A stretch of 36,775 nt of DNA from Burkholderiales bacterium (GTDB lineage Bacteria; Pseudomonadota; Gammaproteobacteria; Burkholderiales; Burkholderiaceae_C). A program made the translations under genes and the position numbers. The number at the start of each line of letters is the position of its first letter. The stretch's first letter is position 1. Positions 1-36,775 of the stretch are shown here, one piece after another. The stretch is from positions 1-36,775 of the forward strand of contig JAFKGE010000050.1 in NCBI GenBank assembly GCA_017307865.1, given 5' to 3'. A model generated the notes under the pieces. That model did not search any database and was not told where the DNA came from. It worked only from the letters and a program-made list of their open reading frames with translations.

Positions 1-148
1 CCGAGCAGCCACCCGTTCCATGCTGATGGCGGACACTTCGGCTACGATTTGCTCGTCACTCAGGACACTCGCGCAGCGTGTCCGCCATCGCATGGAACGC
101 TGTCCGCGATGGGAATGGAATCACTGTCCGCCATCAGTGGAATGCGCA
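1..148 (-). mobile_element. Probable terminal segment of an IS21-like insertion sequence
   Basis: Read on the minus strand from 148, the segment begins TGCGCATTCCACTGATGG and carries three spaced copies of a unit of the form TTCCA...ATGGCGGACA (around 143-122, 120-100 and 98-77). A further copy in the opposite sense lies near 20-40. Several repeats inside a terminus that opens with TG is typical of IS21-family ends. No transposase frame is visible because the window starts here. The outer tip appears to be at about 148, directly against a dispersed repeat. The family call is from pattern memory only. Confidence 0.5.
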
Positions 149-149
149 A

Positions 150-196
150 CTATCAAATAAATAGCTTCTTGCGCTTGTCCCAAGCGGGCTGGAGCC
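150..196 (-). repeat. Dispersed CAAGCGC-AGCAGCTAT repeat, copy A
   Basis: On the minus strand this reads GGCTCCAGCCCGCTTGGGAC followed by AAGCGCAAGAAGCTAT and an A/T-rich tail. It shares the order (GGCTC, CCCGC, CAAGCGC, AGCTAT, A/T tail) with copies near 4145, 7395, 19251, 29919 and 36204. It lies between the IS-like end and the 3' end of serC. One base of the core differs (AAGAAGC instead of AAGCAGC). Confidence 0.75.
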
Positions 197-233
197 TGTT
201 TCGGTTTGATGTCTCGAAGGTTCGGCACGATTC

Positions 234-1364
234 TCAGCCGCGTACCTGCCCATACCCCCACTCCACCCAAGGCATCAGCGCCTCCAGGTCGCTCTGCTCC
301 ACCGTCGCCCCGCACCAGATGCGCAGGCCGGGCGGGGCGTCCTTGTAGGCGGCGATGTCGTAGGCCACGCCTTCGCTCTCCAGCAGCTTGGCCAGCGCCT
401 TGACCTGCTCCGCGGGCAGGTCGAGCGTGAGGCACACGCTGGTGTTGCTGCGCGTTTCGGGCGCCTGCGCCAGAAAGTGAATCCATGGGTGCGTGGCGAC
501 GAAGTCCTCGACCACCTTCAGGTTGGCCTGGCTGCGGGCGATGGTGCCGGCCAGGCCACCCACGCGGTCGCACCATTGCAGCGCGTCCAGGTAGTCGGCC
601 ACGCACAGCATGCTGGGGGTGTTGATGGGGCTGCCGGCAAAGATGTCTTCCATCAGCTTGCCGCCTGTCTTGGTCGGGGTCGTCAGCCTGAAAATCTTGG
701 GCAACGGCCACGGTGGAACGTACGTCTCCAGCCGCTCGACGGCGCGCGGGCTCAGCACCAGCATGCCGTGGCCGCCTTCGCCGCCCAGCACCTTTTGCCA
801 CGACCAGGTGATGACGTCCAGCTTGTGCCAGGGCATGTCCATGGCGAAGACGGCGCTGGTGGCGTCGCAAATCGTCAGGCCGGCGCGGTCGTCGGGGATC
901 CAGTCGCCGTTTGGCACGCGCACGCCGCTGGTGGTGCCGTTCCAGGTAAACACCACGTCGTGCTCGAAGTTCACTTTGCTCAAGTCGGGCAGCAGGCCGT
1001 AGTCGGCCTCGTGGCGCGTCACGTCCTGCAGCTTGAGCTGGCTGACCACGTCCTTCACCCAGCCGCTGCCGAACGATTCCCAGGCCAGCATGTCGACGCC
1101 GCGCGGGCCCAGAAGCGACCACAGGGCCATCTCCACCGCGCCGGTGTCGGACGCGGGCACGGTGCCCACGCGGTAGCCGGCGGGCAGGCCCAGGATGCGC
1201 GCGGTCTCGGTGCTGCACGCGCCCAGCAGCGCCTTGCCCAGGCTGCTGCGGTGCGAGCGGCCGAGCGCGCGCAAGTCCAGCTGCGCCACGTCGTAGCCGG
1301 GCCGCTTGGCGCAGGGGCCGGACGAGAAATTCGGGATCTGGGGCTTGCGGGCGGGCTTGGTCAT
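234..1364 (-). CDS. serC: Phosphoserine aminotransferase (SerC, Methanosarcina-type subfamily)
   Basis: Protein of 376 aa. It should convert 3-phosphohydroxypyruvate and glutamate to O-phosphoserine and 2-oxoglutarate (serine and PLP biosynthesis, cytoplasm, PLP-dependent). The N-terminus carries [13 protein letters not shown], the phosphate-binding start of this family. The PLP lysine is K191 in [15 protein letters not shown], and D167 in ICDATSA fits the pyridine-nitrogen aspartate. Length and motifs fit the subfamily found in alphaproteobacteria, archaea and some betaproteobacteria rather than the shorter E. coli form. I chose the ATG at 1364; a TTG at 1397 would add 11 residues but would lie inside the palindrome shared with pyrF. 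It diverges from pyrF over 63 bp. Confidence 0.9.
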
Positions 1365-1394
1365 GCGGGAAGGGGGTACAAAAGGCGAAGCCTG

Positions 1395-1421
1395 CAATTT
1401 TAGGGCGCGTGCCTAAAATTG
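1395..1421. promoter_or_regulatory. Perfect inverted repeat in the serC/pyrF divergent promoter region
   Basis: CAATTTTAGG and CCTAAAATTG form exact 10-bp arms around a 7-bp GC-rich centre. Each arm contains a TAAAAT reading outwards, a good -10 hexamer for the gene on that side: 1414-1419 on the plus strand for pyrF, and 1402-1397 on the minus strand for serC. The plus-strand TAAAAT ends only 8 bases before the pyrF ATG, so a transcript from it would be almost leaderless. No convincing -35 is seen. The site could also bind a dimeric regulator. Confidence 0.55.
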
Positions 1422-1427
1422 GCGGCC

Positions 1428-2252
1428 ATGAGCTTTCTCGATCAGCTGCGCCAGGCGCAGGCGCAAAACCAGTCCCTGCTGTGCGTGGGGCTGGACCCGG
1501 AGCCCAGCCGCTTTCCGGCCGGCGTGGCGCGCGACGCCCAGGGCATCCACGACTTTTGCGTGGCCATCGCCGAGGCCACGCACGACTTGGCCTGCGCCTT
1601 CAAGCCGCAGATCGCCTACTTCGCGGCGCACCGGGCCGAAGAGCAGCTGGAGCGCCTGATCGCGCGCCTGCGGCAGATCGCGCCGCGGGTGCCCATCATC
1701 CTGGACGCCAAGCGCGGCGACATCGGCAGCACCGCCGAGCAGTACGCGCGCGAGGCTTTCGAGCGCTACGGCGCCGACGCCGTCACGCTGTCGCCCTTCA
1801 TGGGCTTCGACTCGGTCGCGCCTTATTTGAAGTACGAGGGCAAGGGCGCCTTTTTGCTGTGCCGCACCTCCAACCCCGGCGGCGACGACCTGCAGAACCA
1901 GCGCCTGGCCGACGTGCCCGGACAGCCGCGCCTGTACGAGCACCTGGCGCGCCTGGCCCAGGGGCCGTGGAACACCAACGGCCAGCTGGGCCTGGTGGTC
2001 GGCGCCACCTATCCGGCCGAGATCGAGCGCGTGCGCGCGCTGGCGCCCACCGTGCCGCTGCTGATTCCCGGCGTGGGCGCGCAGGGCGGCGACGCGCTGG
2101 CCACCGTGCGCGCCGGCTGGCGCCCCAATGGCCCCATCGTCGTCAACAGCTCGCGCGCCATCCTGTACGCCAGTGGCGGCGCCGACTTCGCCCAAGCTGC
2201 GCGCGCCGCCGCGCAGGCCACGCGCGACCAACTGAACGCGGCGCGCCCCTGA
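1428..2252 (+). CDS. pyrF: Orotidine 5'-phosphate decarboxylase, type 2
   Basis: Protein of 274 aa that decarboxylates OMP to UMP in the last step of de novo pyrimidine synthesis. The type 2 signature is present: [12 protein letters not shown] (19-30), FKPQIAYF (59-65) and the catalytic [11 protein letters not shown] (93-103) with K95. The C-terminal phosphate-binding part has [10 protein letters not shown] and NSSRAILYA. The length matches the longer type 2 enzymes of actinobacteria and many betaproteobacteria rather than E. coli PyrF. I chose the ATG at 1428; a TTG three codons upstream is less likely. No Shine-Dalgarno is visible before this ATG (AAAATTGGCGGCC), in keeping with a leaderless transcript. 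It is followed by the metal hydrolase gene 23 bp later. Confidence 0.93.
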
Positions 2253-2275
2253 GCTGTTCGCTGGAGAGTTTCACC

Positions 2276-3250
2276 ATGCCGAGCTTCGACTTGCCCATCC
2301 CCGACATCGCGCCCTGGCGCGCCGGCAACACCGGCGTGGAGGGCGTGTGGCACTTCGACAGCGGCGCCAGCGGCGAGGCCGTGCTGATCAGCGCGCTGAT
2401 CCACGGCAACGAGCTGTGCGGCGCCTGGGCGCTCAAGGGCCTGCTGGAGGCCGGGGTGCGCCCGCAGCGCGGCACGCTGACGCTGGCGTTTGGCAACCTG
2501 GCCGCGTTCGACCGCTTCGACGCCGCCGACCCCGACGCGGCGCGCTTTGTCGAGCAGGACTTGAACCGCCAGTGGACGCCCGAGCGCATCCAGGCCGCCG
2601 ACACGCTGGAGCGCCGGCGCGCGGCCGCGCTGGCGCCCTTCGTGCAGCGCGCCAGCTGGCTGCTCGACCTGCACTCCATGCACGAGCCCGGCGCGCCCCT
2701 GCTGCTGACGGGCCTGCACCAGCGCAACGCCGACCTGGCGCGCAGCCTGCGCACGCCCGGCCACCTCGTCATCGACGGCAGCCATCCCGATGGCGTGCGC
2801 ATGCGCGACTTCGGCCGCTTCGGCCAGCCCGACCACGTGGCGCCCGAAACGCGCTCGCTGCTGCTGGAATGCGGCTTTCACGGCGCGCTGTCCAGCCGCG
2901 CGGTGGCGCAGGACATGTGCCGGCGCTTTCTGCAGCAGTCCGGCGCGCTGGATGGCGCCGCGCTCGACGCCGCCCTGCCCGGCTGGCGCCAGGCCGACGC
3001 GCCGCGCCAGTGGGTGCTGACGGTCGACGGCGCCGTGGTGGCGCGCAGCGAGCGCTTTGCCTTCGTGCGGCCCTTCACCGGGCTGGAGTTGATCGAAAAG
3101 GCCGGCACCGTCATTGGCCACCAGGACGGGCCGGGGCAGGGCGAGGCGGCGGTCACGCCCTACGACGACTGCGTGCTGGTCATGCCCTCCACGCGCCAGG
3201 CGCGCGCCGGCGTCACCGTGGTGCGCTTTGCGCACCAGGTGGCGCTGTAG
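2276..3250 (+). CDS. AstE/AspA-family (M14-like) zinc deacylase
   Basis: Protein of 324 aa of the succinylglutamate desuccinylase/aspartoacylase family. Zinc ligands fit H43 and E46 in ALIHGNELCG and H133 in LLDLHSMHE. The catalytic glutamate fits E198 in SLLLECGFHG. This family removes acyl groups from N-acyl amino acids or related amides in the cytoplasm; the substrate cannot be read from the sequence. The start at 2276 has a Shine-Dalgarno (CTGGAGAG) about 8 bases upstream. An open frame continues upstream of this ATG but there it runs antisense-like through pyrF and is not coding. It is 23 bp behind pyrF, probably co-transcribed, and ends one base before the convergent M48 gene. Confidence 0.85.
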   Translation: MPSFDLPIPDIAPWRAGNTGVEGVWHFDSGASGEAVLISALIHGNELCGAWALKGLLEAGVRPQRGTLTLAFGNLAAFDRFDAADPDAARFVEQDLNRQWTPERIQAADTLERRRAAALAPFVQRASWLLDLHSMHEPGAPLLLTGLHQRNADLARSLRTPGHLVIDGSHPDGVRMRDFGRFGQPDHVAPETRSLLLECGFHGALSSRAVAQDMCRRFLQQSGALDGAALDAALPGWRQADAPRQWVLTVDGAVVARSERFAFVRPFTGLELIEKAGTVIGHQDGPGQGEAAVTPYDDCVLVMPSTRQARAGVTVVRFAHQVAL

Positions 3251-3251
3251 C

Positions 3252-4094
3252 TCAGCGCCCGCGCCGCGCCGCTTCGTACAGCGGCATCACTCTGGGGATG
3301 GCCGCCTGCAGCGCCGCCATGCGGTCGCCCGGGGCCGGGTGGGTGGACAAGAAGCTGGGGCCGTTGCTGCCGCCGGCCTGCGCCATCTTCTGCCACAACG
3401 TGACGGCGGCGCGCGGGTCGTAGCCGGCACGCGCGGCCAGCTCCAGCCCGTACAGGTCGGCCTCGCTTTCCATGCTGCGCGAAAAGGGCAGGTCCAGCGC
3501 CAGCTGCTTGCCCATGCTGGCCATCTGCTGGCCGCCTTCACCCAGGCCCAGCAGGGCGCCGCCGATCGAGATGGCCATGTCGCCGGCCGCGCTTTGCGAC
3601 ATCTTCTCGCGCGTGTGCTCGCGCAGCGCATGCGCCATCTCGTGGCCCATCACGGCGGCGATCTCGTCGTCGCTCAGCCGCAGCTTGCGGATCAGCCCGG
3701 TGTAGACCGTGATCTTGCCGCCGGCCATCACGTGCGCGTTGACGGTGTCCTCGTTGATCAGCACCAGCTGCCAGGGCCAGCGCGCGGCGTCGGAGCGAAA
3801 CGCCGCCACCTGCGGCGTCAGGCGCTGCATGATGGCGTTGACGCGGCTCCACTCGGGCCCGCTGGTGATCAGCTCGCCCTTGGCGCGCGCCTGCTTGTTC
3901 TGCTGCTCGTAATACTGCAGCGACTGCTGCATCACCTCGTCGGACGAGACCAGCAGCAGCTGCGAGCGGCCCGCGCCGCCCGCGGCCACGCTGCCGCTGG
4001 TGGTGCTGGCGCAGCCGGCGGCCAGCAGTGCGGCGCCCAGCCAGGCGGCGCCATGGATCAAGGGGCGGGAGAAAAAGGTCGTGCGCAAATTCAT
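3252..4094 (-). CDS. M48-family metalloprotease, lipoprotein (LoiP/BepA-like)
   Basis: Protein of 280 aa. The N-terminal signal ends in a lipobox LAAGC with the lipidated Cys at 28, so it should be a periplasm-facing lipoprotein. The zinc-protease motif HEMAH is at 151-155 and the third-ligand region ESEAD at 209-213; HPAPGDRMAAL near the C-terminus is usual for the family. Members act in outer-membrane protein quality control. A Gly/Ala-rich linker (32-42) separates the lipobox from the protease domain. It converges on the AstE-like gene with one base between the stops, leaving no room for a separate terminator. Confidence 0.9.
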   Translation of the reverse strand: MNLRTTFFSRPLIHGAAWLGAALLAAGCASTTSGSVAAGGAGRSQLLLVSSDEVMQQSLQYYEQQNKQARAKGELITSGPEWSRVNAIMQRLTPQVAAFRSDAARWPWQLVLINEDTVNAHVMAGGKITVYTGLIRKLRLSDDEIAAVMGHEMAHALREHTREKMSQSAAGDMAISIGGALLGLGEGGQQMASMGKQLALDLPFSRSMESEADLYGLELAARAGYDPRAAVTLWQKMAQAGGSNGPSFLSTHPAPGDRMAALQAAIPRVMPLYEAARRGR

Positions 4095-4144
4095 GCGCCC
4101 GATTTTGCCGTGCCCGGCGCGCGGTGGTCAAATCAAGCCAAATC

Positions 4145-4192
4145 GGGCTCTGGCCCGCGCGGGACAAGCGCGGGCAGCTATCGAATCAGGAT
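4145..4192 (+). repeat. Dispersed CAAGCGC-AGCAGCTAT repeat, copy B
   Basis: GGGCTCTGGCCCGCGCGGGA is followed by CAAGCGCGGGCAGCTAT and CGAATCAGG. This is nearly identical, including the AAATCGGGCT lead and the CGAATCAGGA tail, to copy E at 29919-29974 read on the minus strand. It lies between the divergent-facing ends of the M48 gene start and the stop of the small sulfur-operon protein. Confidence 0.85.
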
Positions 4193-4215
4193 TTGCGGCG
4201 TGCCTGGGCCGCGCC

Positions 4216-4383
4216 CTACTTGGGCATCGCGCAGTGCCCGGCGCTCACGTGCGTGCCCGAGCCGGCGGTGATGATGGGCGGCTCCAGCCGCAGGTTGACG
4301 GGGGCCGAGTGCACGAAGTCCCAGCCGATGAAGCCGAGCAGGACCAGCCAGAACAGGGCGCGGCGGGTGGTGGGGTTGAGCAT
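4216..4383 (-). CDS. Small single-helix membrane protein of the sulfur-transport operon (55 aa)
   Basis: A complete 55-codon frame runs from the ATG at 4383 to the TAG at 4216. It starts MLNPTTRRALFWLVLLGFIG, which is a short basic start and one hydrophobic helix (about residues 10-25), and ends in SAGHCAMPK. It begins 15 bases after the yeeE-like stop on the same strand, so it should be the last gene of that operon. I do not recognise a family. The basic N-terminus before the helix suggests an N-in orientation with a periplasmic tail holding one Cys and two His. Its presence as a real gene rests on position, frame and the membrane segment. Confidence 0.55.
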   Translation of the reverse strand: MLNPTTRRALFWLVLLGFIGWDFVHSAPVNLRLEPPIITAGSGTHVSAGHCAMPK

Positions 4384-4398
4384 GGCGCGGCGCTCCGA

Positions 4399-5574
4399 TC
4401 AGAAAATGCGGCGCCGCACGCGCAGCCCGACCAGGGTGCCGGCAAAGGCCAGCGGCACCCACACCCAGCCGTGCACGCTGCCGGTGCTGATGCCGCTGAC
4501 CATGGCGCCCACGTTGCAGCCGAAGGCCAGGCGCGAGCTGTAGCCCAGCAGGAAGCCCGCCACCAGGCCGATGACCCATTGCGTGCCGCTCAAGGACTTG
4601 GCCGTTTGCTGGCGCCCCGCGGCCACCCACAGCGCGCCGGCCAAGATGCCGATGTTGGTGATGCTGGTCACGTCCAGCAGCAGGGTTTCGCGCAGGCGCT
4701 CGGCGTGGCCGGGGTCGCTCCAGAAGGCGTTGGCGGTGGGGTCGAACACGCCCAGCGCGGTGGCGGCCTTGGCGCCCCACAGGCCAAAGCCGTAGACGAT
4801 GCCCCAGGGCTGGCCGGCAATGAACAGGTTGAGCGCGGCGAAGACGGCCAGCGCCAGCGCGCCCCACAGCCAGCGGCGCGGGATGCGGCGCACGTTGAAG
4901 GGCTGGCCGCTCCAGCGCCCGACCCCCCAGGTGACGACGACGAGGCCCGCCAGCGTGGCCGCCAGCGCGCCGCCCATGCCCCAGCGCTGCACCAGGCCCA
5001 CGGCCGGCAGCGCGCCCAGCGCCAGCCAGTCGTTGAGCTGCACCGAGCCGACGAAGCTGCCCAGCACGAACATCGGCAGCACCGCCATGTTCAGCGGCAC
5101 GCCCAGCCCGGCCTTGTACAGCGTGCCCGAGCCGCAGCCGTCGGCCACCTGCATGCACAGGCCGAACACGAAGGCGCCCACCAGCAGGCTGATGGACAGC
5201 GGCCCCAGCGCGGCGGTGGTCTCGGCGTAGTGCGACACGATCGGCATCGACAGCGCGGCCAGCAGGCCCAAGAGCACGATCTGGCCGTAGACGCCACTGG
5301 GGTCGCGCTGTTCGACCAGCACGCGCCAGCCGGTGGTAAAGCCGAAGCGCGCCGCCGCCAGTGTGGCGCCCAGGCCCACGCCCACCAGGAGCAGCAGCGC
5401 CTGGCGCGCCGACACCGACCACAGCAGCCAGCCGAACAGTGCGGCAATGGCCAGCGACAGCGGCAGGCGGCGCTGCCAGGCGCTGGAGGCGACGGCGGGG
5501 ACGGCAGGCGTGGCCCGGCTGGGCACCGCCGGCTCGCCCGGCGCGGCGATTGAAGAAGAGGCCAAGGTATTCAT
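4399..5574 (-). CDS. YeeE/YedE-family (TsuA-like) sulfur compound transporter
   Basis: Protein of 391 aa and mostly membrane segments, roughly nine or ten helices after a 35-residue Ala/Pro-rich start. Conserved Cys-containing stretches of the YeeE/YedE family are visible: GLCMQVADGCGSGTLYK in the first half and RLAFGCNVGAMVSGISTGS in the second. In TsuA of this family such cysteines line a thiosulfate uptake path. Thiosulfate or a related sulfur species is the likely substrate. It follows the rhodanese gene by 58 bp on the same strand and is followed by a one-helix protein, so the three probably form one sulfur acquisition or trafficking operon. Confidence 0.85.
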   Translation of the reverse strand: MNTLASSSIAAPGEPAVPSRATPAVPAVASSAWQRRLPLSLAIAALFGWLLWSVSARQALLLLVGVGLGATLAAARFGFTTGWRVLVEQRDPSGVYGQIVLLGLLAALSMPIVSHYAETTAALGPLSISLLVGAFVFGLCMQVADGCGSGTLYKAGLGVPLNMAVLPMFVLGSFVGSVQLNDWLALGALPAVGLVQRWGMGGALAATLAGLVVVTWGVGRWSGQPFNVRRIPRRWLWGALALAVFAALNLFIAGQPWGIVYGFGLWGAKAATALGVFDPTANAFWSDPGHAERLRETLLLDVTSITNIGILAGALWVAAGRQQTAKSLSGTQWVIGLVAGFLLGYSSRLAFGCNVGAMVSGISTGSVHGWVWVPLAFAGTLVGLRVRRRIF

Positions 5575-5632
5575 TGGATGTTCCTCCGCGCATCGCGCTG
5601 CGGAATTCGCACTTGGGAGCGGCCCGGCGTGC

Positions 5633-6592
5633 TCATGGTGCTTTCGTGCCCAGGTTGCGGTGCGCCCAGCTCAGCGCGGCGTAGCGCAGCTGCTGCCAGC
5701 GGCCGGGCTCGTTGTCCATGGGCAGGGGAGCGGGGGCGCTGCTCCAGTCGATGATCGAGCCGGCGTACATGCGCACGTCGGGGCGGCCCAGCAGCTCGGA
5801 CAGCACGAACCAGTCGGTGGCCGACCAGTGGCCCGCGTTGCAGAAGGTGATGATGGGCTCGTCGGGCGCGGCCTTCAGCTTGTCGGCCTCGTCCTCCAGC
5901 GCCATGGTGTCCATCAGCGCCGCGCTGCCCAGCTCGAACAGGTTCTCGCTGTCCAGGTTCACGGCGCCCGGCAGCGTGCCGCGCGCGTGTGCCAAATCGG
6001 TGGCGATGCGGCCCTGGTAGTAGGGCGCGGGGCGCGCGTCCACGCGCAGCACGCCGGTTTGGTCCAGGCTGGCGCGCACCTGCTCGCGCGTGGCCAGCCA
6101 TTGGGGGTTGAAGCGGGGTTGCCAGTGGCTCCTGGGCGCCACGGCGGCCTGGTCGCTCACCGGCTGGCCGGCGGCCTTCCAGGCCGTCAGGCCGCCGTTC
6201 AGGATGGCCAGCTGGCGCACGCCCAGCGACTTGAGCGTCCAGTACACGCGCGCGGCGCCGCCGAAGTCGGTGGCGTCGATGCCGGTGTAGACGACGACGA
6301 CGGGCGTGTCGGCGGTCAGGCCCAGCTCCTGCACCAGCGCGGTCATCTCGGGCAGGGTGGGCGGCAGGCCGGGGTTCTTGCCGGTGGCGCGCCAAAGGCC
6401 GTAGGGGGCCGACACCGCGCCCGGCACGTGCTGCAGCGCGTAGGCCGGGCCTTCGCGGATGTCGATGATGCGCGCGCCGCCCTCGCTCAGGGCCTTGAGT
6501 TGCGCCGGCGTGACCAGCGGCGACGCCGCTAGGGCCAGGCCGGTGGCAGCCCAGGCCAGGGCGGGCAGCAGCAGTCGAAGAAGAAAACGCAT
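5633..6592 (-). CDS. Periplasmic double-domain rhodanese (sulfurtransferase)
   Basis: Protein of 319 aa. The signal peptide starts [18 protein letters not shown] and probably ends after LALAA. Two rhodanese domains follow: residues about 25-145 with [11 protein letters not shown] and HVPGAV but no catalytic Cys ([10 protein letters not shown] at the loop), and about 165-310 with the active loop [10 protein letters not shown], Cys251. This is the usual layout of thiosulfate sulfurtransferases with an inactive N-terminal domain. I used the ATG at 6592 because it gives a clean signal peptide; an upstream start would add 21 residues without one. It is first in an operon with a YeeE/YedE transporter, suggesting it handles thiosulfate or sulfane sulfur outside the membrane. 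Confidence 0.88.
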
Positions 6593-6690
6593 GGCGCAGG
6601 GCGGGGGCAGACGGACAAGGGCTGCGATTGTCCCCGCGCCGGCACGGGATTCCAAAGACAGAGTTCTCAGATGCTTATTACCATGCCCGC

Positions 6691-7386
6691 ATGATCACCC
6701 TGCACACGGCGGCCACGCCCAACGGCCACAAGGTTTCCATCGCGCTGGAAGAGCTCGGCCTGCCCTACACCCTGCGCGTGCTGGACCTGGCCGCCGGCGA
6801 GCAAAGGCGGGCGGACTTTCTGGCGCTCAACCCCAATGGGCGCATCCCGGTCATCGTCGACCACGCGGCGGATGATTTCGTGGTGTTCGAGTCCGGCGCC
6901 ATCCTGGTTTATCTGGCCGAAAAGACCGGCCGCTTGATGCCCACGGACGCCAAGGGCCGCTCGCGCGTGATGCAGTGGCTGATGTTCCAGATGGGCGGCG
7001 TCGGGCCGATGATGGGGCAGGCCAATGTGTTCTACCGCTACTTTCCGCAAAAGATCCAGCCCGCCGTCGACCGCTACCAGGCCGAGGGCCGGCGCCTGTT
7101 CGAGGTGCTGGACGGCCAGCTGGCGCGCCACGAATGGCTGGCCGGCGACTATTCCATCGCCGACATCGCCAACTGGGCCTGGGTGCGCACCCACCGCTGG
7201 TCGGGCATTTCCATCGACGGGCTGGATCACCTGCGCCGCTGGCGCGACGCCATCCGCGCCCGCCCGGCCGTGCAGCGCGGCATCGAGCGCCCGCCCGCCA
7301 AGGTCGACCTGGCGCGCGATGGCGACGCCAAGGCGGCCGAGTTCTCGGCCCAGGCGCGCGGCATGGTCACCGGGGCAAAAATTTAA
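6691..7386 (+). CDS. Glutathione S-transferase family protein (YfcG/YghU-like)
   Basis: Protein of 231 aa. An N-terminal thioredoxin fold (about 1-82) opens [21 protein letters not shown], with TPNGHKV at the usual active-site position of Nu-class-like GSTs. [11 protein letters not shown] holds the cis-Pro and [13 protein letters not shown] the glutathione-binding ESGAI. The C-terminal helical domain has [11 protein letters not shown]. These enzymes act on disulfides or glutathione conjugates in the cytoplasm. The ATG at 6691 aligns with the family start. Repeat C and a second GST gene follow. Confidence 0.88.
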
Positions 7387-7394
7387 GCGAAAAG

Positions 7395-7440
7395 TGGCTC
7401 TGGCCCGCATCGATCAAGCGCAAGCAGCTATCTATTTAAT
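7395..7440 (+). repeat. Dispersed CAAGCGC-AGCAGCTAT repeat, copy C
   Basis: TGGCTCTGGCCCGCATCGAT runs into CAAGCGCAAGCAGCTAT and CTATTTAATAG. The repeat fills nearly the whole gap between two GST genes and ends about 10 bases before the ATG of the second. The downstream gene has no clear Shine-Dalgarno, so the repeat forms its untranslated leader if the genes are co-transcribed. Confidence 0.85.
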
Positions 7441-7449
7441 AGTAAAATC

Positions 7450-8070
7450 ATGAAACTCTACATCGCCCCCCGCGCCCCCAACCCCCGTCGCGTGCAGATG
7501 TTCGTGCATGAAAAGGGCATCACCGGCATCGAGCTGGTACCGATCGACCTGAACGCCGGCGAGCACCGCGCGCCGGACTATCGCGCCAAGGTGCCGGTGG
7601 CGCGCGTGCCGGCGCTGGAGCTGGACGATGGCCGCGTGCTGAGCGAGACGCGCGCCATCTGCAGCTATCTGGAAGGCCTGCACCCCGAGCCCAATCTGAT
7701 GGGCGAGGACTTCGACGAGCGCGCCTTCATCGAGATGCACGACCGCCGCGTGGAGTGGTACTGGCTGCTGCCCATCGCCAACTGCGTGCGCCACACCCAC
7801 CCCGGCCTGGCGACGCTGGAGCAGCCGCAGTTTCCGGACTTCGGCCAGTCGCAGGGCGTGAAGGTGCGCGACGCGGCGCGCTGGCTGGACGAGGTGCTGC
7901 GGCAGCGGCCCTGGATGGCGGGCGAGCGCTTCAGCATTGCCGACATCACCGCCTTTTGCGCCATCGAGTTTGCGCGCCTGATGAAGTTCAACGCCGGCGC
8001 CGAAGGCTTTGCCGCGCTGCAGGCCTGGCGCGACCGCGTGGCCGAGCGGCCCAGCGCGCGCGCCGCTTGA
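7450..8070 (+). CDS. Glutathione S-transferase family protein
   Basis: Protein of 206 aa. The thioredoxin-like domain is about 1-80: MKLYIAPRAPNPRRVQMFV with APNPRRV at the active-site turn, VPVARVPALEL with the cis-Pro, and LSETRAICSYLE with the glutathione-binding SETRAI. The C-terminal helical domain contains FSIADITAFCAIEF, the usual N-capping motif. It is distinct from the GST gene 63 bp upstream. The substrate is unknown. The ATG at 7450 directly follows the A/T-rich tail of repeat C. Confidence 0.87.
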   Translation: MKLYIAPRAPNPRRVQMFVHEKGITGIELVPIDLNAGEHRAPDYRAKVPVARVPALELDDGRVLSETRAICSYLEGLHPEPNLMGEDFDERAFIEMHDRRVEWYWLLPIANCVRHTHPGLATLEQPQFPDFGQSQGVKVRDAARWLDEVLRQRPWMAGERFSIADITAFCAIEFARLMKFNAGAEGFAALQAWRDRVAERPSARAA

Positions 8071-8149
8071 CGGGCCGGCCCGTGCGCGCCGCGCGCGCTC
8101 GCGCAACAATGCGACATGGATCAGCAGCGCCTGCCCGGCGAAACGGCCC

Positions 8150-8596
8150 ATGTTTGAACTCACCGAAGAATCCCTCGAGGACTTCTACCGCACGCTCAAG
8201 CGCTACCAGCGGCGCGTGCACGCCGACCAGCGCCTGAGCGTACCGCCGGCCGATTCGGTCAGCGTGCGCAGCCGCCTGTGCGGCAGCGCGCTGACGCTGG
8301 ACGCGCTGATCGAAGGCGGCCGCGTGCGGCAGCTGGGCTGGAGCGTGCATGCCTGCGCGCTGGGCCAGGCCTGCACCGGCATCGTCGCCGAGCACCTGGC
8401 CGAGCTGGACGAGGCCACGGTGCGCCGCGTCGGCGGGCAGCTGCGCGCCATCCTCAAGGGCGAGCGCGAGGACAGCGACTGGCCCGAGCTGGCGATGTTC
8501 GCGCTGGTGCGCGACGTGCCCAACCGCCATGGCTCGGCGCTGCTGCCGTTCGAGGCGCTGGGCCAGCTGTTCGAGCGCGCGCGCTCGCGTGGCTAA
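8150..8596 (+). CDS. IscU/NifU-like iron-sulfur scaffold family protein with a lost cysteine
   Basis: Protein of 148 aa of the IscU/NifU N-terminal family, which holds nascent Fe-S clusters on three cysteines. Here C44 (SRLCGSALTL) and C69 (WSVHACALGQAC, with C75 next to it) are kept. At the third position, where SufU/IscU have Cys near a (K/R)xxCAxLPW-type motif, the sequence reads NRHGSALLPFEALG, with Gly instead. It may therefore carry or repair clusters differently, or be a structural relative only. I started at the ATG at 8150 because the family begins there; the upstream frame is low-quality. It lies 74 bp before ovoA, whose iron centre is mononuclear and so would not need it. Confidence 0.75.
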   Translation: MFELTEESLEDFYRTLKRYQRRVHADQRLSVPPADSVSVRSRLCGSALTLDALIEGGRVRQLGWSVHACALGQACTGIVAEHLAELDEATVRRVGGQLRAILKGEREDSDWPELAMFALVRDVPNRHGSALLPFEALGQLFERARSRG

Positions 8597-8670
8597 ACCC
8601 CGATCGCCAGGGCGGCTTGGCCACGGTGCTACCCTGCGTACATCAACGACCCGAAGAGTCCCGCCCACCG

Positions 8671-10815
8671 ATGAACCGCGTTGACGCCACCTTGTTGAAC
8701 ACGCCGCCCGCCCTGGTTTCACTGCCGCGGCGCCTTGCCCTGCCCGCCAGCAGCCCGCAGGACTTTCGCCAGCGCCTGCGCGACTACTTCGTGCAGACCT
8801 TCGACGCCTACGAGTCGCTGTTTCGCAGCCTGGCGGGCGACGCGGCCTGGGTGCAGCGCCCCATCACGCTGCGCCATCCGCTGATCTTCTATTACGGCCA
8901 CACGGCCACCTTCTTCGTCAACAAGCTGCTGCTCACGCGCCTGATCACCGAGCGCATCGACCCGCAGCTCGAATCCATCTTCGCCGTCGGCGTGGACGAG
9001 ATGAGCTGGGACGACCTCGACGCGGCGCATTACGACTGGCCCCCCGTGGCGCGCGTGCAGGCCTACCGCGACCGGGTGCGCGCGCTGGTCACCGGCCTGA
9101 TCGACAACGCCCCGCTCACCCTGCCGGTGAACTGGGAAAACCCCTGGTGGGCCATCGTGATGGGGGTCGAGCACGAGCGCATCCACTTGGAGACGTCTTC
9201 GGTGCTGATTCGTCAGCAGCGGCTCGACTATGTGCGGCAACAGCCCGACTGGCCGGTGTGCCCCGATGTAGGCGAGGCGCCACCCAACACCCTGGTCGAC
9301 GTGCCCGCGGGCCCGGTCGCGCTGGGCAAGCCCTTCGACTCGCCGCGCTATGGCTGGGACAACGAGTACGGCCGGCACGCGGCCGAGGTGCCGGCCTTTC
9401 AGGCCAGCCGCCTGCTGGTGAGCAACGGCGAGTTCCTGGAGTTCGTCACCGCCGGCGGCTACGCGCACGACGCCTTCTGGGACGACGAGGGCCGGCGCTG
9501 GCGCGACTTCGCCCAGGCCATGCACCCCACGTTCTGGGTGCAGGGCGCGGGCGGCTGGCGCCTGCGCGCGATGACGCAGGAAGTGCCCATGCCCTGGAAC
9601 TGGCCGGTCGAGGTCAACTGTCTGGAGGCGCGCGCCTTCTGCCGCTGGAAGGCGCAGCACAGCGGCCAGCCGGTGCGCCTGCCGACCGAGGACGAGTGGC
9701 ACCGCGTGCTGGCCACCAGCGGCTGGCACCTGCAGGACGCCCGGCCCGTCGACGCCAACCTGTACCTGGAGCACTGGGCCTCGTCCTGCCCGGTCGATCG
9801 CTTTGCGCACGGCCCGTTCTGCGACGCGGTGGGCAACGTCTGGCAATGGACCGAAACGCCCACCTACCCCTTCGAAGGCTTCAAGACCCACCCGATCTAC
9901 GACGACTTCACCACGCCCACCTTCGACGACCGGCACAACCTCATCAAGGGCGGCTCGTGGATCGCCACCGGCAACGAGGCCGAGCCCGAGTCGCGCTACG
10001 CCTTTCGGCGCCACTTCTTCCAGCACGCCGGCTTTCGCTACGTGGTGGCCGAGGCGCCGATGCGCCCGCCCGCCTCGCACTACGAGACAGACGACCTGGT
10101 CACCCAGTACATGGAATTCCACTACGGCGCCGAGTACCACGGCGTGCCCAACTTTCCCAAGGCGCTGGCCCGGATCGCCGTCGAGGCCGTGGGCCACGGC
10201 CCGCGCCGCCGCGCGATGGACCTGGGCTGCGCGGTGGGCCGCGCCGTGTTCGAGCTGGCGCGGCACTTCGACGAGGTGGTGGGCGTGGACTTCTCGGCGC
10301 GCTTCATCGACCAGGGCGTGGCGCTGGCGCGCGGCGACACGGTGCGCTACACGGCGGTGGAAGAAGGCGAGCTGGTCGAGTACAAGGCCGTCAAGCTGGA
10401 CGACCTGGGCCTGCAGGGCACGGCCGCGCGCGTGCAGTTCTGGCAGGGCGATGCCTGCAATCTGAAGCCGCAGTTCGGTGGCTACGACCTGATCCTGGCC
10501 GCCAACCTGATCGACCGCCTGTACGACCCGGCCAAGTTCGTCACCAGCATCCACGAGCGCCTGAACCTCGGCGGCGTGCTGATGATCACCTCGCCTTACA
10601 CCTGGCTGGCCGAGCACACCGCGCGCGACAAGTGGCTGGGCGGCTTCAAGAAAGACGGCGAGAGCTGGCGCACGCTGGACGCGCTGCGCGCCCTCCTGGC
10701 CCCGCACTTCGAGCCCCTCGGCGCGCCGCGCGACGTGCCCTTCGTCATCCGCGAGACCGCGCGCAAGTTCCAGCACACGCTGGCGCAGGCCACGCTGTGG
10801 CGGCGGGTGCGCTAG
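8671..10815 (+). CDS. ovoA: OvoA: 5-histidylcysteine sulfoxide synthase with C-terminal 4-mercaptohistidine N1-methyltransferase domain
   Basis: Protein of 714 aa. Domain order: DinB-like helical domain (about 30-200), formylglycine-generating-enzyme-like domain (about 205-465), and a Rossmann SAM methyltransferase (about 480-714). The iron-binding HX3HXE is HERIHLE at 168-174; another His (YYGHTAT) lies near residue 77. GNVWQWTETPTYPFEGF and KGGSWIATGNE are the FGE-type core. The methyltransferase glycine loop is AMDLGCAVGRAVFEL near 516-530. OvoA joins cysteine to C5 of histidine with oxygen, and the C-terminal domain N-methylates the later 5-thiohistidine to ovothiol A. The PLP lyase OvoB is not in this window. 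The start at 8671 gives the family N-terminus. Confidence 0.93.
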   Translation: MNRVDATLLNTPPALVSLPRRLALPASSPQDFRQRLRDYFVQTFDAYESLFRSLAGDAAWVQRPITLRHPLIFYYGHTATFFVNKLLLTRLITERIDPQLESIFAVGVDEMSWDDLDAAHYDWPPVARVQAYRDRVRALVTGLIDNAPLTLPVNWENPWWAIVMGVEHERIHLETSSVLIRQQRLDYVRQQPDWPVCPDVGEAPPNTLVDVPAGPVALGKPFDSPRYGWDNEYGRHAAEVPAFQASRLLVSNGEFLEFVTAGGYAHDAFWDDEGRRWRDFAQAMHPTFWVQGAGGWRLRAMTQEVPMPWNWPVEVNCLEARAFCRWKAQHSGQPVRLPTEDEWHRVLATSGWHLQDARPVDANLYLEHWASSCPVDRFAHGPFCDAVGNVWQWTETPTYPFEGFKTHPIYDDFTTPTFDDRHNLIKGGSWIATGNEAEPESRYAFRRHFFQHAGFRYVVAEAPMRPPASHYETDDLVTQYMEFHYGAEYHGVPNFPKALARIAVEAVGHGPRRRAMDLGCAVGRAVFELARHFDEVVGVDFSARFIDQGVALARGDTVRYTAVEEGELVEYKAVKLDDLGLQGTAARVQFWQGDACNLKPQFGGYDLILAANLIDRLYDPAKFVTSIHERLNLGGVLMITSPYTWLAEHTARDKWLGGFKKDGESWRTLDALRALLAPHFEPLGAPRDVPFVIRETARKFQHTLAQATLWRRVR

Positions 10816-10822
10816 TTTGACT

Positions 10823-10855
10823 CCCTCTCCCTCTGGGAGAGGGCTGGGGTGAGGG
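10823..10855. repeat. CCCTCACCCC-type palindromic repeat behind ovoA
   Basis: CCCTCTCCC (10823-10831) and GGGAGAGGG (10835-10843) form a perfect 9-bp stem with a TCT loop, followed by CTGGGGTGAGGG. Read on the minus strand it is CCCTCACCCCAGCCCTCTCC..., the same type as the element inside uvrA at 19144-19178. It could act as a transcript end for ovoA, but there is no T-run. Confidence 0.7.
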
Positions 10856-10981
10856 CCGGCGGCGCCTCGCATCGGCGACGTCTCTCGTCCACCCACCACC
10901 CCCAACGCAGGTATCCCCGGCCCATTCGGCACGCGGCCGCGGTTCGGGCTATGGTTGCCCCAAGCCAACCGGAGACCTGCG

Positions 10982-12061
10982 ATGACCACTGCCTTCGAAG
11001 ACCGCGCCGCCGGCGCCCTGATGGGCGCGCTGATCGGCGACGCCCTGGGCGTGGGCCCGCACTGGTACTACAACCTGGACGAGCTGCATGCCGCCCACGG
11101 CCCCTGGATCAGCGACTACACCACGCCCAGGCCGGGGCGCTATCACGAGGGCCTGCGGGCGGGCGAATCGTCGCAGGCGGGCTGGCTGCTGGAGCTGACC
11201 ATGAAGTCGCTGGCCGAGCGCGGCGGCTACGACGAGGCCGACTTTTGCCAGCGCATGGACCGCGACTTCTTCCCGCTCATCGACGGCACGCCCAACAACG
11301 GCCCCGGCGGCTACACCAGCCAGTCGATGCGCGAGTCGTACCGCCTGCGCGTGAAGCGGGGCAAGCCCTGGGGCCAGGTGGGCGGCTGGGCCGACACCAC
11401 CGAAGCCGCCGAGCGCGTGCTGGCGATCGCCGTGCGCGATGCGCGCGACCCGCAGGCCGCGGCGCGCCACGTCAGCGGCAACACGGCCCTTACGCAGATC
11501 GACGCCACCGTGGGCGCCATGACCACCGCCTACGCGCTGGCGCTGGGGCAGCTGGTGCAGGGCGTGCGCTTCGATGGGCAGATCGGCAGCGCGTTGATGG
11601 GGCTGGTGCGCGAGGGCAAGCTGCCGTTTCACAGCGTCACCAAACCCGATGAAGAAGGCGTGCCCGACGGGCCCGAGCGCCCGCGCCAGGCCGGGCAGTT
11701 CGCATCGCCCGACGCCCTGCTGGGCATGGGCTACATCGCCACCGCCGCGCTCGACCCCGACGTGCGCATCGAGCCGGCGTGGAAGGTCTCGCTGGTCTAC
11801 GGCATGCCCTGCGCCATCTACCACCAGATGCCGGCGGCCTATCACCTGGCCGCCCGCTTTGCCGACGATTTCGAGTGCGCGGTGCTGCACGCCATCAACG
11901 GCGGCGGCCAGAACCAGGCGCGCGCCATTCTCACCGGCGCGCTGGTGGGCGCCATGGTGGGCGTGCAGGGCATTCCCGAGCGCTTCATCAAAGGACTGGA
12001 TCGTTCGCAAGAGCGCCTGCAACTGGCGCGGCGCATCGCGACGCAGGCCGCTCAAGGCTGA
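10982..12061 (+). CDS. ADP-ribosylglycohydrolase-family protein, variant metal site
   Basis: Protein of 359 aa. The family N-terminus is clear (AAGALMGALIGDALGVGPHW), and the fold continues with WADTTEAAERVLAIAV and HVSGNTALTQIDATVGAMTTAYAL. The C-terminal metal-binding motif, normally GGDxDT followed by an Ala-rich helix, here reads NGGGQNQARAILTGALVGA, so the acidic magnesium ligands are missing. From memory this replacement is shared by a subgroup of the family, so it may have another reaction or none. The ATG at 10982 has GGAG about 10 bases upstream. It is followed 24 bp later by a flavin reductase gene in the same direction, probably one operon. Confidence 0.8.
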   Translation: MTTAFEDRAAGALMGALIGDALGVGPHWYYNLDELHAAHGPWISDYTTPRPGRYHEGLRAGESSQAGWLLELTMKSLAERGGYDEADFCQRMDRDFFPLIDGTPNNGPGGYTSQSMRESYRLRVKRGKPWGQVGGWADTTEAAERVLAIAVRDARDPQAAARHVSGNTALTQIDATVGAMTTAYALALGQLVQGVRFDGQIGSALMGLVREGKLPFHSVTKPDEEGVPDGPERPRQAGQFASPDALLGMGYIATAALDPDVRIEPAWKVSLVYGMPCAIYHQMPAAYHLAARFADDFECAVLHAINGGGQNQARAILTGALVGAMVGVQGIPERFIKGLDRSQERLQLARRIATQAAQG

Positions 12062-12085
12062 ACGTCAACCAGGAGGAAATGAGCC

Positions 12086-12784
12086 ATGTCCACCAGCTAC
12101 GACGTGCACCTGCTGCACAAGAAGGAAGTCGCCGAAGGCACGATGGAGTTCACGCTGGAAAAGCCCAAGGGCTTCGAGTACCGCGCCGGCCAGTTCGGCG
12201 ACCTGGTGCTGCCGCCCTCGACCGGCTTGACGGGCGACAACGCCAAGCACGGCTTTTCCTTCGTCAGCGCGCCCTTCGAGGACACGTTGCGCATGGCCAC
12301 CCGCATGCGCAAGGCCAGCGCCTTCAAGAACGCCGCCGCCCAGGTGCCCGAGGGAACGATGGTGCAGCTGCTGGCGCTGTGGGGCGACTTCACCCTGCAC
12401 AAGAACCCCGCCATCCCGGCCGTGTTCGTCATCGGTGGCATCGGCATCACGCCGGTGCGCAGCATCATCGCGCAGGCCACGCACGAGCACGCGCCGCACA
12501 AGATCACGCTGATCTACGCCAACCGCACGCCGGCGCTGGCGGCCTACACCGACGAGCTGCAGCGCCTGGCCGCCGAGAACCCCAACTTCACCTTCGTGCC
12601 CATCTACACCAACACCCAGGGCCACGTCGGTGCGGCCACCATCCGCCAGCACGTGGCCGACATCGCCGCGTCGAGGTTCTACCTGGCCGGCCCCGAAGGC
12701 ATGGTCAAGGCCATGCGCGAGCTGGTGCTGGACGTGGGGGCCGATGAGGACAACGTCCGCACCGAGGAGTTCGACGGCTATTGA
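12086..12784 (+). CDS. FAD/NAD(P)-binding oxidoreductase of the ferredoxin reductase family
   Basis: Protein of 232 aa with two domains: an N-terminal flavin-binding barrel (about 1-105; YRAGQFGDLVLPPS) and a C-terminal NAD(P) domain (about 108-232; VIGGIGITPVRSIIAQA, IYANRTPALAAYTDEL and FYLAGPEGMVKAM). The flavin motif RxYS is replaced by HGFSFVSAP. There is no 2Fe-2S domain, so electrons must pass to a separate partner not evident here. A strong AGGAGG lies 10 bases before the ATG. It sits behind the ADP-ribosylglycohydrolase-like gene and converges with the ABC permease with 15 bp between. Confidence 0.82.
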   Translation: MSTSYDVHLLHKKEVAEGTMEFTLEKPKGFEYRAGQFGDLVLPPSTGLTGDNAKHGFSFVSAPFEDTLRMATRMRKASAFKNAAAQVPEGTMVQLLALWGDFTLHKNPAIPAVFVIGGIGITPVRSIIAQATHEHAPHKITLIYANRTPALAAYTDELQRLAAENPNFTFVPIYTNTQGHVGAATIRQHVADIAASRFYLAGPEGMVKAMRELVLDVGADEDNVRTEEFDGY

Positions 12785-12799
12785 GCGGCCGGGCCGGAT

Positions 12800-13600
12800 T
12801 CAATGCATCGGCTTGCCGAGGCGTTTGCTCGCCCCGGATATCGCGTAGTTGACCAGGCAGTAAAGCACCGCGACCACCAGGTACACCGGCACCAGCGCGT
12901 GGTAGTTGGCGATCAGCACCTTGGCGTTTTGCATCAGCTCGCCATAGGTGACGACGTAGCCGAAGGTGGTGTCCTTGACCACGATCACCAGTTGCGCGAC
13001 CAAGGCCGGAACGATGTAGCGCAGGGCCTGCGGAAAGACGATGGAGAAAAACACCTGCAATTCGCTCATGCCCAGGCTGCGCGCCGCCTCGGTCTGGCCG
13101 CGCGGCACGGCCAGCACGCCCGCGCGATAGACCTCGGCGACCACGGCGGCGGTGCTCAGACTGATGGGCAGCGTCAGCATCCAGTAGGTGCTCAGCTTGA
13201 TGCCGACCTGCGGCAACACCAGAAAGCACACGTAGATCAGCAGCAGCGTCGGCGTGCCACGCAAGAACTCGATGGCGGCCACGCTGGGCCAGCGCAACAG
13301 CCGCACCGGCGCCAGGCGCCCGAGCAGCAGCACCAGCCCCAGGCCCAGCGCGATGATGGCGGCCATCGCCGCCGACGCCATGGTGCCGAGCAGGCCTTCG
13401 CCCAGAAAGGCCCAGGTCGTCGACCAGGCGAAGAACTTCCAGAAGCGCGCGTCGAGCTGCCCGGCGGCATGAAACTGATACACCACGCCCGCCGCCAGCA
13501 CCGCCAGCACGGCCGCGGCCAGCGTGCTCATGGCCCGCAGGGTGGCCCGCGCGCGCGGGCTGGGCGCGCCGTACAGGATGTCTTCCAGCGCGCGGCTCAT
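12800..13600 (-). CDS. Polar amino-acid ABC transporter permease (GltK/HisM type)
   Basis: Protein of 266 aa with about six membrane helices. The EAA loop that docks the ATPase is ARSLGMSELQVFFSIVFPQALR, following EVYRAGVLAVPRGQTEA, characteristic of polar amino-acid permeases. The start overlaps the stop of the upstream permease by four bases (13597-13600), implying translational coupling. It is the last gene of the transporter operon; no ATP-binding subunit follows because a convergent gene ends 15 bp away. Confidence 0.9.
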   Translation of the reverse strand: MSRALEDILYGAPSPRARATLRAMSTLAAAVLAVLAAGVVYQFHAAGQLDARFWKFFAWSTTWAFLGEGLLGTMASAAMAAIIALGLGLVLLLGRLAPVRLLRWPSVAAIEFLRGTPTLLLIYVCFLVLPQVGIKLSTYWMLTLPISLSTAAVVAEVYRAGVLAVPRGQTEAARSLGMSELQVFFSIVFPQALRYIVPALVAQLVIVVKDTTFGYVVTYGELMQNAKVLIANYHALVPVYLVVAVLYCLVNYAISGASKRLGKPMH

Positions 13601-14259
13601 CGCAGGATCCGCGCTTTCTTTTCCAGGCGCGCGCCCGCCCAGGCAATGAGCAGGCCGGTGGCCACGTACAAGGACGCCGCCACCGCGAACGCCGGGATGC
13701 CGGCGGCCGAATCGGTGGCGATCTTGGACACCAGCGCGGTCAGCTCGCGGCCCGGAAACGGCACCTGCGACGCCAGCGAGGTCGACAGCATCAGCGCGAT
13801 GAGCAGCGAGGTCATGGGCTGCACCACCGCGCGCAGCGCCTGCGGCAAGACCACCGACAGGATGACCTGCAGCGGCCGCATGCCCAGACTGAGCGCCGCC
13901 TCGATCTGGCCACCGGCGATGGTGTTGATCCCGGCGCGCAAATAGTCCGCCGTGAAGGCCGAGGCAACCAGCGCCAGGGTCAGGATGACGCTGGGCTCGT
14001 AGTCGATCACCACCTGCAGATCGGGCAGCGCGAACACGATGAAGATCAGCAGCGCCACGCTGGGGATGTTGCGAAAAATCTCGACGTAAACCGTGAGCAC
14101 CCCGCGCAGCGGCGGCAGTGGCAGCAGCCGCAGCACCGTCACCAAAATGCCCAGCAAAAAGCCGGGCACGAACGACAGCAGCGTCAGCTTCCAGGTCAAC
14201 AAAAGGGCCTGCCCGAAGGCAGGCCCGTAGTCGACCAAGAGCTTGTAAATGTCGCCCAT
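13597..14259 (-). CDS. Polar amino-acid ABC transporter permease (GltJ/HisQ type)
   Basis: Protein of 220 aa with about five membrane helices. It carries EIFRNIPSVALLIFIVF and the EAA loop ALSLGMRPLQVILSVVLPQALR after INTIAGGQIEA. It would pair with the downstream permease as the heterodimeric channel of an amino-acid importer. It begins 18 bp after the binding-protein stop and overlaps the next permease by four bases. Confidence 0.9.
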   Translation of the reverse strand: MGDIYKLLVDYGPAFGQALLLTWKLTLLSFVPGFLLGILVTVLRLLPLPPLRGVLTVYVEIFRNIPSVALLIFIVFALPDLQVVIDYEPSVILTLALVASAFTADYLRAGINTIAGGQIEAALSLGMRPLQVILSVVLPQALRAVVQPMTSLLIALMLSTSLASQVPFPGRELTALVSKIATDSAAGIPAFAVAASLYVATGLLIAWAGARLEKKARILR

Positions 14260-14277
14260 GGGCGCGGGTTCAGCAGA

Positions 14278-15180
14278 TCAGGGCAGCGCGGGCGGCGTCG
14301 GCACGGCGGTGCTGCCGGTGCGCTCGCCGATGGCGATGGTCCACAGCTTGGCCCAGGTGCCGTCGGCTTCCACCTTCTTCAAGAAGGCGTTGACGAAGGC
14401 CACGCCGTCCGAGCCCTTGGGCAGGCCGATGCCATACGGGTCCTTCGTGCCAAAGGGCTCGCCCGCCAGCTTGGTGTCACCCGTGCCCTGGCTCAGGGCG
14501 TTCAGCAGCAGCGTGTAATCGGTCACGTAGGCATCCACGCGTCCCTGGCGCAGGGCGTCCAGCGCTTCCTGGTGCGTCTGGAACTCCTGCACCACCGCCT
14601 TGGGCGCGAACTGCGCCAGGATCGCCGGCCCCGTCGAGCCCGCCTGCGTGGCCACCTTCTTGCCGGCCAGGTCGTTGTACGACTTGATGGCGGTGTTGTT
14701 GGCCTTCACCAGCACCCCGGCCTGCGAGGTGTAGTAGGGGCCGGCAAACGAAATCTTCTCGGCACGCGCCGGGGTGATGGAGTAGGTGGCCAGCACCATG
14801 TCCACTTGGTCGTTGATCAGCACCTGCTCGCGCGTGGACGAGGTCACCTGCGTGAACTGGGTCTTGGCCCCATCGCCCAGGATGTAGCGCGCGATCATTT
14901 GCGCCAAGCCGGCGTCAAAGCCGCGCGCCTTGCCGTCCTTCTCGTTCAGCAGCGAGAACAGGTTGGACGTTTGCGTGCCGCCCAGGCGCAGCACGCCAGC
15001 CTGCTTGATCTTGCTGGCCCAGGCGCTCGATGCGATGGTCGCCGCGTCGGCCACCGGGCCCTGCGCCACCAGCGCGTCGAAGGCCGCGGCATTGATGGGC
15101 GTGCCCTGAGCGAACGCGGACCCACCGGCTACGAACGCCAGTGCGACCACGGTGGATTTGAGAATGGATTTGATCGGCAT
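14278..15180 (-). CDS. Periplasmic amino-acid-binding protein of an ABC importer
   Basis: Protein of 300 aa with a signal peptide from MPIKSILKSTVVALAFVAGG ending in SAFAQ. The mature protein is a type II SBP: LRLGGTQTSNLFSLLNEKDGKARGFDAGLA, VDMVLATYSITPARAEKISFAGPYY and KKVATQAGSTG are usual for glutamate/aspartate/polar amino-acid binders. A 35-residue spacer after the signal is longer than in most members. The ATG at 15180 is preceded by GAGGA at the correct distance. First gene of the importer operon. The substrate is not certain. Confidence 0.9.
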   Translation of the reverse strand: MPIKSILKSTVVALAFVAGGSAFAQGTPINAAAFDALVAQGPVADAATIASSAWASKIKQAGVLRLGGTQTSNLFSLLNEKDGKARGFDAGLAQMIARYILGDGAKTQFTQVTSSTREQVLINDQVDMVLATYSITPARAEKISFAGPYYTSQAGVLVKANNTAIKSYNDLAGKKVATQAGSTGPAILAQFAPKAVVQEFQTHQEALDALRQGRVDAYVTDYTLLLNALSQGTGDTKLAGEPFGTKDPYGIGLPKGSDGVAFVNAFLKKVEADGTWAKLWTIAIGERTGSTAVPTPPALP

Positions 15181-15426
15181 GCGGTCCTCTGGGTGGGGGT
15201 GTGACATGGGGCAATATAGCGCAGGTCAACCCGACTCTTCGTGACCGCCCATCTGGGCGACACGACCAGCCGGATTCGGCACGGCGCGGTTGATCAATGT
15301 CCAGCCGCTATGACCGATATGCAGCGGGAACCGCCTCTCACAGGCTGGGCGCCGATGCTCGCTTTCGGCCAAGAGCGGGCGGTCAAATTGAGTTGCTGGA
15401 GGCTGCCGGTCAAGGCCAACTCACTT

Positions 15427-16131
15427 ATGCTCATGAACTCTCAGTCTGCTGCGGCATCTTCATTACGGATGACTCCGAAACAGCTTTTGGAACAACAGGG
15501 GTATGCGTTCATCCCCTCTTTTTGCCCGGACCTTGAGCCAACCACTGCGGCGGCGGCACTTGGCGTTCCGGAACAGGTGGATGGCTTGCGTCTTGTGCAA
15601 GAACTGTCTCCAACGATGTCGGACCTGACTACTCCGAACACTTATAGTGGCAATTTCGGACTCGGCACCTTTCCACTACATACCGACCTTGCGCATTGGG
15701 TGATGCCACCTCGGTATTTGATGCTTCGCTGTGCGGTGGGTGATCCGGATGCATCGACTCAAATGCTCGACAGCAGATCACTCGTTGCCGCCGTTGGTTC
15801 AAACGTATTGGCCAGATGTTTGACTCGACCTCGTCGCCCAATGAAGAGGTCCTTTCAGCTATTGCCTATACTCCAGAAACTGTCGGAACGAAGTCAGCGG
15901 CTCATTCGATGGGACAGCATCTATCTTCGACCGGTAAACGAGTACGCTCAGGCCGTTTTCCGAAGTATTGAAGAGTATTTGTCCTGCACTCAGCCAATAT
16001 CGGTGATCCTTCTGCGTGAAGGAGATACGCTTCTCTTGGACAACTGGCGCGTACTACACGGACGCTCTCCGGTTCGGTATTCAGCATCATCGCGCAGGAT
16101 TAATCGTATATACATGAGCACCATCAAATGA
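15427..16131 (+). CDS. TauD/TfdA-like Fe(II)/2-oxoglutarate dioxygenase-family protein (island gene 1)
   Basis: About 234 aa from the ATG at 15427; ATGs at 15433 and 15469 are also possible and no good Shine-Dalgarno decides between them. The frame is open back to a GTG at 15241. Iron ligands fit H85 and D87 in FPLHTDLAHW and H211 in LLDNWRVLHGRSPV, followed by an Arg-rich stretch (SSRRINRIYMS) able to bind 2-oxoglutarate. It is shorter than TauD (about 280 aa). Base composition is visibly lower in G/C than on both sides, with many A/T third positions, pointing to acquisition by transfer. Its TGA overlaps the ATG of the next gene (ATGA at 16128-16131). The substrate is unknown; protein, nucleic acid or small-molecule hydroxylation are all possible. 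Confidence 0.7.
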   Translation: MLMNSQSAAASSLRMTPKQLLEQQGYAFIPSFCPDLEPTTAAAALGVPEQVDGLRLVQELSPTMSDLTTPNTYSGNFGLGTFPLHTDLAHWVMPPRYLMLRCAVGDPDASTQMLDSRSLVAAVGSNVLARCLTRPRRPMKRSFQLLPILQKLSERSQRLIRWDSIYLRPVNEYAQAVFRSIEEYLSCTQPISVILLREGDTLLLDNWRVLHGRSPVRYSASSRRINRIYMSTIK

Positions 16132-17078
16132 CTAATAAGTCAGCCAGTTCGAGCAAGGTTGCGCACCCGTGGTCTTCCGAGCCCCTGCTCGCAAAGGCGT
16201 TGCGCTACGCACAAGAAATGCACCATCTTTCCCGAGAGGATTGGCGATTTGGTCTTACATCGGCGTTCGTTCTTGAGTTCTTGGCTCGCAGCACACTGGC
16301 AGCGACGAGCCCAGCCCTACTTGCTGACCCCAAGGATTGGAACAACCTTTACTTCGCACTTGGTAGACAGCCTACGGCGCCGAAGTTCATTCCCAAGTCA
16401 ATCGATTCTTCCTCAGTCTTGACACGGCTTCGCGACATCATTCCGGCGTTTACAACAGAACTTGAGGGATTCGCGGCACAGCACCTCAATCGACGAAACG
16501 AAGAGCTTCACACAGGAGCGATCCCCTTTGAAGGGCTTCCGACAACGTGGCTTGCCCCTTTCTATCAAACATGCCAAGTGCTACTCGCATCGGTGTCGCT
16601 GGATCTTGATTACCTGTTTGGTGCCGACGAAGCCAAACTTGCAGAAACGTTGATCTCGGCGTCACGTGACGAATCCGCTAGAGCTGTGCAAAAGGCCATC
16701 TCTGCGCACAAAACTGTTTGGGAAGCTAAAGATGTGGCTGAACGCGAGCCACTTTCTCAGAAGGCTGGGATCTGGGCTACTCGTCAACATGGGCATCGAG
16801 TCACGTGTCCTGCCTGCGCCAGCCAAGCGTTAGTCATGGGCACAGCGATTTCGGCACCAGTGAAACGCCTTGAAGACGATCTCATCATAGAAGTGCAAGA
16901 TCACTTGCCGACCAAGTTCGAGTGCGTTGCCTGCAACCTGAAGATTGCCGGTCTTTCCCAACTTGCTGCGTGCGGTTTGGGAGCGACATACAAGTCCACT
17001 TCGACCTACGACGCGGCCGATTACTACGCGCCGGAAGATCGGTACGAAGAATTCGAAGACGACAATAACGAGTATTGA
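16128..17078 (+). CDS. HEPN-like plus zinc-ribbon protein (island gene 2), family unknown
   Basis: Protein of 316 aa, not recognised as a named family. The first 215 residues look all-helical and contain HLNRRNEELHTG, with R123-N-x3-H128 matching the R-(N/D/H)-x(3-4)-H motif of HEPN ribonuclease domains. A four-Cys ribbon follows: CPAC (227-230) and CVAC (266-269), 35 residues apart. The C-terminus is acidic and rich in Tyr/Asp (EDRYEEFEDDNNEY). It starts inside the stop of the dioxygenase gene, so the two are made together. Codon use is A/T-richer than the chromosome. A nuclease or nucleic-acid-sensing role, perhaps in defence, is an inference from the HEPN motif and ribbon only. Confidence 0.6.
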   Translation: MTNKSASSSKVAHPWSSEPLLAKALRYAQEMHHLSREDWRFGLTSAFVLEFLARSTLAATSPALLADPKDWNNLYFALGRQPTAPKFIPKSIDSSSVLTRLRDIIPAFTTELEGFAAQHLNRRNEELHTGAIPFEGLPTTWLAPFYQTCQVLLASVSLDLDYLFGADEAKLAETLISASRDESARAVQKAISAHKTVWEAKDVAEREPLSQKAGIWATRQHGHRVTCPACASQALVMGTAISAPVKRLEDDLIIEVQDHLPTKFECVACNLKIAGLSQLAACGLGATYKSTSTYDAADYYAPEDRYEEFEDDNNEY

Positions 17079-17168
17079 GCGTAACGGTATTGTCCGACCC
17101 GTCCTTTCAACGATGGGGTTTGGCGCAACCATGAACGCCTGTTTTAGCTGACCTGACGGACCACAACG

Positions 17169-17190
17169 GGTCGAAAGTGGGCATTCGACC
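17169..17190. terminator. Stem-loop behind the island pair
   Basis: GGTCGAA (17169-17175) and TTCGACC (17184-17190) are exact 7-bp arms with an 8-nt loop. There is no T-run after it. It lies in the 200-bp stretch between the island pair and the converging tacT gene, where nothing else was recognised. It may help end transcription from one or both sides. Confidence 0.35.
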
Positions 17191-17280
17191 GACTCTGGCG
17201 AGCGCCGGCATCCAGCCTAAAGCGGACACGCAACCCGCCGTCACGGCAGCCCTACTGCCTTGCACGTCCCGGCGTCGATT

Positions 17281-17781
17281 TCAGACACCGCGAACAGTTT
17301 CCAATGGCAAGAACACGGTCAGCGGCGCATCTGGCAACGCGATGAAGCCGTGGTGTCGATAGAACGCGAGCGCGGCTTCGTCCTTGGCGTCAACGATCAG
17401 CGCGTGGGCCGCAATTTCCGATCGCGCTGCGCGCATCAATGCATCGGCCAGTAGCCCGCCGCCAAGGCCCATGCCCTTGAAGCGATGATCAATGGCGAGC
17501 CGGCCCATGCGCACGGTCGGAACGGTGGGGTAGCGGGGCAGCCGCTTTCGTGTGTCGGCTGGCAGATCGATCAGCGATACGCTGCTGGATGCCAGTGTGT
17601 AGTAGCCGGCGATCCGCTCGTCATTCGTCACGGCCACAAAGCACGAGGCAAAGCGACGACGTACGTCTTGCGTGGCCTGTTGTTGCAGATAGCGGTTGAG
17701 CGGCTCGGACTCGCAATCGAACGCGCTGCGGTCGTGCCGGGCGGTATCCAGCAGCGCGATTCGAAACGGCGGGCGGTTCAT
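17281..17781 (-). CDS. GNAT-family toxin of a TacA/TacT-type toxin-antitoxin pair
   Basis: Protein of 166 aa with a GNAT acetyltransferase fold. MGRLAIDHRFKGMGLGGGLL holds the acetyl-CoA pyrophosphate loop (R-F-K-G-M-G-L-G), and AFYRHHGF is the C-terminal signature. FDCESEPLNRYLQQQATQD near residues 22-40 is the classical start of TacT/AtaT-like toxins. These acetylate the amino group of charged tRNAs and block translation. Its ATG overlaps the stop of the DUF1778 antitoxin by four bases. Confidence 0.9.
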   Translation of the reverse strand: MNRPPFRIALLDTARHDRSAFDCESEPLNRYLQQQATQDVRRRFASCFVAVTNDERIAGYYTLASSSVSLIDLPADTRKRLPRYPTVPTVRMGRLAIDHRFKGMGLGGGLLADALMRAARSEIAAHALIVDAKDEAALAFYRHHGFIALPDAPLTVFLPLETVRGV

Positions 17782-18053
17782 TCAGCGCGTACGAGATCGC
17801 GCTGGCGCTTGAACGCGCGCTTGAGGGCCGGTGCGGGGTGCGCCGGCTCCAGCAGGGCCTGTGCAAAGAGCTCCTGATCGCGGACCGAGAGTTGAATGAC
17901 GCTCGACTGTTGAATGGCCTGCTGCGCGGCTTGCTGGACGGCCGCGACGACAAAATCGGTCATGGTGCGTCCCTGCAACTCGGCGGCACGCTTGAGCTGC
18001 GCATGCAGCTCGGTGCTGATGCGGGCTTCGAGACGGGCGGTGGCAGTTGACAT
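17778..18053 (-). CDS. DUF1778 (TacA-like) antitoxin
   Basis: Protein of 91 aa. The first half is a ribbon-helix-helix DNA-binding domain (TARLEARISTELHAQLKRAA, then LQGRTMTDFVVAAVQQAA). The C-terminal half, with FAQALLEPAHPAPALKRAF, would wrap and block the toxin. It represses its own promoter in known TacAT systems, matching the palindrome 22 bp upstream. A Shine-Dalgarno-like AAAGGA precedes the ATG at 18053. Confidence 0.9.
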   Translation of the reverse strand: MSTATARLEARISTELHAQLKRAAELQGRTMTDFVVAAVQQAAQQAIQQSSVIQLSVRDQELFAQALLEPAHPAPALKRAFKRQRDLVRAE

Positions 18054-18074
18054 GATGAGGTCCTTTGCGTCGAT

Positions 18075-18095
18075 TTTACGGCAAATTGCCGTAAA
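18075..18095. promoter_or_regulatory. Palindromic operator of the toxin-antitoxin operon
   Basis: TTTACGGCAA-A-TTGCCGTAAA has perfect 10-bp arms around one base. It lies 22-42 bp upstream of the antitoxin ATG, in the 75-bp gap behind uvrA. On the minus strand its distal arm contains TAAAAT (18078-18073), a likely -10, so binding there would block RNA polymerase. It is the expected site for the ribbon-helix-helix antitoxin. Confidence 0.75.
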
Positions 18096-18128
18096 TCATC
18101 AGAATCACCATGCGATGGTGGCGCGGCT

Positions 18129-21100
18129 TCAGGATGAGTTTGAGCGCAGATGCGCCTTCAAATACCGCCCCGTAAAACTCCCCGCATTCCCCGCCACCGC
18201 CTCCGGCGTGCCCTGCGCCACCACGGTGCCGCCGCCGGCGCCGCCTTCGGGGCCCATGTCGATGATCCAGTCGGCGGTCTTGATGACGTCCAGGTTGTGC
18301 TCGATGACGACGATGGTGTTGCCGGCCTCGACCAGTTGCTGCAGCACCTTCAGCAGCAGTTCGATGTCGGCAAAGTGCAGGCCGGTGGTGGGCTCGTCCA
18401 GGATGTAGAGCGTGCGGCCGGTGTCGCGCTTGCTCAGTTCCAGCGCCAGCTTGACGCGCTGCGCCTCGCCGCCCGACAGGGTGGTGGCGCTCTGGCCCAG
18501 GGTGATGTAGGACAGGCCCACGTCCAGCAGGGTTTGCAGCTTGCGCGCAATCGCCGGCTGGTCGGCAAAGAAGGCGGCGGCCTGCTCCACCGTCAGGTCC
18601 AGGATTTGCGCGATGTCGCGGCCCTTCCACTGCACTTCCAGCGTCTCGCGGTTGTAGCGCCGGCCGTGGCAGACGTCGCAGGGCACGTACACGTCGGGCA
18701 AGAAGTGCATCTCGACCTTGACCACGCCGTCGCCCTGGCAGGCCTCGCAGCGCCCGCCGCCCGAGCCCTGCGGCACGTTGAAACTGAAGCGCCCGGGGCC
18801 GTAGCCGCGCTCGCGCGCCGTCGCCGTCTCGGCCATCAGCTCGCGGATGGGGGTGAACAGGCCCGTGTAAGTGGCCGGGTTGCTGCGTGGCGTGCGGCCG
18901 ATGGGGCTTTGGTCGACGGCGATGACCTTGTCGAACTGCTCCAGCCCTTCGATGGCCTGCATGGGCGCGGGCTCGGCGTGGGCGCGGTGGATTTCGCGCG
19001 CCGCGGCGGCGTACAGCGTGTCGTTGACCAGGGTGCTCTTGCCCGAGCCCGAAACGCCGGTCACGCAGGTGAGCAGGCCGACGGGGAAGTCGACGGTGAC
19101 GTTCTTCAGGTTGTTGCCATGCGCGCCGACGATGCGCAGCGCGCCCTCACCCCTACCCCCTCCCAGGGGGATAGGGGGCAAATCCGGTGTGGTTGATCGC
19201 CCTCGCCCTGTGGGGGTGCGCGTGGGTTGAGCCGCAAGAGTTTCAGGTGTTTTAGGGCCATCGCGCTTGTCTGACAAGCGCGAGCAGCTATCATTTTTGA
19301 ATTTCCGGCGTTTCTTGGGCACAGCAATGGTTCGCTCGCCACGCAAGAACTGGCCGGTCACGGACTCGGCTGCGGCGGCCACCTGGGCAAACGTGCCCTG
19401 CGCCATCACGCGCCCGCCGTGCACGCCGGCGCCGGGGCCCAGGTCGATGATGTGGTCGGCCTCGCGCATCATGTCCTCGTCGTGCTCGACGACGAGCACG
19501 CTGTTGCCCAGGTCGCGCAGGTGCTTGAGCGTGGCGATCAGGCGGTCGTTGTCGCGCTGGTGCAGGCCGATGCTGGGCTCGTCCAGCACATACATCACGC
19601 CCGTCAGGCCGCTGCCGATCTGGCTGGCCAGGCGAATGCGCTGCGCCTCGCCGCCGGAGAGGGTCTCGGCGCTGCGCTCCAGGCTCAGGTACGACAGGCC
19701 GACGTCGTTGAGAAACTGCAGGCGGTTGCCGATCTCGCGCACCACCTTGGCGGCGATCTCGGCCTTGGCGCCCGTCAGCTGCAGCGCGTCGAAGTAGGCC
19801 TTGGCCTCGCCCAGCGTGACGTGGCTGACCTGGTAGATGGCCCGGCGTTGGTCGCCCTCGCCAATGAACACGTGGCGCGCCGAGGCGTTCAGGCGCGTGC
19901 CGCCGCAGTCGGGGCAGGGCTGCTGGCTGCGATAGCGCGCCAGCTCCTCCCGCACCACGGCCGAATCGGTTTCGCGATAGCGCCGAGCCATGTTCGGCAG
20001 GATGCCTTCGAAGGGGTGCTTCTTGCTGACCTTCTTGCCGGCCGAGGCACCACTGTCGAAGGTGTAGCTGAACTTGATTTGCTCCTCGCCCGAGCCGTGC
20101 AGGACGACGTGCTGCACGGCGGCGGGCAGATCCTCGAACGGCGTGTCGACGCTGAACTTGTAGTGCGCGGCCAGCGACTCGATCAGGGCGAAGTAATAGC
20201 CGTTGCGCCGGTCCCAGCCCTTGATGGCGCCGCTGGCCAGGCTCAGGCTGGGGAAGGCCACCACGCGCTCCACGTCGAACACCTCGGTGGTGCCCAGGCC
20301 GTCGCAGCTGGGGCAGGCGCCGGCTGGGGCGTTGAACGAGAACAGGCGCGGCTCCAGCGCGGCGATGGAGTGGTTGCACACCGGGCAGGCGAAGGTGCTG
20401 TTGAACAGATGCTCCTTCTCACCATCCATCTCCAGCGCGATGGCCCGCCCGCCCGCCAGGCGCAGCGCGGCTTCCAGGCTGTCGGCCAGGCGCGCCTTGA
20501 TGTCCTCGCGCACCTTCAGGCGGTCGACCACGACGTCGATGTCGTGCTTGTCGTTTTTCTTGAGCGCCGGCAGCTCGGTGGCCTCGACGATCTGCCCGTC
20601 GATGCGAAAGCGCACATAGCCCTGCGCCTGCATCTGCGCCAGCAGCTCGCCGAACTCGCCCTTCTTCTCGCGCGCCACCGGCGCCAGGATCATCAGCCGC
20701 GTCTCGGCCGGCAGCGCCAGCACGGCGTCCACCATCTGGCTTACCGTCTGGATGGTGAGCGGCAAATCGTGCACCGGGCAATACGGCGTGCCGGCGCGGG
20801 CAAACAGCAGGCGCAGGTAGTCGTGAATCTCGGTCACCGTGCCTACGGTCGAGCGCGGGTTGTGGCTGGTGGCCTTCTGCTCGATGGCAATCGCCGGCGA
20901 CAGACCCTCGATCAGGTCCACGTCGGGCTTGTCCATCAGCTGCAGAAACTGCCGCGCGTAGGCCGACAGGCTTTCCACGTAGCGGCGCTGGCCCTCGGCA
21001 TACAGCGTGTCGAAGGCCAGGCTGGACTTGCCCGAGCCCGACAGGCCGGTGATGACCACCAGCTGGTCCTTGGGGATGTCCAGGTCGACGTTCTTCAGGT

Positions 21101-21212
21101 TGTGCGTGCGCGCGCCGCGAATGCTGATGCGCTGCTGGCGCAGCGCGGCGGCCAGGGGCAGGCCGTCGGCGTCGTCGGGACGGGGCGGGGCGTGAAAGGC
21201 GAGATCATTCAT
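18129..21212 (-). CDS. uvrA: UvrA, excinuclease ABC subunit A, with an inserted repeat-derived linker
   Basis: Protein of 1027 aa, longer than the usual 940-970. It is the damage-sensing ATPase of nucleotide excision repair. Walker A sequences are [14 protein letters not shown] and [17 protein letters not shown] signatures are [14 protein letters not shown] and [14 protein letters not shown]; Walker B parts are [11 protein letters not shown] and [11 protein letters not shown]. Zinc sites CPVC/CPSC, CPDC and CEAC/CDVC are all kept. Between the first ABC half (ending VPKKRRK) and the second (starting [11 protein letters not shown]), about residues 636-690, is an extra Pro/Arg/Gly-rich linker. 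Its DNA (19144-19302) consists largely of two unrelated intergenic repeat types, read through with no stop and in frame. The rest of the protein looks intact and should be active. Confidence 0.95.
19144..19178. repeat. CCCTCACCCC-type palindromic repeat inside uvrA
   Basis: CCCTCACCCC is followed by a long hairpin: CCCCTA-CCCCCT, loop CCC, then AGGGGG-A-TAGGGG (12 pairs with one bulged A). It matches the element behind ovoA at 10823-10855 read on the opposite strand. Here it lies within the uvrA coding sequence and encodes part of the Pro/Gly-rich linker. Confidence 0.75.
19251..19302 (+). repeat. Dispersed CAAGCGC-AGCAGCTAT repeat, copy D, inside uvrA
   Basis: TTTAGGGCCATCGCGCTTGT is followed by CTGACAAGCGCGAGCAGCTAT and CATTTTTGAATTTC. 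The core is identical to the other copies, but this one lies in the uvrA coding sequence. On the uvrA strand it encodes about residues 637-654 ([17 protein letters not shown]). It also holds CGCGCTTGTC-TGACAAGCGCG, an 8-10-bp palindrome. Confidence 0.85.
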
Positions 21213-21281
21213 GGCGGGCGGCCCTGTGCGCAGGGCAACCCAGCATTATCGGTTTTTGGGTGCAAGCGTGCACATCAGCCG

Positions 21282-21971
21282 TCACGGTCGCGCCCAGTTG
21301 CCCATCAGTCGCGCGGGATGTGGCACCGTGATCTTGCGCCCGCTGACCTGCAGCAGCCCGGCCTGCTGCAGCTCTTGCAGGATGCGCGAGAAATGCTCCG
21401 GTGTCAGGTTCAGGTGCGAGGCGATGGCGCCCTTGGTGGCCGGCAGGGTGAGGGCGAAGGGTGCTGCGGGGTCGTCGCAGTGGCGCAGCAGCCAGGTCAC
21501 GAAGCGCTCGGTGCCATTGCCGAGCGCCTGCAGCTCCAGTTCTTGCACCAGACTTTCCACGCGCCGGCTCAGGCCCACGAGCATGAGGCGCGCAAAGCGC
21601 GGGTTGCGTTCCAGCTCGTCGAACACCGCCTGCTTGGGCACCTGCAGCAGCAGCGCGTCGCTGGCGACCTCGGCGCTCACCACCGCTGGCCGTTCCAGGA
21701 ACATCATCGGCTCGCCCAAGCTGTGGCCGGGCCCGGCGACGCCGGTCAGCCGCGTGCCGCCCTTGGGCTTGTGGCCTACCAGGCGCACCTGGCCGTAGAC
21801 GATGACGTACAGGCCGCCCAAGCGCTCGCCGCGGCGAAACACAGGGTCACCGCGCTTGAAGGCGTGCCGCGTCGTGGCCGCCGCCAGTCGCGCCAGCGTG
21901 GCCTTGTCCAGCGCCTGGAACAGCGGCAGCCGCGCCAGCAGGGTTTCAGCGGGGATTTCGCGCGGGGCCAT
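21282..21971 (-). CDS. Crp/Fnr-family transcription regulator, Dnr-like
   Basis: Protein of 229 aa. The effector domain is about 1-130 (LPLFQALDKATLARLA, FRRGERLGGLYVIVYGQVRL), then the dimer helix and a helix-turn-helix (ATKGAIASHLNLTPEHFSRI). The recognition helix has E-x-x-S-R (PEHFSR), the set that reads TTGAT-type half-sites in Fnr and Dnr. The N-terminal Fe-S cysteines of Fnr are absent, so it is closer to Dnr/NNR (NO-responsive) or a plain CooA/Crp relative. Its start lies 26 bp inside the S26 peptidase gene, so it belongs to the same operon, behind a DnrO-like and a NiSOD-like gene. Confidence 0.82.
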   Translation of the reverse strand: MAPREIPAETLLARLPLFQALDKATLARLAAATTRHAFKRGDPVFRRGERLGGLYVIVYGQVRLVGHKPKGGTRLTGVAGPGHSLGEPMMFLERPAVVSAEVASDALLLQVPKQAVFDELERNPRFARLMLVGLSRRVESLVQELELQALGNGTERFVTWLLRHCDDPAAPFALTLPATKGAIASHLNLTPEHFSRILQELQQAGLLQVSGRKITVPHPARLMGNWARP

Positions 21972-22455
21972 GCCCGAGCGTAGCGCCAACCGGCCCTGGC
22001 CTGCGGGTTCGATCCGGTTCGGCACCTGGGCCGCGCTGCGGTGCACGCCACGGCGGCAGCCAACCCCGCCCGACGATTCTGCCGACGATGGCCTCGCGCG
22101 CGATGTAGGGCTGGCGCCAGCTGCGGCTGTCGTTGGAGGCATCGCGGTGGTCACCCAGCAGCAGATAGTGACCCGGCGGCACCTGAAAGCTGTCGGTGAA
22201 CACCGAGCGGCTGGCGTAGGGCTCGGCCAGCGGCCGGCCGTCGATGTGTACCTGGCCCGCGCGCAAGTCCACCGTTTCGCCCGGCAGGCCAACGATGCGC
22301 TTGACCACGCGCCGGCCCAGCTCGCGCGAATCGGCCACCACGATGTCGCCGCGCCGCGGCGTGGCGCGCCGCCCCAGCCGCAAGGTCAGCGCCAGGGCGC
22401 CGTCCCGCAGCGTGGGCGCCATCGAGTGCGATTGCACGCGGGTGAGCCAGGCCAT
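21946..22455 (-). CDS. S26-family signal peptidase, like the Ni-SOD maturation protease (SodX)
   Basis: Protein of 169 aa. Type I signal peptidase boxes are complete: SMAPTLRDG with Ser11, VVKRIVGLPGETV with Lys52, and GDHRDASNDSR (101-111). There is no N-terminal membrane anchor, since the Ser box begins at residue 11, as in the small SodX-like proteases encoded beside nickel superoxide dismutase. I start it at the ATG at 22455 because this lies one base after the TGA of the NiSOD-like gene; earlier ATGs lie inside that gene. The last 35 residues (PPWRAPQRGPGAEPDRTRRP...) are outside the peptidase fold and overlap the regulator start. Confidence 0.82.
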   Translation of the reverse strand: MAWLTRVQSHSMAPTLRDGALALTLRLGRRATPRRGDIVVADSRELGRRVVKRIVGLPGETVDLRAGQVHIDGRPLAEPYASRSVFTDSFQVPPGHYLLLGDHRDASNDSRSWRQPYIAREAIVGRIVGRGWLPPWRAPQRGPGAEPDRTRRPGPVGATLGHGPARNPR

Positions 22456-22456
22456 G

Positions 22457-23062
22457 TCAGTGCCCGCAGCCGCCGCCACCATGCCCATGGTGCCCGTGCC
22501 CGTGGGCGTGCTCATGGTCGTGGCCTTCGGCGTATTTGAAGAACGACACGTAGGCGTCCATGTAGCTGCGCGCGGCGGGCAGGTCGTCGTCGTTGAAGTG
22601 CTTCAGCGCGATCGCCTGGTCGAAACGCTTTTCCAGCTCGGGCCAGCGCGCGGCGTCGATCAGGCCGCGCAGCGGCTCGATGCTGCCGCGCTCCAGCGCC
22701 TCGTCGGCGGCGCGCACCTGGGGCGGGATGGCGGTGCCCGCGGGCTTGATGCCGTCGTAGCCTGCGCCTTCGCCGGCGCGGTGGATGCGCACCAGGTTCT
22801 CCAGGAACCACTGCTCGGCCAGCGCCGCGGCCTCGCCACCGGCGGCGCGCACCCTCGCGGCGCGCTCGAAGATGCCGCGCAACTCGGCTTCGCCCTCGGG
22901 CTGTACCCATTTGAGGGCGATGTTGACCTTGCCCGTGCTCAGCGCGCGGCGGCCATCCGCAACCGCGGGGCCGTCGGCCGTGTCGCAGTGCGCCGAGGCG
23001 GGACGGATGACGAGGCCCGTGATCGACGAGGCCAGGGTGCGCAGGAACGTGTTGAAAGTCAT
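22457..23062 (-). CDS. Nickel-SOD-like (DUF6448-type) secreted protein with His-rich tail
   Basis: Protein of 201 aa. A 24-residue leader ends in PASA, so cleavage would expose HCDTADGPAV. Mature His1 and Cys2 of nickel superoxide dismutase (HCDLPC...) are kept, but Cys6, the second nickel thiolate, is replaced by Asp (residue 30). The following helical region (NIALKWVQPEGEAELRGIF, ENLVRIHRAGEGAGYDGIKP) fits what I remember of DUF6448. The C-terminus, HDHEHAHGHGHHGHGGGGCGH, is a clear metal-binding tail. A strong AGGAG precedes the ATG. The S26 peptidase gene follows one base later. Nickel or another metal is a likely ligand; SOD activity is doubtful without Cys6. Confidence 0.75.
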   Translation of the reverse strand: MTFNTFLRTLASSITGLVIRPASAHCDTADGPAVADGRRALSTGKVNIALKWVQPEGEAELRGIFERAARVRAAGGEAAALAEQWFLENLVRIHRAGEGAGYDGIKPAGTAIPPQVRAADEALERGSIEPLRGLIDAARWPELEKRFDQAIALKHFNDDDLPAARSYMDAYVSFFKYAEGHDHEHAHGHGHHGHGGGGCGH

Positions 23063-23089
23063 GAGGATCTCCTTCTGAATGTGGGCCGC

Positions 23090-23581
23090 TCAGTGAGCGA
23101 CCGGCAGGGCCCGGAAGCCGGGGTGGTCGAAATGGGTTCGGTATTGATTGACGGCCTGCGCCACATGCATCAGCCCGTCAGCGGCCTCGGTGCCGGCGGT
23201 CTTGCCGTTCATGGCGTCGACGCCGGCGCCGATGTCGGCGATCACCAGGTGCAACTGGGCGTCGGCCTCGGGCGCGAGCTTGCAGTTTTGGACGATGAAG
23301 GCGACTTCCTGCTCGATCCTGCCTGCCAGGTCGCGATACTGCGCGGGCTGCAGCGTGCCGGCGTGGGCGGCCTTCAGCTTCGGCGCCACCAGACCGCGGA
23401 TGTTGTCCATGCCTTGGCGCAGCGGCGCGTCGGTGCTCCACTTGCGGCCCTGGTTCAGCGTCAGTTCCTGCGGGACGGAGCTGCCGTGGTCGTGCCCGGC
23501 GGTTTGCGCCTGCACGGGCGCGCCCAGCGCCAGCAGGGTGGCCACGGCGGTCGCGGCCAGGGTCCATTTCAGTGCTTTCAT
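23090..23581 (-). CDS. DnrO-like periplasmic protein
   Basis: Protein of 163 aa with a signal peptide (MKALKWTLAATAVATLLALG, cut near PVQAQ) and a helical mature part: HDHGSSVPQELTLNQGRKWS, TDAPLRQGMDNIRGLV, and a C-terminal DIGAGVDAMNG/DGLMHVAQAVNQYRTHFDHPGF. It resembles the small secreted DnrO proteins linked to denitrification and NO response in pseudomonads; this is from memory and the molecular role is not known. It is the first gene of the operon dnrO-like, NiSOD-like, S26 peptidase, regulator. Confidence 0.6.
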   Translation of the reverse strand: MKALKWTLAATAVATLLALGAPVQAQTAGHDHGSSVPQELTLNQGRKWSTDAPLRQGMDNIRGLVAPKLKAAHAGTLQPAQYRDLAGRIEQEVAFIVQNCKLAPEADAQLHLVIADIGAGVDAMNGKTAGTEAADGLMHVAQAVNQYRTHFDHPGFRALPVAH

Positions 23582-23674
23582 GTCCTTCTCCAACGGTTGG
23601 CAGCAGCCGTACATCGACTGCATGGACGATTCGAGAAGGGGGCGGCCCGGCCGTTCCGGCAAACCCGCCGCTTC

Positions 23675-23688
23675 TTGGGAAACATCAA
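23675..23688. promoter_or_regulatory. Candidate Fnr/Dnr box upstream of the dnrO-like operon
   Basis: On the minus strand the site reads TTGAT-GTTT-CCCAA, eight of ten matches to TTGAT-N4-ATCAA. It lies about 94 bp upstream of the DnrO-like ATG, in the 266-bp divergent region shared with the secreted protein at 23848. The operon encodes a regulator with the matching E-x-x-S-R recognition helix. Nothing else was recognised in this gap. Confidence 0.4.
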
Positions 23689-23847
23689 GAAATGGGCGTG
23701 CCGGCGCCGGTGAACGTCCGTTTGCACGCCATTTCAGCCGCTCGCGGGGCGGCGCTCGCCCTGTGCCATTTGGCCGATGGCGCGACTGGGCGATCGAACC
23801 TAGCATCGCATGCGCGCCGCCCGCGTGAGGTGGCGTTGGGGAACGCC

Positions 23848-24360
23848 ATGTCCAGGACTGCTTTGCGTTTTTTGTCCACGTTTGTGCTTGAAGCGGCCGT
23901 CGTCGCCGTCGGGGTTCTTGGCCTTGCCGCGGCGGCGCAGGCCGGCGATGCGTCGGGCGAGCTGCGCTACCAGGCCAAGCGCGGGCCCGTCACCGTCAAG
24001 CTGCACCACGCCTATCTGGTGACCGGCCCCGACGCCATGGGGCAGCCCATCCGCGAATTGGTGCTGTCCGAGCAGGATTTGGCATCGGCCATCGCCGGCT
24101 GCGACGGGCTGGGCTGCGTCAGCGGCAAGCTGGGCAGCGGCGCGACGGTGGATTTCGACGCCGGCCCGCGCCTGAACACCTGGTTCGTGGCCAACGACCA
24201 GCTCATTCAGCACTCCGACACCGCCACGCCCGACACCATGAGCCTGCAAGAGAACAGCGCCCAGCGCCTGGCCGGGCGCTGGAGCCAGAGCGACGCCGAG
24301 GGCGCCGTGGGCACGGTGCAGTTCGACGCGCCGCTGACCAAGGCGTTCAGCAAGCACTGA
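23848..24360 (+). CDS. Secreted protein of unknown function
   Basis: Protein of 170 aa. A signal peptide (MSRTALRFLSTFVLEAAVVA...LAAAAQAG) precedes a beta-rich mature part with TVKLHHAYLVTGPDAMGQPI, RELVLSEQDLASAIAGC, two close cysteines (AGCDGLGC) and NTWFVANDQLIQHSDT. No family is recognised. It diverges from the DnrO-like operon and may share its regulation. I used the ATG at 23848 for the signal peptide; the frame is open further upstream without good coding character. Confidence 0.7.
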   Translation: MSRTALRFLSTFVLEAAVVAVGVLGLAAAAQAGDASGELRYQAKRGPVTVKLHHAYLVTGPDAMGQPIRELVLSEQDLASAIAGCDGLGCVSGKLGSGATVDFDAGPRLNTWFVANDQLIQHSDTATPDTMSLQENSAQRLAGRWSQSDAEGAVGTVQFDAPLTKAFSKH

Positions 24361-24513
24361 CGGGCGCCAGCGCCCCGGCTGGGCCACGAGGGGCGCCGGC
24401 AAGGCGGGGGCCGGGCCTTCCATGCCCGGTTTGGATCAGGGACAAGCCCGATGCCCGACAATAGCCAGCTTGTTGCCTTGCCGCCGCACGGCGCCTTGCC
24501 GTGACGTCCGCCG

Positions 24514-25731
24514 ATGTCCGCCACTGTTTCTGCCAACATTCCCACATCCCCTGCCCACCGCATGACCGGCGACGAGCGCCGCGCGACCCAGTCGCTGGCG
24601 GGCATCTTCGCGCTGCGCATGCTGGGGCTGTTCCTGGTGCTGCCGGTGTTCATGCTGGAGGCGGCGCGCTATCCGGGCGGCGACGACCCGGCGCTGATCG
24701 GGCTGGCCATGGGCATCTACGGCCTGACGCAGGCGGTGATGCAGGTGCCGCTGGGGCTGGCGTCGGACCGCATCGGCCGCAAGAAGGTGATCGTCGCCGG
24801 CCTGGTGGTGTTCGCGCTGGGCAGCATGGTGGCGGCGCTGGCCGGCAACGTGCACATGCTGGTGGCCGGGCGCGCGCTGCAGGGCGCGGGCGCGGTGTCG
24901 GCGGCGGTGACGGCGCTGCTGGCCGACCTGACGCGCGACGAGGTGCGCACCAAGGCCATGGCGGCGGTCGGCATCAGCATCGCCGGCATGTTCGCGCTGT
25001 CGCTGGTGGTGGCGCCGCCGCTGGCCGGCGCCATCCACCTGTCGGGCCTGTTCTGGCTGACCGCACTGCTGGCCGTGGGCGGCATCGTGGTGGTGCTGCG
25101 CGCCACGCCCGACGAGCCCGCGCGCCACAAGGACGAGCCACGCGGGCGCCTGCAGGACGTGTGGCTGCACCCGCACCTGTGGCGGCTGGACCTGGGCGTG
25201 TTCGTGCTGCACACGGTGCAGATGTCGATGTGGGTGGTGGTGCCCGAGCTGCTGGTGGGCGCCGGCCTGCACAAGGCGCACCACTGGCAGCTGTACCTGC
25301 CGGCGGTGCTGGCCTCCTTCGTGCTGATGGGCGGGCTGTTCACGCTGGAGCGGCGCGGCTACCTGCGCGCCGTGCTGCGCGGCGGCATCGCGCTGCTGCT
25401 GCTGGTGCAACTGGCCCTGCTGTGGCTGGCGCCGCAGGCGCCGGGGCTGTGGACCATGGGCTGGGTGATGTTCTTTTTCTTCGTCGCCTTCAACCTGATC
25501 GAGGCCAGCCAGCCCAGCCTGATCTCGCGCCTGGCCCCGGCCAACGCGCGCGGCGCGGCGCTGGGGGTCTACAACACGCTGCAGTCGCTGGGCCTGTTCA
25601 CCGGCGGGGCGCTGGGCGGCTGGCTGCTCAAGCACGGCGGCTATGGGGCGGTGCTGGGCGGCACCTCGGTGCTGGTGGCGCTGTGGCTGGTGCTGGGCTG
25701 GGCGCAGATCGTGCCCGCGACGAAGCGCTGA
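24514..25731 (+). CDS. MFS transporter, YajR-like
   Basis: Protein of 405 aa, twelve predicted membrane helices. Motif A is GLASDRIGRKKVIVAGL between helices 2 and 3, and the central half has GRALQGAGAVSAAVTALLAD, typical of drug:H+ antiporters (DHA1). Its place between uvrA and ssb fits the usual order in Burkholderiales. It lacks the long C-terminal YAM domain of E. coli YajR. The substrate is unknown. Confidence 0.87.
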   Translation: MSATVSANIPTSPAHRMTGDERRATQSLAGIFALRMLGLFLVLPVFMLEAARYPGGDDPALIGLAMGIYGLTQAVMQVPLGLASDRIGRKKVIVAGLVVFALGSMVAALAGNVHMLVAGRALQGAGAVSAAVTALLADLTRDEVRTKAMAAVGISIAGMFALSLVVAPPLAGAIHLSGLFWLTALLAVGGIVVVLRATPDEPARHKDEPRGRLQDVWLHPHLWRLDLGVFVLHTVQMSMWVVVPELLVGAGLHKAHHWQLYLPAVLASFVLMGGLFTLERRGYLRAVLRGGIALLLLVQLALLWLAPQAPGLWTMGWVMFFFFVAFNLIEASQPSLISRLAPANARGAALGVYNTLQSLGLFTGGALGGWLLKHGGYGAVLGGTSVLVALWLVLGWAQIVPATKR

Positions 25732-25830
25732 ACCCGGCTCGACCCTCACGCTGCGATTCCTGCAGCGCTGGGCCGTAGTTCTCTGGGCGCTGGTGTGGCA
25801 TTGGCGCGACTCCGGCCGAGTCGCGGTCTC

Positions 25831-25860
25831 TTGACAATTCTCCCGCCTTCACGGCAGGAT
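25831..25860 (+). promoter_or_regulatory. Probable promoter of the glycine-rich protein gene
   Basis: TTGACA (25831-25836) is a perfect -35; 18 bp later CAGGAT (25855-25860) is a poor -10. The downstream ATG at 25898 has a good AGGGAG Shine-Dalgarno. Confidence 0.4.
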
Positions 25861-25897
25861 GCCTCGCTTTTGCGCATTCATACAGGGAGAGAAAAAT

Positions 25898-26875
25898 ATG
25901 ATCGGACTTAGGACTCGTGCCTCAACGCCCGTCGTGGCAGGGGTCGCCTGCCTGGCGGCCATGGGCTCCGGTGCGGCATTCGCGCTGACGCAGCCGCCGC
26001 CTTACACCACGCCCGGCACCTACAGCTACACGGTTCCCGCAGACGTCAGCGCCATCAGGGTGGCGGTGGCGGGCGGCGGCGGCGGCGGTGGCGGGTATGA
26101 CATATCCGGCGGCTCTGGAGGCAACGGCGGCACCGGTGGTGTAGGTGCCCTGTTGAACGGGACCATCGCGGTGACGCCGGGCAGCACGGTGAGCGTGGTG
26201 GTCGGCGGGCCAGGCGCGGGCGGCACATCGGACAGCGACGGCAATCCGCCCGCCGGCGGCGCGGGTGGCAGCGGCCAAGGTGCGGGTGGCCCGGGTAGTC
26301 GGTCAGGCACGTCTGGCGGCAGTGGTTCGGGCGGCGGGGGCGGCGGCAGCAGCAGCGTGTCCGTCGCTGGCATCGTGGTGCAAGCCGGTGGCGGTGGCGG
26401 TGGTGGAGGTGGCAGCTATTCAGAGATCGGCGGCAACGGCGCTGGCGCTGCGGGAGCCGCCTCGGCGCCCAACTGCGCAACGGGCACGACAGGCGCCACA
26501 GGGAGCAACCCGGGTGCTACGGATGGCGGCGGCGGCGGCGGTGGCGGCGGCGGCGTCACCGCAGGAACGGCCGGCACAGCGGGACATGACGGCACGGCTG
26601 CAGCGGGCGGCGGAGGAGCCGGTGGTTCGTGCTACCTCGGCGCGGTGCAGAGCCTGTCGGCCACGGCAGGCGGTGGCGCCGGCGGCGCGGGAGGCGTGTT
26701 TGGCGCGCCGGTGCCCGCGGCCCAGGTGGGTGGCGCCGGTTCGGTGGTGCTGACACTGGTCGCCACACCGGCGCCCGTGCCGACGATGGGCGAATGGGCG
26801 CTGGGGCTGCTGTCCCTTTTTGCTGCCTCTTTGGGTGCCCGGCAACTGCTGCGGCGTACGGCGCAGCGACGCTGA
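25898..26875 (+). CDS. Glycine-rich secreted protein with an IPTL-CTERM sorting tail
   Basis: Protein of 325 aa. The signal peptide ends in GAAFA. A short beta segment ([20 protein letters not shown]) runs into a long Gly/Ala/Ser-rich body, about 200 residues with several runs of 6-9 Gly, as in phage-tail- or surface-type glycine-rich domains. The C-terminus, [20 protein letters not shown] followed by [13 protein letters not shown], is an IPTL-CTERM signal: a V/I-P-T-x-x-E-W motif, a helix and basic residues. Proteins with this tail are expected to be processed and exported to the surface by a dedicated sorting system. It stands between the MFS gene and ssb and looks like a lineage-specific insertion. 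Confidence 0.82.
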
Positions 26876-26960
26876 CGGGTTTTCCTGGCAGGCTCTGCGG
26901 CACAATGCGGCAGTCGCCGGTCGGCGGGCCGGCATTATCCGCAGAGAAATTTTCATCACC

Positions 26961-27467
26961 ATGGCCTCAGTCAACAAAGTCATCCTCGTCGGCAATCTGG
27001 GGCGCGACCCCGAGATGCGCTCGTTTCCCAGCGGCGACCAGGTGGCCAACGTGACCCTGGCCACCACCGACAAGTGGCGCGACAAGCAGTCGGGCGAACC
27101 GCGCGAGCACACCGAATGGCACCGCCTGGTGTTCAACGGCAAGCTGGCCGAAATCGCCGGGCAATACCTGCGCAAGGGCAGCCAGATCTACGTCGAGGGC
27201 AGCATTCGCACCCGCAAGTGGCAGGGCCAGGACGGGCAGGACCGCTACAGCACCGAGGTACGCGTCGACCAGATGCAGATGCTGGGCAGCCGCCAGGGCG
27301 CCGGCGCACCGGCCGGTGACGAGGGCGGCTACGGCGGCGGCTACGACGCCCCATCGCGCCCCGCCGCCCGCCCGCCCGCCGCCCGCCCGGCCCCCGCCCC
27401 GCGCGCGGCCGAGCCCGCCAAGCCCGACAGCGGCTTCGGCGGCATGGACGACGACATTCCGTTCTGA
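26961..27467 (+). CDS. ssb: Single-stranded DNA-binding protein
   Basis: Protein of 168 aa. The OB-fold is about 1-112 ([58 protein letters not shown]). It is followed by a disordered Gly/Pro/Ala-rich linker and the acidic tip MDDDIPF, which docks RecO, PriA, exonuclease I and other partners. It binds ssDNA as a tetramer in replication and repair. It follows the usual uvrA-MFS-ssb order, interrupted here by the glycine-rich gene. Confidence 0.97.
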
Positions 27468-27590
27468 CGCCCGTTCGCGCTGGCGAACCGGCGCCCACCG
27501 GGTGAGGGGCCAGGACTCCCGGCAAGCCCGGATTGACGCGTGCCAAGGCAGCCACTACGGTGTCAAGTTTCACACTTGCGAGGGGCTGAC

Positions 27591-28835
27591 ATGAGCGGGA
27601 ATGGATCGAAAGTGGCACGCCGTGCACGGCAGAGCTTGGGCGTTCTGGCGCTGCTGGCTGCCGGGTGGGCTCAGGCAGCCGGGATCAGCGACGGCGTGGT
27701 CAAGATTGGCGTTCTGACCGACATGTCGGGCGTGTCGGCCGACAACTCGGGCAAGGGGTCGGTGGCGGCGGCCGAGTTGGCGATCGAGGACTTCGCCAAG
27801 GACAAGAAGGTGCTGGGCAAGCCGATCGAGTTGATCGCGGCCGACCATCAGGGCAAGACCGACATCGGCGCCAGCCTGGCGCGCGAATGGTTCGACACCA
27901 AGCAGGTCGACATGATCACCGACCTGACCTTCTCCAACGTGGCGCTGGCGGTGCAGAAGATCGCCGACGACAAGGGCAAGCTGGCGCTGGTCACGGGCGC
28001 GGGTTCGGCGGCCATCACCAACGAAAACTGCAACAAGAGCACGGTGCACTGGATGTATGACACCTATGCGCTGGCCACCGGCACCGCGCGGGCGCTCTCG
28101 GCCCAGGGGCTGAAAAGCTGGTTCTTCATCACTGCCGACTACGCATTCGGGCACGCTCTGGAGAAAGACGCGCGCGCCATCGTGCAGGCCCAGGGCGGCC
28201 AGGTTCTGGGCAGCGTGAGGCACCCGGTGGGCACCAGCGACATGTCGTCCTACCTGTTGCAGGCGCAAGCGTCCAAGGCGCAGGTCATCGGATTGGCCAA
28301 TTCGGGGGCCGATACCCTCAACACGGTCAAGCAGGCGCGTGAGTTCGGCTTGGGCGTCGGCGCCAACAAGCAGGTGTTCACGCCGCTGTTGGCGTTGATC
28401 ACCGAGATCCATGGCATGGGCTTGCAGAACGCCCAAGGCATGTTCATCACCACGGGCTTCTACTGGGATCAGGACGAACAGACACGTGCCTTCTCGCGCC
28501 GCTATTACGAGCGCATGAACAAGATGCCCAGCATGATGCAGGCAGCGGTGTATTCGGCGGTGCTTCACTACCTGAAGGCCATTCAGGCAGCGGGGACCGA
28601 TGAGGCGCAGCCGGTGATGGCCAAGATGAAGGCGATCGAGGTCAACGACGCCGTGGTGCGCAAGGGCCATATCCGCGATGACGGCCGGCTGGTGCACGAC
28701 ATGTTGCTGGTGCAGGTCAAGACGCCGACCGAATCCAAGGCGCCTTGGGATGTGTACCAGATCAAGACCGTGATCCCCGGGGACCAGGCTTTTCAGCCTC
28801 TATCCCAGTCGCGCTGCCCCTTGATCAAGAAGTAA
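27591..28835 (+). CDS. Branched-chain amino-acid-type ABC substrate-binding protein (orphan)
   Basis: Protein of 414 aa with a signal peptide ending GWAQA. Type I periplasmic binding fold: IKIGVLTDMSG-like start (VVKIGVLTDMSGVSADNSG), ELIAADHQGKTDIGASLARE, SWFFITADYAFGHALEKDA. It is related to the LivJ/urea/aromatic-acid binders. No permease or ATPase gene lies next to it, a common arrangement in Comamonadaceae, where many such proteins are scattered. The ligand is unknown. Confidence 0.88.
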   Translation: MSGNGSKVARRARQSLGVLALLAAGWAQAAGISDGVVKIGVLTDMSGVSADNSGKGSVAAAELAIEDFAKDKKVLGKPIELIAADHQGKTDIGASLAREWFDTKQVDMITDLTFSNVALAVQKIADDKGKLALVTGAGSAAITNENCNKSTVHWMYDTYALATGTARALSAQGLKSWFFITADYAFGHALEKDARAIVQAQGGQVLGSVRHPVGTSDMSSYLLQAQASKAQVIGLANSGADTLNTVKQAREFGLGVGANKQVFTPLLALITEIHGMGLQNAQGMFITTGFYWDQDEQTRAFSRRYYERMNKMPSMMQAAVYSAVLHYLKAIQAAGTDEAQPVMAKMKAIEVNDAVVRKGHIRDDGRLVHDMLLVQVKTPTESKAPWDVYQIKTVIPGDQAFQPLSQSRCPLIKK

Positions 28836-28899
28836 CCCGAGCGCCCGATTCTCACGAGCCGCAAGAAGGATATGGGTGTGGGCCGTATCATCCCGCGCC

Positions 28900-29916
28900 A
28901 TGCCCAGTCGCCCCGAAAACCTCCAGCACCTGTCCTTCAACTGGTTCGCCATCGTGATGAGCGTGGCCGGGCTGGCGCTGGCCTGGCTGCAGGCCATGCC
29001 GATGCTGGGCGATACGGCCACCGGCGTGGCGCTGGTGCTGGCGGGCGTGGCGGCGCTGGCCTTCGTGGTGCTGGCGGTGCTGTCCTGGATTCGCTGGCAG
29101 GTGCAGGGCGAGGCGGTGGCGGCCGAGCTGGCGCATCCGGCGCGCCACGCCTTTCTGGGCGCGGTGCCGGTGTCGCTGCTGCTGCTGGCCACGGCAGGGG
29201 TGTCGTTGTTCGGCACGTCGGCGGCGCTGGCGGCGCTGTGGTGGGTGGGCTCGCTGCTGCAGCTGGCGGTCACGCTGTGGGCGCTGGGGCGCTGGCTGCG
29301 CGCCGACCGCGAGCAGGGGCTGAGCTGGGCGGCGCTGACGCCGGTGCTGTTCATCCCGGTCGTCGGCAACGTGCTGGCGCCGCTGGCGGGCGTGCCGCTG
29401 GGCGCGGGCGGCTGGGCGGCGGCGCAGTTCGGCATGGGCGTGCTGCTGTGGCCGGTGGTGCTGGCGCTGCTGCTGGCGCGCATCGCCACGCAGGGCCTGT
29501 GGCCCGATCGGCTGCTGCCGGCCAGCTTCATCGCCGTCACGCCGCCGGCGCTGGTCGGCAGCGGCGCGTTGCAGCTGGGTGTCGCGCCCGCGCTGGCCTG
29601 GATGGCCTGGGGCGTGGCCCTCTTGATGCTGCTGTGGTGCGCGCCGCTGATGCGCCGCATCCTGGCGCAGCCCTTCGGCATCGGCTTTTGGGCGCTGGGC
29701 TTTCCGCTGGCGGCGTTCGCGGGGCTCACACTGCGGCTGGCCTTCATGAACCCCGCCGCGCAGATGCTGGCCGTGGTGGCGCTGGCGCTGGCCAGCGTGG
29801 TGGTGCTGTGGCTGGCGCTGTCCAGCTGGAAGAGCTGGCGCGACGGCACGCTGCTGGCGCCCGAGGCCGCGCCCGTCAAGTCGATCACGGCCAGCCGGGG
29901 CGATCGCACGCCCTGA
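28900..29916 (+). CDS. SLAC1/TehA-family membrane channel protein
   Basis: Protein of 338 aa and about ten membrane helices, opening LQHLSFNWFAIVMSVAGLAL as in the SLAC1/TehA/Mae1 family, with NVLAPLAGVPLG and FWALGFPLAAFAGLTLRL. Family members are anion or dicarboxylate channels, and some give tellurite or sulfite export. The ATG at 28900 fits the family start. A dispersed repeat follows its stop. Confidence 0.82.
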   Translation: MPSRPENLQHLSFNWFAIVMSVAGLALAWLQAMPMLGDTATGVALVLAGVAALAFVVLAVLSWIRWQVQGEAVAAELAHPARHAFLGAVPVSLLLLATAGVSLFGTSAALAALWWVGSLLQLAVTLWALGRWLRADREQGLSWAALTPVLFIPVVGNVLAPLAGVPLGAGGWAAAQFGMGVLLWPVVLALLLARIATQGLWPDRLLPASFIAVTPPALVGSGALQLGVAPALAWMAWGVALLMLLWCAPLMRRILAQPFGIGFWALGFPLAAFAGLTLRLAFMNPAAQMLAVVALALASVVVLWLALSSWKSWRDGTLLAPEAAPVKSITASRGDRTP

Positions 29917-29918
29917 AT

Positions 29919-29974
29919 ATTCTCCTGATTCGATAGCTGCTCGCGCTTGATCGGCGGGCGATGCAGCCCGATTT
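29919..29974 (-). repeat. Dispersed CAAGCGC-AGCAGCTAT repeat, copy E
   Basis: On the minus strand AAATCGGGCTGCATCGCCCG leads to ATCAAGCGCGAGCAGCTAT and CGAATCAGGAGAAT. It is nearly the same as copy B at 4145-4192, including both flanks. It begins directly after the SLAC1-family stop. Confidence 0.85.
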
Positions 29975-30006
29975 TGCTTGAATAATCCGGTGCGCACGCA
30001 CGCGCC

Positions 30007-30037
30007 GGAACGCCGCGCGCAGGCCCTCCATCCAATG
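30007..30037 (+). promoter_or_regulatory. ECF-type promoter candidate upstream of folE
   Basis: GGAAC (30007-30011), 17 bases, then CATCCAATG (30029-30037). Exactly the same pair, with the same spacing and CCGGAACGCCGCG lead, stands upstream of the sigma-factor gene (30827-30857). GGAAC is the usual -35 of ECF sigma factors. The folE ATG is 49 bases downstream. Confidence 0.6.
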
Positions 30038-30086
30038 GGCGGGATGAAGGCGCGGCCCCTGCGCGCGCCGTCCCCAGGAACGCATC

Positions 30087-30815
30087 ATGCTCACCCAGCT
30101 TTCGCCGCCCATCCTCGCCACCGAAGACGTCACCGCGCGCATGCCGGCGTCCGACCGCATCCGCTACCGCCTGATCGCCGCCGGCCGGCGCTACCACGCC
30201 AACGACAACATCGCCGACTTCGTGCACGACGGTGAGTTGGCCGAGCTGCAGGACGAGGTGCAGGCCCGGCTGCAGGAGGTGCTGCAGGCGCTGGTGATCG
30301 ACACCGACAACGACCACAACACGCAGGGCACCGCCCGGCGCGTGGCCAAGATGTTCGTGCGCGAGGTTTTTGGCGGCCGCTACGAGGCGGCGCCGGCGGT
30401 CACGGCCTTTCCCAACGTGTCGCAGCTGAACGAGCTGATGATCGTCGGTCCACTGAAGGTGCGCAGCGCCTGCTCGCACCACCTGTGTCCCATCCTCGGC
30501 CAGGTGTGGATCGGGGTGCTGCCCAACGCCCAGTCCGACCTGATCGGCCTGTCCAAATACGCGCGCCTGGCCGAATGGGTGCTGGGCCGCCCGCAAATCC
30601 AGGAAGAGGCGGTGGTGATGCTGGCCGACGAGCTGGAGCGGCGCATGCGCCCCGATGGCCTGGCGGTGGTGATGCAGGCCAGCCACTTCTGCATGCACTG
30701 GCGCGGGGTCAGGGACGATGGGGCGCTGATGCGCAACTCGGTGATGCGCGGCGCCTTTTTGCAGGACGCCAACTTGCGGCGCGAGTTCCTGAGCCTGCTG
30801 GGCGGGCACGGTTGA
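30087..30815 (+). CDS. folE: GTP cyclohydrolase I
   Basis: Protein of 242 aa that forms dihydroneopterin triphosphate from GTP, the first step of folate and pterin synthesis. Zinc and active-site residues are seen in RSACSHHLCPI and ASHFCMHWRGV; DNDHNTQGTARRVAKMF and LIGLSKYARLAEW are family signatures. It has about 45 extra N-terminal residues compared with short forms. AGGA lies about 9 bases before the ATG. A 59-bp gap separates it from the sigma gene, and both carry the same promoter-like pair, suggesting this copy is stress-controlled. Confidence 0.93.
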   Translation: MLTQLSPPILATEDVTARMPASDRIRYRLIAAGRRYHANDNIADFVHDGELAELQDEVQARLQEVLQALVIDTDNDHNTQGTARRVAKMFVREVFGGRYEAAPAVTAFPNVSQLNELMIVGPLKVRSACSHHLCPILGQVWIGVLPNAQSDLIGLSKYARLAEWVLGRPQIQEEAVVMLADELERRMRPDGLAVVMQASHFCMHWRGVRDDGALMRNSVMRGAFLQDANLRREFLSLLGGHG

Positions 30816-30826
30816 GGCCACAATCC

Positions 30827-30857
30827 GGAACGCCGCGTGCGCTGCCCGCATCCAATG
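30827..30857 (+). promoter_or_regulatory. ECF-type promoter candidate upstream of the sigma-factor gene
   Basis: GGAAC (30827-30831), 17 bases, then CATCCAATG (30849-30857), 17 bases before the sigma ATG. The match with 30007-30037 in both boxes and in spacing suggests autoregulation by this sigma factor. Confidence 0.6.
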
Positions 30858-30874
30858 CCGCACAGGAGAGACCC

Positions 30875-31588
30875 ATGCCGAATGCCCTGCGCCAAGCCGC
30901 CGCGCCCGTCACCACCCAGCCCCCCGATGCCGAACTGGCGGCCCGGGGCGCGCAGGGTGATGAGCTGGCCTTCGAGGCCATCATGCGCCGTCACAACCAG
31001 CTGCTGTTTCGCACCGCGCGCAGCATGGTCAAGAACGACGCCGAGGCTGAGGATGTGGTGCAGGAGGCCTATTTGCGTGCCTGGCGGGCGCTCGGCAGCT
31101 TTCGCGCCGATGCCAAGCTGTCCACCTGGCTGGTGCGCATCGTCGCCAACGAAGCCTTCGGGCGCCTGCGCCGCAAACACGCCCCCGTCATTCCACTGGA
31201 CGCCGCCATGATCTCGCCCGAACCCGCCATCCAGGCCGCGCTGACCGACGAGCCCGAGCGCCAGCCCGAGCCGGCCGCCATGCGCGCCGAGCTGCGCCAG
31301 CTGCTGGAGTCGCGCATCGACCACTTGCCCGACGCGTTTCGCACCGTCTTCATGCTGCGCGCGGTGGAAGAGCTGAGCGTGGAGGAGGTGGCGCAGGCGC
31401 TGGGCATCCCCGAAGCCACCGTGCGCACGCGCTTTTTTCGCGCCCGCGGCCTGCTGCGCGAGGGCCTGGCCAGCCAGATCGATGTCACGCTGGGCGATGC
31501 CTTCGCCTTCGACGGCGCGCGCTGCGACCGCATCGTGGCCCAGGTGCTCAGCCGGGCGGCGGCCGAAGGCCTGTCGCGCCGCGATTGA
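30875..31588 (+). CDS. ECF-family RNA polymerase sigma factor
   Basis: Protein of 237 aa. Region 2 is about 25-95 (FEAIMRRHNQLLFRTARSMV, DAEDVVQEAYLRAWRAL, KLSTWLVRIVANEAFGRLRR). Region 4 is about 148-205 (LPDAFRTVFMLRAVEELSVE, EVAQALGIPEATVRTRFFRA). A 40-residue Pro/Glu-rich linker joins them. There is a strong AGGAGAG Shine-Dalgarno. No anti-sigma gene is next to it; mnmA converges 3 bases after the stop. Region 4 should read the GGAAC -35 found upstream of both this gene and folE. Confidence 0.92.
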   Translation: MPNALRQAAAPVTTQPPDAELAARGAQGDELAFEAIMRRHNQLLFRTARSMVKNDAEAEDVVQEAYLRAWRALGSFRADAKLSTWLVRIVANEAFGRLRRKHAPVIPLDAAMISPEPAIQAALTDEPERQPEPAAMRAELRQLLESRIDHLPDAFRTVFMLRAVEELSVEEVAQALGIPEATVRTRFFRARGLLREGLASQIDVTLGDAFAFDGARCDRIVAQVLSRAAAEGLSRRD

Positions 31589-31591
31589 GGC

Positions 31592-32755
31592 TCAGACCTG
31601 AAGCGCCGCCGGTGTGGGCGCCAGCTGTGGTGGCAAGGCGGACGCCGTGGCGATCACGCCGCCGCCCAGGCAGACCTCGCCGTCGTACAGCACGGCGCTC
31701 TGGCCCGGCGTGACGGCCCACTGGGGCTGCTCGAAGCTCAACTCGAAGGTCCCCGGCGCCGCGCCGGGCGACAGGCGGCAGGCGGCGTCCTGCTGGCGAT
31801 AGCGCGTCTTGGCGGCGTGCGCGCCGGCGGCGGGCGGCGCGCCGGCCACCCAGGCGCAGTCGTCGAAGCTGAGCCGCTGCGACAACAGCCAGGGGTGCTC
31901 GTGCCCCTGCACCACCACCAGGGTGTTGGCGGCGAGGTCCTTGCGCGCCACGAACCACGGCTCGTGCGCGCCGCCGCCGCGCGCCGCCCCCTTGTCCTTG
32001 ATGCCGCCGATGCCCAGCCCCTGGCGCTGGCCCAGGGTGTAGAAGGACAGGCCGACGTGCCGGCCGAGGGTGCGCCCGCGCTCGTCCTTGATCGGGCCGG
32101 GCTGGGATTGCAGGTAGCGGCCCAGAAATTCGCGAAACGGCCGCTCGCCGATGAAGCAGATGCCGGTGGAATCCTTCTTCTTGGCGTTGGGCAGACCGAT
32201 CTCGGCGGCGATGCGGCGCACCTCGCTCTTGTGCAGCTCGCCCACCGGAAACAGCGTGCGCGCCAGCTGCGCCTGGTTCAGGCGATGCAGAAAGTAACTT
32301 TGGTCCTTGGACGGATCCAGCCCCTTGAGCAGTTCGTGCCGCCCGGTGGCGCCGTTCAGGCGCACGCGGGCGTAGTGTCCGGTGGCGATCTGGTCGGCGC
32401 CCAGGCGCATGGCGTGGTCCAGAAAGGCCTTGAACTTGATCTCGGCGTTGCACAGCACGTCGGGGTTGGGCGTGCGCCCGGCCTGGTATTCGCGCAGGAA
32501 CTCGGCAAACACGCGGTCCTTGTATTCGGCGGCGAAGTTGACGTGTTCGATCTCGATGCCCAGCACGTCGGCCACGGCGGCGGCATCGATGAAGTCCTGG
32601 TTGGACGAACAGTATTCGCTGTCGTCGTCGTCCTCCCAGTTCTTCATGAAGATGCCGACCACCTCGTGCCCGGCCCGTTGCAGCAGGTGGGCGCTGACGG
32701 CCGAATCCACGCCGCCCGACAGGCCGACCACGATGCGATGCTTGGGGAAATTCAC
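31592..32755 (-). CDS. mnmA: tRNA-uridine 2-sulfurtransferase
   Basis: Protein of 387 aa that adds sulfur at C2 of U34 in tRNA-Glu, -Gln and -Lys, using sulfur from the cysteine desulfurase relay and ATP. The PP-loop is [14 protein letters not shown] near residue 10. The catalytic cysteines are in [12 protein letters not shown] and [10 protein letters not shown] use the GTG at 32755 because it places the PP-loop at the usual distance; an ATG at 32797 would add 14 residues. Convergent with the sigma gene; divergent from rpsL. Confidence 0.93.
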
Positions 32756-32773
32756 CCGGCAATTATCCCGCGC

Positions 32774-32802
32774 TTGTCGGCCGGGCGCGCGCGTCATATA
32801 AT
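32774..32802 (+). promoter_or_regulatory. Promoter of the str operon (rpsL)
   Basis: TTGTCG (32774-32779), a 17-bp spacer, then a perfect TATAAT (32797-32802). The rpsL ATG is 175 bp downstream, leaving a long untranslated leader with GC-rich inverted segments (for example GGCACGGGGCC and CGCGGCCCGGCCGC). No other feature was recognised in the leader. Confidence 0.75.
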
Positions 32803-32976
32803 TTAAGGCTTTTCCCGCTTTGGGAGGCCTTTGGCATGGCGCTTTGCATGGCGCCGGGCACGGGGCCTTGCGGGAAATCAGCGCGCGGCCCGGCCGCTTT
32901 TTGGGCAACCAAGGGCAGCAAGCGGCGCGATCACCCACGTGGCAGGGCCACGTGTTTTCACGTTTTAGGGATATTC

Positions 32977-33354
32977 ATGCCAACCATCAGTCAACTGGTG
33001 CGTCACGGGCGGACGGTCGAGACGACCAAGTCCAAGAGCCCGGCGATGCAAAACTCGCCGCAGCGTCGCGGTGTGTGCACGCGCGTGTACACCACCACGC
33101 CGAAAAAACCGAACTCGGCGCTGCGCAAGGTCGCCAAGGTGCGCCTGACCAACGGTTTCGAGGTCATTTCGTACATCGGCGGCGAAGGCCACAACCTGCA
33201 GGAGCACAGCGTGGTGCTGGTGCGCGGCGGCCGGGTCAAGGACCTGCCGGGCGTGCGCTACCACATCGTGCGCGGCTCGCTCGACCTGCAAGGCGTCAAG
33301 GATCGCAAGCAGTCGCGCTCCAAGTACGGTGCCAAGCGGCCCAAGAAGGCCTGA
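32977..33354 (+). CDS. rpsL: 30S ribosomal protein S12
   Basis: Protein of 125 aa, full length. [31 protein letters not shown] (residues 39-58, with the streptomycin-related Lys of KKPNSA in the wild form) and [17 protein letters not shown] are invariant family stretches. It sits at the decoding centre. First gene of the str operon; TTTTAGGGA lies before the ATG. Confidence 0.98.
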
Positions 33355-33522
33355 TCGTTCGTTTTTTTGGTGCTTGGCGGGGCGATGGCAGCCCGCGTCG
33401 AGCGAAGTGGCCCGATTGGCGGGTCGAGTAAGTGCAGGTTTCCATTGAATCTGCGCGGCAGTCGGAGCCGGTGAAGACCCGCCACCCGACGCCAACTGAA
33501 GCACATTGAGAGGTGAATTGAA

Positions 33523-33993
33523 ATGCCACGTCGTCGCGAAGTCCCCAAGCGTGAAATCCTGCCGGATCCCAAGTACGGCAATGTCGAGCTGTCCAAGTTC
33601 ATGAACGTCATCATGGAAGGTGGCAAGAAGGCGGTTGCCGAGCGCATCATCTACGGCGCGCTCGAGCAGATGGAGAAGAAGAGCGGCAAGGATCCGCTGG
33701 AGCTGTTCTCCACCGCCATCAACAACGTCAAGCCGATGGTCGAGGTCAAGAGCCGTCGCGTCGGCGGCGCGAACTATCAGGTGCCGGTCGAGGTTCGTCC
33801 GGTGCGCCGTCTGGCGCTGTCGATGCGCTGGATCAAGGAAGCCGCCCGCAAGCGCGGCGAGAAGTCGATGGCGATGCGCCTGGCCAACGAGTTGCTCGAG
33901 GCCACCGAAGGTCGCGGCGGCGCGATGAAGCGCCGCGACGAGGTGCACCGCATGGCCGAGGCCAACAAGGCCTTCAGCCACTTCCGTTTCTAA
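33523..33993 (+). CDS. rpsG: 30S ribosomal protein S7
   Basis: Protein of 156 aa starting [20 protein letters not shown] and ending [15 protein letters not shown]. It nucleates assembly of the 30S head and in many bacteria represses its own operon. A Shine-Dalgarno GAGAGG lies before the ATG. The 168-bp gap after rpsL is long for this operon and shows no gene. Confidence 0.98.
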
Positions 33994-34077
33994 AGGCGCA
34001 GCATCCTGCATTGAAGGCTTGCGGCCCGACCTGCCGGTTGCGGTGGGCGGGCCATTGGCCGTTAAAGAAAGCACATC

Positions 34078-36186
<2,109 letters not shown>

Positions 36187-36203
36187 GGCACTTTGAAAAC
36201 AGG

Positions 36204-36279
36204 AGCTGCTTGCGCTTGATGCATAACGATTTCAGTTCAAAAACATTCTGAAATTCATATACAGAAAGCGCGAGCAGCT
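36204..36279. repeat. Inverted pair of the dispersed repeat with nested stem between fusA and tuf (copy F)
   Basis: AGCTGCTTGCGCTT (36204-36217) and AAGCGCGAGCAGCT (36266-36279) are 14-bp arms that pair fully in RNA if one G-U is allowed. Inside, ATTTCAG (36229-36235) and CTGAAAT (36248-36254) form a second stem with a 12-base loop. Both outer arms are cores of the dispersed repeat facing each other, the only such pair in the window. The remaining gap to tuf shows nothing else. Confidence 0.75.
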
Positions 36280-36392
36280 ATTCTTTTACAAGTCTTCAGC
36301 ACACCGCAAGGTGGTGGGCGCTGCCCGTGGCGGCCCCGGCGCTGGAGACGTTAAACCGTCACGGGCACTGTTCTTTCACTGGAGTTTTTGAC

Positions 36393-36775
<383 letters not shown>

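Follow-up and report, generated by a model that had tools for sequence, protein, structure and literature searches.

The stretch of DNA analysed here (the window) is the 36,775-nucleotide contig JAFKGE010000050.1 of a Burkholderiales bacterium (GCA_017307865.1). Its minus strand carries a run of four genes in the order P0004, P0002, P0001 and P0003, with gaps of 27 bases and 1 base followed by a 26-base overlap. P0002 (22457..23062) encodes a 201-residue DUF6448 protein (PF20046, E = 7.2e-53), and P0001 (21946..22455) encodes a 169-residue S26 peptidase without an N-terminal membrane segment (PF10502, 102.2 bits). A single base, 22456, separates the two genes. The peptidase ATG lies at 22455, and in-frame ATGs upstream of it would add 11 to 20 residues (MSTPTGTGTMGMVAAAAGTD) and no membrane-like stretch. 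An earlier sequence-only reading had singled out this pair at 21946-23062, and our translation agrees with it on coordinates, strand and frames, on the HCDTADG start with His1, Cys2 and Asp at position 6, on the His-rich tail with one Cys, and on the unanchored S26 peptidase with a Ser/Lys pair (Ser11 and Lys52) encoded one base away.

P0002 is a full-length PF20046 member (178.9 bits against a gathering cut-off of 27, matching profile positions 1-147 of 147). It opens with a weakly hydrophobic leader of 24 residues, MTFNTFLRTLASSITGLVIRPASA (22991..23062, minus strand), which ends in ASA and has a predicted cut after Ala24. The predicted mature N-terminus follows as His-Cys-Asp-Thr-Ala-Asp (22973..22990), the first six residues of HCDTADG, and the C-terminal tail, HEHAHGHGHHGHGGGGCGH (22460..22516), holds 8 His and 1 Cys in 19 residues.

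The two outer genes of the run encode a regulator and a small protein. P0003 (21282..21971), whose first 26 bases lie within the peptidase gene, is a Crp/Fnr-family regulator with matches to PF00027 and PF13545, and is FtrB-like below the NCBIfam equivalog cut-off. P0004 (23090..23581), the first gene of the run, encodes a small predicted exported protein that matches no family over cut-off in Pfam or NCBIfam and has strong homologues in loci L013, L025, L021 and L024. Its structure model shows four helices (pLDDT 74.4), and we rejected assignment to a known family, as the model is only weakly like four-helix bundles, cytochrome c' among them (best fold match E = 0.25; cytochrome c' entries 0.5-1.7). 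A weak Crp/Fnr-type palindrome, TTGATGTTTCCCAA (23675..23688, minus strand), begins 107 bases upstream of P0004; it matches 8/10 positions and was not counted as a site. We also rejected a viral origin: a query with one protein, able to reveal close relatives only, returned none in viral contigs, and there was no viral fold match at E 0.001. The source genome encodes a NorB-type NO reductase.

The His-Cys-Asp start of DUF6448 proteins

The PF20046 entry gives no function, and its profile starts after HCD. In the literature collection searched, we found no paper naming DUF6448 or PF20046, and none joining N-terminal histidine, nickel superoxide dismutase (NiSOD) and signal peptidase. Scanning one genome per species, we confirmed at least 527 DUF6448 relatives. 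Ala-His-Cys-Asp and Gly-Pro are invariant in an alignment of 12 diverse members, and HC[DN]...GP occurs in 106/111 ORFs matching a DUF6448 profile (a set that includes the window's duplicate and a few repeats), the remaining five being downstream or C-terminal fragments; every intact N-terminus recovered starts with HC[DN]. Aligned with the window protein, 78 relatives that were themselves picked by the HCD motif have Asp at position 3 of the mature protein in 77 cases and, at position 6, Asp in 73, Glu in 3, Gly in 1 and Ala in 1. Trp52, His94, Arg95, Glu98, Gly104, Gly109 and Gly126 are invariant in this alignment. Members found by the Pfam profile provide an independent test of HCD because that profile begins at mature position 6, and all of those with an intact N-terminus carry the motif.

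Two further features were compared across members, leaving aside L025, L071, L050, L051, L060, L077, L058 and L068. Ala stands at position -1, directly before the His, in 78 of 81 members (window included). Tails are His-rich in the 16 members with soluble-type leaders (median 7 His; leader classes are defined below) and equally so in members with inverted leaders (median 7), and are poorer in His in members with Sec-type leaders (median 4).

The AlphaFold model of P0002 (mean pLDDT 84.2) has an all-helical core, with a mean pLDDT of at least 92 in every ten-residue block from residue 31 to 180 and bridge residues at 28 and 105. These bridge residues hint that the HCD end may lie against the conserved HRxGEG loop. 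No PDB structure is significantly like it (Foldseek best E = 1.9), and a search for a solved homologue of DUF6448 gave seven weak profile matches, none credible.

This N-terminus recalls that of NiSOD, whose ligands are given in the available part of PMC5722923 as His1, Cys2 and Cys6; the available part of PMC3919588 describes SodX as the cognate peptidase of NiSOD. NiSODs in actinobacterial genomes read HCDLPCG after leaders such as MLSRLFAPKVKVSA (L114). The DUF6448/S26 pair shares with NiSOD/SodX the predicted His-Cys-Asp mature start, Gly7, a short leader ending in Ala and a nearby S26 peptidase. In P0002 a His and a Cys stand directly after the predicted cut, where they would correspond to His1 and Cys2 of NiSOD. 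DUF6448 differs in having no Cys6 and in carrying a His-rich tail. The sequence-only reading had presented P0002 as a NiSOD-like protein lacking Cys6. That is true of the window protein but not peculiar to it, and no local loss of Cys6 need be invoked, because Asp at residue 6 is normal across the family.

We rejected homology to NiSOD on profile and fold comparisons. P0002 has no PF09055 match at E up to 1; HHalign of mature-domain profiles built from 105 DUF6448 and 27 NiSOD sequences returned a probability of 0.6%, with a narrow NiSOD side (Neff 2.1); and Foldseek of the P0002 model placed NiSOD 3g4x at rank 30 (E = 8.4, probability 0.08). One NiSOD ORF (L121) scored 17.3 bits on a DUF6448 profile and was set aside because that profile includes the leader. 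What survives of the earlier description is a NiSOD-like start with an apparent protease of its own in a protein that is plausibly metal-binding and probably not a NiSOD; the implied kinship does not.

It is also very improbable that DUF6448 acts on superoxide, as a dismutase or a reductase, in the manner of NiSOD but with Asp in place of the second thiolate. The spacing of His-Cys-Asp and Gly7 as in HCDLPCG, an S26 partner as in sodN/sodX (PMC3919588, available part) and soluble leaders similar in length to MLSRLFAPKVKVSA would suit such an enzyme, whereas Cys6, one of the three NiSOD ligands (PMC5722923, available part), is found in 0/78 relatives, neither profiles nor folds indicate kinship, and 2 of 16 genomes with a soluble-leader DUF6448 also hold a NiSOD. 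A NiSOD family search detected none in the source genome, its control genomes likewise giving no match; the same search was positive in 46/149 actinobacterial genomes.

S26 partners and DUF6448 leaders

We examined the best 80 of at least 527 loci, ranked by how closely they match a profile headed by the window protein, and found an S26 ORF directly downstream on the same strand in 38/80; a profile search detected no other S26 in these 80 loci (up to 12.6 kb). Frequencies from this set are biased, since the loci were picked by similarity and the scan patterns include AHCD. Among 47 plasmid records with a match, nine loci were fetched and two of them, in Tetragenococcus halophilus and Aerococcus, have S26 directly downstream. 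When genomes were instead sampled with the Pfam profile, an S26 neighbour was present within the ~1.5 kb examined in 2 of 16 positive genomes, both Burkholderiales (the 16 comprise Pseudomonadota 2, Actinomycetota 8, Burkholderiales 4 and Bacillota 2, leaving out genomes used as centres). The co-occurrence of DUF6448 with SodX-like peptidases raised by the sequence-only reading is found in one clade and, in the Pfam-profile sample, is missing from most of the family. The linkage is real, yet confined to part of the family, and what is new here is the S26 gene directly after DUF6448 in one clade.

Ser and Lys are the catalytic residues of S26 peptidases, and an N-terminal membrane anchor is typical of signal peptidase I. 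In P0001, counting by hand, Ser11 lies in QSHSMAP and Lys52 in VVKRIVG. The protein passes TIGR02227 (signal peptidase I; 103.8 bits, curated cut-off 47) and matches signal peptidase I chains of the PDB. It resembles signal peptidase I in exceeding these cut-offs, in its Ser/Lys pair and in the Ala-x-Ala before the predicted cut, and differs in that the window-type peptidase has no N-terminal membrane segment and has a recurring genomic partner.

The description of P0001 as SodX-like did not extend to SodX identity, which we rejected on the NCBIfam cut-off: P0001 scores 28.4 bits on TIGR02754 (SodX) against an equivalog cut-off of 63.25, and ten other unanchored DUF6448-partner peptidases score 22.3-41.7 bits, this profile having been scored on DUF6448 partners. 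P0001 is like SodX in adjoining, at one base, a protein with an HCD predicted mature start. It is unlike SodX in its grouping: an S26 tree (leaving out L050, L017 and L032) places the unanchored type in two positions, with the window's type grouped with other peptidases linked to DUF6448 and another unanchored type beside S26 of NiSOD loci. S26 genes are present in 20/31 NiSOD loci of ~3 kb, mostly on the strand opposite NiSOD, and many of these peptidases have hydrophobic N-termini, as judged by eye. The DUF6448/S26 pair is NiSOD/SodX-like in its maturation logic and a member of neither family.

We found that leader and peptidase types go together. Counting the window, there are 17 loci in which a possible start codon lies 10-15 residues from the S26 serine, a span too short to hold a membrane segment; for the S26 of the window and of L025 the script took farther starts, 21 and 30 residues before Ser, and the nearer starts give 10. 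The DUF6448 leaders of this soluble class are short or weakly hydrophobic (for example MNIAKVLRLFVRTASA and MFAVLKRLFELIPTAEA), with a best 11-residue mean of at most 2.25 in 17/17 loci and Ala or Glu at position 5 in 17/17 members. The other 24 S26-paired loci have hydrophobic leaders (best 11-residue mean at least 2.23). Leader and S26 are correlated across the 41 pairs (Spearman 0.70, kinship left uncorrected). Anchor classes were partly assigned by eye, and the class table lacks L003 (strand handling) and L063 and L064 (no ATG within 42 codons).

By the positive-inside rule, the more positively charged flank of a membrane segment faces the cytoplasm. In 16 of the 24 hydrophobic leaders, net charge is more positive after than before the hydrophobic stretch (inverted); the S26 proteins beside them show the same pattern in 14 cases and the opposite in one (L021), and one could not be classed. 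By this rule, both partners of an inverted leader/inverted S26 pair would face the cytoplasm. The remaining eight comprise three ambiguous leaders and five Sec-type leaders paired with five Sec-type S26 proteins; these five pairs are bacillar loci, two of them holding the same Tetragenococcus gene. In the 48 loci without S26, 36 leaders are Sec-type, 5 inverted and 7 ambiguous. For the soluble leaders the net-charge rule gives inconsistent calls (8 ambiguous, 5 inverted and 4 Sec of 17). In the counts below, the Sec group includes seven ambiguous leaders and L083, which is inverted by charge and has a fused membrane-like region ahead; 4/47 Sec-group loci have S26.

A DUF6448 tree (leaving out L025, L071, L058 and L050) separates all 38 soluble or inverted rows from the rest at a branch with support 98.7, and a test of whether the soluble class arose only once does not reject this (p-AU 0.40). 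Given the p-AU test and the S26 tree, the leader/peptidase correlation rests on one or two independent changes.

Some relatives have no leader. In the Pfam sample, forms such as M[PA]P-HCD are encoded by 7 actinobacterial genomes, in one of which the gene is interrupted, and by 2 bacillar genomes; the stretch examined around them contains no S26. The sequence-only reading had named homologues without the HCD start as evidence against it; these relatives, in which M[PA]P stands before HCD, count in part as such evidence. They keep the motif with no obvious route to a free His, and so speak against a constant need for a free His1. Aminopeptidases may release the His in these forms, or the motif may act only through its side chains. 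Together with the Sec-type leaders in 36 of the 48 loci without S26, such forms would fit an S26 that is an accessory signal peptidase, with leader removal serving localisation only, the exact N-terminus immaterial and HCD kept for its side chains, for folding or for an internal metal site. We regard this as unlikely, as the predicted cut falls exactly before His across leader classes, with Ala at -1 nearly throughout, and soluble-class loci retain both a leader and a soluble peptidase though nothing seems to be exported.

Gene neighbourhoods and a proposed role

The genes around DUF6448 point to nitric-oxide or nitrosative stress. Gene calls came from a simple script, which overlooks some genes and misplaces the start of others, and 113 and 130 of 141 and 174 called neighbour proteins were scanned. 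Pfam matches among the 130 Sec-group neighbours include hemerythrin (10), two-component parts (8 each), NorB (6), NnrS (2), Prismane/Hcp (2) and ScdA_N/RIC (2), and the most frequent families in the set of 113 are cNMP_binding/HTH_Crp_2 (11/113). A gene for NorB, RIC, hemerythrin, Hcp or flavorubredoxin lies within 4.5 kb in 21/47 Sec-group, 1/21 inverted and 0/17 soluble loci; the query proteins were chosen after the neighbour Pfam counts were known, and the families were confirmed on sample proteins only. Annotated plasmid loci read hcp-(PAS)-ric-flavorubredoxin-DUF6448 and hemerythrin-DUF6448, and L076, from an uncultured planctomycete, joins DUF6448 (202.1 bits) and a hemerythrin domain (27.2 bits) in one protein. 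NorB in 13/49 DUF6448 genomes over cut-off, the window's own included, was dropped as evidence, as this count had no background sample.

The soluble class is instead marked by its regulator. A Crp/Fnr gene lies within 1.5 kb in 13/17 soluble loci (window included), 5/21 inverted and 3/47 Sec-group loci, with distances taken between stop-to-stop ORFs and the near-duplicates L050, L051, L060 and L077 left out of these and the box counts. A palindrome, TTGAY-N4-RTCAA, matching at 9 or 10 of 10 positions, stands 68-81 bases before the start in 12/17 soluble-leader loci against a background of 11/820 windows, under a definition that was broadened following an initial scan for the FNR consensus. The FNR/HcpR-type box occurs in 4/20 loci of the inverted class (background 23/792) and 5/47 of the Sec group (background 93/1761). 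Soluble-leader loci without a 9/10 box are the window, L013, L017, L018 and L025; before the P0004 homologues of L013 and L025, the strict FNR consensus scores below 8.

In the available part of PMC1274295, candidate HcpR sites ahead of hcp and norB have the same consensus as the soluble-class box, and the DNR/FNR box is close to it. The DUF6448 loci resemble the FNR/HcpR/DNR regulons described there in the TTGAC-N4-GTCAA type box and Crp/Fnr neighbour of the soluble class and in the hcp, norB, RIC and hemerythrin kinds of gene in Sec-leader loci; they differ in that DUF6448 is not met in that part of the source. The nitric-oxide role proposed for the soluble class is carried over from the Sec class, because genes of this type lie near almost none of the soluble and inverted loci.

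The same neighbourhoods bear on whether the protein is a metal carrier, buffer or sensor, its tail and N-terminal His-Cys binding Ni, Cu or Zn and the metal being handed on or signalled via the Crp/Fnr neighbour, with no catalysis. The His-rich tails of soluble- and inverted-leader members speak for such a role, as do Metal_resist (4), CueP (2) and HMA (2) among 130 neighbours, Cation_efflux (2) and VIT1 (2) among 113, and the Dps, HMA and P-type ATPase genes near the Tetragenococcus osmophilus copy. These metal-handling neighbours are, however, scattered, with no single metal recurring; they are outnumbered by the Crp/Fnr and hemerythrin families and by two-component parts, and Sec-leader tails are poorer in His though HCD is kept. 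We hold this role to be possible but doubtful, and the nickel or copper carrier or sensor suggested by the sequence-only reading gives way to a context that points to nitric oxide.

We propose that P0002 and P0001 form a cytoplasmic maturation pair that exposes a His-Cys-Asp metal site in a nitrosative-stress protein, a reading to which we assign a probability of about 0.5. The DUF6448 and S26 genes would encode a substrate and its dedicated maturation protease. We infer that the unanchored S26 would cut the short, non-secretory leader after Ala-Ser-Ala in the cytoplasm, leaving a free His-Cys-Asp N-terminus. His-Cys-Asp, with Asp6 or another conserved residue (such as His94 or Glu98), may then form a small transition-metal site, which the His-rich tail would help to load. 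The protein would be made under Crp/Fnr-type control and may serve the response to nitric oxide or related reactive nitrogen or oxygen species. In relatives, a similar N-terminus could come about through Sec export, or through a membrane leader of reversed orientation next to an anchored S26.

More tentatively, DUF6448 may represent a metalloprotein of a new kind, unrelated to NiSOD, in which a catalytic metal hook of N-terminal amine, His and Cys arose independently for detoxification of nitric oxide (or superoxide). One clade would have moved it from envelope to cytoplasm by way of a reverse-oriented membrane form that preceded the soluble one, both with a dedicated S26 whose own membrane topology shifted to match.

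The known example of an N-terminal metal hook uncovered by a cognate peptidase is NiSOD/SodX. If our proposal is true, a second, non-homologous family begins with the same three residues and has an S26 partner of its own, and the device would be a general solution and not a curiosity. The proposal would also give a hint of what a widespread DUF does, one that has at least 527 relatives and is found beside NO-defence genes and on plasmids. The same domain, found with Sec, reverse-membrane, soluble and leaderless starts, would be a natural experiment on the need for a free N-terminal His.

Other genes in the window

Profile searches identified two further genes on the forward strand of the window. 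The first (8671-10812, +) encodes the ovothiol synthase OvoA, whose two domains each score far above the NCBIfam cut-off (TIGR04344, 672 bits; TIGR04345, 342 bits). The second (25859-26872, +) encodes a Gly-rich protein with a C-terminal IPTL-CTERM sorting signal, for which the TIGR04174 score of 23.5 bits exceeds the cut-off of 20.5.

Fusions and N-terminal variants of DUF6448

Among the loci that we compared with the window, one from an uncultured planctomycete encodes DUF6448 and a hemerythrin domain in a single open frame (L076, 5974-7125). Elsewhere, a membrane-like region precedes DUF6448 in frame, replacing the signal peptide (DUF6448 copies at L080, 5096-5635; L083, 6028-6564; L084, 6001-6531; and L085, 6028-6558), and in the tandem DUF6448 pairs of L080, L083 and L085 it is the second copy that carries this region. 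We also found a leaderless subfamily in Actinomycetota and Bacillota, which starts M[PA]P-HCD and in which Pro immediately precedes the conserved His in 8/8 members (L125, L127-L131, L140 and L141).

Gene neighborhoods of DUF6448 and NiSOD

In beta-proteobacteria, a pair of related small proteins is encoded immediately upstream of DUF6448 (L021, L024, L073, L080, L081, L082, L085 and L091); Pfam identifies the L073 pair as zf-HC2 (anti-sigma-like) and Metal_resist, and the other pairs were assigned through BLAST clustering. DUF6448 is also plasmid-borne in Salmonella, Raoultella and Marinobacter (L009, L011 and L012); these plasmids are mobilisable or conjugative, and on them DUF6448 adjoins an AraC regulator, with phosphonate-uptake genes close by in L009 and L012. 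Judged by eye, the S26 proteins encoded beside actinobacterial NiSOD (L095-L123) often have a hydrophobic N-terminal stretch followed by Arg, and in both features resemble the anchored DUF6448 peptidases. Finally, in a Phycisphaerae genome an Rrf2-family regulator, DUF6448 and Hcp (Prismane) form one run (L087, 5164-7958), an arrangement that suggests NsrR-type control.
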